Assembly (NCBI RefSeq): GCF_001096185.1
Contig: NZ_CRPU01000006.1
Coordinates: 81,896-145,895, forward strand
DNA length: 64,000 nt
Direction: 5' to 3'
From: Streptococcus pneumoniae
GTDB taxonomy: Bacteria; Bacillota; Bacilli; Lactobacillales; Streptococcaceae
Shown: one piece after another, positions 1-64,000 of the stretch
Numbering within the stretch: position 1 is the stretch's first letter
Layout of the letters: every line of letters starts with the position of its first letter
The notes under the pieces: model-generated
The model's database searches: none
Seen by the model: only the letters and a program-made list of their open reading frames with translations
Told to the model about the DNA's origin: nothing
Program-made: the position numbers and the translations under genes

Positions 1-278
1 AAATTCTTTATATCATTCGTCCAAACATTGAAGAAGAAGCTAAAAACGCTTTGGTAGCACGTTTTGACTCTATTTTGACTGACAACGGTGCAACTGTTGT
101 TGAATCAAAAACTTGGGAAAAACGTCGTCTTGCATACGAAATCCAAGATTTCCGTGAAGGACTTTACCACATCGTTAACGTTGAAGCAAACGACGATGCA
201 GCTCTTAAAGAGTTTGACCGTCTTTCAAAAATCAACGCTGACATTCTTCGTCACATGATCGTCAAAATTGACGCGTAA
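1..278 (+). CDS. rpsF: 30S ribosomal protein S6, 5' end outside window
   Basis: The reading frame is open from base 3 and stops with TAA at 276-278; the first visible residues read [14 protein letters not shown], which is S6 just after its usual N-terminus, so only a few codons are missing. S6 binds 16S rRNA with S18 on the platform of the small subunit. The next gene is ssb, 11 bases downstream, followed by rpsR, the classic S6-SSB-S18 operon. Its promoter and start lie before the window. No internal start is needed: the TTG at 51 is inside the protein. Confidence 0.97.
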
Positions 279-289
279 GAAGGTAAACT

Positions 290-760
290 ATGATTAACAA
301 TGTTGTACTTGTAGGGCGTATGACACGTGATGCTGAGTTGCGTTATACCCCATCAAATGTAGCAGTTGCGACTTTTACTCTTGCAGTAAACCGTACATTT
401 AAGAGTCAAAATGGCGAACGTGAGGCTGATTTTATCAATGTCGTTATGTGGCGTCAACAGGCTGAAAACCTAGCTAATTGGGCTAAAAAAGGCTCACTTA
501 TCGGGGTGACAGGTCGTATCCAGACTCGTAGTTACGATAACCAGCAAGGACAACGTGTCTACGTGACAGAGGTCGTGGCTGAGAATTTCCAAATGTTGGA
601 AAGCCGTAGTGTGCGTGAAGGTCATACAGGTGGAGGTTACTCTGCCCCAACTGCAAACTATTCAGCACCTACAAATTCAGTACCAGACTTTTCACGTGAT
701 GAAAATCCATTTGGAGCAACAAATCCATTGGATATTTCAGATGATGATTTACCATTCTAA
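290..760 (+). CDS. ssb: Single-stranded DNA-binding protein SsbA
   Basis: A 156-residue protein that coats single-stranded DNA during replication, repair and recombination. Residues 1-105 form the OB fold, beginning [14 protein letters not shown] and including [13 protein letters not shown]. The rest is a low-complexity linker rich in Ser, Pro, Asn and Thr that ends in the acidic tip DDDLPF, the docking site for partner proteins such as RecO, PriA or polymerase subunits. Length and tip match the essential SsbA of streptococci rather than the shorter competence SsbB. It lies between rpsF and rpsR and is co-transcribed with them; a purine-rich site (aaggtaaact) precedes the ATG. Confidence 0.97.
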
Positions 761-791
761 TGGACAAGTAAAATTATAAAGGAGAAAAAAC

Positions 792-1031
792 ATGGCTCAA
801 CAACGTCGTGGCGGATTCAAACGCCGTAAAAAAGTTGATTACATCGCAGCAAACAAAATTGAATATGTTGATTACAAAGATACTGAGCTTCTTAGCCGTT
901 TCGTTTCAGAACGTGGGAAAATTCTTCCTCGTCGTGTAACAGGAACTTCAGCTAAAAACCAACGTAAAGTAACAACAGCTATCAAACGCGCTCGCGTAAT
1001 GGCTTTGATGCCTTTCGTAAACGAAGATTAA
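792..1031 (+). CDS. rpsR: 30S ribosomal protein S18
   Basis: A 79-residue basic protein starting [14 protein letters not shown] and ending [15 protein letters not shown], the usual length and composition of S18. It pairs with S6 on the 30S platform. A strong ribosome binding site (aaaggag, 779-785) precedes the ATG. It is the last gene of the rpsF-ssb-rpsR operon and is followed at once by a terminator and then a chain of similar hairpins (see 1037-1185). Confidence 0.98.
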
Positions 1032-1036
1032 AGAAA

Positions 1037-1058
1037 AGACCCGGGTGGGTCTTTTTTT
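1037..1058 (+). terminator. Rho-independent terminator of rpsF-ssb-rpsR
   Basis: Stem AGACCC / GGGTCT with a GGGT loop followed by a run of seven T, six bases after the rpsR stop codon. Confidence 0.9.
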
Positions 1059-1059
1059 C

Positions 1060-1186
1060 AGGTCCGGGTGGACCTCTTTTTCACGAGTTTTGAAATGAAA
1101 GAGCGAGTTGGGGTCCAGTGGACCTCTTTTTCATGAGCTTGGAAACAAGAATGCGAATTAAGACCTCGACGGGTCTTTTTCACGAA
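1060..1186 (+). repeat. Three further tandem terminator-like hairpins
   Basis: After the rpsR terminator come GGTCC-gggt-GGACC plus T run (1061-1081), GGTCC-agt-GGACC plus T run (1112-1131) and AGACC-tcgac-GGGTCT plus T run (1161-1180). The spacers between them are also alike (cacgagttttgaaatgaaag against catgagcttggaaacaagaa), so this looks like a duplicated unit of about 50 bases and not independent terminators. Confidence 0.75.
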
Positions 1187-1209
1187 ATAGTTTTTTTCTG
1201 ACCTTGGCG

Positions 1210-1218
1210 TGCTATAAT
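1210..1218 (+). promoter_or_regulatory. Extended -10 promoter for the GNAT gene
   Basis: TGC-TATAAT (TATAAT at 1213-1218). No good -35 is visible at the right distance. The ATG inside this -10 box cannot be the translation start, which supports the start at 1253. Confidence 0.7.
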
Positions 1219-1252
1219 GGTAATAAAAAGAGTAAAGGTGGGTAAGTCAAAG

Positions 1253-1756
1253 ATGAATTGTACGATTAGAAATATGATTAAGTCTGATATTGAATCCTTA
1301 TCTCATGGATTTATGAATCAAGGTTGGCCTGGTAGAGAGGAAATTTTGGCTAGATATTTTCTGGAACAGAAAAGTGGGGAGAGAGAAGTCTTAGTTGCAG
1401 AGATTGATGGTGCTGTAGCGGGCTACGTTACCATTTTGCCCTCTGCTAAACATGGTCCTTTTGCAGAAGTCTATCCAGAATTATCAGATTTCAATGTCTT
1501 TGAGCCTTTTAGAAATCAAGGGATTGGGAATCAACTGCTAGAAGAAGCAGAAAAACGAGTCAAGTTTGTTTCGAGTAAGGTCACTCTTGGTGTAGGTTTG
1601 CACTTAGGCTATGGTCCTGCCCAGAGATTGTATATCAGACGGGGCTACATTCCAGATGGGACAGGTGTATGGTATCGAAATCAACCCTTGGAAATGAATG
1701 CAACTAGCCAAAATAATGATGATTTAGTTTTATACTTATCTAAGGACTTACAATAA
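1253..1756 (+). CDS. GNAT-family N-acetyltransferase
   Basis: A 167-residue acetyl-CoA-dependent acyltransferase of unknown substrate. I place the start at ATG 1253, after the ribosome binding site aaaggtggg (1234-1242), because an upstream in-frame ATG (1217) lies inside the promoter -10 box. The GNAT core is visible: VLVAEIDGAVAGYV (beta 3-4), then NVFEPFRNQGIGNQLLEEAE, which carries the R/Q-x-x-G-x-G/A acetyl-CoA loop as RNQGIG, and a C-terminal YGPAQRLYIRRGYIPDG typical of motif B. It stands alone with its own promoter; the next gene also has its own. The substrate could be a small metabolite, an antibiotic or a protein N-terminus; nothing here decides it. Confidence 0.85.
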   Translation: MNCTIRNMIKSDIESLSHGFMNQGWPGREEILARYFLEQKSGEREVLVAEIDGAVAGYVTILPSAKHGPFAEVYPELSDFNVFEPFRNQGIGNQLLEEAEKRVKFVSSKVTLGVGLHLGYGPAQRLYIRRGYIPDGTGVWYRNQPLEMNATSQNNDDLVLYLSKDLQ

Positions 1757-1797
1757 AAACTGGAAACTTTTTGAAAATAGGGGATTTAGCTACTTTA

Positions 1798-1806
1798 TGG
1801 TATAAT
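1798..1806 (+). promoter_or_regulatory. Extended -10 promoter for the HAD-cyclophilin gene
   Basis: TGG-TATAAT with TATAAT at 1801-1806, about 30 bases before the ATG at 1837. Confidence 0.7.
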
Positions 1807-1836
1807 GGAAAGAGTTAGATTGAAAGAGGTAGTGAG

Positions 1837-3237
1837 ATGGATGCGAAATTAAAATACAAGGCAAAGAAGATAAAGATTGTCTTTTTTGATATTGATGATA
1901 CCTTGCGGAATTCAAAGACAGGTTTTATTCCGTCTTCAATCCCAACTGTTTTTAAGCAATTACGTGAGAAAGGAATTTTGACAGGTATTGCTTCTGGACG
2001 AGGGATTTTTGGTGTCGTTCCAGAGATTCGTGAGCTCAAGCCTGACTTTTTTGTAACCTTAAATGGTGCCTATATTGAAGATAAAAAAGGTCAGGTCATT
2101 TATCAACATCAGATTGAGAAGTCAGATGTTGAGGAGTATATTTCTTGGGCCAAGCAAGAGGAAATAGAGTATGGTTTGGTTGGGAGTCATGCTGCCAAGT
2201 TGTCTACTCGCACAGATATGATTAGTGAAGCTATCAATCCAATTTATCCCGATTTGGATGTGGATCCAGATTTCCATGAAAAAGAAGATATCTATCAGAT
2301 GTGGACTTTTGAAGATAAGGGAGATGATTTGCACTTGCCTGACAGTCTCTCAGACAAACTTCGCATGGTTCGTTGGCATGAGCATTCGTCTGATATTGTG
2401 CCGATTTCAGGCTCCAAAGCGACGGGTGTGGAAAAGGTTGTGGAACACCTAGGCTTGAAACCAGACAACGTCATGGTTTTTGGAGATGGGCTCAACGACT
2501 TGGAACTCTTTGATTATGCTGGGATCAGCGTTGCCATGGGAATTTCTCATGATAAAATCAAAGAAAAAGCAGATTATATTACAAAAACATTAGAAGAAGA
2601 TGGCATTTTTGATGCCTTAGAAAGATTTGGTATGGTAGAAAAAGAATTGCATTTCCCACAAGTAGACATTGAAACAGTAGAAGGTCCTATCGCGACTATT
2701 AAGACCAATCATGGAGACTTGCGTATTAAGCTCTTCCCTGAACATGCTCCTAAAACAGCGGCTAACTTTGTTGCACTTTCAAAAGATGGCTACTATGATG
2801 GTATCATTTTCCACCGTATTATCAAGGATTTTATGATCCAAGGTGGAGACCCAACTGGAACGGGTATGGGTGGCGAGTCAATCTACGGCGAATCATTTGA
2901 GGATGAGTTTTCAGAAGAACTTTACAATATCCGTGGTGCCCTTTCTATGGCCAATGCTGGTCCAAATACCAACGGCAGCCAGTTCTTTATCGTGCAAAAT
3001 CAACATCTGCCTTATTCTAAGAAAGAAATTGCTCGTGGTGGTTGGCCAGAACCGATTGCGGAAATCTATGCCAACCAAGGTGGAACCCCTCACCTAGACC
3101 GCCGTCATACTGTTTTTGGTCAGCTTGCTGATGAAGCTTCTTACGCTGTCTTGGATGCCATTGCTTCTGTTGAGACGGGGGCGATGGACAAGCCAGTTGA
3201 AGATGTTGTGATTGAAACTATTGAAATCGAGGACTAA
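1837..3237 (+). CDS. Bifunctional HAD (Cof-type) phosphatase / cyclophilin peptidyl-prolyl isomerase
   Basis: A 466-residue two-domain protein. Residues 1-268 are a Cof/IIB haloacid-dehalogenase phosphatase: motif I FFDIDDTL with the nucleophile Asp near residue 18, a Cof cap, SGSKATGVEKV carrying the motif III lysine, and motif IV VFGDGLNDLELF. Residues about 280-466 are a cyclophilin: GDLRIKLFPEHAPKTAANFV, the active-site FHRIIKDFMIQGGDPTGTG, and NTNGSQFFIV. The fusion is continuous with no stop or frameshift. A comparable fusion is annotated in pneumococci as far as I recall. The link between a sugar- or nucleotide-phosphate phosphatase and a proline isomerase is unexplained. No signal peptide, so cytoplasmic. 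The S1-domain gene follows two bases after the stop and is probably co-translated. Confidence 0.93.
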   Translation: MDAKLKYKAKKIKIVFFDIDDTLRNSKTGFIPSSIPTVFKQLREKGILTGIASGRGIFGVVPEIRELKPDFFVTLNGAYIEDKKGQVIYQHQIEKSDVEEYISWAKQEEIEYGLVGSHAAKLSTRTDMISEAINPIYPDLDVDPDFHEKEDIYQMWTFEDKGDDLHLPDSLSDKLRMVRWHEHSSDIVPISGSKATGVEKVVEHLGLKPDNVMVFGDGLNDLELFDYAGISVAMGISHDKIKEKADYITKTLEEDGIFDALERFGMVEKELHFPQVDIETVEGPIATIKTNHGDLRIKLFPEHAPKTAANFVALSKDGYYDGIIFHRIIKDFMIQGGDPTGTGMGGESIYGESFEDEFSEELYNIRGALSMANAGPNTNGSQFFIVQNQHLPYSKKEIARGGWPEPIAEIYANQGGTPHLDRRHTVFGQLADEASYAVLDAIASVETGAMDKPVEDVVIETIEIED

Positions 3238-3238
3238 G

Positions 3239-3598
3239 ATGAAAATCGGTGATAAGCTAAAGGGGCGTATTACAGGGATTCAGCCCTACGGTGCCTTTGT
3301 TGAGCTAGAGACAGGTGATACGGGGCTGATTCACATTTCAGAGATTCGGACTGGCTTTATTGAAAATATTCATGACGCCTTGAAAGTCGATGAAGAGGTT
3401 CAGGTTCAGGTAGTGGATTTAGATGAATTTACAGGGAAAGCTAGTCTTTCTATCCGCACTTTGGAGGAAGAAAAGCACCAGTTTCCGAGACGGAGACGCT
3501 TTTCAAGCGACCGCTTTAACTACGGCTTTACGCCCTTTCGACGAATGCTACCAATCTGGACTAGAGAAGCCCTGCACCATTTAAAAAAGAAGAAGTAG
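3239..3598 (+). CDS. cvfD: S1 RNA-binding domain protein (CvfD / general stress protein 13 type)
   Basis: A 119-residue protein made of one S1 OB-fold: MKIGDKLKGRITGIQPYGAF, then LIHISEIRTGFIENIHDALK and VQVVDLDEFTGKASLSIRTL, followed by a basic tail (FPRRRRFSSDRF). I chose ATG 3239 because the S1 domain begins there and it follows the previous stop directly; an in-frame ATG at 3212 lies inside the upstream gene. Small S1 proteins of this type (CvfD in pneumococcus, YugI/GSP13 in Bacillus) act in post-transcriptional regulation and ribosome association; I assign that role by family resemblance. Confidence 0.85.
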   Translation: MKIGDKLKGRITGIQPYGAFVELETGDTGLIHISEIRTGFIENIHDALKVDEEVQVQVVDLDEFTGKASLSIRTLEEEKHQFPRRRRFSSDRFNYGFTPFRRMLPIWTREALHHLKKKK

Positions 3599-3616
3599 TT
3601 TAGAGTTTTATATTTT

Positions 3617-3645
3617 TTGTAATGTTAATATAAAACTGCTATAAT
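3617..3645 (+). promoter_or_regulatory. Promoter giving a probably leaderless mRNA
   Basis: TTGTAA (3617-3622), 17-base spacer, TATAAT (3640-3645). The ATG of the next gene begins at 3652, where transcription should start, and no Shine-Dalgarno is present. Confidence 0.75.
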
Positions 3646-3651
3646 AGAACC

Positions 3652-4401
3652 ATGGAAGAAGAACAATTATTAAAATCAGGGGAGCGCATTAACCAGCTCT
3701 TCTCAACAGATATCAAAATTATTCAAAATAGAGAGGTTTTTAGCTATTCGGTGGATAGTGTTCTCTTGTCACGTTTTCCACGTTTTCCTAAAAAGGGCTT
3801 GATTGTGGATTTTTGCGCTGGAAATGGAGCAGTGGGGCTATTTGCTAGTACTCGGACTCAGGCACAGATTTTGGCTGTTGAGATTCAGGAGCGTTTGGCG
3901 GATATGGCTGAACGCTCTGTCCGTTTGAATGGTTTGGAAGAGCAGATGGAGGTCATCTGTGATGATTTGAAAAATATGCCTGCTTACATCCAGGGAAGTA
4001 AGGTGGATATGATTTTGTGTAATCCGCCCTATTTCAAGGTGGATCCTCATTCAAACCTGAACGAGAGTGAACATTATCTCTTGGCGCGCCACGAAATCAC
4101 GACCAACTTGCAGGAAATCTGTCGCAGTGCCCAAAGTATTCTCAAGTCTAATGGGCGTTTGGCCATGGTTCATCGTCCTGACCGTCTTCTGGATATTTTG
4201 GATACCTTACAACGCTATAATCTAGCGCCTAAGCGCCTGCAGTTTGTCTATCCCAAAAAGGAAAAGGAAGCCAATATGCTCTTGATTGAGGCCATCAAGG
4301 ATGGTTCAACAAGCGGCTTTAAGGTCTTACCACCTCTCATTGTCCACAATGATGATGGCTCCTATACGCCTGAACTCGAAGAGATTTATTATGGATCATA
4401 A
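3652..4401 (+). CDS. trmN6: tRNA1(Val) (adenine-37-N6)-methyltransferase-like protein
   Basis: A 249-residue SAM-dependent N6-adenine methyltransferase. The Rossmann SAM site reads [15 protein letters not shown] (about residues 47-61), with acidic AVEIQE after the next strand, and the catalytic NPPY motif appears as [10 protein letters not shown]. This pattern (TrmN6/YfiC family) methylates A37 of tRNA1(Val) in E. coli; Gram-positive members are often annotated only as methyltransferases, so the target is inferred. The start codon lies six bases after a perfect -10 box, so the mRNA is predicted to lack a leader. Its last 11 bases overlap the GIY-YIG gene. Confidence 0.85.
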
Positions 4402-4687
4402 GGCTTATATGTATGTGCTGGAGTGTCGTGATGGTTCCTACTATACGGGTTATACGACTGACGTGAGAAAACGCCTCGCTGTCCACAATAGTGGGAAGGG
4501 AGCCAAATATACACGAGCACGCTTGCCAGTCAAACTTATCTATGCTCAAGGTTTTGCCAGTAAGGAAGAAGCCATGTCGGCAGAAGCCTTTCTCAAGCGA
4601 AAGAAGAGACCACAGAAGGAAAGATTTTTATCTGAAAATCAAGATAGAAATTTACTCATACTCAATGAAAATCAAAGATCAAACTAG
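4391..4687 (+). CDS. GIY-YIG domain protein (UPF0213 / YhbQ type), C-terminus rewritten by BOX
   Basis: A 98-residue protein that starts inside the end of the methyltransferase gene. It has the GIY-YIG nuclease core: [17 protein letters not shown] (the GIY and YIG positions are YVL and YTG), the catalytic-type Arg in [20 protein letters not shown] and a Glu in KEEAMSAE. Stand-alone proteins of this family are 80-100 residues with unclear function, perhaps DNA repair. From base 4658 the reading frame runs into a BOX element, so the last nine residues (ILNENQRSN) and the stop codon come from the repeat. The native C-terminus has been replaced but the fold is complete. Confidence 0.85.
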
Positions 4688-4853
4688 GAAGCTAGTCGTA
4701 GGTTGCTCAAAGCACTGCTTTGAAGTTGTAGATAAGACTGACGAAGTCAGCTCAAAACACTGTTTTGAGGTTGTGGATAGAACTGACGAAGTCAGTACCC
4801 ATACCTACGGCAAGGCGAAGCTGACGTGGTTTGAAGAGATTTTCGAAGAGTAT
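4658..4853 (-). repeat. BOX element (boxA-boxB-boxB-boxC read on minus)
   Basis: Ends in the boxC motif (atactcaatgaaaatcaaag) on the left and boxA (ttcgaagagtat) on the right, with two boxB modules between, each containing the gactgacgaagtcag palindrome. Confidence 0.92.
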
Positions 4854-4870
4854 CAGTTATTTTGAAGAAT

Positions 4871-4900
4871 CGTGAGGAGCCCTTTGACTCCTCTTACTTT
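4871..4900 (+). terminator. Terminator-like hairpin downstream of the BOX
   Basis: GAGGAG-ccctttga-CTCCTC followed by a T-rich stretch. Confidence 0.6.
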
Positions 4901-4928
4901 TGTCAAAAAGTGAAAAAAATGCTACAAT
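4900..4928 (+). promoter_or_regulatory. ppaC promoter
   Basis: TTGTCA (4900-4905), 17-base spacer, TACAAT (4923-4928) with a TGC extension; ATG follows at 4958. Confidence 0.75.
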
Positions 4929-4957
4929 AAAGAGAATAAATAAAATGAGGTATTATC

Positions 4958-5893
4958 ATGTCTAAGATTCTAGTATTTGGTCACCAAAATCCAGACTCAG
5001 ATGCCATCGGGTCATCTGTAGCTTTTGCCTACCTTGCAAAAGAAGCTTACGGTTTGGATACGGAAGCTGTAGCCCTTGGAACTCCAAATGAAGAAACAGC
5101 CTTTGTCTTGAACTATTTTGGTGTAGAAGCACCGCGTGTTATCACTTCTGCTAAAGCAGAAGGAGCAGAGCAAGTTATCTTGACTGACCACAATGAATTC
5201 CAACAATCTGTATCAGATATCGCTGAAGTAGAAGTTTATGGTGTTGTAGACCACCACCGTGTGGCTAACTTTGAAACTGCAAGCCCGCTCTACATGCGTT
5301 TGGAGCCAGTTGGTTCTGCATCTTCTATCGTTTATCGTATGTTCAAAGAACATGGTGTAGCTGTTCCTAAAGAGATTGCTGGTTTGATGCTTTCAGGTTT
5401 GATTTCAGATACCCTTCTTTTGAAATCACCAACAACACACCCAACAGATACAGTCATTGCTCCTGAATTGGCTGAATTAGCTGGTGTCAACTTGGAAGAA
5501 TATGGTCTTGCAATGCTTAAGGCTGGTACAAACTTGGCTAGCAAATCTGCTGAAGAATTGATTGACATCGATGCTAAGACTTTTGAATTGAATGGAAATA
5601 ATGTCCGTGTTGCCCAAGTAAACACAGTTGACATCGCTGAAGTTTTGGAACGTCAAGCAGAAATTGAAGCTGCAATGCAAGCTGCTAACGAAGCAAACGG
5701 CTACTCTGACTTTGTCTTGATGATTACAGATATCGTCAACTCAAACTCAGAAATCTTGGCTCTTGGTGCCAATATGGACAAGGTTGAGGCAGCCTTCAAC
5801 TTCAAACTTGAAAACAATCATGCTTTCCTTGCTGGTGCCGTTTCACGTAAGAAACAAGTGGTACCTCAATTGACTGAAAGTTTTAATGCTTAA
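4958..5893 (+). CDS. ppaC: Manganese-dependent inorganic pyrophosphatase (family II)
   Basis: A 311-residue DHH-superfamily enzyme that hydrolyses pyrophosphate to phosphate in the cytoplasm and so drives nucleic-acid and other biosynthesis. Metal ligands are visible: [14 protein letters not shown] at the N-terminus (His, Asp, Asp), ILTDHNE, and the DHH motif in [12 protein letters not shown]. The C-terminal DHHA2 domain includes the substrate-binding [10 protein letters not shown]. Length is exactly that of streptococcal PpaC. Monocistronic, with its own promoter and a terminator at 5943-5966. Codon use is strongly biased, as in highly expressed genes. Confidence 0.97.
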
Positions 5894-5942
5894 GATTTTG
5901 GGTTTCAGTTCAAAATCGGAAAGTCTAGTTTGACTTATATCG

Positions 5943-5966
5943 AAAGGAGTTTCGGCTCCTTTTTTT
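5943..5966 (+). terminator. ppaC terminator
   Basis: AAAGGAG-tttcgg-CTCCTTT hairpin followed by a T run. Confidence 0.85.
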
Positions 5967-5979
5967 CTAGGAGTGAAGC

Positions 5980-6492
5980 ATGTTAGAAAATGGCGATTTG
6001 ATATTTGTGAGAGATGAGTCAGATATGGGACAGGCCATCCAGATTTCCACAGGCAACTATAATCATGTTGCCATTTATTTGGATGGGATGATTTATCATG
6101 CTAGTGGAGAATTTGGTGTGATCTGTCAAGAACCGGCAGACTTCTTTGAGTCCAATCATTTGTATGACCTCTATGTTTACCCAGAAATGGATATCCAGTC
6201 TGTGAAGGAAAAAGCTTGCAAACATCTAGGAGCACCCTACAATGCTTCTTTCTATCCAGATGGGCATGGTTTTTACTGTTCCCAGTACATGGCAGAAATT
6301 CTACCGATTTTTGAAACCATACCTATGAAATTTGGGGATAGGGAGCAGGAGATTAGTGATTTTTGGAAGGAGTATTATAGAGAACTAGGCCTACCTGTCC
6401 CTTTGAACCAAGCTGGGACCAATCCTAGTCAGTTGGCAGCGTCGCCTCTGTTAGAATGTAAAGAAAGGAATCTTCATGATTCAGATTTTTAA
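5980..6492 (+). CDS. YiiX/YebB-like permuted NlpC/P60 family hydrolase
   Basis: A 170-residue protein with the circularly permuted papain-like arrangement: NGDLIFVRD at the start, the His-containing strand NYNHVAIYLDG (about residues 26-36) and the Cys in HGFYCSQYMAEIL (about residue 106). Members act as cysteine peptidases, amidases or lipid hydrolases; the substrate here is unknown. No signal peptide is visible, so it is probably intracellular or exported by other means. Its last 17 bases overlap the next gene, which suggests translational coupling. Confidence 0.8.
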   Translation: MLENGDLIFVRDESDMGQAIQISTGNYNHVAIYLDGMIYHASGEFGVICQEPADFFESNHLYDLYVYPEMDIQSVKEKACKHLGAPYNASFYPDGHGFYCSQYMAEILPIFETIPMKFGDREQEISDFWKEYYRELGLPVPLNQAGTNPSQLAASPLLECKERNLHDSDF

Positions 6493-7126
6493 TCCATCTC
6501 GTTTGACGAGACAGCCATTTTTTGGAGAATTGATCCGCTATCTGGACCAGCATGAGGATGTGATTCTACGGGAAATTAAGGCTCAATTTCCAGATGTTGC
6601 AGTTGATAAACTCATGGAAGAGTATATAAAGGCAGGTTTGATTCTACGAGAACATAAGCGTTATTACCTCAATCTTCCTATGCTTGAAACACTCGATAGT
6701 CTCGAACTGGATCAAGAGATTTTTGTTAAAGAAAATAGTCCGACCTATCAAGCCTTGTTGGAGCAGCGTTTTGAGACGGAATTACGAAATCAAACCAATG
6801 AAGCTATTTTAGTTGAAAAAACAGATTTTGCGCGCACTAAAATGACCCTGTCTAATTATTTCTACAAGGTCAAACATCAGTATCCTTTGACAGAAAAACA
6901 GCAGGAGCTCTATGCCATTTTAGGAGATGTCAATCCTGAGTATGCTCTTAAATATATGACGACTTTTTTGTTGAAATTTCTCAAAAAAGATCAACTTATG
7001 CAGAAACGTCGTGACATCTTTGTGGACAGTTTAGTTGTCCTAGGTTATATTGTCCAAAATGAAGATGGAAAGTATGAGTTGGCTGTCGATTTTGACAAGG
7101 AGAGATTAACTTTCTATTTAGTGTGA
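6476..7126 (+). CDS. DUF1803-family protein
   Basis: A 216-residue soluble protein beginning MIQIFNPSRLTRQPFFGELI. I recognise it as a DUF1803 protein, confined largely to streptococci and relatives; no function is known to me. The sequence is helical and charged with no membrane segment. The N-terminal 60 residues (RYLDQHEDVILREIKAQF, then DKLMEEYIKAGLI) look like a winged-helix-type fold, which is inference only. The ATG follows aaagaaagga and lies inside the end of the preceding hydrolase gene, so the two form an operon. Confidence 0.75.
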   Translation: MIQIFNPSRLTRQPFFGELIRYLDQHEDVILREIKAQFPDVAVDKLMEEYIKAGLILREHKRYYLNLPMLETLDSLELDQEIFVKENSPTYQALLEQRFETELRNQTNEAILVEKTDFARTKMTLSNYFYKVKHQYPLTEKQQELYAILGDVNPEYALKYMTTFLLKFLKKDQLMQKRRDIFVDSLVVLGYIVQNEDGKYELAVDFDKERLTFYLV

Positions 7127-7148
7127 TTGCTTTTTCTGAGCACATTGT

Positions 7149-7177
7149 TTGACTTTCCTTAGTATTCGGTATAAACT
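7149..7177 (+). promoter_or_regulatory. Promoter of the CsbD gene
   Basis: TTGACT (7149-7154) with a -10 region tataaact at 7170-7177. The exact -10 is uncertain because the spacing is 15 or 17 depending on the hexamer chosen. Confidence 0.55.
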
Positions 7178-7225
7178 ATATGTAACCGGTAACACATATC
7201 GGAATAAACTAAAGGAGACAATCAT

Positions 7226-7417
7226 ATGTCACTTGAAAACAAATTGGAACAAGCAGCAGGCGCTGTCAAAGAAGGATTTGGTAAAGTTACTGGAGACAGC
7301 AAGACAGAACTTGAAGGAGCTGTTGAAAAAACAGTTGCTAAGGCAAAAGACGTTGTAGAAGACGCCAAAGGTGCTGTAGAAGGTGCCGTTGAAGATTTGA
7401 AAAACGCTTTTAAATAA
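7226..7417 (+). CDS. CsbD-family stress protein
   Basis: A 63-residue protein, [20 protein letters not shown] then an Ala/Val/Lys/Glu-rich amphipathic sequence with repeated GAVE and AKDVVEDAK steps. CsbD proteins are small hydrophilic general-stress proteins of unknown mechanism; in Bacillus CsbD is under SigB, which streptococci lack. A strong ribosome binding site (aaaggag) precedes the ATG. Own promoter and a terminator shared with murE. Confidence 0.85.
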
Positions 7418-7423
7418 AGATAG

Positions 7424-7459
7424 AAAAAATCAAGGGTTTCGTTTCCCTTGATTTTTTTA
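7424..7459. terminator. Bidirectional terminator between csbD and murE
   Basis: AAAAAATCAAGGG-tttcgtt-CCCTTGATTTTTTT. There is a T run on both strands, so it can serve the plus-strand CsbD gene and the minus-strand murE gene. Confidence 0.9.
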
Positions 7460-7465
7460 CGATCC

Positions 7466-8911
7466 TTATAAATAATTTTCTGCGACAGCTGCATCTCCAG
7501 GATAGGCTTCTTTTTTTCCTTGGACGATTTGGTAGCAATCTGCTCCCTTACCAGCAATAATAACTGCATCGAGTTCTTGTTCAGTGATAGCCATAGCTGC
7601 CTTGATGGCTTCTTGGCGATCCGCAATTTTTTCAACAGGATGATTGATGTAGCTACTGATTTCATCTGCAATGGCCATTGGGTCCTCATAGTTGGGGTCA
7701 TCAGCAGTCAAAAAGACTTGAATCTCAGGGTGCTGATTGAGGAGGAGGCCAAAGTCTTTACGACGACTTTCTCCCTTATTTCCTGTCGAACCCAGAACCA
7801 GAGCAATTTTTCCAGTTTGATGAGTTTCTACAACCTTGATGAGTTTTTTCAGACTATCCCCATTGTGGGCATAGTCGATGAAGACCTTGGCTCCATTTTT
7901 CTGAGTGAGGACTTCCATACGACCAGGAACGCGGGTTGCAGCGATGCCTTTTTTGATGTCCTCAAGACTTGCTCCGAGACGGAGACAGGCAAGTCCAGCA
8001 GCAACGGCATTTTCTTGGTTGAAGTGACCAATGAGTTGGATATCATAGTCTCCAGCAAGTTTACCTGTAGCTGAGAAGCTAAAGGCTTTGGAATTCTCGA
8101 TTTGGTTATCAGACTGGCTACCATAGAAATCATGGTCTTGATCTGTCACTTGTTCTTTCAAGACAGAAAAGTGGTCCATGTCACTGTTAATGATGACTGC
8201 TCGGCTATTTTCCATCAAGAGACGTTTGTGGTAGAAGTAGTCTTCAAAGCTAGGGTGTTCAATCGGGCCGATATGGTCTGGGCTGATATTGAGGAAAACT
8301 CCCACATCAAAGGTTAGACCATAGACACGTTTGACCAGATAGGCCTGACTGGAGACCTCCATGATGAGGTGGGTGCGGTCATTTTGCACAGCCTGATTCA
8401 TCATGTCAAAGAGGTCAATACTCTCAGGAGTTGTCAATGCAGACTTAAAGAAAGTCTTGCCATCTAAAGTTGTATTCATGGTCGACAACATAGCAGGTCG
8501 ATGCCCTTGAGCTAAGATGTTGTAAGCGAAATAGGCTGCCGTTGTCTTACCCTTAGTACCAGTAAAGGCAAGGAGTTTGAGTTTTTCCTGTGGATTGCCA
8601 TAAAATTCCATGGCAATCAAACTCATGGCTTTCTTGATATTGTTCACAACAATGACGGGGATACCAACCTCATAGTCTTCTTCAGCAACATACCAACCGA
8701 GTCCTTGAGAGATTGCTGAAAGAAGAAATTCCTTCTTAAAGGCAGCACCCTTGACGAAAAAGAGGCTCTTTTCTTTGGCCTTGCGACTGTCATAGCAGAT
8801 GGTGTCAAACACGACATGGCTGTAGTTGTAGTGGTAGTGTCCTTGGTCGATAATCTCGCGGAAGAGACCATCTTTCTTTAATATATCTAATACGGTTTCA
8901 ATCTTAATCAT
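7466..8911 (-). CDS. murE: UDP-N-acetylmuramoyl-L-alanyl-D-glutamate--L-lysine ligase
   Basis: A 481-residue Mur ligase that adds the third amino acid to the peptidoglycan stem in the cytoplasm. The ATP site is [13 protein letters not shown] (about residue 115). The specificity loop reads [10 protein letters not shown]; the Arg of the meso-diaminopimelate DNPR motif is absent, consistent with lysine addition as expected in streptococci. The start ATG at 8911 follows the -10 box so closely (8919-8924 on minus) that the transcript should be leaderless or nearly so, and the upstream site is only a weak gaaag. Divergent from the flippase gene, with overlapping promoters. Confidence 0.96.
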
Positions 8912-8918
8912 ACTTTCT

Positions 8919-8947
8919 ATTGTAAACCGAAAGTCGTAAATTTACAA
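8919..8947 (-). promoter_or_regulatory. murE promoter, predicted leaderless
   Basis: Read on minus: TTGTAA (8947-8942), 17-base spacer, TACAAT (8924-8919). Transcription would begin near 8912, next to the murE ATG at 8911. The -35 box overlaps that of the divergent promoter. Confidence 0.7.
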
Positions 8948-8969
8948 GTAACAAGGAAAAGTTTATAAT
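8941..8969 (+). promoter_or_regulatory. Flippase promoter, overlapping the murE -35
   Basis: TTTACA (8941-8946), 17-base spacer, TATAAT (8964-8969). The -35 hexamer shares five bases with the minus-strand -35 of murE. Confidence 0.75.
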
Positions 8970-9016
8970 GGAAGATAAGGAGTTTTTCCTAGTTATCAAA
9001 ATTGAATGAGGAATCT

Positions 9017-10639
9017 ATGTCGCACGAAAACAATCACCAGCAGGCCCAGATGTTACGGGGGACTGCTTGGCTAACGGCTAGTAACTTTATCAGTCGCCTA
9101 CTCGGGGCCATCTATATTATCCCATGGTACATCTGGATGGGGTCTTATGCGGCTACAGCCAATGGTCTCTTTACCATGGGCTACAATATCTACGCCTGGT
9201 TCTTGCTGCTTTCAACAGCAGGGATTCCAGTTGCAGTGGCTAAGCAAGTTGCCAAGTACAATACCATGCGAGAAGAGGAGCATAGCTTTGCCCTGATTCG
9301 GAGTTTCTTAGGCTTTATGACAGGACTAGGCCTGGTTTTTGCTTTAGTCTTGTATGTCTTTGCTCCTTGGCTAGCAGACTTGTCTGGCGTGGGCAAAGAC
9401 CTGATCCCAATCATGCAAAGCTTGGCTTGGGGAGTCTTGATTTTCCCGTCTATGAGTGTTATCCGAGGATTTTTCCAAGGGATGAATAACCTCAAACCTT
9501 ATGCCATGAGCCAAATCGCTGAGCAGGTCATTCGTGTTATCTGGATGCTCTTAGCAACCTTTATCATTATGAAACTTGGTTCAGGAGATTACCTAGCAGC
9601 AGTCACCCAATCAACCTTTGCTGCCTTTGTCGGCATGGTCGCCAGTTTTGCAGTTTTGATTTATTTCCTTGCCCAAGAAGGCTTACTAAAAAGAGTCTTT
9701 GAAACAGGGGATAAGATTAACAGCAAGCGTCTTTTGGTCGATACCATTAAGGAAGCCATTCCTTTTATCCTGACGGGGTCTGCCATCCAGCTTTTCCAGA
9801 TTTTGGATCAGCTGACCTTTATCAATAGTATGAGCTGGTTTACCAACTACAGCAATGAGGACTTGGTTGTCATGTTTTCTTATTTCTCAGCCAATCCTAA
9901 TAAAATCACGATGATTTTGATTTCTGTTGGGGTTTCGATTGGGAGTGTAGGCTTGCCATTGTTGACGGAAAACTATGTCAAGGGGGACTTGAAGGCAGCT
10001 TCTCGTCTCGTTCAGGACAGTCTCACTCTACTCTTTATGTTCTTGCTACCAGCAACGGTTGGAGTGGTTATGGTAGGAGAACCTCTCTATACAGTTTTCT
10101 ATGGCAAGCCAGATAGTTTGGCTCTGGGCTTATTTGTCTTTGCAGTTTTGCAGTCTATTATTTTAGGCTTGTACATGGTCTTGTCTCCAATGCTTCAGGC
10201 CATGTTCCGCAACCGCAAGGCCGTTCTCTATTTTATCTATGGTTCGATTGCCAAGCTAGTCTTGCAACTGCCTACCATCGCTCTCTTCCACAGTTACGGA
10301 CCTTTGATTTCAACAACCATTGCTCTCATCATTCCTAATGTCTTGATGTATCGGGATATTTGTAAGGTAACAGGTGTCAAGCGCAAGGTGATTGTGAAGC
10401 GAACCATTTTAATCAGTTTGCTGACCCTAGTCATGTTTCTGTTAATAGGAACCATCCAGTGGATGTTAGGATTTGTATTCCAACCAAGTGGACGTTTGTG
10501 GAGCTTCCTTTATGTAGCTCTTGTCGGTGCCATGGGTGGAGGTGTTTATGGAGTCATGAGTCTTCGAACCCGTTTGTTGGATAAGGTGATTGGAAAAGCC
10601 CAAGCAGATCGCCTGCGAGCAAAATTTAAGCTTTCGTAA
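9017..10639 (+). CDS. MurJ/YtgP-type polysaccharide flippase (MOP superfamily)
   Basis: A 540-residue membrane protein with about 14 hydrophobic segments. The N-terminal GTAWLTASNFISRLLGAIY matches the first helix of MurJ/PST-type exporters. This family flips lipid-linked precursors across the membrane; YtgP-type members of streptococci are the candidates for lipid II flippase. Divergent position next to murE supports a peptidoglycan role. I place the start at ATG 9017 after gagga; a TTG at 9002 in the same frame is possible but less likely. Confidence 0.85.
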   Translation: MSHENNHQQAQMLRGTAWLTASNFISRLLGAIYIIPWYIWMGSYAATANGLFTMGYNIYAWFLLLSTAGIPVAVAKQVAKYNTMREEEHSFALIRSFLGFMTGLGLVFALVLYVFAPWLADLSGVGKDLIPIMQSLAWGVLIFPSMSVIRGFFQGMNNLKPYAMSQIAEQVIRVIWMLLATFIIMKLGSGDYLAAVTQSTFAAFVGMVASFAVLIYFLAQEGLLKRVFETGDKINSKRLLVDTIKEAIPFILTGSAIQLFQILDQLTFINSMSWFTNYSNEDLVVMFSYFSANPNKITMILISVGVSIGSVGLPLLTENYVKGDLKAASRLVQDSLTLLFMFLLPATVGVVMVGEPLYTVFYGKPDSLALGLFVFAVLQSIILGLYMVLSPMLQAMFRNRKAVLYFIYGSIAKLVLQLPTIALFHSYGPLISTTIALIIPNVLMYRDICKVTGVKRKVIVKRTILISLLTLVMFLLIGTIQWMLGFVFQPSGRLWSFLYVALVGAMGGGVYGVMSLRTRLLDKVIGKAQADRLRAKFKLS

Positions 10640-10655
10640 GATAGCATTTATAAAT

Positions 10656-10713
10656 AAAAGGAATAAGTTGAACAATCTTTTAGGAGAACTTGAAACTTAT
10701 TCCTTTTTTAGCG
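10656..10713 (+). terminator. Terminator after the flippase gene
   Basis: AAAAGGAATAAGTT pairs with AACTTATTCCTTTTTT across a loop of about 24 bases, followed by T residues. Confidence 0.8.
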
Positions 10714-10782
10714 TCAAAATAGCTAAAATTATCTTTTAAAAGTAGAAAATGAGGTCTTTTTCGATTTTTTTGGAAAAAATCA

Positions 10783-10811
10783 TTGACTAAACAAACCAAA
10801 CGTTGTATAAT
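10783..10811 (+). promoter_or_regulatory. aliB promoter
   Basis: TTGACT (10783-10788), 17-base spacer, TATAAT (10806-10811); ribosome binding site aggagg before the ATG at 10844. Confidence 0.85.
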
Positions 10812-10843
10812 AAAACAAATATTTAAAGCAGGAGGTTCTGGAA

Positions 10844-12802
10844 ATGAAAAAGTCTAAGAGCAAATATCTAACCTTGGCAGGTCTTGTCCTGGGTGCAGGA
10901 GTTTTATTGAGCGCCTGTGGAAATTCTAGCACAGGGTCAAAAACCTATAACTATGTTTATTCTAGCGATCCATCTAGTTTAAACTATCTAGCAGAAAACC
11001 GTGCAACAACCAATGATATTGTGACCAATCTGGTAGATGGGCTCATGGAAAATGACCAATATGGGAACTATGTTCCATCCTTGGCAGAGGATTGGAGTGT
11101 TTCTAAGGACGGTTTGACCTACACTTACAAACTTCGTAAGGACATTAAGTGGTATACTTCAGAGGGAGAAGAATATGCTCCTGTAACTGCCCAAGATTTT
11201 GTCACTGGTTTGCAATATGCGGCTGATAAAAAATCAGAAGCCTTGTATCTAGTGCAGGACTCTGTCGCAGGCTTGGATGACTATATCACTGGGAAAACAA
11301 GCGACTTTTCAACTGTCGGAGTCAAGGCTCTTGATGACCAAACGGTTCAATATACCTTGGCTAGACCAGAACCTTACTGGAACTCAAAAACAACCTCAAC
11401 CATTCTCTTCCCAGTCAATGCGGATTTCTTAAAATCAAAAGGGGATGATTTTGGGAAGGTTGACCCATCTAGCATTTTGTACAATGGACCTTTCTTGATG
11501 AAAGCCCTTGTTTCAAAATCTGTCATCGAATACAAGAAAAATCCTAACTACTGGGATGCGAAAAATGTCCTTGTCGATGATGTCAAATTGGCCTATTATG
11601 ATGGTCAAGACCAGGACGCTCTTGTTCGTAACTTTACAGACGGAGCCTACAGCTACGCTCGTCTCTATCCGAATAGTTCAAGTTATGAAGGGATTAAAGA
11701 AAAATACAAAGATAATATCATCTATAGTATGCAGAACGCTACGTCTTACTTCTTAAACTTTAATCTGGATAGACAATCTTATAAGTTTACTTCCAAGACA
11801 AGTGATGCTGAAAAGAAATCAACTCAGGAAGCGGTTCTTAATAAAAACTTCCGTCAAGCCATTAACTTTGCCTATGACCGTACAGCCTACGGGGCTCAAA
11901 CTCAGGGAGAAGACGGAGCGACTAAGATTTTACGTAATTTGGTTGTTCCTCCAACCTTTGTAAGTATCAAAGGAAAAGACTTTGGTGAAGTAGTAGCTTC
12001 TAAGATGGTCAATTATGGTAAGGAATGGCAAGGTATCAACTTTGCAGATGCCCAAGATCCATACTATAATCCAGAAAAAGCTAAGGCTAAGTTTGCGGAA
12101 GCTAAGAAAGAGCTAGAAGCCAAGGGAGTAACCTTCCCTATCCACTTAGACATGACAGTTGACCAAGCTAATAAAAAAGGTGTTCAAGAAGTAAGCTCTA
12201 TGAAGCAATCTATTGAAGCAGCCTTAGGTGCAGAAAATGTTGTAATTGACATTCAACAACTCTCTACTGAAGACGCTGATAATACAGGCTATTTGGCTCC
12301 GACTGCAGCCCAGAAAGATTACGATTTATACAATGGTGGTTGGAGCGCGGACTATCTCGATCCATCTAGCTATCTTGATATCTTTAGTGTCAAGAATGGT
12401 GGGGTTCTACAAAATCTTGGACTAGAGCCGGGTGAAGCCAATGACAAGGCTAAGGCGGTTGGACTGGATGTCTATACTCAAATGTTGGAAGAGGCTAATA
12501 AGGAGCAAGATCCAGCCAAACGTTATGAGAAATATGCTGATATCCAAGCATGGTTGGTAGATAGTTCTCTAGCGATTCCAAATGTTTCATTGGGTGGAAC
12601 ACCTGGCTTGAGAAAAACAGTTCCTTTCTCAGCACCATATTCATTAGCTGGTAATAAAGGGGTTGAATCCTATAAATATCTCAAGGTACAAGATAAGATA
12701 GTCACAACAGACGAGTATGCAAAAGCCAGAGAAAAATGGTTGAAAGAAAAAGAAGAATCTAATAAAAAAGCCCAAGAAGAATTGGCAAAACATGTCAAAT
12801 AA
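10844..12802 (+). CDS. aliB: Oligopeptide-binding lipoprotein AliB (SBP family 5)
   Basis: A 652-residue extracellular lipoprotein that delivers oligopeptides to the Ami ABC permease. The lipobox LLSAC gives lipid-modified Cys at about residue 25 after a short hydrophobic signal. SBP_bac_5 signatures are visible: SDPSSLNYLAENRATTNDIV, then LAEDWSVSKDGLTYTYKLRK, then FVTGLQYAADKK. The downstream FRQAINFAYDR and YNGGWSADYLDPSSYL are typical of OppA/AliA/AliB. No permease gene is adjacent, as expected for the orphan paralogues AliA and AliB; I choose AliB from sequence memory and position near murE. Confidence 0.88.
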   Translation: MKKSKSKYLTLAGLVLGAGVLLSACGNSSTGSKTYNYVYSSDPSSLNYLAENRATTNDIVTNLVDGLMENDQYGNYVPSLAEDWSVSKDGLTYTYKLRKDIKWYTSEGEEYAPVTAQDFVTGLQYAADKKSEALYLVQDSVAGLDDYITGKTSDFSTVGVKALDDQTVQYTLARPEPYWNSKTTSTILFPVNADFLKSKGDDFGKVDPSSILYNGPFLMKALVSKSVIEYKKNPNYWDAKNVLVDDVKLAYYDGQDQDALVRNFTDGAYSYARLYPNSSSYEGIKEKYKDNIIYSMQNATSYFLNFNLDRQSYKFTSKTSDAEKKSTQEAVLNKNFRQAINFAYDRTAYGAQTQGEDGATKILRNLVVPPTFVSIKGKDFGEVVASKMVNYGKEWQGINFADAQDPYYNPEKAKAKFAEAKKELEAKGVTFPIHLDMTVDQANKKGVQEVSSMKQSIEAALGAENVVIDIQQLSTEDADNTGYLAPTAAQKDYDLYNGGWSADYLDPSSYLDIFSVKNGGVLQNLGLEPGEANDKAKAVGLDVYTQMLEEANKEQDPAKRYEKYADIQAWLVDSSLAIPNVSLGGTPGLRKTVPFSAPYSLAGNKGVESYKYLKVQDKIVTTDEYAKAREKWLKEKEESNKKAQEELAKHVK

Positions 12803-12814
12803 GGATTTTTCAAG

Positions 12815-12850
12815 AAAAACGATGGTTTCGAAAGAAGCTGTCGTTTTTTA
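12815..12850 (+). terminator. aliB terminator
   Basis: AAAAACGA ... TCGTTTTTT hairpin 12-13 bases after the stop codon. Confidence 0.75.
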
Positions 12851-12914
12851 ATAGAATGATGGTAAATTTGGAAGAAAAATCTCACATTTTTTTCTTTGTT
12901 TCTTGAATTTATGT

Positions 12915-12920
12915 TATAAT
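12915..12920 (+). promoter_or_regulatory. -10 box upstream of a long leader
   Basis: TATAAT in the context atgttataatg. The region 12851-13115 holds no large gene. Transcription from here would give a leader of about 190 bases before the ATG at 13116, including a strong aggagga site at 13004-13010 and two very short reading frames. Confidence 0.55.
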
Positions 12921-13038
12921 GAATATAACAAAAACGTGAGACGATATTTTCGAAAATCTCTTCCAGTGTTAACTGAAGTGTGCACATGCTAGGGTAATGT
13001 TATAGGAGGAATGCCGTCTACTGAAAAAGTAAGATAAA

Positions 13039-13119
13039 ATGCAACAAATGATAAGTTCTTCTTTAAGTGAAGAATTCTTAACTGGCTATTTAGTGATTTT
13101 TATGGAGGTAACATCATGA
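13039..13119 (+). CDS. Possible 26-codon leader ORF coupled to the next gene
   Basis: ATG at 13039 reads MQQMISSSLSEEF and on to a TGA at 13117-13119 that overlaps the ATG of the next gene as ATGA. It is preceded by an eight-codon frame (MPSTEKVR, 13011-13037) that starts directly beside an aggagga site and stops just before this ATG. The ribosome binding site of the 26-codon frame itself is weak. I see no homology. It could be a translation-coupling leader or chance. Confidence 0.25.
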   Translation: MQQMISSSLSEEFLTGYLVIFMEVTS

Positions 13120-13571
13120 GCGCTATTATGGAGTTTGCAACAGAAAAACAGATTGAATCATTTCTCTCAACTTGCCACATTGAAGGGCAAAAGAATTTTC
13201 TGATGGCTTTCAAGAAAAAGACATGGTTGAAATCCTTTATTGATTTTTTCATTATAGGTGGTTCCTACTATGTTCAGTCGAGTGTGAAGCCTAAGATTCT
13301 GGCATTCACACCTAAGGGAATCTACTTGATGGACATCAGTGATGTAACAGAAAATCGTTCTAATCAAGTCGTAGAGATGCCTTGGAATCAAGTTAAAGAT
13401 TTTACTTATAAGCCAGTCTTGAATACAGTTAGGCTGAACTGGCACTATCAAAATAAAGCCTATATTTTTTCCGTGGATGTCGGTCAGATTAGTCAGCATG
13501 TGGGCCAATATCAATTTAACAAAGAGCATTATGACTATTTAGACCAACAGAATTTCTTTCAGTCTAAGTAA
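13116..13571 (+). CDS. Conserved hypothetical protein, possible PH-like fold
   Basis: A 151-residue protein I do not recognise by name. Residues 1-40 are polar and helical. After about residue 50 comes a beta-rich part: KPKILAFTPKGIYLMDISD, then VVEMPWNQVKDFTYKPVL and LNWHYQNKAYIFSVDVG, which resembles the strand pattern of bacterial PH-like domains (YokE/bPH). A hydrophobic stretch FIDFFIIGGSYYV is too short for a sure membrane helix. The ATG follows tggaggt at a normal distance. Single gene, with a terminator at 13592-13625. Function unknown. Confidence 0.75.
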   Translation: MSAIMEFATEKQIESFLSTCHIEGQKNFLMAFKKKTWLKSFIDFFIIGGSYYVQSSVKPKILAFTPKGIYLMDISDVTENRSNQVVEMPWNQVKDFTYKPVLNTVRLNWHYQNKAYIFSVDVGQISQHVGQYQFNKEHYDYLDQQNFFQSK

Positions 13572-13591
13572 GCCCTAGCAATCATCGTCAC

Positions 13592-13625
13592 AAAAGAATC
13601 TGGAAGCTTTTCTGGATTCTTTTTA
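13592..13625 (+). terminator. Terminator after the hypothetical gene
   Basis: AAAGAATC ... GATTCTTTTT hairpin. Confidence 0.75.
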
Positions 13626-13638
13626 GCTTTACTAGCTA

Positions 13639-13790
13639 ATACTAAATGAAAATCAAAGAGCAAACTAGGAAGCTAGCCGCAAGCTGCTCAAAACACTGTT
13701 TTGAGGTTGTAGATAAGACTGACGAAGTCAGTAACATATACCTACGAAAAGGCGACGCTGACGTGGTTTGAAGAGATTTTCGAAGAGTAT
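13639..13790 (-). repeat. BOX element (A-B-C on minus)
   Basis: boxC-type end at 13639, one boxB with tgacgaagtca, boxA-type end ttcgaagagtat at 13790. It fills most of the 317-base gap before the PLP enzyme genes. Confidence 0.92.
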
Positions 13791-13853
13791 AAGTCTATAG
13801 TTTAAAACTATAACTAGCTCTTGAAAAGAAGAAAATGAGTTGATGAAAATAAG

Positions 13854-13862
13854 TGGTACAAT
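13854..13862 (+). promoter_or_regulatory. Extended -10 promoter of the transsulfuration pair
   Basis: TGG-TACAAT (TACAAT 13857-13862), 26 bases before the ATG; ribosome binding site ggagga at 13876-13883. Confidence 0.6.
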
Positions 13863-13888
13863 AGTTACTATAGATTTGGAGGAATTGT

Positions 13889-14983
13889 ATGAACAAGGAA
13901 TTACACATCAACACAATTTTGGCCCAGGCGGGTATCAAATCAGATGAAGCGACAGGTGCATTGGTGACACCGATTCATTTTTCGACGACCTATCAGCATC
14001 CAGAGTTTGGTCGATCTACTGGATTTGACTATACACGCACTAAAAACCCAACTCGCAGTAAGGCGGAAGAAGTCTTGGCAGCTATTGAGTCAGCAGACTA
14101 TGCCCTAGCGACTAGCTCAGGGATGTCAGCTATTGTACTGGCCTTTAGTGTCTTTCCAGTAGGAAGTAAGGTCTTGGCAGTGCGTGATCTTTATGGTGGT
14201 TCTTTCCGCTGGTTCAATCAAGTGGAGCAGGAAGGTCGTTTCCATTTTACCTATGCCAATACAGAAGAAGAATTGATTGCCGAGTTAGAAAAGGACGTGG
14301 ATGTTCTCTATATCGAAACTCCAACCAACCCTTTGATGTTGGAATTTGACATCGAAAAACTGGCAAAATTGGCTCATGCTAAGGGTGCCAAAGTAGTGGT
14401 GGACAATACCTTCTACAGCCCTATCTACCAACGTCCGATTGAAGATGGAGCAGATATCGTTCTTCATTCAGCAACCAAGTATCTAGCAGGCCACAATGAT
14501 GTCTTGGCTGGAGTGGTTGTGACAAATAGTTTAGAACTATACGAGAAGCTCTTTTACAATCTCAATACGACAGGGGCAGTCCTGTCTCCGTTTGACAGCT
14601 ATCAATTGATTCGTGGTCTCAAGACCTTGTCTCTTCGTATGGAGCGCTCAACAGCTAACGCCCAAGAAGTGGTTGCCTTTTTGAAGGATTCTCCAGCAGT
14701 TAAGGAAGTTCTCTACACTGGTCGTGGGGGCATGATTTCCTTTAAAGTAGCGGATGAAACACGCATTCCTCACATTTTGAACAGTCTTAAGGTCTTCTCT
14801 TTTGCGGAAAGTTTGGGTGGAGTGGAAAGTCTTATTACTTATCCAACGACTCAAACTCATGCTGATATTCCAGCAGAAGTACGCCATTCTTATTGTTTGA
14901 CAGATGACCTCTTGCGTTTGTCTATTGGGATTGAGGATGCTAGAGATTTGATTGCAGATTTGCGCCAAGCCTTAGAAGGATAA
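13889..14983 (+). CDS. Cys/Met metabolism PLP-dependent enzyme (cystathionine gamma-synthase or beta-lyase)
   Basis: A 364-residue cytoplasmic enzyme of the transsulfuration family. The PLP Schiff-base lysine lies in HSATKYLAGHNDVL (about residue 196). Other family signatures are TPIHFSTTYQHPEFG, YTRTKNPTRSKAEEVLA and the C-terminal DLLRLSIGIEDARDLIADL. Gamma-synthases (MetB) and beta-lyases (MetC) cannot be separated safely by eye. The gene is followed eight bases later by a MalY/PatB lyase, so a synthase-lyase pair making homocysteine from cystathionine is the likely pathway, which favours MetB here. Confidence 0.9.
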   Translation: MNKELHINTILAQAGIKSDEATGALVTPIHFSTTYQHPEFGRSTGFDYTRTKNPTRSKAEEVLAAIESADYALATSSGMSAIVLAFSVFPVGSKVLAVRDLYGGSFRWFNQVEQEGRFHFTYANTEEELIAELEKDVDVLYIETPTNPLMLEFDIEKLAKLAHAKGAKVVVDNTFYSPIYQRPIEDGADIVLHSATKYLAGHNDVLAGVVVTNSLELYEKLFYNLNTTGAVLSPFDSYQLIRGLKTLSLRMERSTANAQEVVAFLKDSPAVKEVLYTGRGGMISFKVADETRIPHILNSLKVFSFAESLGGVESLITYPTTQTHADIPAEVRHSYCLTDDLLRLSIGIEDARDLIADLRQALEG

Positions 14984-14990
14984 GATAAAG

Positions 14991-16157
14991 ATGGGAAAAT
15001 ATGATTTTACAAGCCTGCCCAATCGTTTAGGGCACCATACTTATAAATGGAAAGAAGCAGAAACGGATAGTGAAGTCCTGCCAGCTTGGATAGCGGATAT
15101 GGACTTTGTAGTCTTGCCTGAAATCCGCCAAGCTGTGCAAACTTACGCTGATCAACTGGTTTATGGCTATACCTATGCCAGTGAAGAGTTAATTAAGGAA
15201 GTTCAAAAGTGGGAAGCCACACAACACGGTTACCACTTTGACAAAGAGGCTCTTGTCTTTATCGAGGGTGTGGTACCAGCTATCTCAACAGCTATTCAAG
15301 CCTTTACAAAAGAAGGCGAGGCGGTTTTGATTAACACACCTGTCTATCCACCTTTTGCTCGCAGTGTCAAGTTGAATAATCGTAGATTGATTACCAATTC
15401 TTTAGTGGAAAAGGATGGTCTGTTTGAGATTGACTTTGATCGACTTGAAAAGGATTTGGTGGAAGAGGAGGTTAAACTCTATATTCTTTGCAACCCTCAC
15501 AATCCTGGTGGACGTGTTTGGGAAAAAGAAGTGTTGGAGAAGATTGGCCAACTCTGCCAAAAACACGGTGTTTTCTTGGTTTCGGATGAGATTCACCAAG
15601 ATTTGGCCCTCTTTGGTCACAAGCATCATTCCTTCAATACCATCAACCCTGACTTTAAAGAATTTGCTATCGTCTTGACCAGTGCCACTAAAACCTTTAA
15701 CATTGCTGGAACAAAAAATTCCTATGCAGTTATTGAAAACCCTAAGTTGAGACTGGCTTTCCAGAAACGTCAATTGATCAATAATCAGCATGAAATTTCA
15801 GGCTTGGGTTATTTGGCGACAGAAGCTGCCTATCGCTATGGGAAGGATTGGTTAGAGGAACTCAAGCAAGTCTTTGAAGACCACATCAATTATGTGGTGG
15901 ATTTATTTGGAAAAGAGACTAAAATCAAGGTCATGAAACCGCAAGGAACCTACTTGATTTGGCTTGATTTTTCAGCCTATGACCTGACTGATGAAAGATT
16001 GCAGGAGCTTTTGAGAAATGAAGCCAAGGTTATCCTCAACCGTGGTTTGGATTTTGGGGAGGAAGGGAGTCTCCATGCTCGCCTCAATGTAGCCATGCCT
16101 AAATCCCTGCTGCAAGAAGTGTGTCAGCGGATTGTGACGACTTTTGCCAAACTTTAA
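14991..16157 (+). CDS. MalY/PatB-type cystathionine beta-lyase
   Basis: A 388-residue class I/II aminotransferase-fold enzyme. Typical MalY/PatB features: the opening NRLGHHTYKWKE and WIADMDF, CNPHNPGGRVW, the PLP-contacting SDEIHQDLAL, and the Schiff-base lysine in TSATKTFNIAG. The family cleaves cystathionine to homocysteine, pyruvate and ammonia; some members also have regulatory roles (MalY). It is co-transcribed with the upstream gamma-family enzyme and ends at a strong terminator. Confidence 0.9.
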   Translation: MGKYDFTSLPNRLGHHTYKWKEAETDSEVLPAWIADMDFVVLPEIRQAVQTYADQLVYGYTYASEELIKEVQKWEATQHGYHFDKEALVFIEGVVPAISTAIQAFTKEGEAVLINTPVYPPFARSVKLNNRRLITNSLVEKDGLFEIDFDRLEKDLVEEEVKLYILCNPHNPGGRVWEKEVLEKIGQLCQKHGVFLVSDEIHQDLALFGHKHHSFNTINPDFKEFAIVLTSATKTFNIAGTKNSYAVIENPKLRLAFQKRQLINNQHEISGLGYLATEAAYRYGKDWLEELKQVFEDHINYVVDLFGKETKIKVMKPQGTYLIWLDFSAYDLTDERLQELLRNEAKVILNRGLDFGEEGSLHARLNVAMPKSLLQEVCQRIVTTFAKL

Positions 16158-16163
16158 AAATCC

Positions 16164-16202
16164 AGCCTTCTAGGAGAAAAGTCATCCTAGAAGGCTATTT
16201 TC
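16164..16202 (+). terminator. Terminator of the transsulfuration pair
   Basis: Perfect 12-base stem AGCCTTCTAGGA / TCCTAGAAGGCT with a nine-base loop and following ATTTTC. Confidence 0.9.
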
Positions 16203-16215
16203 ATAGGCGAAAATA

Positions 16216-16224
16216 TGGTATAAT
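16216..16224 (+). promoter_or_regulatory. Extended -10 promoter of the SNF2 gene
   Basis: TGG-TATAAT (TATAAT at 16219-16224), 25 bases before the ATG. Confidence 0.7.
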
Positions 16225-16249
16225 AAGAAGATAAGGTAAAGGTAGAAAT

Positions 16250-19200
16250 ATGGCTAAATTGATTCCGGGGAAAGTCCGTATCGAAGGCGTTGTCCTTTAT
16301 GAAACTGGTAAAGTTGACATCATCAAGGAAAAGAACAATCGGCTCTACGCTCGCGTTGCAGAAGAAGAACTGCGCTATAGTTTAGAGGATGATTTGGTTT
16401 TTTGTGCTTGCGATTTTTTCCAAAAGAGGGGCTACTGTGTGCACTTGGCGGCTCTGGAGCATTTTCTGAAAAATGATGAGCGTGGTCAGGAAATCTTGCA
16501 AAGTCTGGAAGAAGGTCATGAAGAAAAAGAGGCCGTTGAAACCAAGGTGACCTTGGGTGGCAAATTTTTGGACCGAATCTTGTCTCCAAAATCAGAACGT
16601 GCCTATGAATTATCGGCTGTGGGGCAAGTGGAAGCAGGAACCAATCATATCTTGTGGACCCTGAGAATCGGGCAAATCAATAGCCAAAAATACTATGTCA
16701 TTCGAGATATTCTACTCTTTTTAAGGATTGTCGAGCAGAGAAAGTCTTATATGATTGGCAAGATTTATGAGGAGTCTCTTTCTTGGGAAGCCTTTGATGA
16801 GGCTAGCCAAGAACTTCTGACTTTCTTGCGCGGACTAACGGAGGAAGGACAGGCTTCAAACCTCTTTTTCCAAAACCAAGGTCGGCACCTTTTTTTCCCT
16901 CTGACCTTTTTTGAGCAGGGTGTGAATTTACTGATGACCTTGCCTCATTTTCAATTTGACCATCAAGTGGATAGCTATCAGGTTCTACTTTTTCAGGATA
17001 TGCATGCTGATGCCAATCTATTTGCCTTTACAGTAACAGAATACTTGGATTATTTTGAAATGGAAATCAGTGAGAGTCCAAGAGTTAATTCCTTTTATCA
17101 GGGAGCTGTGCTTTTCCATAAAGGTCAGGTTTATTTTCTAACAGACCAGCAGATGCGTCTTCTCAAAGAAATCAAAGCGTTGCCTTTGGATCAGCATAGC
17201 AAGAAATACCTGCAATTTGATAGTAGTGACCGCGATAAGTTGGCTTCCTGTCTAACGCTTTTTAGCCAGATGGGGACCGTTTCAGCTCCAGAACGGTTAC
17301 AAATCAAAACGTTTGCGCCCTCTTTTTACTTTGACAGGGAAGAAGATAATCGGATTCGTTTAGAGATTCAGTTTGATTATGGGGATAGGCAGGTATCAAG
17401 CCGACAAGAGCTAGAAGAATTGCCATTTTCGAATGACGCTGACTTAGAAGAAAGAGTTTTCCAAGCCTGTTTGGTAGCTGGCTTTGAAGCAGATTTTCAA
17501 TCTTGGCGTCAGGCCTTAAAAGCCGAGTCTGTCTATCATTTTTTCCACGAAATCATTCCAGTCTTTGAAAAACTCGGGAATGTTGATTTATCAGACAAGT
17601 TAGAAGAACTCTATAACCTAGCAAGCCCTCAAGTGCAGATTGCTTCCAAGGGAGGTCTCTTGGAAATCCAATTTGATTTTCAAGATATTGCCCAAGAGGA
17701 AATCGACCAAGCCATGCAGGCCTTGGTTGCCAATCAAGATTTTTACATTGCTTCGTCTAATCAAGTCTACTTTTTCGATGAAGAAACCAAGAAAATTCGT
17801 CAAAATCTACAGGAGCTGGGGCAGTTTGAACTAAAAGATGGCTCCTTGCAGGCTCGGAAATCCTTGGCTTATAGTTTAGCTCATCTTTTTGAAAGGCGAG
17901 ACCGTGTTTCTTTTTCACAAGAATTCCAGAATCTGGCTCATGATTTGACGCATCCAGAGGACTTCCCTAGACAAGCAACTCAGGTTCAGGCTGATTTGCG
18001 AGATTATCAGGAAAAGGGAATCAGCTGGCTGCAAATGCTCCATCATTATGGTTTTGGTGGGATTTTGGCTGATGATATGGGACTTGGTAAAACCCTACAG
18101 ACCATTGCTTTTTTGACCAGCCAAGTGACAAAAGAAAGTCGGGTTTTGATTCTCGCTCCGTCAGGTTTAATCTACAACTGGGCAGATGAATTTCAGAAAT
18201 TTTCCCCACAGTTGGATGTGGCTGTTGTTCATGGTTTGAAAGCTAGTCGTGAAGAGATTCTTGCTGAGAGCCATCAAATCTATGTGACCAGCTATGCCAC
18301 TTTCCGTCAGGATAGTGAGCTTTATCAGGGGATGGCCTTTGACTTCCTTTTCTTAGATGAGGCTCAGGTCATGAAAAATGCCCAGACCAAGATTGCCCAG
18401 ACCTTGAGACAATTTGTGGTGCCGTCAGTCTTTGCCTTGTCAGGAACTCCTATTGAAAATCATCTGGGTGAGTTGTGGTCTATTTTCCAAATCGTCATGC
18501 CAGGACTCCTGCCAAGCAAGAAAGAATTTATGAAATTGCCAGCCGAGCGCGTGGCTCAGTTTATCAAGCCTTTCGTTATGCGGCGCAAGAAAGAAGAAGT
18601 TCTGACCGAATTACCAGACTTGATTGAAGTGGTTTATAAAAATGAACTGGAAGACCAGCAAAAGGCTATCTACCTAGCCCAGTTGCAACAGATGAGAGAT
18701 AGATTGGCTCAAGTATCGGATCAGGAATTTCAGCGAAGTCGTGTGGAAATCTTGTCTGGTCTGATGCGCTTGCGGCAAATCTGTGACACTCCTGCCCTCT
18801 TTATGGAAGATTATCAGGGAGCCAGTGGCAAACTGGATAGTCTCCGAGACCTGCTGGTACAGGTGGCAGACGGTGGACATCGTGTCTTGATTTTCTCTCA
18901 GTTCAAGGGAATGTTGGAGAAAATTGAACAAGAACTGCCAGACTTGGGCTTGACTTCCTTTAAAATTACGGGTTCAACCCCAGCCAAGGAAAGACAAGAC
19001 ATGACCAAGGCCTTTAACCAAGGGGAAAGAGATGCCTTTCTGATTTCTCTTAAGGCGGGTGGGGTTGGTCTGAACCTAACAGGTGCTGATACGGTTATCT
19101 TGGTTGACCTTTGGTGGAATCCTGCGGTGGAGGCGCAAGCCATTGGCCGTGCCCATCGGATGGGACAGGAAGAAACGGTTGAGGTCTATCGCTTGGTAAC

Positions 19201-19348
19201 CAAGGGAACCATTGAAGAAAAAATCCAGGAACTCCAAGAACAGAAGAAACATCTGGTGTCACAAGTATTGGACGGAACAGAGTCACGTGGCAGTCTGACC
19301 CTAGCAGAAATTAGAGAAATTTTGGGAATTTCTGAAGCCAGCACTTGA
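16250..19348 (+). CDS. SNF2-family helicase with N-terminal SWIM zinc finger
   Basis: A 1032-residue protein. A SWIM-type zinc finger is at about residues 51-68 (CACDFFQKRGYCVHLA: C-x-C then C-x-H). The ATPase half begins near residue 580: motif I DDMGLGKTLQTIAF (about 607), motif II LDEAQ (DEAQ box, about 702), motif III SGTPIENHLGELWS, and the C-terminal helicase lobe with FSQFKGML, LISLKAGGVGLNL and QAIGRAHRMGQ. SNF2 proteins translocate on DNA and remodel DNA-protein complexes; bacterial members of this SWIM type resemble RapA-like or repair-linked translocases, and the role in streptococci is not settled. Single gene with its own promoter. It is next to the murC cluster but not obviously linked in function. 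Confidence 0.92.
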   Translation: MAKLIPGKVRIEGVVLYETGKVDIIKEKNNRLYARVAEEELRYSLEDDLVFCACDFFQKRGYCVHLAALEHFLKNDERGQEILQSLEEGHEEKEAVETKVTLGGKFLDRILSPKSERAYELSAVGQVEAGTNHILWTLRIGQINSQKYYVIRDILLFLRIVEQRKSYMIGKIYEESLSWEAFDEASQELLTFLRGLTEEGQASNLFFQNQGRHLFFPLTFFEQGVNLLMTLPHFQFDHQVDSYQVLLFQDMHADANLFAFTVTEYLDYFEMEISESPRVNSFYQGAVLFHKGQVYFLTDQQMRLLKEIKALPLDQHSKKYLQFDSSDRDKLASCLTLFSQMGTVSAPERLQIKTFAPSFYFDREEDNRIRLEIQFDYGDRQVSSRQELEELPFSNDADLEERVFQACLVAGFEADFQSWRQALKAESVYHFFHEIIPVFEKLGNVDLSDKLEELYNLASPQVQIASKGGLLEIQFDFQDIAQEEIDQAMQALVANQDFYIASSNQVYFFDEETKKIRQNLQELGQFELKDGSLQARKSLAYSLAHLFERRDRVSFSQEFQNLAHDLTHPEDFPRQATQVQADLRDYQEKGISWLQMLHHYGFGGILADDMGLGKTLQTIAFLTSQVTKESRVLILAPSGLIYNWADEFQKFSPQLDVAVVHGLKASREEILAESHQIYVTSYATFRQDSELYQGMAFDFLFLDEAQVMKNAQTKIAQTLRQFVVPSVFALSGTPIENHLGELWSIFQIVMPGLLPSKKEFMKLPAERVAQFIKPFVMRRKKEEVLTELPDLIEVVYKNELEDQQKAIYLAQLQQMRDRLAQVSDQEFQRSRVEILSGLMRLRQICDTPALFMEDYQGASGKLDSLRDLLVQVADGGHRVLIFSQFKGMLEKIEQELPDLGLTSFKITGSTPAKERQDMTKAFNQGERDAFLISLKAGGVGLNLTGADTVILVDLWWNPAVEAQAIGRAHRMGQEETVEVYRLVTKGTIEEKIQELQEQKKHLVSQVLDGTESRGSLTLAEIREILGISEAST

Positions 19349-19372
19349 AAAATCAAGACAATACGCTATAAT
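19345..19372 (+). promoter_or_regulatory. Promoter at the SNF2 stop codon, for the next gene
   Basis: TTGAAA (19345-19350), 16-base spacer, TATAAT (19367-19372). The -35 overlaps the SNF2 stop codon. Confidence 0.75.
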
Positions 19373-19395
19373 GAAGTGTTGAAAGGAAATAGAAA

Positions 19396-20013
19396 ATGAA
19401 ACAAGAACGATTTCCATTGGTGTCAGATGACGAGGTCATGCTGACTGAAATGCCAGTCATGAACTTGTACGATGAGTCTGATCTGATCAGTAATATCAAG
19501 GGTGAGTATCGAGATAAAAATTATTTAGAATGGGCTCCTATTACTGAAGAGGCGCCAGTAAAACCGATTGAAAAGCAAGTAGAGAAACCTAAAAAGGCTC
19601 CTTTAGGGGTTAAAAAAGAAGGAAAGAGCTATGCGGAGGTGGCGCGTGAAGAAGCGCGTGCGGACTTGAAAAAGAAACGCTCTGCTAACTATCTAACTCA
19701 GGATTTTAGCCGTGCGAGACGTCATTCTAAATCAGGCCTTGTTAGACAGGGCAACCAACCGACAGCGCCTTTCCAAAAGGAAAATCCTGGTGAATTTGTC
19801 AAATATAGCCAAAAATTGACCCAGTCTCATTACATCTTGGCGGAAGAAGTTCATTCTATCCCTACCAAGAATGAAGAAGTGTCAGCACCTGCTCCAAAGA
19901 AAAACAACTATGATTTTCTAAAGAAGAGCCAAATCTACAATAAAAAAAGTAAACAAACAGAACAAGAACGTCGGGTTGCCCAAGAGTTGAATCTGACCAG
20001 AATTACAGAATAG
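19396..20013 (+). CDS. Unknown basic, low-complexity protein upstream of murC
   Basis: A 205-residue protein I do not recognise. It starts with an acidic segment ([20 protein letters not shown]), then becomes very basic and probably disordered: repeated Lys/Arg/Pro ([19 protein letters not shown]), a [19 protein letters not shown] helix, [14 protein letters not shown], and a C-terminal basic helix. No signal peptide or membrane segment. It ends 10 bases before murC and shares its promoter, so a role linked to cell-wall synthesis or its regulation, perhaps as an adaptor, is possible. That is inference from position only. Confidence 0.75.
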
Positions 20014-20023
20014 GGGAGAAAAC

Positions 20024-21358
20024 ATGCCAAAGACATATCATTTTATCGGAATTAAGGGATCAGGGATGAGTGCCTTGGCCTTGATGTTGCACCAAATGGG
20101 GCATAAGGTACAGGGATCAGATGTTGAGAAGTACTACTTTACTCAACGTGGTCTTGAGCAGGCAGGCATTACCATTCTTCCTTTTGATGAAAAGAACCTA
20201 GACGGTGATATGGAAATTATCGCTGGAAATGCCTTTCGTCCAGATAACAACGTCGAAATTTCCTATGCAGACCAAAATGGTATCAGCTACAAACGTTACC
20301 ATGAATTTCTAGGTAGCTTTATGCGTGACTTTGTTAGCATGGGAGTAGCAGGAGCGCATGGAAAAACTTCAACGACAGGTATGTTGTCTCATGTCTTGTC
20401 TCACATCACAGATACTAGCTTCTTGATTGGGGATGGGACAGGTCGTGGTTCAGCCAATGCCAAATATTTTGTCTTTGAATCTGACGAATACGAGCGCCAT
20501 TTCATGCCTTACCATCCAGAATACTCTATTATCACCAACATTGACTTTGACCATCCAGACTATTTCACAAGTCTAGAGGATGTTTTCAATGCCTTTAACG
20601 ACTATGCCAAACAAATTACCAAGGGTCTTTTTGTCTATGGTGAAGATGCAGAATTGCGTAAGATTACCGCCAATGCTCCGATTTATTATTATGGCTTTGA
20701 AGCAGAAGGCAATGACTTTGTAGCTAGTGAGCTTCTTCGTTTAACAACTGGCTCAACCTTCACCGTTCATTTCCGTGGACAAGACTTGGGGCAATTCCAC
20801 ATTCCAACCTTTGGTCGCCACAATATCATGAATGCGACTGCCGTTATCGGATTGCTTTACACAGCAGGATTTGATTTGAACTTGGTGCGTGAGCACTTGA
20901 AAACATTTGCCGGTGTTAAACGTCGTTTCACTGAGAAAATTGTCAATGATACAGTGATTATCGATGACTTTGCCCACCATCCAACAGAAATTATTGCGAC
21001 CTTGGATGCGGCTCGTCAGAAATACCCAAGCAAGGAAATTGTAGCAGTCTTCCAACCGCATACCTTTACAAGAACCATTGCCTTGTTGGACGAATTTGCT
21101 CACGCTTTGAACCAAGCGGATGCTGTTTACCTAGCGCAAATTTATGGATCAGCTCGTGAAGTAGATCATGGTGACGTTAAGGTAGAAGACCTAGCCCAAA
21201 AAATCAACAAAAAACACCAAGTGATTACTGTTGAAAATGTTTCCCCACTCCTTGACCATGACAATGCTGTCTATGTCTTTATGGGAGCAGGAGACATCCA
21301 AACCTATGAATACTCATTTGAGCGTCTCTTGTCTAACTTGACAAGCAATGTTCAGTAG
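20024..21358 (+). CDS. murC: UDP-N-acetylmuramate--L-alanine ligase
   Basis: A 444-residue Mur ligase adding the first amino acid, L-Ala, to UDP-MurNAc in the cytoplasm. MurC marks: N-terminal nucleotide-binding [16 protein letters not shown], the ATP P-loop [11 protein letters not shown] (about residue 110), [19 protein letters not shown], and [10 protein letters not shown] in the C-terminal domain. It lies in an operon after the unknown basic protein and is followed by two GNAT genes, then mltG, so this neighbourhood is cell-wall centred. Confidence 0.97.
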
Positions 21359-21367
21359 GATATTCTT

Positions 21368-21829
21368 ATGGAAATTCCAATTAAGATCATTCAGGCAAGC
21401 AAGTCTGATTTGGCTGAGATAGAGGCGATTCAAACTTCGTCTTTTCCAGCTGAAAAGCAGCAACCTTCCCATATTTTAGAAGAAAGTATCCGTAAGTGTG
21501 CGGATACCTTTCTTCTAGCTAGGGATGAAAATCAACTTTTAGGCTATATTCTATCAAGTCCCCAGTCAGACAATCCGCAATGTCTAAAAATACATTCTTT
21601 AGTCATCGAGGCCGACCATCAGAGACAGGGCTTGGGAACGCTTCTTCTTGCAGCCTTGAAAGAGGTGGCAGTTGCGCTGGATTACAAAGGGATTCGTTTG
21701 GAGAGTCCTGATGAGCTGCTTTCCTATTTTGAAATGAACGGTTTTATTGATGAAGAAACTTCCCTTTATGCAACTAGCCAGGGTTTTAGTATGATTTGGT
21801 TTAATCCCTATTATCTGGAGGTACAATGA
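21368..21829 (+). CDS. GNAT-family N-acetyltransferase
   Basis: A 153-residue acetyltransferase beginning nine bases after murC. The core includes FLLARDENQLLGYILSS, then IHSLVIEADHQRQGLGTLLL, whose HQRQGLGT is the acetyl-CoA loop. The final IWFNPYYLEVQ overlaps the start of the next GNAT gene by four bases (ATGA), so the two are translationally coupled. The pair may be a heterodimer or paralogues; the substrate is unknown. Confidence 0.85.
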   Translation: MEIPIKIIQASKSDLAEIEAIQTSSFPAEKQQPSHILEESIRKCADTFLLARDENQLLGYILSSPQSDNPQCLKIHSLVIEADHQRQGLGTLLLAALKEVAVALDYKGIRLESPDELLSYFEMNGFIDEETSLYATSQGFSMIWFNPYYLEVQ

Positions 21830-22383
21830 AAATCAGACAAGCAAGATTAGAAGATTTGGATCGGATTGTCGAGATTGAACTAGAGAATTTCTCGATTGAA
21901 GAAGCCATTCCTCGCTCTGTTTTTGAGGCACATTTGCGAGAAATTCAGACCTCTTTTCTGGTTGCGGAAAAAGAAGGTAGAATCATGGGTTATATCGAAG
22001 GGCCAGTTGGCCCCCATCGTCATCTGCAAGACCAGTCTTTTACAGAAGACATAAAAGACCATAGTCATGAATCGGGTGGCTATATCTCTGTGACCTGTCT
22101 GTCTATTGCCAAGGAGGCACAGGGACTAGGCCTGGGTCAAAAATTACTAACAGCCATGAAAAAATTGGCTCTTGAACACGAAAGAGATGGCATTAACCTA
22201 ACCTGTCATGACTATCTCATCGCCTACTATGAAAAACACGGATTTATCAAAGAAGGCTTGTCCCAGTCAACATTTGCAGGGGAAACTTGGTATGATATGG
22301 TCTGGGAAGCTAATACTCTTCGAAAATCAAATTCAAACCACGTCAGCGTCGCCTTACCGTACTCAAGTACAGCTTGCGGCTAG
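21826..22383 (+). CDS. GNAT-family N-acetyltransferase with BOX-encoded C-terminus
   Basis: A 185-residue reading frame overlapping the previous GNAT by ATGA. The core has FLVAEKEGRIMGYIEGPVGP, then VTCLSIAKEAQGLGLGQKLL (loop AQGLGLG) and LTCHDYLIAYYEKHGF, a full GNAT fold ending at about residue 163 (TWYDMVW). From base 22313 the frame runs into a BOX element, so about the last 22 residues (from NTLRKSNSN) and the stop are repeat-derived. The native end was probably close to base 22310. The enzyme should still fold. Some relatives of this group act on arylalkylamines or polyamines; not decided here. Confidence 0.83.
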   Translation: MKIRQARLEDLDRIVEIELENFSIEEAIPRSVFEAHLREIQTSFLVAEKEGRIMGYIEGPVGPHRHLQDQSFTEDIKDHSHESGGYISVTCLSIAKEAQGLGLGQKLLTAMKKLALEHERDGINLTCHDYLIAYYEKHGFIKEGLSQSTFAGETWYDMVWEANTLRKSNSNHVSVALPYSSTACG

Positions 22384-22417
22384 CTTCCTAGTTTGCTCTT
22401 TGATTTTCATTGAGTAT
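22313..22417 (+). repeat. Short BOX element (boxA-boxC, boxB missing)
   Basis: boxA-type start atactcttcgaaaat and boxC-type end gattttcattgagtat, about 105 bases, with no boxB palindrome. It forms the 3' end of the GNAT gene. Confidence 0.9.
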
Positions 22418-22446
22418 AAAAAATAAGCTAGGAAAAGTATCATAGG

Positions 22447-22475
22447 TTGCTTTTCTTGGACTTTTAAGATATAAT
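22447..22475 (+). promoter_or_regulatory. mltG promoter
   Basis: TTGCTT (22447-22452), 17-base spacer, TATAAT (22470-22475). Confidence 0.7.
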
Positions 22476-22506
22476 ATTATGGATTGTCAACAAGGAGGAA
22501 AAACTT

Positions 22507-24171
22507 TTGAGTGAAAAGTCAAGAGAAGAAGAGAAATTAAGCTTTAAAGAGCAGATTCTGAGAGATTTAGAGAAAGTAAAAGGCTATGATGAAGTTCTGA
22601 AAGAAGATAAGGCAGTAGTCCGCACTCCTGCAAATGAACCTTCAGCTGAAGAACTCATGGCTGATTCCTTGTCAACGGTAGAGGAGATTATGAGAAAAGC
22701 TCCTGCTGCGCCTACTCACCCAAGCCAAGATGTACCAGCTTCTCCAGCAGATGGGATTCGAAGAGAAACTTCTGGTGTTCCAAGTCATCCAAGTCAAGAT
22801 GTACCTTCTTCTCCAGCGGAAGAAAGTGGATCAAGACCAGGTCCAGGTCCTGTTAGACCTAAGAAACTTGAAAGAGAATACAATGAAACCCCAACAAGGG
22901 TAGCTGTTTCCTATAAGACGGTAGAGAAAAAAGCAGAACAAGCAGGTCCAGAAACACCTACGCCTACTACAGAAACAGTGGATATCATCAGCGATACACC
23001 ACGTCGTAGCCGTAGAGAAGGAGCAAAAACCGTTAAGCCTAAGAAAGAGAAGAAGTCACATGTGAAAGCCTTTGTGATTTCATTCCTTGTATTCCTTGCC
23101 TTGCTCTCAGCAGGTGGTTACTTTGGTTACCAATACGTGCTAGATTCTTTATTGCCTATCGATGCTAATTCTAAGAAATATGTGACGGTTGGAATTCCAG
23201 AAGGTTCAAACGTTCAAGAAATCGGTACGACGCTTGAAAAAGCTGGTTTGGTAAAGCATGGTCTGATTTTTAGCTTTTATGCCAAGTATAAAAATTATAC
23301 CGATTTGAAAGCAGGTTACTACAATTTGCAAAAGAGTATGAGTACAGAAGACTTACTCAAAGAGTTGCAAAAAGGTGGAACAGCTGAACCGCAAGAACCT
23401 GTACTTGCGACTTTGACAATTCCAGAAGGTTATACCTTGGATCAGATTGCACAAGCGGTAGGTCAATTGCAAGGTGACTTCAAAGAGCCTTTGACAGCGG
23501 AGGCTTTCTTGGCTAAAGTTCAAGATGAGAACTTTATCAGTCAAGAAGTTGCCAAATATCCGAGTCTACTTGAAAGCTTGCCTACAAAGGAAAGTGGGGC
23601 TCGTTATCGTTTGGAAGGATACCTTTTCCCAGCTACTTACTCTATCAAAGAAAGCACAACTGTTGAAAGCTTGATTGATGAGATGTTGGCGGCTATGGAT
23701 AAGAACCTATCTCCTTACTATAGTACTATCAAATCTAAAAACTTGACTGTCAATGAGTTGTTGACCATTGCTTCCTTGGTCGAAAAAGAAGGTGCCAAGA
23801 CAGAAGATCGTAAGCTCATTGCAGGTGTATTCTACAATCGTTTGAATCGTGATATGCCACTTCAAAGTAATATTGCAATCTTGTATGCCCAAGGAAAACT
23901 GGGGCAAAATATCAGCCTAGCTGAGGATGTTGCGATTGATACCAACATTGATTCACCTTATAATGTTTATAAAAATGTAGGTCTCATGCCTGGTCCAGTC
24001 GATAGTCCAAGTCTGGATGCGATTGAGTCAAGCATCAATCAAACTAAGAGCGATAACCTCTACTTTGTAGCAGATGTCACAGATGGCAAGGTCTACTATG
24101 CTAACAATCAAGAAGACCACGATCGCAATGTTGCTGAACATGTCAACAGCAAATTAAACCAAACAAACTAA
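22507..24171 (+). CDS. mltG: Endolytic murein transglycosylase MltG (YceG family)
   Basis: A 554-residue single-pass membrane protein starting at TTG 22507 after a strong aaggaggaa site; the N-terminus MSEKSREEEKLSFKEQ is as in pneumococcal MltG. Residues 1-185 are cytoplasmic, acidic then basic, and contain a duplicated segment (HPSQDVPASPA and HPSQDVPSSPA, near residues 71 and 94). One membrane helix spans about 187-210. The external YceG domain has the catalytic Glu in IASLVEKEG at residue 428, the position I recall for pneumococcus, and VFYNRLNRDMPLQSN. It cuts nascent glycan strands during peripheral peptidoglycan synthesis. Own promoter; greA follows. Confidence 0.96.
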   Translation: MSEKSREEEKLSFKEQILRDLEKVKGYDEVLKEDKAVVRTPANEPSAEELMADSLSTVEEIMRKAPAAPTHPSQDVPASPADGIRRETSGVPSHPSQDVPSSPAEESGSRPGPGPVRPKKLEREYNETPTRVAVSYKTVEKKAEQAGPETPTPTTETVDIISDTPRRSRREGAKTVKPKKEKKSHVKAFVISFLVFLALLSAGGYFGYQYVLDSLLPIDANSKKYVTVGIPEGSNVQEIGTTLEKAGLVKHGLIFSFYAKYKNYTDLKAGYYNLQKSMSTEDLLKELQKGGTAEPQEPVLATLTIPEGYTLDQIAQAVGQLQGDFKEPLTAEAFLAKVQDENFISQEVAKYPSLLESLPTKESGARYRLEGYLFPATYSIKESTTVESLIDEMLAAMDKNLSPYYSTIKSKNLTVNELLTIASLVEKEGAKTEDRKLIAGVFYNRLNRDMPLQSNIAILYAQGKLGQNISLAEDVAIDTNIDSPYNVYKNVGLMPGPVDSPSLDAIESSINQTKSDNLYFVADVTDGKVYYANNQEDHDRNVAEHVNSKLNQTN

Positions 24172-24232
24172 AATTATGTGATACTTCACATAATTTTCTT
24201 TCGAAAATATCATCAGAAGAAAGTTGAGAAAA

Positions 24233-24715
24233 ATGGCAGAAAAAACATATCCTATGACCCTTGAGGAAAAGGAAAAACTTGAAAAAGAATTAGAAGAATT
24301 GAAATTGGTCCGCCGTCCAGAAGTGGTAGAACGCATTAAGATTGCCCGTTCATACGGTGACCTTTCAGAAAACAGTGAGTACGAAGCAGCTAAGGATGAA
24401 CAAGCCTTTGTTGAAGGACAAATCTCTAGCTTGGAAACAAAAATCCGCTATGCTGAAATCGTCAATAGCGACGCAGTTGCCCAAGACGAAGTAGCGATTG
24501 GTAAAACAGTCACCATCCAAGAAATTGGTGAGGACGAAGAAGAAGTTTATATTATTGTAGGTTCAGCGGGTGCGGATGCCTTTGCAGGTAAAGTTTCAAA
24601 TGAAAGCCCAATTGGACAAGCCTTGATTGGCAAGAAAACAGGTGACACAGCAACCATTGAAACACCTGTTGGTAGCTATGATGTAAAAATCTTGAAGGTT
24701 GAAAAAACAGCCTAA
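24233..24715 (+). CDS. greA: Transcription elongation factor GreA
   Basis: A 160-residue factor that stimulates transcript cleavage by backtracked RNA polymerase. Residues 1-75 form the antiparallel coiled coil with the basic and acidic tip ([20 protein letters not shown]); the C-terminal FKBP-like domain includes [20 protein letters not shown] place the start at ATG 24233, which gives the normal length; a TTG nine bases upstream is in frame. It follows mltG by 61 bases with no clear terminator, so read-through is likely, and ends at a strong hairpin. Confidence 0.97.
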
Positions 24716-24723
24716 AAACAGAA

Positions 24724-24764
24724 AAAAGGAGTGGGGAGGCTGTGCGCTTCACTCACTCCTTTTT
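24724..24764 (+). terminator. greA terminator
   Basis: AAAAGGAGTG ... CACTCCTTTTT with a GC-rich loop region and T run. Confidence 0.9.
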
Positions 24765-24772
24765 CCATTTTG

Positions 24773-24924
24773 CTACTCTTCGAAAATCAAATTCAAACCA
24801 CGTCAGCGTCGCCTTGCCGTATGTATGGTTACTGACTTCGTCAGTTTCATCTACAGCCTCAAAACAGTGTTTTGAGCAACCTACGGCTAGCTTCCTAGTT
24901 TGCTCTTTGATTTTCATTGAGTAT
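24773..24924 (+). repeat. BOX element (A-B-C)
   Basis: boxA-type tactcttcgaaaat, one boxB with ctgacttcgtcag and an aaaacagtgtttt palindrome, boxC-type end cattgagtat. Confidence 0.92.
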
Positions 24925-24948
24925 AAATTAAATTGAATTGGAGACTAT

Positions 24949-26310
24949 ATGAATTCAAAGAAGAAAAATAAGATGGAGCGTGGTTTGACCAATCGTCATG
25001 TGCAGGTTATGGCCATCGCTGGAACAATCGGAACAGGACTCTTTCTGGGAGCAGGTCGCTCTATCAGCCTAACAGGTCCTTCCATTGTACTGATTTATAT
25101 GATTACAGGGGCTTTCATGTTCCTCATGATGCGTGCGGTTGGGGAAATGCTTTACCAAGATCCTGAGCAACATACCTTTATCAACTTTATCACGCGCCAT
25201 TTGGGCAAGGGCTGGGGTTATTTCTCAGTTTGGTCTTACTGGCTATCCGTTGTCTTTATCGGTATGGCGGAAATCACTGCTATCTCTCACTATGTTCAGT
25301 TCTGGTTCCCTAGCTGGCCAAGTTGGATGATTGAGATTGGTTTTTTGACCATTCTAGCCTTGGTCAATCTGATTGCGGTTAAGCTCTTTGGGGAAGTTGA
25401 GTTTTGGTTTGCTATGGTCAAGATTGTGGCTATTTTAGCTATGATTGCCACAGGAGTCTTTATGGTCTTGACAGGCTTTAAGACACCTCATGGAGTGGCT
25501 AGTTTAGCCAATATTGCCGACAATTTCTCTCTCTTTCCAAATGGTGGAGTTAACTTTGTCATGGCCTTCCAGATGGTTTTCTTTGCCTACCTCATGATTG
25601 AGTTTATCGGGGTAACGACTTCAGAAACAAAAAATCCACGTCAGGTCTTGCCAAAAGCCGTTAAGGAAATTCCTTTGCGTATCGCCTTTTTCTACGGTGG
25701 TGCCCTCTTAGCCATCATGGCTATCATTCCGTGGCGTGAACTTGCATCAGCTGATTCTCCCTTTGTAACAGTATTTGAATTGGCAGGTATCAAGTGGGCA
25801 GCGGCCTTGATTAACTTCGTTGTTTTGACGTCAGCAGCATCTGCTCTTAACTCAACCCTTTATTCAACAGGGCGCCATTTGTACCAGATTGCCCATGATT
25901 CGCCAAATCGCTTCCTAAAGGCTATTAAAGCAGATACTCTTTCTCGCCACAATGTACCACAAAATGCCATCATTGCCTCAGCGATTTTGATTGCCCTAGC
26001 AGCCTTTATCAACGTCTTGCCAGGAGTTTCCGATGCCTTTGCCTTGATTACTGCATCATCCTCCGGTGTCTATATCGCCATTTATATCTTGATTATGGTG
26101 GCTCACCTTAAATACCGCAAGTCACCAGACTTTATGGCGGATGGCTATCTCATGCCCCATTATCGTTTCCTAAATCCTTTAACCATGCTCTTCTTTGCCT
26201 TTGTCTTTGTAACCCTCTTTTTACAAGAGTCTACATTTGTAGGAGCGATTGGATCAGCTATCTGGATTATCGGTTTTGGGATTTACAGCCAGTGGAAATT
26301 TAGAAAATAG
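24949..26310 (+). CDS. Amino-acid permease (AAT/APC family, CycA-like)
   Basis: A 453-residue membrane protein with about 12 hydrophobic segments. The AAT signature is at the N-terminus: LTNRHVQVMAIAGTIGTGLF, then GAGRSISLTGPSI, and TTSETKNPRQVLPKAVK before helix 6. It imports amino acids by proton symport; the resemblance is closest to D-serine/D-alanine/glycine transporters of the CycA group, but substrate specificity cannot be fixed by eye. The gene starts 24 bases after a BOX element and no clear promoter is visible between them. Confidence 0.88.
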   Translation: MNSKKKNKMERGLTNRHVQVMAIAGTIGTGLFLGAGRSISLTGPSIVLIYMITGAFMFLMMRAVGEMLYQDPEQHTFINFITRHLGKGWGYFSVWSYWLSVVFIGMAEITAISHYVQFWFPSWPSWMIEIGFLTILALVNLIAVKLFGEVEFWFAMVKIVAILAMIATGVFMVLTGFKTPHGVASLANIADNFSLFPNGGVNFVMAFQMVFFAYLMIEFIGVTTSETKNPRQVLPKAVKEIPLRIAFFYGGALLAIMAIIPWRELASADSPFVTVFELAGIKWAAALINFVVLTSAASALNSTLYSTGRHLYQIAHDSPNRFLKAIKADTLSRHNVPQNAIIASAILIALAAFINVLPGVSDAFALITASSSGVYIAIYILIMVAHLKYRKSPDFMADGYLMPHYRFLNPLTMLFFAFVFVTLFLQESTFVGAIGSAIWIIGFGIYSQWKFRK

Positions 26311-26316
26311 ATTAAG

Positions 26317-26346
26317 GACTCATCAACTCAGCTTGGTGGGTTTTTG
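26317..26346 (+). terminator. Terminator after the permease gene
   Basis: ACTCATCAA / TTGGTGGGT hairpin with G-T pairs, followed by TTTTT. Confidence 0.6.
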
Positions 26347-26351
26347 CTAGT

Positions 26352-26380
26352 TTGACAGTCTATTGAAATAAGACTATAAT
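26352..26380 (+). promoter_or_regulatory. Consensus sigma-A promoter
   Basis: TTGACA (26352-26357), 17-base spacer, TATAAT (26375-26380); a perfect match to consensus, upstream of the GNAT gene at 26411. Confidence 0.9.
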
Positions 26381-26410
26381 CAAACTGTAACAGTGTTTAA
26401 GGAGGTTTAG

Positions 26411-26806
26411 ATGTACTTTAGATTGGAAAATAAGGAATCACATAAATCGCAAGAAATAGGGAATCTGATTCGTGTTTATAACCGTTCAAAAAGAGAGGAA
26501 GCTGAAAGTGAGCCACTTAATCTTTATGTCGAAGATGAAAAGGGCAATCTCCTGGCAGGTTTGATAGTAGAGACTTTTAGAAATTGGCTAGAAATCGAGT
26601 ATTTATTTGTAAAAGAGGAACTGAGAGGGCAAGGAATCGGTTCAAAACTATTGCAGCAAGCAGAAACTGAAGCTAAGAATCGAAACTGTCGTTTTGCCTT
26701 TGTCAATACCTACCAGTTTCAAGCTCTTGATTTTTATAAAAGGTATGGCTACAAGGAAGTCTTTAGGTTACAAGACTATCCCTACATTGGGCAAAGATAT
26801 TATTAG
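26411..26806 (+). CDS. GNAT-family N-acetyltransferase
   Basis: A 131-residue acetyltransferase with a strong aaggagg site before the ATG. The core reads LLAGLIVETFRNWLEIEYLF, then VKEELRGQGIGSKLLQQAE with the LRGQGIGS acetyl-CoA loop, and ALDFYKRYGYKEVF near the end. The pattern is that of small YhhY/RimI-like GNATs; the substrate is unknown. It is driven by a consensus promoter and is followed by a gap with a gene remnant. Confidence 0.85.
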   Translation: MYFRLENKESHKSQEIGNLIRVYNRSKREEAESEPLNLYVEDEKGNLLAGLIVETFRNWLEIEYLFVKEELRGQGIGSKLLQQAETEAKNRNCRFAFVNTYQFQALDFYKRYGYKEVFRLQDYPYIGQRYY

Positions 26807-26929
26807 CAAAAGAATCTGTAAGGTGAGTATGGAGGTATAATACAAAGAGAGGCTCGCACATAAGTATGGAGGTGGACTGATGTATATGAGTAACTATCGA
26901 TAAATACCAGTTATAACCTAGAAATTGTG

Positions 26930-27042
26930 TCTTTCTGGGCAATATTGGGTACAATGCAATGGCAGCTGAGAAATTGGGAATCAAGGCTTATCGGGTTAAG
27001 AAAAGAAGTGATGTGGTTGATATCTTAAAACAATTTATTTAA
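26930..27042 (+). pseudogene. 3' remnant of an unidentified gene
   Basis: The gap 26807-27171 contains no intact gene. One frame ending at TAA 27040-27042 reads GNIGYNAMAAEKLGIKAYRV and ends DVVDILKQFI, which looks like the C-terminal helix-strand-helix of a real enzyme whose body is lost. I cannot name the parent. The preceding 120 bases contain gtgagtatggaggt and short frames with no recognisable product. Confidence 0.4.
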
Positions 27043-27171
27043 ACTAAAAACTCTCTATCTTTTTAAATTGACATTAATCCGAGATTCCCCTCTCGAGTTT
27101 TTCAGAATAGAGTGAAATCCGAAAGAAAATGGAAATAATTTTTATTAAACGCTTCCAATAGCGGTTAAAAG

Positions 27172-27200
27172 TTGACAAATTTAAATTTTAGGACTACACT
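27172..27200 (+). promoter_or_regulatory. Promoter of the F1Fo ATPase operon
   Basis: TTGACA (27172-27177), 17-base spacer, TACACT (27195-27200), 36 bases before the atpE ATG. Confidence 0.8.
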
Positions 27201-27235
27201 AAGTAAGTAAATTTTATTTTAAAGGAGAATTCGTT

Positions 27236-27436
27236 ATGAATTTAACATTTTTAGGCTTATGTATTGCCTGTATGGGCGTATCTGTCGGTGAAGGTTTATT
27301 GATGAATGGACTGTTTAAATCAGTAGCACGCCAACCAGATATGCTTTCTGAGTTTCGTAGTTTGATGTTTTTAGGTGTTGCCTTTATTGAAGGAACTTTC
27401 TTTGTAACTCTTGTCTTCTCATTTATTATCAAATAA
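27236..27436 (+). CDS. atpE: F1Fo ATP synthase subunit c
   Basis: A 66-residue proteolipid with two membrane helices. The essential carboxylate is the Glu in [14 protein letters not shown] in helix 2; helix 1 is [18 protein letters not shown] and carries a further Glu. The polar loop lies at SVARQPDM. It forms the membrane rotor ring. The length and the very short termini match streptococcal subunit c. First gene of the eight-gene operon, which begins with c before a as in other streptococci and lacks atpI. Confidence 0.96.
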
Positions 27437-27470
27437 ATACATGGAACGAGAAGAAAAGGGAGGATTTTAG

Positions 27471-28187
27471 ATGGAAGAAAGTATTAATCCAATCATCTCT
27501 ATTGGTCCTGTTATCTTCAATCTGACTATGTTAGCCATGACCTTGTTGATTGTGGGAGTTATTTTTGTCTTTATTTATTGGGCAAGCCGCAATATGACCT
27601 TGAAACCCAAAGGAAAGCAAAATGTACTTGAGTATGTCTATGACTTTGTTATTGGATTTACAGAACCTAACATTGGTTCGCGCTACATGAAAGATTACTC
27701 ACTCTTTTTCCTTTGTTTATTTCTTTTCATGGTGATTGCCAATAACCTTGGCTTAATGACAAAGCTTCAAACGATCGATGGGACTAACTGGTGGAGTTCG
27801 CCAACCGCTAATTTACAGTATGACTTAACCTTATCTTTTCTTGTCATTTTGTTGACACATATAGAAAGCGTTCGTCGTCGTGGATTTAAAAAAAGTATAA
27901 AATCTTTTATGAGTCCTGTTTTTGTCATACCGATGAATATCTTGGAAGAATTTACAAACTTCTTATCTTTGGCTTTGCGGATTTTTGGGAATATCTTTGC
28001 AGGAGAGGTCATGACGAGTTTGTTACTTCTTCTTTCCCACCAAGCTATTTATTGGTATCCAGTAGCCTTTGGAGCTAATTTGGCTTGGACTGCATTTTCT
28101 GTCTTTATTTCCTGCATCCAAGCTTATGTCTTTACTCTTTTGACATCTGTGTATTTAGGGAATAAGATTAATATTGAAGAGGAATAG
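27471..28187 (+). CDS. atpB: F1Fo ATP synthase subunit a
   Basis: A 238-residue membrane protein with about six helices that forms the proton half-channels. The critical Arg lies in [17 protein letters not shown], and the C-terminal helix reads [19 protein letters not shown]. The N-terminus ([19 protein letters not shown]) is outside. Follows atpE with a good aggag site. Confidence 0.97.
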
Positions 28188-28200
28188 AAAGGAGTAACTG

Positions 28201-28694
28201 ATGCACGTAACAGTAGGTGAATTGATTGGTAATTTTATTTTAATCACTGGCTCTTTTATTCTTTTGCTAGTCTTGATTAAAAAATTTGCATGGTCTAATA
28301 TTACAGGCATTTTCGAAGAAAGAGCTGAAAAAATTGCTTCAGATATTGACAGAGCTGAAGAAGCCCGTCAAAAAGCAGAAGTATTGGCTCAAAAACGCGA
28401 AGATGAATTGGCTGGTAGCCGTAAAGAAGCTAAGACAATCATTGAAAATGCAAAGGAAACAGCTGAGCAAAGTAAGGCTAATATCTTAGCAGATGCTAAA
28501 CTAGAAGCAGGACGCTTAAAAGAAAAAGCAAACCAAGAAATTGCTCAAAACAAAGCTGAAGCTTTACAAAGCGTTAAGGGTGAGGTAGCAGATTTGACCA
28601 TCAGCCTAGCTGGTAAAATCATCTCACAAAACCTTGACGGTCATGCCCATAAAGAACTCATTGATCAGTATATCGATCAGCTAGGAGAAGCTTA

Positions 28695-28695
<1 letters not shown>
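28201..28695 (+). CDS. atpF: F1Fo ATP synthase subunit b
   Basis: A 164-residue peripheral-stalk subunit: one N-terminal membrane helix ([18 protein letters not shown]) followed by a long charged coiled coil rich in Ala, Glu, Lys and Arg ([20 protein letters not shown]) and the C-terminal [20 protein letters not shown] that binds delta. Its stop overlaps the atpH ATG by one base (TAATG), so the two are translationally coupled. Confidence 0.97.
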
Positions 28696-30751
<2,056 letters not shown>

Positions 30752-30766
30752 GAATAGAGGTGTCAG

Positions 30767-31645
30767 ATGGCAGTATCTCTAAATGATATTAAAACAAAAA
30801 TCGCCTCAACAAAAAATACGAGTCAAATCACTAATGCCATGCAAATGGTATCAGCTGCTAAGCTAGGTCGCTCTGAAGAAGCTGCTCGCAACTTCCAAGT
30901 TTACGCTCAGAAAGTTCGCAAACTTTTGACAGATATTCTTCATGGTAATGGAGCTGGTGGCTCAACCAATCCCATGCTGATTAGCCGTCCTGTGAAGAAG
31001 ACAGGCTATATCGTCATTACTTCAGATCGCGGTTTGGTTGGAGGGTATAATTCTTCTATTCTGAAAGCCGTTATGGAGTTGAAAGAAGAATACCACCCAG
31101 ACGGTACAGGTTTTGAAATGATCTGTATCGGTGGAATGGGAGCTGATTTCTTTAAGGCTCGTGGTATTCAACCACTTTATGAATTACGTGGCTTGGCGGA
31201 TCAGCCTAGCTTTGATCAAGTTCGTAAGATTATTTCAAAAACTGTTGAAATGTACCAAAATGAACTCTTTGATGAACTCTATGTTTGCTACAACCACCAT
31301 GTCAATACGCTAACCAGTCAAATGCGTGTGGAACAAATGCTTCCGATTGTTGACTTGGATCCAAATGAAGCGGATGAAGACTACAGCTTGACTTTTGAAT
31401 TGGAAACCAGCCGAGAAGAAATTTTGGAGCAGTTGTTGCCTCAGTTTGCAGAAAGTATGATTTACGGTGCCATTATCGATGCCAAGACAGCTGAGAATGC
31501 TGCTGGTATGACAGCCATGCAAACAGCGACTGATAATGCTAAGAAAGTCATCAATGATTTGACAATTCAGTATAACCGTGCCAGACAGGCGGCGATTACA
31601 CAAGAAATTACAGAAATCGTAGCAGGTGCTAGTGCCTTAGAATAG
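30767..31645 (+). CDS. atpG: F1Fo ATP synthase subunit gamma
   Basis: A 292-residue central-shaft subunit. The N-terminal helix is [20 protein letters not shown] and the C-terminal helix has [19 protein letters not shown], the conserved gamma signature near the end. The Rossmann-like part includes [17 protein letters not shown]. An 85-base gap with a CCTAGTT-ga-ACTAGG hairpin (31682-31697) separates it from atpD. Confidence 0.97.
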
Positions 31646-31681
31646 GCTCTAGTCCAGCTCGTATGAAAATGAACTTAGGAC

Positions 31682-31697
31682 CTAGTTGAACTAGGAA
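31682..31697 (+). other. Hairpin in the atpG-atpD gap
   Basis: Stem CCTAGTT / ACTAGG with a two-base loop and no T run. It may stabilise or process the operon mRNA upstream of atpD; it does not look like a terminator. Confidence 0.5.
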
Positions 31698-31721
31698 CCG
31701 ACAGTATCTTATATAGAATAG

Positions 31722-33137
<1,416 letters not shown>

Positions 33138-33147
33138 GAGGTGATCT

Positions 33148-33567
33148 ATGACTCAGTTAACTGTCCAGATCGTGACACCAGATGGTCTCGTCTATGATCA
33201 CCATGCCAGCTATGTATCGGTTCGAACTCTGGATGGTGAGATGGGGATCTTGCCACGACATGAAAATATGATTGCGGTTTTAGCAGTTGATGAAGTAAAG
33301 GTGAAACGTATTGATGACGAAGATCACGTGAACTGGATTGCAGTAAATGGCGGTGTTATTGAAATTGCCAATGATATGATCACAATCGTCGCTGACTCTG
33401 CAGAACGTGCTCGTGATATCGATATCAGTCGTGCAGAACGTGCCAAACTTCGTGCAGAACGTGCAATTGAAGAAGCACAAGACAAACACTTGATTGACCA
33501 AGAACGTCGTGCGAAGATTGCGCTGCAACGTGCCATTAACCGTATTAATGTCGGAAATAGACTATAA
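33148..33567 (+). CDS. atpC: F1Fo ATP synthase subunit epsilon
   Basis: A 139-residue subunit: an N-terminal beta sandwich ([20 protein letters not shown], then [20 protein letters not shown]) and a C-terminal helical hairpin rich in Arg, Ala and Glu ([19 protein letters not shown]). It regulates rotation. Last gene of the operon, followed at once by a terminator. Confidence 0.97.
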
Positions 33568-33569
33568 GA

Positions 33570-33606
33570 AAAAATGAACTTGAAAATTCCAAGTTCATTT
33601 TTTTAT
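33570..33606 (+). terminator. Terminator of the ATPase operon
   Basis: AAAATGAACTTG-aaaattc-CAAGTTCATTTTTTT hairpin directly after atpC. Confidence 0.92.
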
Positions 33607-33614
33607 GGTGTTTT

Positions 33615-33766
33615 ATACTCAATAAAAATCAAAAAGCAAACATAGGAAGTTAGCCATAGGTTGCTCAAAACACAGTTTTGAGGTTGTGGATAGAACTGAC
33701 GAAGTCAGTAACCATACCTACGGTAAGGCGACGCTGACGTGGTTTGAAGAGATTTTTGAAGAGTAT
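33615..33766 (-). repeat. BOX element (A-B-C on minus)
   Basis: boxC-like start (atactcaataaaaatcaaa) and boxA-like end (gaagagtat) that touches the stop codon of the lactonase gene. Confidence 0.9.
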
Positions 33767-34779
33767 TAAGGAGCAAAACGGATGCAGACTGCTTCGGGAA
33801 CATGGAAGTCGTTGGAGAGTTCTGCTAGACGACCATTGTCACAATTACGTTTAAAGACAGTTGCATTGTCAGAGTCTTGGTGGACAGCAATGAGAAATTT
33901 TTGGTCAGGTGTCAAATCAAAATCACGTGGAGTCTGACCATGTGTTGGAACGATTTCTAATAACTCTAAGCTACCGTCCGCAAGGATGGTATATACTGCG
34001 ATAGAATCATGACCACGGTTAGAAGCGTAGAGGTATTTACCGTCTTTAGAGAGACGAATAGCAGCGGTTCCATTAAAGCCTTCATAACCGTCTGGTAAAG
34101 TTGAAATAACCTGCATACGTTCAAATTCGCCAACACCATCGTAGATTAAAACCTCGATAGTACTATTGAGTTCACAAATCAGATAAGCGATTTTATAGTG
34201 GTTATGGAAAACGATATGGCGTGAGCCTGCTCCTGGCTGGCTGTGATAGGTGTAGAGCTTAGATAATTTTCCTTCTTGGTCAAGGTCATAAGTGATGACT
34301 TGGTCAGTACCCAAATCGCAGGTCACTAGATAGTGGTCAGGTGTTAAATCTGTATAGTGAACATGAGGAGATGCTTGATTTTCATGTGGACCTTGGCCAC
34401 TGTGTTGATCTACATCACTAAGTAAAAGGCTCCCATCCTTCTGACGTTTATAAACCAGTACCTGTCCTTTATGGTAGTTGGCTGCATAGACCAAATTACG
34501 CTTTTCATCGACAGCAACATAACAGTGGGGAGCTCCTTCCTCAACGACATGATTTAACACAGTCCCGTCAGTTTGATAGGCTGCAATTCCCCCCTTATCG
34601 TCTTGACTACCAACGGTGTATAAATGTTGGTGCTGGTCAAAGGCAAGGTAGGTTGGACTTGGTTCAGCTGCAAAAAGTTCTAGGTTTGAAAGCTGACCAG
34701 TTTCTGTATCAAAGTCAGCCTTGTAAATCCCTTGGGAAGTACGACGTGTGTAAGTTCCAAAATAAACAGTTTCTTTCAT
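33766..34779 (-). CDS. Lactonase-family beta-propeller protein (6-phosphogluconolactonase type)
   Basis: A 337-residue protein of the YkgB/Pgl lactonase family, a seven-bladed propeller. Signatures: VYFGTYTRRTSQGIYKADFD at the N-terminus, GPHENQASPHVHY, GAGSRHIVFHNHYKIAYLI, and YLYASNRGHDSIAVY. It probably hydrolyses 6-phosphogluconolactone or a similar lactone. I chose ATG at 34779, which follows gaggtaaag; an in-frame start at 34830 lies upstream of the promoter -10 and is not credible. The TAA stop touches the end of a BOX element. Confidence 0.88.
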   Translation of the reverse strand: MKETVYFGTYTRRTSQGIYKADFDTETGQLSNLELFAAEPSPTYLAFDQHQHLYTVGSQDDKGGIAAYQTDGTVLNHVVEEGAPHCYVAVDEKRNLVYAANYHKGQVLVYKRQKDGSLLLSDVDQHSGQGPHENQASPHVHYTDLTPDHYLVTCDLGTDQVITYDLDQEGKLSKLYTYHSQPGAGSRHIVFHNHYKIAYLICELNSTIEVLIYDGVGEFERMQVISTLPDGYEGFNGTAAIRLSKDGKYLYASNRGHDSIAVYTILADGSLELLEIVPTHGQTPRDFDLTPDQKFLIAVHQDSDNATVFKRNCDNGRLAELSNDFHVPEAVCIRFAP

Positions 34780-34807
34780 AACTTTACCTCTATATAAAGA
34801 TAAGACT

Positions 34808-34816
34808 ATTATATCA
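34808..34816 (-). promoter_or_regulatory. Extended -10 promoter of the lactonase gene
   Basis: Read on minus: TGA-TATAAT, with TATAAT at 34813-34808, about 28 bases before the ATG. Confidence 0.65.
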
Positions 34817-34887
34817 CAAAAACAAGCCAATTAAAGACATCCAATTAGATGTAAGCACTTTAAAAAAGAGTTATTTTGATTTAAAAA

Positions 34888-34896
34888 TGGTATAAT
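34888..34896 (+). promoter_or_regulatory. Extended -10 promoter of the permease-TPR pair
   Basis: TGG-TATAAT with TATAAT at 34891-34896; aaaggaag precedes the ATG at 34923. Confidence 0.7.
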
Positions 34897-34922
34897 GAGA
34901 GAACGATAGAAAGGAAGTATTT

Positions 34923-36089
34923 ATGGAACAAAAAGAGAAACATTTTAGCCTGTCTTGGTTTTTCAAGTGGTTTTTGGATAACAAGGCCATTACGGTATTT
35001 TTGGTAACCTTATTATTGGGACTGAATCTTTTTATTTTAAGTAAGATTAGTTTTCTATTTTCACCTGTTTTAGACTTTTTGGCAGTTGTGATGCTGCCAG
35101 TTATTCTATCTGGTTTACTATATTATTTATTAAATCCTATTGTTGATTGGATGGAGAAGCATAAGGTGAATCGTGTCATAGCTATCACTATTGTCTTTGT
35201 CATCATCGCTATCTTTATCATTTGGGGCTTGGCAGTAGCTATTCCAAATCTGCAACGTCAGGTTTTGACCTTTGCAAGAAACGTTCCTGTTTACTTAGAA
35301 GATATAGATAGGATTGTTAATGGATTGGTAGCCCAGCACCTGCCAGATGATTTCAGACCTCAGTTAGAGCAGGTTTTGACAAACTTCTCTAGTCAGGCTA
35401 CAGTTTGGGCAAGTAAAGTTTCATCTCAGGCAGTCAACTGGGTGAGTGCCTTTATTAGCGGAGCTTCTCAAGTGATTGTTGCCTTGATTATCGTTCCTTT
35501 CATGCTCTTTTATCTCTTGCGTGATGGGAAAGGCTTGCGTAACTATTTGACCCAATTTATGCCAAGAAAATTGAAGGAACCTGTTGGACAAGTTTTGTCA
35601 GATGTGAATCAACAGTTGTCCAACTATGTTCGAGGGCAAGTGACAGTGGCTATTATTGTAGCAGTAATGTTTATGATCTTCTTCAAGATTATTGGTCTAC
35701 GTTATGCGGTTACGCTGGGGGTTACTGCTGGTATTTTAAATCTGGTTCCTTATCTTGGTAGCTTTCTAGCCATGCTTCCTGCCCTAGTATTGGGCTTGAT
35801 TGCTGGGCCAGTCATGCTTTTAAAAGTAGTGATTGTCTTTATCGTAGAACAAACTATTGAAGGTCGTTTTGTCTCTCCATTGATTTTGGGAAGTCAATTA
35901 AATATCCATCCCATTAATGTTCTCTTTGTCTTGTTAACTTCAGGCTCTATGTTTGGTATTTGGGGAGTTTTACTTGGTATTCCAGTTTATGCCTCTGCTA
36001 AGGTTGTCATTTCAGCCATTTTCGAATGGTATAAGGTAGTCAGTGGCCTATATGAACTAGAGGGAGAGGAAGTCAAGAGTGAACAATAG
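34923..36089 (+). CDS. AI-2E family transporter (PerM/YdbI type membrane protein)
   Basis: A 388-residue membrane protein with about eight hydrophobic segments. Family features: FSPVLDFLAVVMLPVILSGL, the soluble part with RQVLTFARNVPVYLEDIDRI, LIIVPFMLFYLLRDGK, and the C-terminal block LGSQLNIHPINVLFVLLTSG. The family was named for a proposed AI-2 exporter, but members also include Na+/H+ antiporters, so substrate is uncertain. The GTG of the TPR gene lies inside its last 11 bases. Confidence 0.88.
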   Translation: MEQKEKHFSLSWFFKWFLDNKAITVFLVTLLLGLNLFILSKISFLFSPVLDFLAVVMLPVILSGLLYYLLNPIVDWMEKHKVNRVIAITIVFVIIAIFIIWGLAVAIPNLQRQVLTFARNVPVYLEDIDRIVNGLVAQHLPDDFRPQLEQVLTNFSSQATVWASKVSSQAVNWVSAFISGASQVIVALIIVPFMLFYLLRDGKGLRNYLTQFMPRKLKEPVGQVLSDVNQQLSNYVRGQVTVAIIVAVMFMIFFKIIGLRYAVTLGVTAGILNLVPYLGSFLAMLPALVLGLIAGPVMLLKVVIVFIVEQTIEGRFVSPLILGSQLNIHPINVLFVLLTSGSMFGIWGVLLGIPVYASAKVVISAIFEWYKVVSGLYELEGEEVKSEQ

Positions 36090-37308
36090 TCAACAGATGT
36101 TACAGGCTTTGGAGGAGCAAGATTTAACCAAGGCAGAGCACTATTTCGCCGAAGCTTTAGAAAATGATCCAAGTGACCTTCTGTATGAGTTGGCAACTTA
36201 TCTTGAAGGGATTGGTTTTTATCCTCAGGCCAAGGAGATTTACCTGAAAATCGTAGAGGATTTTCCAGAGGTTCGTCTTAATCTAGCTGCAATTGCTAGC
36301 GAAGATGGTCAAATAGAAGAAGCTTTTGCCTACCTAGAGGAAATCCAAGCTGACAGTGACTGGTATGTGTCGGCTTTGCTTCTTAAAGCAGACCTTTACC
36401 AGCTGGAAGGTTTGACAGATGTGGCGCGTGAGAAATTGCTGGAGATTTTGAGTTATTCAGATGATCCTCTCTTGATATTGGGTTTGGCAGAGTTGGATAG
36501 TGAGTTGGAAAATTATCAAGAGGCCATTCAAGGCTATGCCCAGTTAGATAATCGTACTATTTATGAGCAAACAGGCATTTCTACCTATCAACGGATTGGC
36601 TTTGCCTATGCACAGTTGGGGAAATTTGAAACGGCTACAGAGTTTTTAGAAAAAGCCCTGGAGTTAGAATACGATGACCTAACGGCTTTTGAGTTGGCCA
36701 GTCTTTACTTTGATCAAGAAGAATACCAAAAAGCTGTCCTCTACTTTAAGCAACTTGATACCATTTCACCTGATTTTGAAGGATATGAGTATGGTTACAG
36801 TCAGGCCTTACATAAGGAACATCAAGTTCAAGAAGCCCTGCGTATCGCTAAGCAAGGCTTGGAGAAAAATCCATTTGAAACTCGTCTCTTACTGGCTGCT
36901 TCACAATTTTCTTATGAATTGCATGATGCTAGTGGAGCAGAGAACTACCTCCTTACTGCTAAAGAAGATGCTGAGGATACGGAAGAAATCTTACTCCGTC
37001 TAGCAACTATTTATCTGGAGCAGGAGCGTTATGAGGATATTCTAGACTTGCAAAGTGAGGAGCCAGAAAATCTCTTGACCAAGTGGATGATTGCTCGTTC
37101 CTATCAAGAAATGGACGATTTGGATTCTGCCTACGAGCATTACCAAGAGTTGGCAGGAGATTTAAAGGACAATCCAGAGTTTCTGGAACACTATATCTAT
37201 CTCTTGCGTGAATTGGGCTACTTTGAGGAAGCAAAAGTCAATGCTCACGCTTACTTAAAACTGGTTCCAGATGATGTGCAAATGCAAGAACTGTTTGAGA
37301 GATTGTAA
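36079..37308 (+). CDS. TPR-repeat protein
   Basis: A 409-residue cytoplasmic protein starting at GTG 36079 within the end of the permease gene (ribosome binding site gggagagga). It is built of about ten tetratricopeptide-like repeats, for example YFAEALENDPSDLLYELATY, then GFAYAQLGKFETATEFLEKA and ASLYFDQEEYQKAVLYFKQL. TPR arrays are scaffolds for protein-protein contacts; the partner is unknown. Coupling to the membrane protein suggests that they work together. Confidence 0.88.
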   Translation: MNNSQQMLQALEEQDLTKAEHYFAEALENDPSDLLYELATYLEGIGFYPQAKEIYLKIVEDFPEVRLNLAAIASEDGQIEEAFAYLEEIQADSDWYVSALLLKADLYQLEGLTDVAREKLLEILSYSDDPLLILGLAELDSELENYQEAIQGYAQLDNRTIYEQTGISTYQRIGFAYAQLGKFETATEFLEKALELEYDDLTAFELASLYFDQEEYQKAVLYFKQLDTISPDFEGYEYGYSQALHKEHQVQEALRIAKQGLEKNPFETRLLLAASQFSYELHDASGAENYLLTAKEDAEDTEEILLRLATIYLEQERYEDILDLQSEEPENLLTKWMIARSYQEMDDLDSAYEHYQELAGDLKDNPEFLEHYIYLLRELGYFEEAKVNAHAYLKLVPDDVQMQELFERL

Positions 37309-37321
37309 GAATGTTTAAACA

Positions 37322-37362
37322 TATAGAACTGTAGTTTATCTCTTTTGATAGCTACGGTTTTT
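37322..37362 (+). terminator. Terminator after the TPR gene
   Basis: AACTGTAG ... CTACGGTTTTTAT hairpin with one G-T pair and T run. Confidence 0.7.
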
Positions 37363-37396
37363 ATTTGTATATAATGGAATTTTTTTACAAAAATGG

Positions 37397-37425
37397 TTGG
37401 TTATTTTGTTTATTCATGCTATAAT
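37397..37425 (+). promoter_or_regulatory. Promoter of the amino-acid ABC importer
   Basis: TTGGTT (37397-37402), 17-base spacer, TATAAT (37420-37425) with TGC extension; aggaggt before ATG 37454. Confidence 0.75.
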
Positions 37426-37453
37426 AGGAACAATTACTTTTAGGAGGTGCAGT

Positions 37454-38095
37454 ATGTCTTATTTATTTGAGATATTACCGAGTTTACTGAATGGTGCGAG
37501 CACGACTGTACAGGTCTTTGCACTGGTCTTGCTATTTTCGATTCCTTTGGGCGTTTTGATTGCCTTTGCCTTGCAAGTCCATTGGAAGCCCCTCCATTAT
37601 CTGATTAACATTTACATCTGGGTTATGCGAGGAACCCCCTTACTCTTGCAACTGATTTTTATCTATTATGTGCTCCCGAGTATTGGGATTCGTTTGGATC
37701 GCCTTCCTGCCGCTATTATTGCCTTTGTTCTCAACTATGCAGCTTACTTTGCAGAAATTTTCCGTGGGGGAATTGACACTATTCCAAGAGGACAGTATGA
37801 GGCAGCCAAGGTCTTGAAGTTTAGTCCCTTTGCCACAGTGCGCTATATTATCTTGCCCCAAGTGACCAAGATTGTGCTTCCTAGTGTCTTTAACGAAGTT
37901 ATGAGTTTGGTCAAGGATACTTCTCTGGTATATGCTCTCGGAATTTCTGATCTTATCTTGGCTAGTCGAACAGCTGCCAACCGTGACGCCAGTCTGGTTC
38001 CTATGTTCTTGGCAGGTGCCATTTACTTGATTTTGATTGGGATTGTGACAATTATTTCCAAAAAAGTTGAGAAAAAGTACAGTTATTATAGATAG
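37454..38095 (+). CDS. Polar amino-acid ABC transporter, permease
   Basis: A 213-residue HisM/GlnP-type permease with about five membrane helices. The EAA loop that contacts the ATPase is PRGQYEAAKVLKFSPFATVR; the N-terminal part has VMRGTPLLLQLIFIYY, typical of this family. I chose ATG 37454 after aggaggt; an upstream in-frame GTG/ATG at 37397 lies in the promoter. First of three genes (permease, ATPase, binding protein) with short gaps. Confidence 0.92.
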   Translation: MSYLFEILPSLLNGASTTVQVFALVLLFSIPLGVLIAFALQVHWKPLHYLINIYIWVMRGTPLLLQLIFIYYVLPSIGIRLDRLPAAIIAFVLNYAAYFAEIFRGGIDTIPRGQYEAAKVLKFSPFATVRYIILPQVTKIVLPSVFNEVMSLVKDTSLVYALGISDLILASRTAANRDASLVPMFLAGAIYLILIGIVTIISKKVEKKYSYYR

Positions 38096-38104
38096 GAGGC
38101 AGCT

Positions 38105-38734
38105 ATGTTAGAATTACGAAATATCAATAAAGTCTTTGGAGATAAACAAATTCTGTCTGATTTCAGTCTAAGTATTCCTGAAAAGCAAATCCTGGCTATT
38201 GTTGGGCCTTCTGGTGGAGGTAAGACAACTCTCTTACGTATGCTTGCAGGTCTTGAAACCATTGATTCAGGGCAAATATTTTATAATGTACAACCTTTAG
38301 AGCTGGATGAATTGCAGAAGCGCAATCTACTGGGATTTGTCTTCCAAGATTTTCAACTGTTCCCTCATTTATCAGTTCTGGACAATTTGACTTTATCGCC
38401 TGTGAAGACCATGGGGATGAAGCAGAAGGAGGCTGAGAAGAAGGCGCGTGGTCTCTTGGAACAGTTAGGACTAGCAGGACACGCAGATGCCTATCCCTTC
38501 TCACTATCTGGTGGGCAAAAGCAGCGGGTGGCTTTGGCGCGTGCTATGATGATTGACCCAGAAATCATTGGCTACGATGAACCAACTTCTGCCCTAGATC
38601 CAGAATTGCGCTTGGAAGTGGAAAAATTGATCTTGCAAAATAGGGAACTTGGGATGACCCAGATTGTGGTAACCCACGATTTGCAGTTCGCGGAAAATAT
38701 CGCAGATCAGATTCTCAAGGTTGAGCCTAAGTAG
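38105..38734 (+). CDS. Polar amino-acid ABC transporter, ATP-binding protein
   Basis: A 209-residue ATPase. Walker A GPSGGGKTTLLRML, Q-loop FVFQDFQLFPHL, signature LSGGQKQRVALARAM, Walker B IIGYDEPTSALDPE and the switch His in VVTHDLQ are all present, so it should be active. The Walker B region carries GYDEP rather than the more usual LFDEP. Nine bases after the permease gene. Confidence 0.94.
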   Translation: MLELRNINKVFGDKQILSDFSLSIPEKQILAIVGPSGGGKTTLLRMLAGLETIDSGQIFYNVQPLELDELQKRNLLGFVFQDFQLFPHLSVLDNLTLSPVKTMGMKQKEAEKKARGLLEQLGLAGHADAYPFSLSGGQKQRVALARAMMIDPEIIGYDEPTSALDPELRLEVEKLILQNRELGMTQIVVTHDLQFAENIADQILKVEPK

Positions 38735-38743
38735 GAGGTGCCG

Positions 38744-39583
38744 ATGACTAATAAGAAAGTTGCTTTGGTATTGGTTTCGCTCCTGACTCTCTTTTTAACG
38801 GCCTGTACTCAGAAGGCTAGTGATCCAAAGCAGGATAACTGGGATAAATATCAAGAGCAGGGGACCATTACTATTGGTTTTGACAATACCTTTGTACCTA
38901 TGGGATTTGAAGAAAAGAATGGACAATATACAGGCTTTGATATTGATTTAGCGCAAGCAGTTTCTGAAAAATTAGGTTTTAAGGTGCAATTTCAGCCAAT
39001 TGACTGGGATATGAAGGAAACGGAACTGCAAAATGGAACCATAGATGCCATCTGGAATGGCTATTCTGCCACTGATGAACGCCGAGAAAAGGTTGCCTTT
39101 AGCATTCCATATATGGAAAATCAGCAAGTTCTGGTTGCGAAGAAAAGCCAGCAAATTCATTCAGTAGAGGATATGAAGGATAAGACTTTGGGAGCCCAAG
39201 CCGGTTCCTCTGGTTATTTGGATTTTGAAGCTCAGCCAGATTTATTGAAAAATCGAGTCAAAGACCAGAAGGCCAATCAATACCAGAGTTTTAATGAAGC
39301 CTTGATTGACTTAAAAAATGACCGGATTGATGCCTTGTTGATTGACCGAGTGTATGCTAATTACTATCTTCAGTCTGAGGGGATATTAAATGACTATAAT
39401 GTCTTTTCAGCTGGATTTGAGAGTGAATCTTTTGCAGTCGGAGTTAGGCCAGCTGATAAAAGATTATTAACAGCATTAAACCAGGCCTTAATCGAACTAT
39501 ACCAAGAAGGCAAGTTCCAGAAAATCAGCCAAAAATGGTTTGGAGAAGATGTGGCAACCAAAGAAGTAAAAGAAGGACAGTAA
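38744..39583 (+). CDS. Polar amino-acid ABC transporter, substrate-binding lipoprotein
   Basis: A 279-residue lipoprotein. A signal peptide with lipobox LTAC gives lipid-modified Cys near residue 21. The SBP family 3 core is visible: GTITIGFDNTFVPMGFEEK, GFDIDLAQAVSEKLG, IDAIWNGYSATDERREKVAF and GAQAGSSGYL. The last two are typical of binding proteins for polar amino acids including cystine and glutamine; the exact ligand is not decided. Start at ATG 38744 after taggaggt; a GTG two codons upstream is possible. Confidence 0.92.
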   Translation: MTNKKVALVLVSLLTLFLTACTQKASDPKQDNWDKYQEQGTITIGFDNTFVPMGFEEKNGQYTGFDIDLAQAVSEKLGFKVQFQPIDWDMKETELQNGTIDAIWNGYSATDERREKVAFSIPYMENQQVLVAKKSQQIHSVEDMKDKTLGAQAGSSGYLDFEAQPDLLKNRVKDQKANQYQSFNEALIDLKNDRIDALLIDRVYANYYLQSEGILNDYNVFSAGFESESFAVGVRPADKRLLTALNQALIELYQEGKFQKISQKWFGEDVATKEVKEGQ

Positions 39584-39602
39584 GATAAAATAGTGGCTGA
39601 GA

Positions 39603-39635
39603 CTGCGTTTTGATTAGCAAAACGTAGTTTTTTGT
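39603..39635 (+). terminator. Terminator of the ABC importer operon
   Basis: CTGCGTTTTG-attag-CAAAACGTAG followed by TTTTTT. Confidence 0.88.
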
Positions 39636-39670
39636 AATCTAGGAAAACGATAATAGCGATTGAATCTGCA

Positions 39671-39765
39671 TAATTGAATATGGAATAGCCCACTGTGATT
39701 TCTAAACCATTGTTAAAAATTGATTTGACTTTCAAAACTAAAATGTTCTGTAATAAAATGCTGAT
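39671..39765 (-). repeat. Degenerate RUP element
   Basis: Matches the RUP pattern read on minus (tagaataG-type start, tctaaa.cattgttaaaaattg core, then gttctg.aataaaat). It is diverged and lacks clear terminal repeats. Confidence 0.6.
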
Positions 39766-39783
39766 GTAACTGTTTTAGGAACA

Positions 39784-39832
39784 ATAAAACGCATAATATC
39801 AAGGTTTTTGCACCTTACATTATGCGTTTTTG
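39784..39832. terminator. Hairpin terminator, usable in both directions
   Basis: AAAACGCATAAT ... ATTATGCGTTTTT with an inner AAGGT/ACCTT pairing. The stem is the same kind as in the SPRITE-like repeats at 51572 and 56352. It lies just after the 3' end of the minus-strand thioredoxin-like gene. Confidence 0.75.
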
Positions 39833-39859
39833 TGATTTTAAAACTTGTTAGCTGATTTT

Positions 39860-40207
39860 TTACAATCCTGCGAAATCTTTGATTTCTTGTGCTGACATTG
39901 AAGAGTCGCAACGGACGTTGATTTGTCCCTCTGCAATGTGAACGAAGCCTGGTACAGTTGGAATTCCATAGCGTGAGCGGAATGCTTGCAGCTCATTGAG
40001 TTGGCTTGGTTCTTCACTGTTGATGAAGTAGATGTGAGCTTTAGTTTCAGCTACGACACCTGCTAAAGTACCTGCAAATTTACGGCAGTAAGGGCAAGTT
40101 TTACGACCGATAAAGAAAGTTGCAGTTTCTTTATTATCAAGAGCTTCTTGCGCACGCGCAACTGTAGTGACTTCAAGGTCTTTGATGTTATCTAAAAATT
40201 GTTCCAT
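39860..40207 (-). CDS. bta: Thioredoxin-like protein (bacteriocin transport accessory family)
   Basis: A 115-residue thioredoxin fold with the redox motif CPYC in FFIGRKTCPYCRKFAGTLAG (about residues 39-42) and a cis-Pro region GIPTVPGFVHI. It has no signal peptide, so it works in the cytoplasm or is anchored otherwise. Proteins of this kind are named for bacteriocin operons (PedC/Bta) but no bacteriocin genes are adjacent; a general disulfide or thiol-reducing role is as likely. Confidence 0.85.
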   Translation of the reverse strand: MEQFLDNIKDLEVTTVARAQEALDNKETATFFIGRKTCPYCRKFAGTLAGVVAETKAHIYFINSEEPSQLNELQAFRSRYGIPTVPGFVHIAEGQINVRCDSSMSAQEIKDFAGL

Positions 40208-40277
40208 GAGATTACCTCGCTTTCGTTGATAAGTCTAGTATGCCATAAAGTTTCTAAAATTGCTTAGATTTGATACG

Positions 40278-40308
40278 AAAAAAGATGAGATTGGTTGATC
40301 TCATCTTT
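40278..40308 (-). terminator. pgm terminator
   Basis: Read on minus: AAAGATGAGAT-caacca-ATCTCATCTTTTTT, ten bases beyond the pgm stop. Confidence 0.9.
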
Positions 40309-40317
40309 AATAGGATT

Positions 40318-42036
40318 TTATTTTACAAAAGCATTGATTTCTGCTTCGATGTTCGCAATCTTAGCTTGTGATTCTTCGTTGGTTCCCCCTACAACTGCAA
40401 TGTAGAACTTGATTTTTGGTTCTGTACCTGAAGGGCGAACAGCAATCCATGAACCGTCAGCAAGTGTGTATTTCAACACATCACTTGGAGGAGTTGTCAA
40501 GTTTGTAACAGTACCGTCAGCAGCAGTAGCAGTTTGTGCCTTGAAGTCTTCTACGACAGTGATAGCTGTTGCGTTCCATTCTTTTGGAGCATTATTACGG
40601 AATTTAGCCATAATTGCTTTGATTTGTTCAGCACCGTCAACACCAGAAAGAGTAACAGAGATAGTCTTTTCAGCGTAGTAGCCGTACTCTTTGTAGATTT
40701 CTTCGATACCGTCAGCAAGGGTCAAACCACGTGAACGGTAGTAGGCAGCAAGTTCAGCAACGACAAGAACGGCTTGGATAGCATCTTTATCACGTACGAA
40801 TGGTTTAATCAAGTAACCGAAGCTTTCTTCGAATCCCATCATGTAAGTGTGATTGTGTTTTTCTTCGAATTCTTGGATTTTTTCAGCGATAAATTTGAAA
40901 CCAGTCAAAACGTTGAACATGGTTGCGCCGTAGCTTTCAGCAATCTTCGTTACCAAGTCAGTTGATACGATAGATTTACAGAGGGCTGCATTTTCAGGAA
41001 GAGTTCCAGCATTTTTGTGGGCTTCCAAGATGTATTTGGCCATAATAGCACCGATCTGGTTACCTGAAAGGTTGAGGTAGCTACCATCTTTTTGAAGAAC
41101 TTCAACACCAACACGGTCAGCATCAGGGTCAGTTGCCACAAGAACGTCTGCACCAACTTGACGACCAAGTTCTTCAGCAAGGGCAAAGGCTGCTTGGCTT
41201 TCTGGGTTTGGAGATTTTACAGTTGAGAAGTCAGGATCAGCAGTTGCTTGCGCTTCAACTACTGGAACAGAGTCAAATCCTGCTTGGGCAAGAGCGCGAC
41301 GAGCCAACATTTCACCAGTACCATGAAGTGGTGTGTAGACAATTTTCATGTCTTTACCAAATTCTTCAATCAAGGCTGGGTTGATGTTTACGTCCTTAAC
41401 TTCTTTGAGGTATTCTACGTCAACAGCTTCGCCGATAACTTCAATCAAGCCAGAAGCTTTTTCAGCCTCCACATCAGCAACTTCAACTGCAAATGGGTTT
41501 TCGATTGCACGGATATAAGTAGTCAAAGCGTCCGCATCGTGTGGAGGCATTTGTCCACCGTCTTCACCGTAAACCTTGTAACCGTTAAATGGTGCAGGGT
41601 TATGGCTGGCTGTAACCATGATACCCGCGAAACAGTTGAGGTGACGAACTGCAAATGATAGTTCTGGAGTTGGACGAAGGCTTTCAAATACATAAGATTT
41701 GATGCCGTGTTTAGCAAGAACTGCCGCAGATTCAAAGGCAAACTCAGGTGAGAAGTGACGGCTATCGTAGGCGATTGCTACACCGCGTTCTTTCTCGTTT
41801 CCACCTTTTGACTCAATCAAACGAGCTAATCCCTCAGTAGCTTGGCGAACAACATAGATGTTGATGCGGTTTGTACCAGCACCAATCAAGCCACGCATCC
41901 CTGCAGTACCAAATTCAAGATTTGTATAGAAGGCATCTTCCTTAGTTTTTTCATCCATATTTTCCAAATCTTGACGAAGGTAGTCAGGAAGCTCCGCAAA
42001 ATCAACCCATTTCTGGTAATTTTCTTGGTAAGACAT
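40318..42036 (-). CDS. pgm: Phosphoglucomutase / phosphomannomutase
   Basis: A 572-residue alpha-D-phosphohexomutase interconverting glucose 1- and 6-phosphate, needed for UDP-glucose, capsule, teichoic acid and glycolipid synthesis. Signatures: catalytic Ser in VTASHNPAPFNGYK, metal loop ATDPDADRVG, sugar loop GFEESFGYL, and phosphate-binding RPSGTEPKIKFY. Strong aaaggag before the ATG. Codon use is that of a highly expressed gene. Confidence 0.96.
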   Translation of the reverse strand: MSYQENYQKWVDFAELPDYLRQDLENMDEKTKEDAFYTNLEFGTAGMRGLIGAGTNRINIYVVRQATEGLARLIESKGGNEKERGVAIAYDSRHFSPEFAFESAAVLAKHGIKSYVFESLRPTPELSFAVRHLNCFAGIMVTASHNPAPFNGYKVYGEDGGQMPPHDADALTTYIRAIENPFAVEVADVEAEKASGLIEVIGEAVDVEYLKEVKDVNINPALIEEFGKDMKIVYTPLHGTGEMLARRALAQAGFDSVPVVEAQATADPDFSTVKSPNPESQAAFALAEELGRQVGADVLVATDPDADRVGVEVLQKDGSYLNLSGNQIGAIMAKYILEAHKNAGTLPENAALCKSIVSTDLVTKIAESYGATMFNVLTGFKFIAEKIQEFEEKHNHTYMMGFEESFGYLIKPFVRDKDAIQAVLVVAELAAYYRSRGLTLADGIEEIYKEYGYYAEKTISVTLSGVDGAEQIKAIMAKFRNNAPKEWNATAITVVEDFKAQTATAADGTVTNLTTPPSDVLKYTLADGSWIAVRPSGTEPKIKFYIAVVGGTNEESQAKIANIEAEINAFVK

Positions 42037-42075
42037 TCAAATTCTCCTTTATTTTTAAAACATTTAATCAGTTTG

Positions 42076-42081
42076 ATTATA
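42076..42081 (-). promoter_or_regulatory. pgm -10 box
   Basis: Read on minus: TATAAT in tgatataatcaaac, about 40 bases before the pgm ATG. Confidence 0.6.
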
Positions 42082-42112
42082 TCATTTTTTTTAGTTTTAG
42101 TAAAACCTTATC

Positions 42113-42333
42113 TGCTTCGAAAATATCTTCAAACCAGGTCAGATTGAATTTGGGGTTTATATGATGTTGAGGCTAGGAAAAATTCAATTTCAGTAAAAAA
42201 AGTAAGTCTTTTCATAATAAAACTCATGATATCAATATTGTTGAATACCTGATACTATGTTTTTTACTATGAGAAGACTTTTACCCAGCATCTTTATACA
42301 CAACCTCAAAACAGTGTTTGGAGTAATCTGTGA
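42113..42333 (+). repeat. Degenerate BOX interrupted by a SPRITE-like repeat
   Basis: A boxA remnant (cttcgaaaatatcttcaaac, about 42113-42147) and a boxB/C remnant (acaacctcaaaacagtgttt, about 42293-42333) flank a segment at about 42165-42292 with the gaggct ... ccagc ends and the catgatatca/tgatactatg stem of the SPRITE-like repeats. The same nesting occurs at 56274-56541. Confidence 0.6.
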
Positions 42334-42385
42334 CTAGACGTTTAGTTCTAAGAATGCCATCTTAACTAGCTGGTTTTCTTGACCG
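42334..42385 (-). pseudogene. Internal Rpn fragment fused after copy A
   Basis: Read on minus, the bases directly after the stop codon of copy A encode NGQENQLVKMAFLELN, matching the internal segment NGQENHLVKMAFLELK of the full-length Rpn genes. The join occurs at a shared caccaataacgg-like sequence. Confidence 0.75.
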
Positions 42386-43336
42386 TTATTGGTGATAATC
42401 TTCCAGCAAGGCTTCAAACTCAGCGATAGTCATTCCCAACTGCTGGCTGGCAACCTCGGAAGTCAGAATACCTTGACGTACTAGATTTACTAAACCTACT
42501 TTTAATCCCTCTTCAATACCTTCTGCTCGCCCACGCTCTAAACCTTGTTCAATCCCCTCTGCACGACCTCTCTCTAAGCCTTTTTCCTCCGCTTGTTCCA
42601 AGGCATAGTCCTGTGCTAACAAGGCTTGTTCTTCACGCCTGCGTTGTTCACTAAACATTCTCCTGTCCTCCTCGGACCAGCTCTTGTAGTCTAGCAGTTG
42701 GTCTGCCTGGCTGATAGCTCGCTCGGGTTGCTGGGTAAAGGGTTTATTCCCGAAAAACTCCAACCACGGCTTGCGAACCTTGTCTTTGCTGGTTTCTCTG
42801 TATTTTTTCAGTTCCAAGAATGCCATCTTGACCAGATGGTTTTCTTGTCCATTATTTGTGATAGTTAAGACCTCACCTGTCGTGTCCTCGCGCATGCTAA
42901 AACTATGAAAAGCCAAATCATCTGAGAAATAATTACTATCCACGATAGCAATAGCATAAACTGGTGCGATATGCTTGTAACTCTGATGAGTATTGCCCTC
43001 TTGTTGGCGAATTTTTTCGAGATTTTGATTGACCTGACTGCACAGATAAGCCCACAGGCGATTGATGAAAAAATTCTGATGATGAACTTGAATTTCAATG
43101 ATTACTTGGGTTCCATTATCTAGTTCAGCCAAAACATCTATACTTGTATAGAAGCCCTGCGCTGAATAAGGCAGGGAAGGTAGTACATGAATATTGCTCC
43201 CCTCCAAAATCGTCACATTTTTGGCTGGTAAATCCAGCATATCGCGAATAAATTGACAAGTGATTTCTGGATTGCTGAATATTTTCTTAGCAACCAAGTC
43301 ATTGGTTGGGCTAATGCCCGGATGACGTACAGTCAT
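42386..43336 (-). CDS. Rpn-family recombination-promoting nuclease / PDDEXK_2 (copy A)
   Basis: A 316-residue intact protein of the PD-(D/E)XK family long annotated as putative transposase or invertase. Start MTVRHPGISPTNDLVAKK. The nuclease core is SIDVLAELDNGTQVIIEIQ: Asp 67 and E-x-Q at 81-83, in place of the usual E-x-K. Copy A has Gly at residue 61 where the others have Asp. The C-terminal third carries charged EGIEQGLERGRAEG repeats and ends in VASQQLGMTIAEFEALL, a conserved helical tail. An internal site (ggaggacaggaga then ATG 42658) would give a 90-residue C-terminal protein. An upstream in-frame ATG at 43363 sits in the -10 box and is rejected. Rpn proteins are DNA endonucleases; in E. 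coli they take part in antiphage defence. Confidence 0.85.
   Translation of the reverse strand: MTVRHPGISPTNDLVAKKIFSNPEITCQFIRDMLDLPAKNVTILEGSNIHVLPSLPYSAQGFYTSIDVLAELDNGTQVIIEIQVHHQNFFINRLWAYLCSQVNQNLEKIRQQEGNTHQSYKHIAPVYAIAIVDSNYFSDDLAFHSFSMREDTTGEVLTITNNGQENHLVKMAFLELKKYRETSKDKVRKPWLEFFGNKPFTQQPERAISQADQLLDYKSWSEEDRRMFSEQRRREEQALLAQDYALEQAEEKGLERGRAEGIEQGLERGRAEGIEEGLKVGLVNLVRQGILTSEVASQQLGMTIAEFEALLEDYHQ
42656..42672 (-). other. Internal ribosome binding site and ATG in copy A
   Basis: Read on minus: gaggaggacaggag followed by ATG at 42658-42656, in frame with copy A. It would give residues 227-316 as a separate protein. Confidence 0.55.
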
Positions 43337-43370
43337 ATTTCTTCTCCTTTCATTATAGCACATTTTTTAA

Positions 43371-43415
43371 TCTAGGTTTACTAGATTTGATGCTTCTATC
43401 TATTTATTCGGAAAA
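43371..43415 (-). repeat. Conserved Rpn leader (copy A)
   Basis: Read on minus: cgaataaatagatagaagca, then AATCTAG-taaac-CTAGATT, then a TATAAT directly before the ribosome binding site. The same block precedes copies B, D, E and F. Confidence 0.8.
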
Positions 43416-43461
43416 GAGAGTGAAAAGTTCAAACTTTCCTGAAAATAACAATATCTTAGAT

Positions 43462-43505
43462 AAAAAAAGATAGCCAAACTCTTTACATCAAGAAATTTAG
43501 CTATC
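43462..43505 (-). terminator. Terminator between copies C and A
   Basis: Read on minus: GATAGC-taaa...ttt-GGCTATC followed by TTTTTTT. The same hairpin, with the same flank, follows copy D at 52936-52979. Confidence 0.8.
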
Positions 43506-43547
43506 TTTTTTAGGTTGTTTTAAGATTGCATAACGCTTACAGATTTC

Positions 43548-43895
43548 TCACTTATGTTCTTTCAACAGCACTTCAAACTCAGCCACAGTCATTCCCAATT
43601 GCTGACTTGCAACCTCAGCGGTTAAAAGATGCTGGCGAACGAGATTTACTAATCCTTTTTTCAGTCCTTTCTCCTCAGCTTGTTCCAAGGCATAGTCCTG
43701 TGCTAACAAGGCTTGTTCTTCTCGCATACGTAGTTGACTAAACATCTTCCTGTCCTCCTCGGACCAGCTCTTGTAGCTTAGCAGTTGGGATGCTTGGCTG
43801 ATAGCTCGCTCGGGGCGCTGGGTAAAGGGCTTGTTGCCGAAAAACTCCAACCACGGCTTGCGAGCCTTGTCTTTGCTGGTTTCGCTGTATTTTTA
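43548..43895 (-). pseudogene. Rpn 3' fragment (copy C), retaining the internal ORF
   Basis: A C-terminal piece that begins in the middle of the gene (YSETSKDKARKPWLEFFGN) and runs to the normal end (VAEFEVLLKEHK), so the nuclease core is absent. It is joined to the stop codon of copy B by taagacctaaaaa. The internal gaggaggacaggaag-ATG at 43745 is intact, giving a 65-residue C-terminal protein (43548-43745). A TTG at 43850 would give 100 residues but has no ribosome binding site. It may therefore be a functional small gene and not only debris. Confidence 0.75.
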
Positions 43896-43899
43896 GGTC

Positions 43900-44791
43900 T
43901 TATTTATGATGGTCTTTCAATAGCTCTTCAAACTCAGCCACGGTCATTCCTAACTGCTGGCTGGCAACCTCGGAAGTCAGAATACCTTGACGAACTAGAT
44001 TTGCTAACATTGCGAAACCACCCTCTGCACGACCACGTTCTAAGCCCTTTTCCTCCGCTTGTTCCAAGGCATAGTCCTGTGCTAACAAGGCTTGTTCTTC
44101 GCGCATACGTAGTTGGCTAAACATTTTCCTATCCTCCTCGGACCAGCTCTTATAGTCCAGCAGTTGGTCTGCTTGGCTGATGGCTCGCTCAGGTTCTTGG
44201 GTAAAGGGTTTATTCCCGAAAAACTCCAACCAGGGCTTGCGAACCTCGTCTTTGCTGGTTTCTCTGTATTTTTTTAATTCCAAGAATGCCATCTTGACCA
44301 GATGGTTTTCTTGACCGTTACTTGTAATGGTTAAAACCTCACCTGTCGTGTCCTCTCGCATACTGAAACTGTGGAAGGCCAAATCATCTGAAAAGTAATT
44401 GCTGCCCACGATTGCGATAGCGTATACTGGTGCAATGTGTTTATAGCTCTGATGAGTATCACCTTCACGTTGACGGATTTTGATTGACCTGACTGCACAA
44501 GTAAGCCCACAGGCGATTGATGAAAAAATTCTGATGATGGACTTGAATCTCAATAATTACTTGCGTCCCATTGTCCAACTCCGCCAAGACGTCTATACTG
44601 GTATAGAAATCTTGTGCCGAGTACGGCATGGAAGGCAAGACATGAATATTGCTTCCCTCCAAAATGGTCACATTTTTGGCTGGTAAATCCAGCATATCGC
44701 GAATAAATTGACAAGTGATTTCTGGATTGCTAAAGATTTTCTTAGCAACCAAGTCATTGGTTGGGCTAATGCCCGGATGTCTTAGAATCAT
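43900..44791 (-). pseudogene. Rpn-family nuclease, frameshifted (copy B)
   Basis: Starts MILRHPGISPTNDLVAKK, the variant N-terminus shared with copy E, and is intact through the nuclease core (YTSIDVLAELDNGTQ) to SQVNQN. There, at about 44476-44481, 11 bases present in every other copy are missing between two aaaatc/aaaattcg repeats, which shifts the frame to an early stop (NPST). The other frame resumes at QREGDTHQSYKH and runs to the normal end at 43900. The internal start (gaggaggataggaaa, ATG 44124) is intact, so a 74-residue C-terminal protein could still be made. Confidence 0.85.
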
Positions 44792-44825
44792 CCTTTTCCT
44801 CCTTTTATTATAACACATTTTTTAA

Positions 44826-44868
44826 TCTAGGTTTACTAGATTCACTGCTTCTATCTATTTATTCGGAA
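44826..44868 (-). repeat. Conserved Rpn leader (copy B)
   Basis: Read on minus: ccgaataaatagatagaagc, then AATCTAG-taaac-CTAGATT and the -10-like TATAAT before a strong aaaggagg site. Confidence 0.8.
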
Positions 44869-44936
44869 AAAGTAGAAAAAGAGTAGAAAAAATGTCAAAT
44901 TGTCTCATTTTTAAAGAAATAAGTGTAAAAGTTAAT

Positions 44937-45060
44937 GGAAATCCAAAAGCAAGCTGGGAAGGTCTCAAAGCACAGCACTGAGCTTGCTGATAAAAGGAAG
45001 TGAGTCCATAAGATGCACACGACAAGGCAAGGATGAGGAGGCTTCATCTTTGGTGTCGGC
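44937..45060 (-). repeat. Highly degenerate BOX element
   Basis: gaaatccaaaagcaagctgg, ctcaaagcacagcactgag and gacaaggcaaggatgaggag follow boxC, boxB and boxA order on minus but with many differences. The rest of the 44792-45240 gap holds the promoter and leader of the surface-protein gene. Confidence 0.5.
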
Positions 45061-45139
45061 TTACTGATGAGGGACTCCTAACCTAGCTTTGGTCTCAGTA
45101 AAAAGAGTCGTCTATCTCCTAGTCTTCCATTCAAAAAAT

Positions 45140-45168
45140 TTGAAGTTTCAAGCCGACTGGTGTATAAT
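45140..45168 (+). promoter_or_regulatory. Promoter of the first surface-protein gene
   Basis: TTGAAG (45140-45145), 17-base spacer, TATAAT (45163-45168). The leader would be about 65 bases. Confidence 0.75.
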
Positions 45169-45213
45169 ATATTCATGAATTGTATTCTATTATATAGGAA
45201 GTAATAGGGCACA

Positions 45214-45229
45214 ATATATATATATATAT
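45214..45229 (+). repeat. (AT)8 dinucleotide repeat beside the ribosome binding site
   Basis: Eight AT units end directly at ggag (45230-45233), the ribosome binding site of the surface-protein gene, 11 bases before its ATG. Confidence 0.9.
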
Positions 45230-45240
45230 GGAGTGTAAAA

Positions 45241-48200
45241 ATGAATCATCCAGAAAAACAATTAAAATACAGTATACGGAAAGTGAGTGTCGGTGCGGCT
45301 AGTGTTGTCATTGGGGCGCTCTATCTTTTGATGGGAGCTGGGATTGCTCATGCTGATGGTATGGAGTCGGCTAGAGAAGCTGAGAGGACATCAAGCCCGG
45401 CAGATCCAGAACAGTCTGGAACTGGAGAGACAGGAAACAAGCCTGACCTCAACAATCCTGACGCAGTAGCAAGCACCTATAATGCTCCAGTAGCCGAAAA
45501 TCCGCTAGTAGCTCCAGGAAATGCCAAACCTCGTACTCGTGGTAAAAGAGCTCTACCTGATGGGGAGACAGGTGGTACATCGAATGGAACTACAGGAACT
45601 GAATCAGGAGATAACCAGCCAACAAGTGAAGACTCACCTGCCTTAGATGCCAATCGTAAGGGTGACACAGTAAAAGAACACCAGCCCGGGGTCGTTGTGC
45701 CTAAAGACGGAGAAGAGGGTGCGGATGATAAGAATGCCAACTTAAGATTTGATACTCCGAAGGAAAATCTAACTCTTGAAGAATTGTGGGATATTGTAAA
45801 AAATATGCCAGACGACTTCCAAAATAATGAACGTTCTTACTTGCGTAATATGAACACCCTTGGTGATGCTCTGAACTTAAAACCAGGTGAAATTAGAGAA
45901 CTTCATGACTTTGGTGGCTGGCATGCCATTGATAAGGATGGAACCAAAGGGAAATTCGTTATCGGTAGAAAGAACGAACAGGGATACTTCACAGGTTGGC
46001 GTATGAAAGAAGATGGCACGATTGAACAAGGTGGTATGCTTGGTGGAGATGCCTTAGATAATATCTATGTGCACGAACAAGCCTTAGACCGTCGTTTCAG
46101 GTATATGCTCATGCTGGTTAAAGGACGTACACGTGCCAATCGTGACGAGACGGTTTCGGATAAATCGGAATATGATCCACGTGCTCAAAATGAACGTGCG
46201 GATTCAGCCGGTACTCCTTATAAAAATCTTCCATTTTTAGAAAAGGATACATATGATAAATATTCTCCAGGTGTCGTTGGCTATAATGGGATAGAAAAGC
46301 AGTTTACTGCCTTTTCTCCTAAGTTCGGAAGCCGTGTTCGCGTGGAATTTGTAACAGGTTATATCTCAGATGTTAACGGTTCTAAAGGAACCTATCGAGT
46401 AGTCATTAAAACTAAGAATACTGCTGGTCAAGAGAATACGGTATATGATCAAACCATTCACCGTGTAGCGGAGATTGTTCAAAATGAAGACTTGTATAAA
46501 AAAGGTTTGAATGTAGAACAGGCAAATTCCCAAATTATGAAATTTTTCAAAGATGAGTTTCATTACCGTGTTATTCAAATTCGTAATGAGAAAGTAAAAA
46601 ATAGTTCATTAAATCGTGTAAACAAAAATAAATATACAGAAGCACAAAAAGAACTGTACAATAAATTGGATGCAGAAGCTACGGAAGAAGCTAAAAAACA
46701 AGGCGATATTGTGATGAATGTCGACAAGGATTTTATGAGCATATCTAAGTCGAATAAAGCAGGTTCAGACTGGAAGAAAACTTTCACAAAGGGATCATCT
46801 GCAAGTCTAGCGAACACCCTAAATAATTTATTGAAAGAGGTTGAGAAAGATACTCCTGATACCCCAACTTGGCTTAACTCAAGCACTTCTCCAGCTCAAG
46901 CTGATGATAGAACCTATAAACTAATGAATGTTCTTATACCAGGTGCTAAAAAAATAACTTATCATGTTAACGATGATCAACTAGAAGTAGAAACAGAAAA
47001 ATATTCCTATCTTGCTGCTAGAAACGGTAGTAAGGAAGTTGGTATTCAAGGGTCAGATGTAGCAGCAACTGGAACTGCAAATGATTATAATGCTAACCCT
47101 GATAAATTTGAACTTATAAACACTAATACAAAAGTAAATGAACGTAATGGTGGATGGGCTAAATCTAGCTCTGGAGATTTCCAGGAATTCTCACGTTTTA
47201 TAGGAGTAGATAAAGGGATTGTACGTACAAATGTGATTTCTGATAAAGATCTGTCTGATAAGATTAGGGCAGCAGTGGGTCCTGGAGATAGCAATCTAGG
47301 AAAAGGTGGCTACTTCTCTACTGGGGATGTTCTATTAGGAACAGATGTTGTTTCTTATACCGTACAAGTATTTTCAGAGAATAATGAAAGAGTAGGGGTA
47401 AACCCTCAAAGTCACCGTGTTCAGTATAATCTCCCAATTCTAGCTGACTTTTCAGTCATCCAAGATACTGTGGAACCATCACGAAACGTTGTTGAAAAAA
47501 TCATTCCAAAACTAAATATTCCCGAAGAAGATAAAAAGAAAATAACCGAAAAAATCAAGGAAAAGAAGAAAACATCAGAATTGGCAGACCTAATCTCAGG
47601 AAATGTGAAAGTTCGCTATGTTGATGAACAAGGGAAACTGTTATCATTAAAAAATGATACTGGGATTGGAGAAAAGGAAAGTGACGGAACCTACATTACC
47701 AATAAAAAACAACTGATTGGTACAAGTTATGATGTCACAGATAAACAATTAAGTAGCATGACTACTACTGACGGAAAATATTATACTTTTAAAGAAGCAG
47801 ATACAAATTCTGCAAGTTTAACTGGAAATATTGTAAGCGAAGGTAGAACAGTAACCTTAGTTTATCGAGAAAGCGAAGCGCCAGCAGCAACAGGAAGCGT
47901 GACTGTAACGTATAAAGACACAGAGAATAAAACAATCGAAGGATATGAAACACCTAAGAATGTAGTAACAGACGCACCAACTGGAACACAATTCAATACG
48001 GCAACAGATGAATACAAACTAGGTAAGATTACAACAGCTAGTGGTAAAATCTATAAACTAGTGTCAGAAAAAACAGAAGGCACAGAAACTGGGACAGTAA
48101 CAGAAGGAACGCATAATGTCACCTACGTTTATGAGTTGGTCAAAGGCGACGTGACTGTTAAGTACGAAAACGAAGCTGGAGACACAATTGAAACCGCGAA

Positions 48201-49023
48201 AGAAGTTGCCAAAGATGTCGCAACAGGAACAGCTTACGATACGACCACTGCAGAGATTAAGAAAGACCGTATCCAAACAGCCGATGGCAAAGTGTACAAG
48301 CTGAAAGAGGTCAAAGCAGGCTCCGCAGCTGAAACAGGAAAAGTAAGTGATACTCCAGCGGTCATCACCTATGTGTATACCTTAGCAAACGGAAACGTAA
48401 CGGTTCATTACGAAAACGAAGCTGGAGACACAATTGAAACCGCGAAAGAAGTTGCCAAAGATGTCGCAACAGGAACAGCTTACGATACGACCACTGCAGA
48501 GATTAAGAAAGACCGTATCCAAACAGCCGATGGCAAAGTGTACAAGCTGAAAGAGGTCAAAGCAGGCTCCGCAGCTGAAACAGGAAAAGTAAGTGATACT
48601 CCAGCGGTCATCACCTATGTGTATGAGTTAGTGAAAACTCCGGACAATTCAACACCAGATAAACCAACTCCAGAAAAACCGGAGACTCCAAGTCCTCAGG
48701 AACCAGGTACTCCAGGTGTACCAACTCCAGAAGAACCAAACCCACAACCAAATCCAGAGCATCCAAGTGTTCCGACACCAAGTCCAGAACTACCGAACCA
48801 AGAGACTCCAATCCCAGAGCCAATTCCAGAACCAGGTACTTCAAGTCCTGAAACTCCAGTGAGACCAGACCCAGAAGTTCCGACTGATGAAACAGGTAAG
48901 AGAGAGGAATTGCCAAATACAGGTACAGAAGCCAATACTGGCTTAGCTGGTGCAGGATTGTTGACCTTGTTAGCTGGTTTGGGACTAGGATTCTTCAAGA
49001 AAAAAGAAGATGAGTCCGAATAA
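45241..49023 (+). CDS. YSIRK/LPxTG cell-wall surface protein with MucBP repeats
   Basis: A 1260-residue sortase-anchored adhesin-like protein. Signal peptide: KYSIRKVSVGAASVVIGALY (YSIRK type, directs secretion at the septum). Residues 40-170 are low complexity. A folded N-terminal region at about 170-450 (ELHDFGGWHAIDKDGT, then FRYMLMLVKGRTRANRDE) resembles the SasC/FmtB-type ligand domain. A middle region runs to about 780. Four MucBP-like repeats follow at about 789-1130, with the VTVKYENEAGDTIE and ITYVYELVK pattern; the last two are virtually identical. Then a Pro/Glu wall-spanning segment and LPNTG (1224-1228), a hydrophobic helix and KKKEDESE. MucBP domains bind mucin glycans, so a mucosal adhesin is likely. 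It corresponds in position to the pneumococcal MucBP protein upstream of glpF as I recall it. Confidence 0.9.
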   Translation: MNHPEKQLKYSIRKVSVGAASVVIGALYLLMGAGIAHADGMESAREAERTSSPADPEQSGTGETGNKPDLNNPDAVASTYNAPVAENPLVAPGNAKPRTRGKRALPDGETGGTSNGTTGTESGDNQPTSEDSPALDANRKGDTVKEHQPGVVVPKDGEEGADDKNANLRFDTPKENLTLEELWDIVKNMPDDFQNNERSYLRNMNTLGDALNLKPGEIRELHDFGGWHAIDKDGTKGKFVIGRKNEQGYFTGWRMKEDGTIEQGGMLGGDALDNIYVHEQALDRRFRYMLMLVKGRTRANRDETVSDKSEYDPRAQNERADSAGTPYKNLPFLEKDTYDKYSPGVVGYNGIEKQFTAFSPKFGSRVRVEFVTGYISDVNGSKGTYRVVIKTKNTAGQENTVYDQTIHRVAEIVQNEDLYKKGLNVEQANSQIMKFFKDEFHYRVIQIRNEKVKNSSLNRVNKNKYTEAQKELYNKLDAEATEEAKKQGDIVMNVDKDFMSISKSNKAGSDWKKTFTKGSSASLANTLNNLLKEVEKDTPDTPTWLNSSTSPAQADDRTYKLMNVLIPGAKKITYHVNDDQLEVETEKYSYLAARNGSKEVGIQGSDVAATGTANDYNANPDKFELINTNTKVNERNGGWAKSSSGDFQEFSRFIGVDKGIVRTNVISDKDLSDKIRAAVGPGDSNLGKGGYFSTGDVLLGTDVVSYTVQVFSENNERVGVNPQSHRVQYNLPILADFSVIQDTVEPSRNVVEKIIPKLNIPEEDKKKITEKIKEKKKTSELADLISGNVKVRYVDEQGKLLSLKNDTGIGEKESDGTYITNKKQLIGTSYDVTDKQLSSMTTTDGKYYTFKEADTNSASLTGNIVSEGRTVTLVYRESEAPAATGSVTVTYKDTENKTIEGYETPKNVVTDAPTGTQFNTATDEYKLGKITTASGKIYKLVSEKTEGTETGTVTEGTHNVTYVYELVKGDVTVKYENEAGDTIETAKEVAKDVATGTAYDTTTAEIKKDRIQTADGKVYKLKEVKAGSAAETGKVSDTPAVITYVYTLANGNVTVHYENEAGDTIETAKEVAKDVATGTAYDTTTAEIKKDRIQTADGKVYKLKEVKAGSAAETGKVSDTPAVITYVYELVKTPDNSTPDKPTPEKPETPSPQEPGTPGVPTPEEPNPQPNPEHPSVPTPSPELPNQETPIPEPIPEPGTSSPETPVRPDPEVPTDETGKREELPNTGTEANTGLAGAGLLTLLAGLGLGFFKKKEDESE
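48163..48624 (+). repeat. Perfect direct repeat of a MucBP module
   Basis: Bases 48163-48378 recur at 48409-48624 with a period of 246 bases (82 codons) and no difference that I can see. The identity at synonymous sites shows recent duplication or gene conversion. Confidence 0.88.
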
Positions 49024-49042
49024 TATAAAAACGTTGCTTCCT

Positions 49043-49075
49043 GCCAAAAGTTGGATTCTTCATCTGGCTTTTGGC
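49043..49075 (+). other. Hairpin between the two surface-protein genes
   Basis: GCCAAAAG ... CTTTTGGC with a 17-base loop and no T run. It could be a weak attenuator or mRNA-stability element; the two genes are only 101 bases apart. Confidence 0.4.
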
Positions 49076-49124
49076 TCGGAGTCAACAACCTAGAAACTAA
49101 AATAAATGTAAAATTGAGGAAAAT

Positions 49125-51327
49125 ATGTCGAGACAATCAACTAAGAATAAAAAATATGCTTTACGTAAAATCGGAAAATATTTCGGTTCCTGCGTAGTGG
49201 CTACTGTCATTACCCTAGGTGGTGCTGCAATGATGGCACCAAATGTAGTTCATGCTAGTATTGGTAGCGCGGGGGGGGGGTGCAACTGAGAAGATTACAG
49301 ATATTTCTTCTTCCGATGATGGGTATGAAGTCCGAGTTCCTAAAGGGAAGAGGTATGAAAGTGATAATACAGTCGAAAGTCATAAACCTATCTTGAAACA
49401 TGAAGGTCATGACGGTAGAAGTTTTATTTTAAAGGCTGAACCAAGTGAAAATCTGGAAGAAGATAAGATAAACGACCATTTCACTGATTATCCTATGGAT
49501 TCGTTGTTTAAAAACTTGTATGATGAAGATGAAGATGGAGAGATTGACGATAAATATAAAAGAGCTGATGCTATAAATGAAAATGCTGGTAACCCAATTG
49601 CTGGTACAACCTTTGTTGAGCCTAAAGTAAGTGATGTAGATACAAAATACCCTCATCGTGTTGATTCAGGGGTAACGAATATTACTGAGACATATGACAG
49701 TAATAACGATGGGAAACCTGATCGAGCTGACGGTATGATTGATGAACAAGATACTATTGTAGAGGCTAATAAACCGATAGAAGTTAATCCAGAGGAAGAC
49801 AAAAATGTTGTGAAAGAAGATGGGACAGTTGTCTTATCTAAGTATTATCGTATCCATGTTAACGAAGGAGATACAGCCGATAAAGACGATGATGTCTATG
49901 TAGTCGGAACCAAACCAAAAGTAGAAGAAAAAGAACTACCATTTACAACACGCTATATAGAAGATAAAACCAAAGACAAAGATTATCGAGTAACAACTCA
50001 ACAAGGTGTTAAGGGTAAGGAAACAAAAACAACTACTTATACGTTGGATACAACGAATGGTACAGTCACAGAAAATGCTCCAACAACGGATACAGAACAA
50101 CCAACAGAAGAAATTATAACAGTTGGAACAAAACCAAAAGTAGGAGAAACACCGGAGACTCCACAACCGAAACCAGGAGAAACACCAGAAACTCCACAAC
50201 CGAAACCAGGAGAAACACCAGAAACTCCACAACCTGAACAACCAACCGCTCCTGAGGAAGCACCAACTCAACCAGGACAGCCATCTGAGCCTGAAGACCA
50301 ACCAAATCTTAAGGTAGCTCCGCCGACTATCGCTATTGTGGAAGAACCAAATAAAGCAAGCATTGAAGTCACAGCACCTAAGAAAGATGCGGATACGGTC
50401 AAAATTACGTATCCTAAGAGTGATGGCTCTGGTAATGAAGTTCTAACTCTTACGAAGCAATCTTCTGGCGAATGGACTTTAGACAAACAACCTGAACATG
50501 TTACATTAGACAAGAAAACAGGTACTGTAACCATTCCACGAGAATCAGTTGTCAATAAAGAAAAAGTCCAAGCTCGAGCCAAGCATAAAACGAGTGCTTA
50601 TACTCCGTTTGTATACGCTGCTTTATCAATCGAAGCAGCAAACCCAGAGCATCCAGTAACGCTGTGGGTAGATACAGCAGGAACTGAGCTTAAGAAACCA
50701 GTAGTTGGTAAGAAAGAACTTGCTGGCGAAATTGCAGGCTACAAGTGGTTATCTAGTCGCTTAGAAGAAGGTATTTTGACGCATACATTTGAGAAAGTAG
50801 CGAATGGAACTCCAATTTTACCAGAAAGCTCAACTAGTCATCCAATGACTCCATCAAGTTCGCCATCAACTTCAACGCCAGAAAAACCAAACAAAGCTGA
50901 AACTCCAACGGTTCGTACAGTATGGCGCGATGAAAACGGAAAAGACTTGAAGGTTCCATCAGTTGATAAGCAAGAAGCAGGTGAAGTTCCAGGCTATGAA
51001 TTTGTTGAGAGTCACCGTGAGGGAGATAACTTGACAGTTCATGTGTTTAGAACCAAGCAAGCTCAAACTCCTGCTCCAAAAGACCAAACTCCAAGTCCAG
51101 AACAGGCTGCAAGCCCAGTACCATCTAAAGTTTCAGAACAAAAAGGTGAAGCAGTGGCTACAGCTACATCAGAAAAGACAGTAGATCGTGCAACATCTAC
51201 GAAAACATCTGATAAAGCAGAATTGCCAAACACAGGTACAGAAGCGAATGCTAACCTTGCAGCACTTGGACTTCTTGGAGCCCTTAGTGGATTTGGACTT
51301 CTTGCTCGCAAGAAAAAAGAAGACTAA
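49125..51327 (+). pseudogene. LPxTG surface protein, switched out of frame by a G10 tract
   Basis: ATG 49125, after ttgaggaaaat, starts a signal peptide (KYALRKIGKYFGSCVVATV, ending APNVVHA). Fifteen bases later the frame enters ten G residues (49271-49280) and stops at TGA 49287-49289. The rest of the protein is open in the +1 frame to 51327. With nine G (or 12, or 6) the two frames join as GSAGGGATEKITD and give a 733-residue protein. Contents: an acidic Asp-rich N-region, Pro repeats (GETPETPQPKP, three times), a beta-sandwich module VAPPTIAIVEEPNKASIEVT, two short repeats (TLWVDTAGTELKKP and TVWRDENGKDLKVP), then LPNTG and the basic tail RKKKED. I treat it as a phase-variable gene in the OFF state, not a dead pseudogene. 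Confidence 0.85.
49271..49280 (+). repeat. Poly-G tract (G10) in the coding sequence
   Basis: Ten consecutive G just after the predicted signal-peptidase site. Loss of one G restores the reading frame. Confidence 0.95.
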
Positions 51328-51342
51328 AAACTCATAGTTTTT

Positions 51343-51370
51343 AAGAAGATGATTTGTCATCTTCTTTTTT
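51343..51370 (+). terminator. Terminator after the second surface-protein gene
   Basis: AAGAAGATGA-tttg-TCATCTTCTT followed by a T run. Confidence 0.92.
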
Positions 51371-51410
51371 TGGCTCATTGTCAACTGTAGTGGGTTGAAG
51401 AAAAGCTAAG

Positions 51411-51558
51411 CTCGAGAAAATCTCTTCAAACCGCGTCAACGTCGCCTTGCCGTAGATATATGTAACTGACTTCGTCAGTCTTATCTGCAACCTCAAAGCA
51501 GTACTTTGAGCAACCTGCGGCTAGTTTCCTAGTTTGCTCTTTGATTTTCATTGAGTAT
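51411..51558 (+). repeat. BOX element (A-B-C)
   Basis: boxA-like start (ctcgagaaaatctcttcaaa), one boxB with ctgacttcgtcag, boxC end cattgagtat. Confidence 0.9.
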
Positions 51559-51571
51559 AAGATTAAGAAGA

Positions 51572-51701
51572 GGCTGAGAAAAAGCCTCTCAAATCAGAAA
51601 AACGCATAGTATCAGGTGTTCAAAACTTGAGACTATGCGTTTTATTGTGGGAAGATTTACTTTATTTTCTCCGGAAGTTGAGTTTTGGTCCAGTCTCTTT
51701 A
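51572..51701 (+). repeat. SPRITE-like terminator repeat
   Basis: Ends are gaggctgagaaaaagcctct and agttttggtccagtctct; the centre is AAAACGCATAGT ... ACTATGCGTTTT plus T-rich sequence, resembling a terminator. Related copies lie inside BOX elements at 42165 and 56352. The name SPRITE is from memory of pneumococcal repeat families and should be checked. Confidence 0.55.
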
Positions 51702-51717
51702 AATTATATGTTATCTT

Positions 51718-51814
51718 AAATTCAGAACAGAACATTATAACTTATAAAACATTGCTAGAAATTGATTCGACTTTACTATCCTATTTGTTCAGAGTTTATT
51801 TCCTTTTGCTATAA
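51718..51814 (-). repeat. Degenerate RUP element
   Basis: Core taaaacattgctagaaattg and end ttccttttgctata match RUP read on minus. 51815-51848 shows nothing further. Confidence 0.6.
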
Positions 51815-51848
51815 AGTTTGAATTTCTTTTGTTTTTTCTACTCTTTTT

Positions 51849-51893
51849 CCGAATAAATAGATAGAAGCATCAAATCTAGTAAATTAGATTAAA
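51849..51893 (+). repeat. Conserved Rpn leader (copy D)
   Basis: ccgaataaatagatagaagc, then AATCTA-gtaaat-TAGATT, a compensated variant of the hairpin in copies A and B, followed by TGC-TATAAT at 51899-51907. Confidence 0.8.
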
Positions 51894-51922
51894 AAATGTG
51901 CTATAATGAAAGGAGAGCAAAC

Positions 51923-52894
51923 ATGACTGTACGTCATCCGGGCATCAGCCCAACCAATGACTTGGTAGCTAAGAAAATCTTTAGCAATCCAGAAATCACT
52001 TGTCAATTTATTCGCGATATGCTGGATTTACCAGCTAAAAATGTGACCATTTTGGAGGGAAGTAACATTCATGTCTTGCCTTCCTTACCGTACTCGGCAC
52101 AGGATTTCTATACCAGTATAGATGTTTTGGCGGAGTTGGATAATGGAACACAAGTAATCATTGAGATTCAGGTTCATCATCAGAATTTTTTCATCAATCG
52201 CCTGTGGGCTTACTTGTGTAGTCAGGTCAATCAAAATCTTGAAAAAATTCGCCAACGAGAAGGTGACACACACCAGAGCTACAAACACATAGCACCAGTA
52301 TATGCTATCGCAATTGTGGATAGCAACTACTTCTCAGATGACTTGGCTTTTCACAGCTTTAGTATGCGAGAGGACACGACAGGTGAAGCCTTAACCATCA
52401 CAAATAATGGCCAAGAAAACCATCTGGTCAAGATGGCATTCTTGGAATTAAAGAAATACAGAGAAACCAGCAAAGATGAGGTTCGCAAGCCATGGTTGGA
52501 GTTTTTTGGGAACAAGCCCTTTACTCAACAACCCGAGCGAGCCATCAGCCAAGCAGACCAATTGCTAGACTATAAGAGCTGGTCCGAGGAGGATAGGGAA
52601 ATGTTTAGTCAACTACGTATGCGAGAAGAACAAGCCTTGTTAGCACAGGACTATGCTTTGGAAACCGCTAGGGCTGAGGGGGTTGAACAAGGTTTAGAAC
52701 AAGGTTTAGAACGTGGTCGCGCAGAGGGCATTGAACAGGGACTTGAACGAGGACGATCTGAGGGTATTGAAGAGGGTTTGAAAGTAGGTTTACTAAATCT
52801 AGTCCGCCAAGGTCTTCTAACATCTGAGGTTGCAAGCCAACAATTGGGAATGACCGTAGCTGAGTTTGAGGCACTGTTGAAAAAACATAAGTGA
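51923..52894 (+). CDS. Rpn-family nuclease / PDDEXK_2 (copy D)
   Basis: A 323-residue intact member. The core Asp 67 and E-x-Q 81-83 are present, and residue 61 is Asp. Residues about 252-290 are GVEQGLEQGLERGRAEGIEQ-type charged repeats; the tail is VASQQLGMTVAEFEALLKKHK. Compared with copy A the repeat region and the few residues before it (ALETARAEG in place of ALEQAEEKG) differ, while the first 240 residues are nearly identical. The start is ATG 51923 after aaaggag; the TATAAT at 51902-51907 is so close that the ribosome binding site would lie at the very 5' end of its transcript. The internal start is ATG 52601. Confidence 0.87.
   Translation: MTVRHPGISPTNDLVAKKIFSNPEITCQFIRDMLDLPAKNVTILEGSNIHVLPSLPYSAQDFYTSIDVLAELDNGTQVIIEIQVHHQNFFINRLWAYLCSQVNQNLEKIRQREGDTHQSYKHIAPVYAIAIVDSNYFSDDLAFHSFSMREDTTGEALTITNNGQENHLVKMAFLELKKYRETSKDEVRKPWLEFFGNKPFTQQPERAISQADQLLDYKSWSEEDREMFSQLRMREEQALLAQDYALETARAEGVEQGLEQGLERGRAEGIEQGLERGRSEGIEEGLKVGLLNLVRQGLLTSEVASQQLGMTVAEFEALLKKHK
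52588..52603 (+). other. Internal ribosome binding site and ATG in copy D
   Basis: gaggaggatagggaa then ATG 52601, in frame; would yield a 97-residue C-terminal protein. Confidence 0.55.
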
Positions 52895-52935
52895 GAAATC
52901 TGTAAATATTACACGATACAAAAACAACTAAAAAG

Positions 52936-52979
52936 GATAGCTAAATTTCTTGATGTAAAGAGTTTGGCTATCTTTTTTT
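52936..52979 (+). terminator. Terminator after copy D
   Basis: GATAGC ... GGCTATC stem followed by TTTTTTT; the same element as at 43462-43505. Confidence 0.85.
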
Positions 52980-53030
52980 ACTTAATGTATTGTTATTTTC
53001 AAGAAAGTTTGAACTTTTCACTCTCTTTTC

Positions 53031-53074
53031 CGAATAAATAGATAGTAGCAGTGAATCTAGTAAACCTAGATTTA
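53031..53074 (+). repeat. Conserved Rpn leader (copy E), split by BOX
   Basis: ccgaataaatagatagtagc and AATCTAG-taaac-CTAGATT are present, but a BOX element follows at once; the promoter-like gtggtataataaaaggagg lies on its far side at 53231-53249. Confidence 0.8.
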
Positions 53075-53224
53075 ATACTCTTCGAAAATCTCTTCAAACC
53101 ACGTCAACGTCGCCTTGCCGTATATATGTGACTGACTTCGTCAGTCTTATCTACAACCTCAAAACTGTGTTTTGAGCAGCCTGCAGCTAGTTTCCTAGTT
53201 TGCTCTTTGATTTTCATTGAGTAT
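53075..53224 (+). repeat. BOX element inserted in the leader of copy E
   Basis: boxA start atactcttcgaaaat, boxB, boxC end cattgagtat. Compare the uninterrupted leader of copy B. Confidence 0.92.
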
Positions 53225-53255
53225 AAAACTGTGGTATAATAAAAGGAGGAAAAGG

Positions 53256-54239
53256 ATGATTCTCAGACATCCGGGCATCAGCCCAACCAACGACTTGGTT
53301 GCTAAGAAAATTTTTAGCAACCCAGAAATCACTTGTCAATTTATTCGCGATATGTTGGACTTGCCAGCAAAAAATGTGACCATTTTGGAGGGAAGTAACA
53401 TTCACGTCTTGCCTTCCATGCCCTACTCAGCGCAGGATTTCTATACCAGTATAGATGTTTTGGCGGAGTTAGATAATGGAACGCAAGTTATCATTGAGAT
53501 TCAAGTGCATCATCAGAATTTTTTCATCAATCGCCTGTGGGCTTATCTGTGCAGTCAGGTCAATCAAAACCTAGAAAAAATTCGCCAACGAGAAGGTGAT
53601 ACCCACCAGAGCTATAAACACATCGCACCAGTATATGCTATCGCAATTGTAGATAGTAATTATTTCTCAGATGACCTAGCTTTTCATAGTTTTAGTATGC
53701 GAGAGGATACGACGGGTGAGGTTTTAACCATAACCAATAATGGACAAGAAAACCATCTAGTCAAGATGGCATTCTTGGAATTAAAAAAATATAGAGAAAC
53801 CAGCAAAGACAAGGTTCGCAAGCCGTGGTTGGAGTTTTTCGGGAATAAACCCTTTACCCAGCGCCCCGAGCGAGCCATCAGCCAAGCAGACCAACTGCTG
53901 GACTATAAGAGCTGGTCCGAGGAGGACAGAAAAATGTTTAGCCAACTACGTATGCGAGAAGAACAAGCCTTGTTAGCACAGGACTATGCTTTGGAAACCG
54001 CTAGGGCTGAGGGGGTTGAACAAGGTTTAGAACAAGGTTTAGAACAAGGTTTAGAACAAGGTTTAGAACAAGGTTTAGAACGTGGTCTTGAACAAGGACG
54101 AGCAGAAGGTATTGAACAGGATTTAGAACGTGGAAAACTTTTTGCCTTCTTAGACATGGTTCGTCAACATGTTTTAACTTCTGAATTTGCCAGCCAGCAG
54201 TTAGGAATGACTGTCGCTGAGTTTGAGTCACTCTTGTAA
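53256..54239 (+). CDS. Rpn-family nuclease / PDDEXK_2 (copy E)
   Basis: A 327-residue intact member with the MILRHPGISP N-terminus shared with the broken copy B. Nuclease residues Asp 67 and E-x-Q 81-83 are present. The C-terminal variable region is expanded: five identical 12-base units give repeated EQGL, followed by ERGLEQGRAEGIEQ. The tail is shorter and diverged (VLTSEFASQQLGMTVAEFES). Start ATG 53256 follows aaaggagg. Internal start ATG 53934 would give 101 residues. A frame extending upstream to 53217 begins inside the BOX element and is not the start. Confidence 0.87.
   Translation: MILRHPGISPTNDLVAKKIFSNPEITCQFIRDMLDLPAKNVTILEGSNIHVLPSMPYSAQDFYTSIDVLAELDNGTQVIIEIQVHHQNFFINRLWAYLCSQVNQNLEKIRQREGDTHQSYKHIAPVYAIAIVDSNYFSDDLAFHSFSMREDTTGEVLTITNNGQENHLVKMAFLELKKYRETSKDKVRKPWLEFFGNKPFTQRPERAISQADQLLDYKSWSEEDRKMFSQLRMREEQALLAQDYALETARAEGVEQGLEQGLEQGLEQGLEQGLERGLEQGRAEGIEQDLERGKLFAFLDMVRQHVLTSEFASQQLGMTVAEFESLL
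53921..53936 (+). other. Internal ribosome binding site and ATG in copy E
   Basis: gaggaggacagaaaa then ATG 53934, in frame. Confidence 0.55.
54018..54077 (+). repeat. Five tandem 12-base units in copy E
   Basis: gaacaaggttta repeated five times, identical, coding for EQGL. Copy D has two. Confidence 0.92.
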
Positions 54240-54399
54240 ACGAGCGAAAATGTTTAGCTAGCTATCTTGCAAAAAAATAAGTAGAGTTTATAATCCAAAT
54301 ACTTTTTAATACCAAGAATAAGCAGAGCCGGTTTTTCTAGGATATTTGGGTTAAGACGATTGTCTTGAATGCCTTAGGGAAACATGCTATACTACTTGT

Positions 54400-54789
54400 A
54401 TGATTATTTTACAAGCTAATAAAATTGAACGTTCTTTTGCAGGAGAGGTTCTTTTTGATAATATCAACCTGCAGGTTGATGAACGAGATCGGATTGCCCT
54501 TGTTGGGAAAAATGGTGCAGGTAAGTCTACTCTTTTGAAGATTTTAGTTGGAGAAGAGGAGCCAACTAGCGGAGAAATCAATAAGAAAAAAGATATTTCT
54601 CTGTCTTACCTAGCCCAAGATAGCCATTTTGAGGTTGCAGATAAGACTGACGAAGTCAGCTCAAAGTACTGCTTTGAGGTTGCAGATAAGACTGACGAAG
54701 TCAGCTCAAAGTACTGCTTTGAGGTTGCAGATAAGACTGACGAAGTCAGTATCATATACATACGGCAAGGCGAAGCTGACGTGGTTTGA
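54400..54789 (+). pseudogene. 5' fragment of an ABC-F ATPase, truncated by a BOX element
   Basis: Residues 1-76 are the start of an ABC-F (duplicated ATPase, no membrane domain) protein: MIILQANKIERSFAGEVLFD, Walker A GKNGAGKSTLLKIL, then KKDISLSYLAQDSHF. A full ABC-F protein has over 500 residues, so almost everything, including Walker B and the second ATPase domain, is lost. From 54627 the frame runs through three boxB units, each of 45 bases and therefore in frame, giving repeated FEVADKTDEVSSKY, and ends at 54789. An ATPase of this kind cannot function. Confidence 0.9.
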
Positions 54790-54808
54790 AGAGATTTTCG
54801 AAGAGTAT
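54627..54808 (-). repeat. BOX element with three boxB units and no boxC
   Basis: Three boxB modules with gactgacgaagtcag, then the boxA end ttcgaagagtat. The boxC end is missing at the junction with the ABC-F fragment, so the deletion that removed the rest of the gene may have ended within the repeat. Confidence 0.9.
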
Positions 54809-54903
54809 TATTTTTAAAAAATCTTTCCAGAAATTAGTTGCTAAATAGGGTAAAAATTGATAAAATAAGGAATATCTAAAAAATTTTAAGGAGAATCTAA
54901 CAA

Positions 54904-55773
54904 ATGGATTTCACATGGGCACTGAAGTATGCCACTGAATTTTTGGGAACTGCCATTTTGATCATTCTTGGGAATGGTGCAGTTGCCAACGTTGAACTTA
55001 AAGGTACGAAAGGTCACCAAAGTGGCTGGATCGTCATCGCTGTTGGTTATGGTATGGGGGTTATGATCCCAGCTTTGATGTTTGGTAACGTATCTGGTAA
55101 CCACATCAACCCTGCTTTCACTCTAGGACTTGCAGTTAGCGGTCTTTTCCCTTGGGCACAAGTGGTACCTTACATTATCGCGCAAGTCTTGGGGGCTATC
55201 TTTGGTCAAGCCTTGGTCGTGGCAACACACCGTCCATTCTACTTGAAAACTGAAAACCCAAATAACATCTTGGGTACTTTCTCAACTATTTCAAGTATTG
55301 ACCATGGCACAAAAGAAAGTCGCTATGCAGCAACTGTTAATGGTTTTGTAAACGAGTTTATTGGTTCATTTGTTTTGTTCTTTGCAGCTCTTGGTTTGAC
55401 TAAAAACTTCTTTGGTGCTGAAGTGCTTCAATACATGAAACAAATGGCAACTCAAGCAGGACAAACTGTTGATTTTTCTGACTTGGCGATTAAAGCACAA
55501 GTAGCGCCACACACTGCTTCAGGACTTTCTGTAGCTCACTTGGCACTTGGATTCCTCGTTATGGCTTTGGTAACATCACTTGGTGGACCTACAGGACCTG
55601 CCTTGAACCCTGCCCGTGACTTAGGACCACGTCTCCTTCATGCTTTCCTTCCAAAATCAATTCTTGGTGAGCATAAAGGCGATTCAAAATGGTGGTATTC
55701 TTGGGTACCGGTAGTAGCGCCTATCGCAGCAGCCATTGCGGCAGTAGCTGTATTCAAATTCCTTTATCTCTAA
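54904..55773 (+). CDS. glpF: Aquaporin / glycerol uptake facilitator
   Basis: A 289-residue membrane channel of the MIP family with six helices. Both NPA boxes are present: GNHINPAFTLGL and GPALNPARDLGPR. The Asp after the second box is typical of glycerol-conducting members. It lets glycerol and small polyols pass; no glycerol kinase gene is adjacent. Good aaggag before the ATG and biased codon use. Ends at a terminator. Confidence 0.95.
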   Translation: MDFTWALKYATEFLGTAILIILGNGAVANVELKGTKGHQSGWIVIAVGYGMGVMIPALMFGNVSGNHINPAFTLGLAVSGLFPWAQVVPYIIAQVLGAIFGQALVVATHRPFYLKTENPNNILGTFSTISSIDHGTKESRYAATVNGFVNEFIGSFVLFFAALGLTKNFFGAEVLQYMKQMATQAGQTVDFSDLAIKAQVAPHTASGLSVAHLALGFLVMALVTSLGGPTGPALNPARDLGPRLLHAFLPKSILGEHKGDSKWWYSWVPVVAPIAAAIAAVAVFKFLYL

Positions 55774-55823
55774 GAAATAGCTCCTTCAACATTTGAGTGA
55801 GCCTTATCTGGATAAGTAAGATA

Positions 55824-55855
55824 AGAGAGGATCAGACTGATTCTCTCTTTTTGAT
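55824..55855 (+). terminator. glpF terminator
   Basis: AGAGAGGATCA-gac-TGATTCTCTCTTTTT hairpin. Confidence 0.9.
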
Positions 55856-55863
55856 TTTTTAGG

Positions 55864-56045
55864 GAAATGAAAGAAAATCGAAAGAAAGTCCTCTCCAGCA
55901 GTGGTTTAGAAGTCTCAGTGGGCTATTCCAGCTTCAATGGGCTATAGTAGGTTGCAGTTGAAATAATAGATCCTTGTTTCTAAAACATTGTGAGAAATTG
56001 GTTTGAATTCCCTAATCAAATTGTGCAGTTTTCATTCTACTATAT
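55864..56045. repeat. Two degenerate RUP elements in opposite orientation
   Basis: 55864-55947 resembles RUP on plus (gaaatgaaagaaaatcg start, tttagaagtctcagtgggct centre). 55942-56045 resembles RUP on minus (ctatagtaggttg start, ctaaaacattgtgagaaattg core, cattctactata end). Confidence 0.65.
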
Positions 56046-56084
56046 ATTACCGAAGCTGGGTTCCCTATCTTGTTAAGTCTGCTT

Positions 56085-56190
56085 TATAGTGGGGTAAAGT
56101 TGGAATATCCTGCCCTTCTTTCTCAAACATTGTGAGGAATTGATTTGCCTTCCTCAACAAAATGTTCAGTTTCTATTTCATTTCGCTATA
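56085..56190 (-). repeat. RUP element
   Basis: tatagtggggtaaagttgga start, caaacattgtgaggaattg core, ttcatttcgctata end, about 106 bases. Confidence 0.75.
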
Positions 56191-56273
56191 AAATAAGCGA
56201 TTAGGGGGGCTATTCTTCGACCGACATTGGCTCTGCTGTGTCCTATGATTGTTATCGTTTTATCTGCAATCTT

Positions 56274-56541
56274 ATACTCAATGAAAATCAAAGAGTAAAC
56301 TAGGAAGCTAGCCGCAGGTTGCTCAAAGCACTGCTTTGAGGTTGTAGATGAAGAGGTTGGGCAAAAACTCGACTTTAGGAGAAAATGAAGTAAATCTTCC
56401 CACAATAAAACGCATAGTACCAAGGTTTCTCAAGACCGGATACTATATGTTTTTCTGATTGCAAAGACTTTTTGATCAGTCTCAACTATACCTACGGTAA
56501 GGCGACGCTGACGTGGTTTGAAGAGATTTTCGAAGAGTATT
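56274..56541 (-). repeat. BOX element interrupted by a SPRITE-like repeat
   Basis: boxC and half of boxB at 56274-56351, then gaggttgggcaaaaactcga ... ctttttgatcagtctcaac (about 56352-56487) with an aaaacgcatagtacc/ggatactatatgt stem, then boxA at about 56488-56541. 56542-56735 shows nothing that I can name except a partial boxC-like agcttcctagtttgc near 56571. Confidence 0.75.
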
Positions 56542-56735
56542 AAACCGATGTTGTGAGTAACTTATACCTAGCTTCCTAGTTTGCTTTTGTAGTATAAACC
56601 AGAGACTGTTTGCATTCTCAGCAAGTGAGTGGATGAATAATGCTGAAAACTCCTTGAAGGCTAAGTCTATTTAGTACTTTCTATTAGTTAGTTAAATTTT
56701 TACCAAGAATAATTCACAAAAACGTTGTAAAACAC

Positions 56736-56763
56736 TTGCAATTTAGCTGAAATTTGATAAAAT
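56736..56763 (+). promoter_or_regulatory. tuf promoter
   Basis: TTGCAA (56736-56741), 16-base spacer, TAAAAT (56758-56763). Confidence 0.65.
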
Positions 56764-56834
56764 AGTAAGGAAAGTTAGACTGTATTGCCTACTGTCTATC
56801 TATAAAATATATTTTATTGGAGGCTTTTACTCAA

Positions 56835-58031
56835 ATGGCAAAAGAAAAATACGATCGTAGTAAACCACACGTTAACATTGGTACTATCGGACACGTTGAC
56901 CACGGTAAAACTACCCTAACTGCAGCTATCACAACTGTTTTGGCACGTCGCTTGCCTTCATCAGTTAACCAACCTAAAGACTATGCGTCTATCGATGCTG
57001 CTCCAGAAGAACGCGAACGCGGTATCACTATCAACACTGCGCACGTTGAGTACGAAACTGAAAAACGTCACTACGCTCACATCGACGCTCCAGGACACGC
57101 GGACTACGTTAAAAACATGATCACTGGTGCCGCTCAAATGGATGGAGCTATCCTTGTAGTAGCTTCAACTGACGGACCAATGCCACAAACTCGTGAACAC
57201 ATCCTTCTTTCACGTCAGGTTGGTGTTAAACACCTTATCGTCTTCATGAACAAAGTTGACTTGGTTGACGACGAAGAATTGCTTGAATTGGTTGAAATGG
57301 AAATCCGTGACCTATTGTCAGAATACGACTTCCCAGGTGACGATCTTCCAGTTATCCAAGGTTCAGCTCTTAAAGCCCTTGAAGGTGACTCTAAATACGA
57401 AGACATCGTTATGGAATTGATGAACACAGTTGATGAGTACATCCCAGAACCAGAACGTGACACTGACAAACCATTGCTTCTTCCAGTCGAAGACGTATTC
57501 TCAATCACTGGACGTGGTACAGTTGCTTCAGGACGTATCGACCGTGGTATCGTTAAAGTCAACGACGAAATCGAAATCGTTGGTATCAAAGAAGAAACTC
57601 AAAAAGCAGTTGTTACTGGTGTTGAAATGTTCCGTAAACAACTTGACGAAGGTCTTGCCGGAGATAACGTAGGTGTCCTTCTTCGTGGTGTTCAACGTGA
57701 TGAAATCGAACGTGGACAAGTTATCGCTAAACCAGGTTCAATCAACCCACACACTAAATTCAAAGGTGAAGTTTATATCCTTACTAAAGAAGAAGGTGGA
57801 CGTCACACTCCATTCTTCAACAACTACCGTCCACAATTCTACTTCCGTACTACTGACGTTACAGGTTCAATCGAACTTCCAGCGGGTACTGAAATGGTAA
57901 TGCCTGGTGATAACGTGACAATCGACGTTGAGTTGATCCACCCAATCGCCGTAGAACAAGGTACTACATTCTCTATCCGTGAGGGTGGACGTACTGTTGG
58001 TTCAGGTATGGTTACAGAAATCGAAGCTTAA
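56835..58031 (+). CDS. tuf: Elongation factor Tu
   Basis: A 398-residue GTPase that brings aminoacyl-tRNA to the ribosome. G motifs: G1 GHVDHGKT, G3 [10 protein letters not shown]4 FMNKVDLV; domain 2-3 follows to VTEIEA. I chose ATG 56835 ([16 protein letters not shown]), the universal start, with ggagg at 56818-56822; an in-frame TTG at 56817 overlaps that site. Codon use is extremely biased. Monocistronic, not next to fusA, as usual in streptococci. Confidence 0.98.
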
Positions 58032-58076
58032 TTCGATTTAGTTCCCAGAAGAACAATTATTTAAGTCAGACACTAA

Positions 58077-58107
58077 AAGAATCTTGCATTGCAAGGTTCT
58101 TTTTTTA
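58077..58107 (+). terminator. tuf terminator
   Basis: AAAGAATCTTGC-att-GCAAGGTTCTTTTTTT. Confidence 0.93.
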
Positions 58108-58153
58108 AAAAATAAAAAGATAGACCTGGTAAAGTCCAGATCTATCTAATGAG

Positions 58154-58347
58154 TTATTTCCAAGTGACTAGTTCACTCCAAACACTAACATTCGATATAG
58201 TAGAGGGTTCACCAGCTGGAACCCATTTGTTGGTGCCTAAGTATCTAACTTCTAATTTACGAACGTTTACTTTGTAAGATGCTTTTAGTCTAATGTAACC
58301 ATAAGTGTAGGGTGGTACGTTATGGGAGACTGAGTCATTTAAACGAA
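58154..58347 (-). pseudogene. 3' remnant of an unidentified gene, cut by BOX
   Basis: Read on minus, NIRLNDSVSHNVPPYTYGYI, then a stretch ending SNVSVWSELVTWK, forms a convincing beta-rich C-terminal piece that ends at 58154. Upstream the frame enters a BOX element, so the N-terminus is lost. It lies 37 bases beyond the BOX from the small membrane-protein gene on the same strand, which may have been its operon partner. I do not recognise the family. Confidence 0.5.
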
Positions 58348-58464
58348 TATTCTTCGAAAATCTCATCAAACCATGTTGGCTTCGCCACATTTGGAGTCTT
58401 CAAACTGTTCTTTGAGTAACCTATTGCTAGCTTCCTAGTTTGCTCTTTGATTTTCATTGAGTAT
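58348..58464 (+). repeat. BOX element, diverged
   Basis: boxA-like attcttcgaaaatctcatca and boxC-like agcttcctagtttgctcttt ending cattgagtat, with a short degenerate boxB. Confidence 0.88.
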
Positions 58465-58500
58465 AATTATAAAAAATTTCCATTCTTCATGAGTAAAAGA

Positions 58501-58716
58501 TTATTTTTTCAATCCTTTGAAAGTCATAATGCAACCCAAAAGGATACTGAGAGTTCCTATAGGTCTCCAATATAGCTCCCAAAAGAATAAATTTATCCTT
58601 TCTTTCAGTGTCTCATCGGGTCCGGCATAATAGGGGTTGATGTGAAATAATAAAAAACCAAAACATAAAACTATGATTCCAGTTAAGAATAAAATGTCCT
58701 TATTTACTTTCCTCAT
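58501..58716 (-). CDS. Small two-helix membrane protein, unknown
   Basis: A 71-residue protein with two hydrophobic helices (DILFLTGIIVLCFGFLLF and WRPIGTLSILLGCIMTF) joined by a charged loop, and a KGLKK end. A strong aaaggagg precedes the ATG. A promoter and a cre-like palindrome lie just upstream. No family is recognised; small proteins of this shape can be immunity or accessory membrane proteins, which the neighbouring remnant neither proves nor excludes. Confidence 0.7.
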   Translation of the reverse strand: MRKVNKDILFLTGIIVLCFGFLLFHINPYYAGPDETLKERINLFFWELYWRPIGTLSILLGCIMTFKGLKK

Positions 58717-58733
58717 AAAACCTCCTTTTATTT

Positions 58734-58779
58734 AAAGCGCTTTCTATTGTTAGTATACGTCAAAAAAAGAAAAAAACAA
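58734..58779 (-). promoter_or_regulatory. Promoter with cre-like operator
   Basis: Read on minus: TTGTTT (58779-58774), 16-base spacer, TATACT (58757-58752), then the palindrome AAAGCGCTTT (58743-58734), which fits the core of a CcpA-binding cre site placed to block initiation. Confidence 0.5.
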
Positions 58780-58802
58780 GTCTATTTATTTATTTTTTTA
58801 TA

Positions 58803-58976
58803 TGGTATAATAGAATAGTTGGAGAGTTTTTATATAGCTTTAAAAGGCTGATGTGAAACACCTTGTATTTTGCAAAAGAAAAATCTCTCGTTCAAATAAG
58901 AGTAATAGAAAAGTGAACTACATCTTCAAAGTTAGATTTTTTCTGTCTGACTTTGGGGATGCAGTTCATTTTTTAC
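58803..58976 (+). ncRNA. Candidate structured small RNA
   Basis: TGG-TATAAT at 58803-58811 is followed by about 160 bases with no coding frame, and then a long hairpin (GTGAACTACATCTTCAAAG pairs with CTTTGGGGATGCAGTTCA) and a T run at 58969-58974. Inside, gagagttttt (58823) can pair with aaaaatctctc (58880) to close a first domain. It could be a small RNA, or an unstructured transcript ended by a terminator that also serves the minus-strand helicase gene. Confidence 0.45.
58913..58974. terminator. Long bidirectional terminator
   Basis: About 24 paired bases around a ttttttc loop, T run on plus, and a T-rich flank on minus. It lies 20 bases beyond the stop of the DEAD-box gene. Confidence 0.75.
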
Positions 58977-58994
58977 CAAGACTCATTGAGGACT

Positions 58995-60077
58995 TTATTT
59001 AATATAGAGTTCTTGATTTTTCAAGACAATTTCACGTACGCTCGCAAATTTCTTGAGTTTTTTAAGTTCTTCTGGATGAGTGACGAGAGTGATAACATAA
59101 CCTTCCTTGCCCATACGGCCAGTACGGCCAGCACGGTGGGTGTAGGTTTCGATGTCTCTAGGGACATCAAAGTTTACAACACATTCGAGGCTATCGATAT
59201 CAATTCCACGAGCCAAAAGGTCAGTTGCAAGGAGTAGGGTTAGTTGCTTATCTTTAAACTTTTCTAAGATGACTTTTCTAAATTTGACATTAACATCACT
59301 AGCGAGGGAAACAGCCAAGATATCACGATACTGTAATTTTTCTTCTGCAATTCCAAGGTCTGACAGGCTATTGAAGAAGACCAGACCGCGGAAATCCTCA
59401 ACATGAGCTAGTTTTCGTAGCATGTCTACTCTGTGACGTTGGTCTACCTGCATATAGAAATGTTGAATGTTGTCCAATTTTTGGTCAGAGAGGTCAATGG
59501 TACGTGTATTAGGCGAAATCTTTTCTTGGTCAAACTTGGTTGTCGCACTCATATAGACGAGTTGGTGGTCACGCGGTGCGTAGTGAGTGATTTTCTCGAC
59601 AAAGTGAATCTGAGAATCATCTAGCAATTGGTCGAATTCATCCAGGATGATGGTTTCCACATTCATCATCTTGATTTTTTTCAATTTAATCAACTCAAAG
59701 ATACGACCAGGGGTTCCAATCAGAATTTCTGGTCCTTTTTTGAGGCGTTCAATCTGGCGTTTTTGGCTCGAACCTGAAAGGAAGAGTTGGGCTGTCAAGC
59801 CGATAGCTTCAGCCCACGTTTTACATACATCAAAAATCTGTCCAGCAAGTTCTGTATTTGGTGCTAGAATCAAGAGTTGTTGGGCTTTTTTCTTTTGTAG
59901 TCTGAGAAGACTTGGTAGGAGATAAGCTAGGGTCTTGCCAGTTCCTGTTGGGCTTACTCCTAGAAGATTTTCTCCAGCAAGAAGGGGCTCAAATAGTTGA
60001 GTTTGAATGGGGGTGAATTCTTGGAAACCGAGTTGGTCGCTCAGTTCTTGCCACTCGGTCGGTAGTTTAGTTTTCAT
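58995..60077 (-). CDS. DEAD-box-type ATP-dependent RNA helicase
   Basis: A 360-residue SF2 helicase. Q motif FQEFTPIQTQLFEPLL, motif I SPTGTGKT, motif II DEFD (ILDEFDQLLDD, in place of DEAD), motif III MSATT, and motif VI HRAGRTGRMG. It lacks the long C-terminal tails of CshA or DbpA, so a minimal core with a role in RNA unwinding or ribosome assembly. Start at ATG 60077, which overlaps the end of the upstream oxidoreductase gene by 11 bases; an in-frame start at 60149 lies deep inside that gene. Confidence 0.9.
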   Translation of the reverse strand: MKTKLPTEWQELSDQLGFQEFTPIQTQLFEPLLAGENLLGVSPTGTGKTLAYLLPSLLRLQKKKAQQLLILAPNTELAGQIFDVCKTWAEAIGLTAQLFLSGSSQKRQIERLKKGPEILIGTPGRIFELIKLKKIKMMNVETIILDEFDQLLDDSQIHFVEKITHYAPRDHQLVYMSATTKFDQEKISPNTRTIDLSDQKLDNIQHFYMQVDQRHRVDMLRKLAHVEDFRGLVFFNSLSDLGIAEEKLQYRDILAVSLASDVNVKFRKVILEKFKDKQLTLLLATDLLARGIDIDSLECVVNFDVPRDIETYTHRAGRTGRMGKEGYVITLVTHPEELKKLKKFASVREIVLKNQELYIK

Positions 60078-61050
60078 TTTCTGCCTCAAATCTAATGCCA
60101 GCAGTCTGGCGCATGGTATATAGTAGCTCATGAACAGAGCCTGCATCATCCAGCCAATTCTGGTAGAGTGTCTGGTCTGGTTGCTGAATCATCTGTGCAA
60201 ATGCAGCGACTTCCTCAGTCATCGTATGAGGAGCCTGTTGGATAGGGAGCTGGACTTGATTTCCTTGGTGGTCGGTAAAAATAGCTGAGCGAATATGCTC
60301 AATCGTGTTGAGGGTCAAGGTACCATCTGTCGTATAAATCTCGCAAGGAAGATTGGAAGTGATGTTTTTCCCAGCCTTGATATGAACTTGATAATCTGGG
60401 TAGAAGAGGATGCCATCTCCATTTAGGTCCATGCTATTGTCAAGCTGTTGAGCCATGTAGGTCGCGTCATTAGCTTTTCCAAAGAGACGAACGGCAGCGT
60501 AGAGAGGATAAATTCCCAAATCCATAAGAGCTCCACCAGCAAAACGCTCTGAAAAGACATTTGGTGTCTCCCCAGTTAACAAGTCAGGCATCTTGGAAGA
60601 ATACTTGGCATAGTTGAAATCTGCTCCCAAAATTTGCTTGTCTGCTAAAAAGTTTTTGATGATAGTGAAAGCTTTTTCATGGTAATTACGAGCTGCTTCG
60701 AATATAAAACAGTGATTTTTCTTTGCTATTTGAACCAAATCTAGCCATTCTTGTGGCTGAGTGACAGCTGGCTTTTCAAGAATGACGTGTTTACCAGCAG
60801 ACAAGGCAGTTTTTGCCTGAGCAAAATGTAAGGAGTTTGGACTGGCAATATAGACTACATCAAAGGAGCTCTTGAAGAAGTCTTCTAATTGATCGAAGAG
60901 TTGGATATTCTGATAGCGAGAAGCAAAGGTTGCTGCGGTTTCAAGTTTCCTAGAATAGACTGCGACCAGCTGGTATTTTCCACTAGCATGGGCTGCTTTT
61001 ATGAAGTGATGGCTGATAGCGCCAGTGCCGATGACACCTAATTTTATCAT
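60067..61050 (-). CDS. Gfo/Idh/MocA-family oxidoreductase
   Basis: A 327-residue NAD(P)-dependent dehydrogenase. Rossmann start MIKLGVIGTGAISHHF, then YIASPNSLHFAQAKTALSAG, the EKP motif in VILEKPAVTQ, and GGALMDLGIYPLYAA typical of the substrate domain. Family members act on sugars, inositols or related compounds; the substrate is open. I start at ATG 61050 (after aaaaggagtatct); the frame runs open further upstream but without a plausible start. Co-transcribed with the helicase gene. Confidence 0.9.
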   Translation of the reverse strand: MIKLGVIGTGAISHHFIKAAHASGKYQLVAVYSRKLETAATFASRYQNIQLFDQLEDFFKSSFDVVYIASPNSLHFAQAKTALSAGKHVILEKPAVTQPQEWLDLVQIAKKNHCFIFEAARNYHEKAFTIIKNFLADKQILGADFNYAKYSSKMPDLLTGETPNVFSERFAGGALMDLGIYPLYAAVRLFGKANDATYMAQQLDNSMDLNGDGILFYPDYQVHIKAGKNITSNLPCEIYTTDGTLTLNTIEHIRSAIFTDHQGNQVQLPIQQAPHTMTEEVAAFAQMIQQPDQTLYQNWLDDAGSVHELLYTMRQTAGIRFEAENEN

Positions 61051-61084
61051 AGATACTCCTTTTCCGATTTTAAATCCTTCTTTC

Positions 61085-61090
61085 ATTATA
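61085..61090 (-). promoter_or_regulatory. -10 box of the oxidoreductase-helicase operon
   Basis: Read on minus: TATAAT in atgttataatgaaag, 35 bases before ATG 61050. Confidence 0.6.
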
Positions 61091-61150
61091 ACATAGATAG
61101 ACGGTACTATCCAACAGAGGGGAAAAAATTTCAAATAAGCGATTAGCTTT

Positions 61151-61198
61151 CTTTTTCCGAATAAATAGATAGAAGCATAGAATCTAGTAAATTAGATT
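61151..61198 (+). repeat. Conserved Rpn leader (copy F)
   Basis: ccgaataaatagatagaagc and AATCTA-gtaaat-TAGATT, then TGC-TATAAT at 61207-61215. Confidence 0.8.
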
Positions 61199-61230
61199 AA
61201 AAAATGTGCTATAATGAAAGGAGAAGAAAT

Positions 61231-62193
61231 ATGACTGTACGTCATCCGGGCATCAGCCCAACTAATGATTTGGTTGCTAAAAAAATTTTCAGCAATCCAG
61301 AAATCACTTGTCAATTTATCCGCGATATGCTGGATTTACCAGCAAAAAATGTGACCATTTTGGAGGGGAGCAATATTCACGTCTTGCCTTCCCTGCCCTA
61401 CTCGGCGCAAGATTTTTATACCAGTATAGATGTTTTGGCTGAACTAGATAATGGAACTCAAGTAATCATTGAGATTCAAGTTCATCACCAGAATTTTTTC
61501 ATCAATCGCCTGTGGGCTTACCTGTGCAGTCAGGTCAATCAAAATCTTGAAAAAATCCGCCAGCAAGAAGGTGATACTCACCAGAGTTACAAACATATCG
61601 CTCCTGTCTACGCTATTGCTATTGTGGATAGTAATTATTTCTCAGATGATTTGGCTTTCCACAGTTTTAGCATGCGAGAGGATACGACAGGTGAAGTTTT
61701 AACCATCACAAATAACGGACAAGAAAACCATCTGGTTAAGATGGCTTTCTTGGAATTAAAAAAATACAGAGAAACCAGCAAAGACGAGGTTCGTAAACCA
61801 TGGTTGGAGTTTTTTGGGAACAAGCCCTTTACCCAACAACCCGAGCGAGCCATCAGCCAAGCAGACCAACTGCTGGACTACAAGAGCTGGTCTGAGGAGG
61901 ACAGGAAGATGTTTAGTCAACTACGTATGCGAGAAGAACAAGCCTTGTTAGCGCAGGACTATGCCTTGGAACAAGCTGAAGAAAAAGGGTTGGAGAGAGG
62001 TCGTGCAGAGGGTATTGAAAAAGGGCGAGAAGAAGGTCTTGAACAGGGACTGGAGCGAGGGAAAGTTGAAGGAAGTTTGTCCATGCTACTAAATTTAGTC
62101 CGTCAAGGTCTTCTGGCACCTGAGGTTGCTAGTCAGCAATTAGGTATGTCAGTATCTGAGTTTGAAGAATTATTGAAGAACCATCATAAATAA
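61231..62193 (+). CDS. Rpn-family nuclease / PDDEXK_2 (copy F)
   Basis: A 320-residue intact member, nearly identical to copies A and D over the first 240 residues; Asp 67 and E-x-Q 81-83 are present. The variable part reads ALEQAEEKGLERGRAEGIEK, then GREEGLEQGLERGKVEG. The tail is VASQQLGMSVSEFEELLKNHHK. Start ATG 61231 after aaaggag. Internal start ATG 61909 gives 94 residues. It lies divergent from the oxidoreductase gene and upstream of the third surface-protein gene. Confidence 0.87.
   Translation: MTVRHPGISPTNDLVAKKIFSNPEITCQFIRDMLDLPAKNVTILEGSNIHVLPSLPYSAQDFYTSIDVLAELDNGTQVIIEIQVHHQNFFINRLWAYLCSQVNQNLEKIRQQEGDTHQSYKHIAPVYAIAIVDSNYFSDDLAFHSFSMREDTTGEVLTITNNGQENHLVKMAFLELKKYRETSKDEVRKPWLEFFGNKPFTQQPERAISQADQLLDYKSWSEEDRKMFSQLRMREEQALLAQDYALEQAEEKGLERGRAEGIEKGREEGLEQGLERGKVEGSLSMLLNLVRQGLLAPEVASQQLGMSVSEFEELLKNHHK
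61894..61911 (+). other. Internal ribosome binding site and ATG in copy F
   Basis: gaggaggacaggaag then ATG 61909, in frame. Confidence 0.55.
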
Positions 62194-62202
62194 GACCTAA
62201 AA

Positions 62203-62322
62203 AAATACAGGGAAACCAGCAAAGACGAGGTTCGTAAACCATGGTTGGAGTTTTTCGGGAACAAACCCTTTACCCAGCACCCCGAGCGAGCCATCAGTCA
62301 GGCAGACCAACTGCTGGATTAA
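62203..62322 (+). pseudogene. Internal Rpn fragment after copy F (copy G)
   Basis: Directly after the stop of copy F, taagacctaaaaa leads into YRETSKDEVRKPWLEFFGN and continues to QADQLLD before a stop at 62320-62322. The join is the same as between copies B and C at 43.9 kb, but this fragment ends before the internal start. Confidence 0.85.
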
Positions 62323-62348
62323 AAATTAGGAAATATCGTGTAGAAAAT

Positions 62349-62391
62349 AGTAACAGATTTTATCTCTTTGTGGGATGAAGTCTGTTTTTTG
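62349..62391 (+). terminator. Terminator after copies F and G
   Basis: AACAGATTTTATC ... GATGAAGTCTGTTTTTT hairpin with G-T pairs. Confidence 0.7.
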
Positions 62392-62461
62392 TATGATGGG
62401 CAGGTCCTACATCTGAGTGGCAAGTTCTCCGTAGGTATCCGCTATCAGTTAATGCATAGCA

Positions 62462-62566
62462 TATCTGAATGAAATAAGAACTGGAAAAATCAATCAGGAA
62501 AGTCAAAGTAATTTCTATCAATGTTTTAGAAGTACTAGTAAACTATTCCAAATTCAATATCCTATA
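62462..62566 (+). repeat. RUP element
   Basis: gaatgaaataagaactgg start, caatgttttagaagtact centre, ccaaattcaatatcctata end. Confidence 0.8.
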
Positions 62567-62573
62567 AACAAAA

Positions 62574-62650
62574 ATCAAAAAGCAAGTCAGGAGACTTATG
62601 TAGGATAGCTCAAAATACTAATCTTAGATTGAGGATAAGAGTAAAATGAT
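62574..62650 (-). repeat. Fragment of a degenerate BOX
   Basis: aaaatcaaaaagcaagtcag and gctcaaaatactaatctta follow boxC-boxB order; boxA is absent. Confidence 0.5.
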
Positions 62651-62672
62651 AATCAATGGATTTAGAACAAAT

Positions 62673-62893
62673 ATAATGAGCTAAAGCTGGGATAGTACAA
62701 GGGGCTTTTAAAATATTGTTATAAATTGATTGAAATTCCAAGACCAATTTGTTTGATTCTTGTTTCATTTTGTTTTAGTTGCTTTTTATAGTGAGTTGAA
62801 TTTAGAATAGCACATCATAGTTTCTAAAGCATTGTTAGAAATTACTTTAAAATCCCCTTATCAATTTGTTCATATTTTATTTCAATATATTAT
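62673..62893 (-). repeat. Two tandem RUP elements
   Basis: 62673-62777 (core aaaatattgttataaattg, end cattttgttttag) and 62787-62893 (tatagtgagttgaatttaga start, ctaaagcattgttagaaatt core, end tcaatatattata). A partial third, gatgaaataaaagctgaac, lies at 63010-63058. 62894-63009 and 63059-63400 show no gene or element that I can name. Confidence 0.75.
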
Positions 62894-63411
62894 ATTTACA
62901 AGCTTGATTATCATGAGGTAAGGGCTGAAAGTGGTCTAGGGAGTCTAGGGATAGGAGTGATTTTGGAGCTGAGAATCGTCAAAGGAAGGAATAGGGAGAT
63001 TGTGGCTCTAGGAATAGGGGATAGTGAGATGAAATAAAAGCTGAACAATTCAATTTCTAACCAGCTAACCATTTAATCTTGCTGCAAAAAGGTATCGAAC
63101 AAGTCTAGTATAAGTCTTAGACATTTTTCGGAAACTAATGATAAGCTCTTCCAATCCCAAAATAGGGAGGTTTTTCAAACTAAAATCCGAATCCATACTT
63201 GCTTTCTAAATTCTATTTAATATATTCATGCTACTAAAAATCAGCCAATTATAACTATTATTATACTAAAATTTTCATAAATAAAGATATAGAAAAGTTA
63301 TTAGTTTCTAGGAAATAAATCAAAAAAGCGCATACCTATAATAAATATAATAAACATATGCTAAAAAATTCTCTAAAAATCAAGATTTTTGGATGATTAG
63401 ATGGTAAATTC

Positions 63412-63423
63412 GGGGGGGGGGGG
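63412..63423 (+). repeat. Poly-G tract (G12) in a promoter
   Basis: Twelve consecutive G ending five bases before the TATAAT of the third surface-protein gene. Confidence 0.95.
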
Positions 63424-63425
63424 TA

Positions 63426-63434
63426 TGGTATAAT
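63426..63434 (+). promoter_or_regulatory. Extended -10 promoter next to G12
   Basis: TGG-TATAAT with TATAAT at 63429-63434. The region where a -35 box should lie is at the left edge of the G tract (taaatt at 63405-63410, spacing 18), so tract length sets the spacing. Confidence 0.75.
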
Positions 63435-63444
63435 TATTAGTAGA

Positions 63445-63490
63445 CTGTACACTGGGTACAGTGGGTTAAATAGTTCTATCAATACTATTT
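63445..63490 (+). other. Two hairpins in the leader of the third surface-protein gene
   Basis: CTGTAC-actgg-GTACAG (63445-63461) and AAATAGT-tctatcaat-ACTATTT (63468-63490), at the 5' end of a leader of about 125 bases. Confidence 0.5.
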
Positions 63491-63564
63491 AATATCATGT
63501 GAGTTTGAAGATGATAAGGCTATTTTTGTTTTCAAAACAACTTACAAAAAAGGAGAAAGATTTC

Positions 63565-64000
63565 ATGGACTTTGGAAAATATAACAAAGAAAAAGTTTTC
63601 CGATATTCAATTCGAAAATATCACTTTGGTGCTGCCAGTGTCGCGGTGGCGGCTCTGATGTTCTTTGCCAATGGAGTAGCTGCTCAAGCTCCTGCAGTAT
63701 CTTCGGCAACAGCCAGTGATGTAGTTGCTGGATCTTCTGGAAATTCAGATGGGAATCCAGGAACCTCGGATGAGGAAGACTCGAGCAAGGCTTCAACTAG
63801 CCAGCCAGCTGAACTTAAAGCACCTGATGAGGTGAAAACGCAAGAAGCTCCAGCTGAGGGAACCAATCAAGGGCAAGCAGTAGCTGAGTCTAACTCTGCT
63901 CAGTCAGAGACAAATCCAGCTAGCCAAGAACCTTCTCAAGCAGGAGAAGTAAAAGAGCAAGAACAGCCGACCGTCGCTGATACGACAGCAGCCAAATCGA
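63565..64000 (+). CDS. YSIRK-type surface protein, 3' end outside window
   Basis: Open to the window end (145 codons visible). Starts MDFGKYNKEKVFRYSIRKYH with the YSIRK motif and a hydrophobic FGAASVAVAALMFFANGVAA signal, cleaved near AAQA. Everything after that is Ser/Ala/Glu/Pro/Thr low complexity (SSGNSDGNPGTSDEEDSSKA, then ESNSAQSETNPASQ), the usual spacer of large LPxTG adhesins or surface enzymes. The functional domains lie beyond the window. Strong aaaaggag before the ATG; the promoter carries a G12 tract. Confidence 0.88.
   Translation, partial: MDFGKYNKEKVFRYSIRKYHFGAASVAVAALMFFANGVAAQAPAVSSATASDVVAGSSGNSDGNPGTSDEEDSSKASTSQPAELKAPDEVKTQEAPAEGTNQGQAVAESNSAQSETNPASQEPSQAGEVKEQEQPTVADTTAAKS

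What the first reader, a model, noticed from the sequence alone, without database searches (positions are those of the whole stretch)
49125..51327. Surface protein with a G10 tract after its signal peptide: translational phase variation, now OFF
The signal peptide frame from ATG 49125 reaches the G10 tract at 49271-49280 and stops 7 bases later. The 680-residue remainder is fully open in the other frame, keeps LPNTG and shows no decay. Nine G would join the frames. Long homopolymers are the classic contingency-locus switch by slipped-strand mispairing. They are well known in Neisseria, Campylobacter and Haemophilus and less discussed in streptococci.
Basis: partly seen in the sequence, partly recalled or inferred. 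Interest (0 to 1): 0.85.

Follow-up and report, generated by a model that had tools for sequence, protein, structure and literature searches.

The report
Poly-G switch in streptococcal surface gene
A run of ten Gs just after the export signal of a cell-wall protein gene in a Streptococcus looks like a natural on/off switch, at present off in the assembled genome, and is one of several such runs at surface-protein genes in this genome and some relatives.

Summary
A G10 run (49271-49280) follows the signal-peptide codons of an LPXTG surface gene. The signal frame ends at TGA 49287-49289; the 681-codon remainder is open in another frame.

It is not chance. All six G runs of 10 or more in this genome lie at starts of genes for secreted proteins (heuristic call). 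Four relatives carry complete open versions of the gene. The remainder's dN/dS (0.35-0.46) resembles that between open relatives (0.35-0.55).

The best support comes from sister tracts. Two orthologous tracts behind YSIRK-type signal peptides differ in length between genomes, one copy open, one broken. Ten such coding tracts, this one included, split 4 open, 6 broken. A promoter form, with poly-G filling the -35/-10 spacer, has 63 tracts in 37 of 284 genomes of the genus and none with the pattern reversed; this genome has no strict match.

Limits: no relative inspected has a long tract at this site, 135 of 197 genomes have no G10 run at all, and population variation could not be tested. I favour slipped-strand phase variation (0.8). 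The kind is known (Neisseria, Cutibacterium, Gardnerella; poly-T and poly-C in group A Streptococcus). My paper searches listed no poly-G set in streptococci.

The parts
49116..49119 (+). GAGG, ribosome-binding-like site of the surface gene
   Evidence: by inspection
49125..49289 (+). signal-peptide reading frame, 54 codons, ends at TGA just after the G tract
   Evidence: weak partial match to NCBIfam PspC_relate_1 over residues 4-45; no Pfam hit
49271..49280 (+). G10 homopolymer, the proposed switch, in the variable linker between signal-peptide region and first conserved block
   Evidence: relatives
49282..51327 (+). 681-codon remainder of the surface protein, open in another frame
   Evidence: P0001; aligns with four full-length open relatives; dN/dS 0.35-0.46 against five relatives
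49912..50133 (+). G5 domain
   Evidence: Pfam PF07501, E 5e-9, residues 211-284 of P0001
50914..51051 (+). SSSPR-51 repeat (best of two stretches)
   Evidence: Pfam PF18877, E 9e-17; NCBIfam TIGR04308
51202..51324 (+). LPNTG cell-wall anchor
   Evidence: Pfam PF00746, E 1e-10
51343..51366 (+). terminator-like stem-loop after the gene
   Evidence: consensus match; 3 found against 2.7 in shuffles, so weak
45241..49023 (+). upstream neighbour: YSIRK/MucBP/LPXTG surface protein, 1260 aa; no G or C run of 8 or more in it
63412..63423 (+). second tract in the window: G12, 5 bases upstream of TATAAT (63429-63434, extended form TGGTATAAT), about 140 bases before ATG 63565 of a YSIRK-type surface gene; a homologous promoter in G001 has G9 at the same place
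   Evidence: hexamers by inspection

Best explanation
The G10 run is a translational contingency switch. Slipped-strand mispairing during replication would add or remove Gs. Depending on tract length, ribosomes leaving the signal-peptide codons either continue through the LPXTG protein or stop within a few codons. In the assembled genome the frames do not meet, so the protein is off and only a short signal-peptide fragment would be made. Shown: tract, frame offset, undecayed remainder, clustering of long G runs at secreted/surface genes, and length and state differences at orthologous sister tracts. Inferred: length change at this tract in live populations, reversibility, and loss of surface protein.
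For: 1) Tract, stop and open remainder. 2) 6 of 6 G runs of 10 or more in this genome lie within the set range (-250 to +350 bases) of a predicted secreted-gene start, 5 of them YSIRK-type by a loose motif. 3) In 133 held sources of the genus, 51 of 122 G>=10 tracts (6 of them this genome's own) lie by such a start, against 17 of 132 control G5-7 runs, p=1.4e-7; YSIRK-type alone 24 of 122 against 2 of 132. 4) Ten coding tracts of G8 or more behind YSIRK-type signal peptides: 4 open, 6 broken (an open frame of 150 codons or more after the tract was a condition of the search). 5) Orthologous pairs: own C2 tract (G13, open) against G084 (G12, broken), 150 bases upstream 95% and downstream 89% identical; own C5 tract (G8, open) against G160 (G10, broken), upstream 96%, downstream 64% ungapped. 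6) Homologous non-coding tracts of different length: window 63412 G12 against G001 G9; own C1 G13 against 14, 15 and 20. 7) Remainder dN/dS 0.35-0.46 against five relatives; pairs among relatives 0.35-0.55. Four relatives are open end to end with LPXTG.
Against: None of nine other loci with a related signal peptide has a long G run at this position; the longest is G6. So this tract has no orthologue to show length variation. dN/dS between species mostly reflects time before a recent frameshift and cannot exclude one. G10 runs are absent from 135 of 197 genomes of the genus. No population or strain data were reachable. The tract length could be a sequencing or assembly error in this one assembly.
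Confidence: 0.8

Rival explanations
1. Recent fixed frameshift: the run grew by chance and the gene is a young pseudogene that is not switching.
For: None of nine related loci has a long tract here. Relatives can lose the gene by ordinary mutation: one copy in a one-contig genome (G247, L247) has a plain nonsense codon. Reversibility was not tested.
Against: No second lesion in 681 codons. The tract sits at the same place as other G tracts behind signal peptides, of which 4 of 10 are open and two have orthologues in the opposite state. 6 of 6 long G runs in the genome lie at predicted secreted-gene starts.
Confidence: 0.11
2. Assembly or sequencing length error: the true tract has another, fixed length and the gene is simply expressed.
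For: Homopolymers are error-prone (general knowledge); the genome is a 24-contig draft. In G088, G runs lie at contig ends and beside Ns.
Against: G10 or longer runs also occur in chromosome-length contigs of other species (G053, G123, G164, G041, G014, G109). A G run of about this length is itself unusual and placed like other tracts, whatever its exact length.
Confidence: 0.07
3. The tract acts mainly at RNA or ribosome level: polymerase slippage or frameshifting on G10 gives a steady low level of full protein, without DNA switching.
For: Long G runs are slippery for RNA polymerase as well (general knowledge).
Against: It would not explain orthologous DNA tracts of different length in open and broken states, nor poly-G in promoter spacers.
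Confidence: 0.02

Closest known systems
Poly-G translational contingency loci of Neisseria (HmbR, HpuAB; PMC3786947, search listing with abstract start only)
   Same: G homopolymer inside the reading frame of a surface protein; length sets expression
   Different: Gram-negative; switching measured there, only inferred here; here the tract follows a signal peptide and the product has a sortase anchor
Cutibacterium (Propionibacterium) acnes PPA1880 and PPA2127 (PMC3224659, passages)
   Same: Gram-positive secreted/adhesin genes; G run altering promoter spacer length or, alternatively, the N-terminal frame; C run at the 5' end of an adhesin gene; strain-variable lengths
   Different: Other phylum and other protein families; two genes seen in the passages
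Gardnerella homopolymer tracts (PMC11287997, passages and section 11)
   Same: Many G/C tracts upstream of or inside genes, surface proteins with LPXTG among them; one tract varied among colonies
   Different: Other phylum; about 70% of G/C tracts lie upstream, about a quarter of tracts inside a frame
Group A Streptococcus R28/Spy1337 poly-T tract, with the poly-T upstream of bca cited there (PMC7098570, passages)
   Same: Streptococcal LPXTG surface protein controlled by homopolymer length
   Different: T not G; intergenic and transcriptional; graded levels, not a frame switch
Group A Streptococcus mga poly-C tract (PMC10330708, abstract and outline)
   Same: Streptococcus, C homopolymer in a reading frame, reversible frame switch shown
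   Different: In a regulator gene, eight bases long, acts indirectly on M protein

Membership tests
Homopolymer contingency locus (slipped-strand phase variation, translational type) | long pure mononucleotide run, far above background | tested here: met
   G10; 2 runs of >=10 in the window against about 0.002 expected
Homopolymer contingency locus (slipped-strand phase variation, translational type) | length sets whether upstream and downstream frames meet | tested here: met
   offset frames on either side of the tract
Homopolymer contingency locus (slipped-strand phase variation, translational type) | sequence beyond the tract kept intact | tested here: met
   681 open codons; dN/dS 0.35-0.46, as among relatives
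Homopolymer contingency locus (slipped-strand phase variation, translational type) | tract length differs between orthologous copies | tested here: inconclusive
   not for this tract (none of nine related loci has a long run); yes for two sister coding tracts, one promoter tract and one intergenic tract
Homopolymer contingency locus (slipped-strand phase variation, translational type) | variation within a clonal population, reversible, with loss and gain of protein | not testable with these tools
   needs reads, colonies and protein detection
LPXTG sortase-anchored surface protein | C-terminal LPXTG, hydrophobic stretch, positive tail | tested here: met
   PF00746 E 1e-10, TIGR01167
YSIRK-type signal peptide | match to the YSIRK signal profile | tested here: not met
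   no Pfam YSIRK and no NCBIfam TIGR01168 hit for the signal piece up to E 0.1; it carries YALRK, which my loose motif accepted
Strict poly-G spacer promoter (TTGAC..G9+..TANAAT) | both hexamers around the tract | tested here: not met
   no match anywhere in this genome (G000 0/0); its own promoter-side tracts depart from the strict pattern

The most novel reading that the evidence does not exclude
Streptococci carry a patchy but genus-wide set of poly-G switches, enriched at secreted and surface proteins and built in two recurring ways: a G run right behind the signal peptide (frame switch), and a G run filling the -35/-10 spacer (promoter switch). The set turns over quickly between species, so related species would differ in which surface proteins each cell shows. 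The window gene is one young member.
Probability: 0.6. Interest if true: 0.72.

Novelty: new member of a known kind. Interest (0 to 1): 0.6.

Why it matters
If true, single cells of this Streptococcus would differ at random in their surface proteins, and a gene that a reference genome labels broken would in fact be a switch. It would bring streptococci closer to Neisseria and Gardnerella as organisms with a 'phasome'. Strain comparisons, adhesion assays and surface-antigen surveys would then depend on tract length, which can be read from sequence.

Tried and rejected
Tried without result: Rfam scan (no match); tRNA scan (none); plasmid collection (no match); PDB sequence search with the remainder (no match at E 0.01); structure prediction (switched off).

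Corrected on checking: the search with the second tract's region mostly matches coding sequence, and I first took it to lack an orthologous promoter; one search shows that G001 has one, with G9 where the window has G12.

Rejected: ATG 49252 as the normal start, because it would bypass the signal peptide that the four aligned relatives keep. A conserved old switch at this locus, because the nine related loci have no long tract. Two further weak, short matches (G011, G107) were not inspected for the tract.

Counts and what was left out: (197 genomes; 62 with a G10 run) gives about 173 matches by my sum of its table and lists about 150. From its loci, the regions fetched and the own loci I used 139 sources; 6 loci of G002 were dropped because of odd G-rich clusters, leaving 133. 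These hold 127 distinct tracts, 5 too near a locus end, so 122 were counted. The secreted-protein label is a hydrophobicity and motif heuristic, not SignalP. The control runs come from the same loci. In one search, 25 of 47 strict-promoter tracts precede a predicted secreted protein; 16 have no signal by this rule, 2 are membrane-like and 4 had no gene called, so the promoter form is not confined to surface genes. The printed table was cut; counts come.

Full report
WHAT IS THERE. The G10 run at 49271-49280 is real. The signal-peptide frame from ATG 49125 ends at TGA 49287-49289. The other frame is open for 681 codons to 51327 and carries a G5 domain, SSSPR-51 repeats and an LPNTG anchor. The upstream neighbour is another LPXTG protein. 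The signal piece itself has no Pfam hit; it carries YALRK and a weak PspC-related match.

NOT CHANCE. G/C runs in the window thin out about six-fold per added base, so runs of ten are not expected in 64 kb; two are present. The whole genome has 11 G runs of 8 or more. Of the 6 with 10 or more, 6 lie by the predicted start of a gene for a secreted protein, 5 of them YSIRK-type by my loose motif (this gene among them). Of all 11, 8 do; the three exceptions are G8 runs. The comparison set was 132 shorter runs (G5-7) from the same held loci: 17 near secreted starts, 2 of these YSIRK-type.

RELATIVES OF THIS GENE. A scan of genome contigs gave 9 loci, whose record titles include S. thalassemiae, S. 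mitis, S. pseudopneumoniae and S. pneumoniae strain 19F. Four are open from signal peptide to LPXTG with 780 to 1300 residues; a fifth runs open to its contig end. The remainder aligns with those four, apart from repeat units that they have in addition. The tract lies in the short variable linker between the signal peptide and the first conserved block. Of 284 held genomes of the genus, 12 (own included) match the signal-peptide region; in the 9 other loci inspected the longest G run there is 6. So the long run looks specific to this lineage. dN/dS of the remainder is 0.35 to 0.46 against five relatives and 0.35 to 0.55 among relatives. This speaks against old decay, not against a recent fixed frameshift. 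One relative has an ordinary nonsense codon instead, so the gene can also be lost in the plain way.

SISTER TRACTS. Searching the held loci for G8 or longer runs behind a signal-like frame, with at least 150 open codons after the run as a condition, gave 12 rows; two lack a YSIRK-type motif and look like membrane proteins (one open, one broken). The other 10 are 4 open and 6 broken, this gene among the broken. One of the 10 (L256) is from another genus of the order. Two of the open ones are in this same genome and have orthologues with the tract at the same place and a different length, broken there: C2 (G13) against G084 (G12), and C5 (G8) against G160 (G10). The 150 bases upstream are 95% and 96% identical; downstream, without gaps, 89% and 64%, the second lowered by small indels. 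These are comparisons between species, not within a population. A tract beside a regulator-like gene on C1 is kept in four genomes with 13, 14, 15 and 20 Gs between near-identical flanks; a secreted-protein gene follows in two of the four.

PROMOTER FORM. Many tracts of the genus sit between TTGACA and TATAAT-like hexamers. The strict pattern occurs 64 times (63 distinct tracts) in 37 of 284 genomes; the reversed pattern in none of them. Spacers run from 15 to 27 bases, most often 19 (21 of 63), with 20 in 12, 17 in 10 and 18 in 9. In a sample of 395 genomes of the order, 10 of 71 in the genus and 3 of 324 outside it match (split counted from handles). Not all such promoters serve secreted proteins (25 of 47 by heuristic). 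This genome has no strict match. Its second window tract, G12 at 63412-63423, lies just upstream of an extended -10 sequence without a good -35 (by inspection); the homologous stretch in G001 has G9 at the same place, again before a YSIRK-type gene. G10 runs are patchy: 62 of 197 genomes have one or more.

HOW IT MOST LIKELY WORKS. Replication slippage changes the number of Gs; the reading frame after the signal peptide is then kept or lost. Shown here: anatomy, non-random placement, intact remainder, and opposite states at orthologous sister tracts. Not shown: variation at this tract, reversibility, protein.

KNOWN OR NEW. The mechanism is well known in Neisseria (recalled; PMC3786947 seen in a listing) and has Gram-positive precedents: C. 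acnes (PMC3224659, passages), Gardnerella (PMC11287997, passages and section 11), group A Streptococcus R28 poly-T (PMC7098570, passages) and mga poly-C (PMC10330708, abstract and outline). A 2025 review (PMC11868660, passages), a survey of homopolymers (PMC2831843, passages, no occurrence of 'streptococc') and a pneumococcal genomics paper (PMC4263131, passages) describe no poly-G set in streptococci in what I saw. Nine paper searches listed none, but each listing showed at most 20 titles of up to 429 and the library holds open-licence papers only, so absence is not shown. I file the locus as a new member of a known kind.

Noticed in passing
window 63412-63423; L261 (G001): G12 just upstream of an extended -10 sequence before a YSIRK-type surface gene starting at 63565; the homologous promoter in G001 has G9. 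Probably a second, transcriptional switch in the same window.
   Followed up: partly
L068 (own C2:158814-158826) and L071 (own C5:156257-156264): Two further G tracts behind signal peptides in the same genome, both open, with broken orthologues in G084 and G160.
   Followed up: yes
L066 (own C1:116556-116568), L104, L106, L160: G run beside a regulator-like gene, at one conserved site with 13, 20, 15 and 14 Gs; a secreted-protein gene follows in L066 and L104.
   Followed up: partly
L073 (own C9:65483-65491) and L072 (own C8:13489-13498): G9 between TTGACA and TATACT before a secreted-protein gene, and G10 before an extended -10 sequence of a YSIRK-type gene.
   Followed up: no
L080, L081 (start 5041) and L083 (start 5836), 18-44 bases before the start: TA dinucleotide runs of 26, 24 and 18 bases before the start of a related surface gene; possibly another repeat switch.
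   Followed up: partly
L247 (G247): Relative of the window gene with a plain nonsense codon after about 160 residues, the same frame being open beyond it.
   Followed up: no
L200-L204 (G002): Clusters of many G-rich runs in one genome; unlike the other tracts, maybe foreign or faulty sequence.
   Followed up: no
L256 (G359, another genus of the order): A G9 spacer-promoter match and a G10 run behind a YSIRK-type signal peptide in the same locus.
   Followed up: no
window 54018-54129 and 54628-54749: 12-base (GAACAAGGTTTA, about 9 copies) and 45-base (2.7 copies) tandem repeats; the 45-base unit resembles one at 4705-4795.
   Followed up: no
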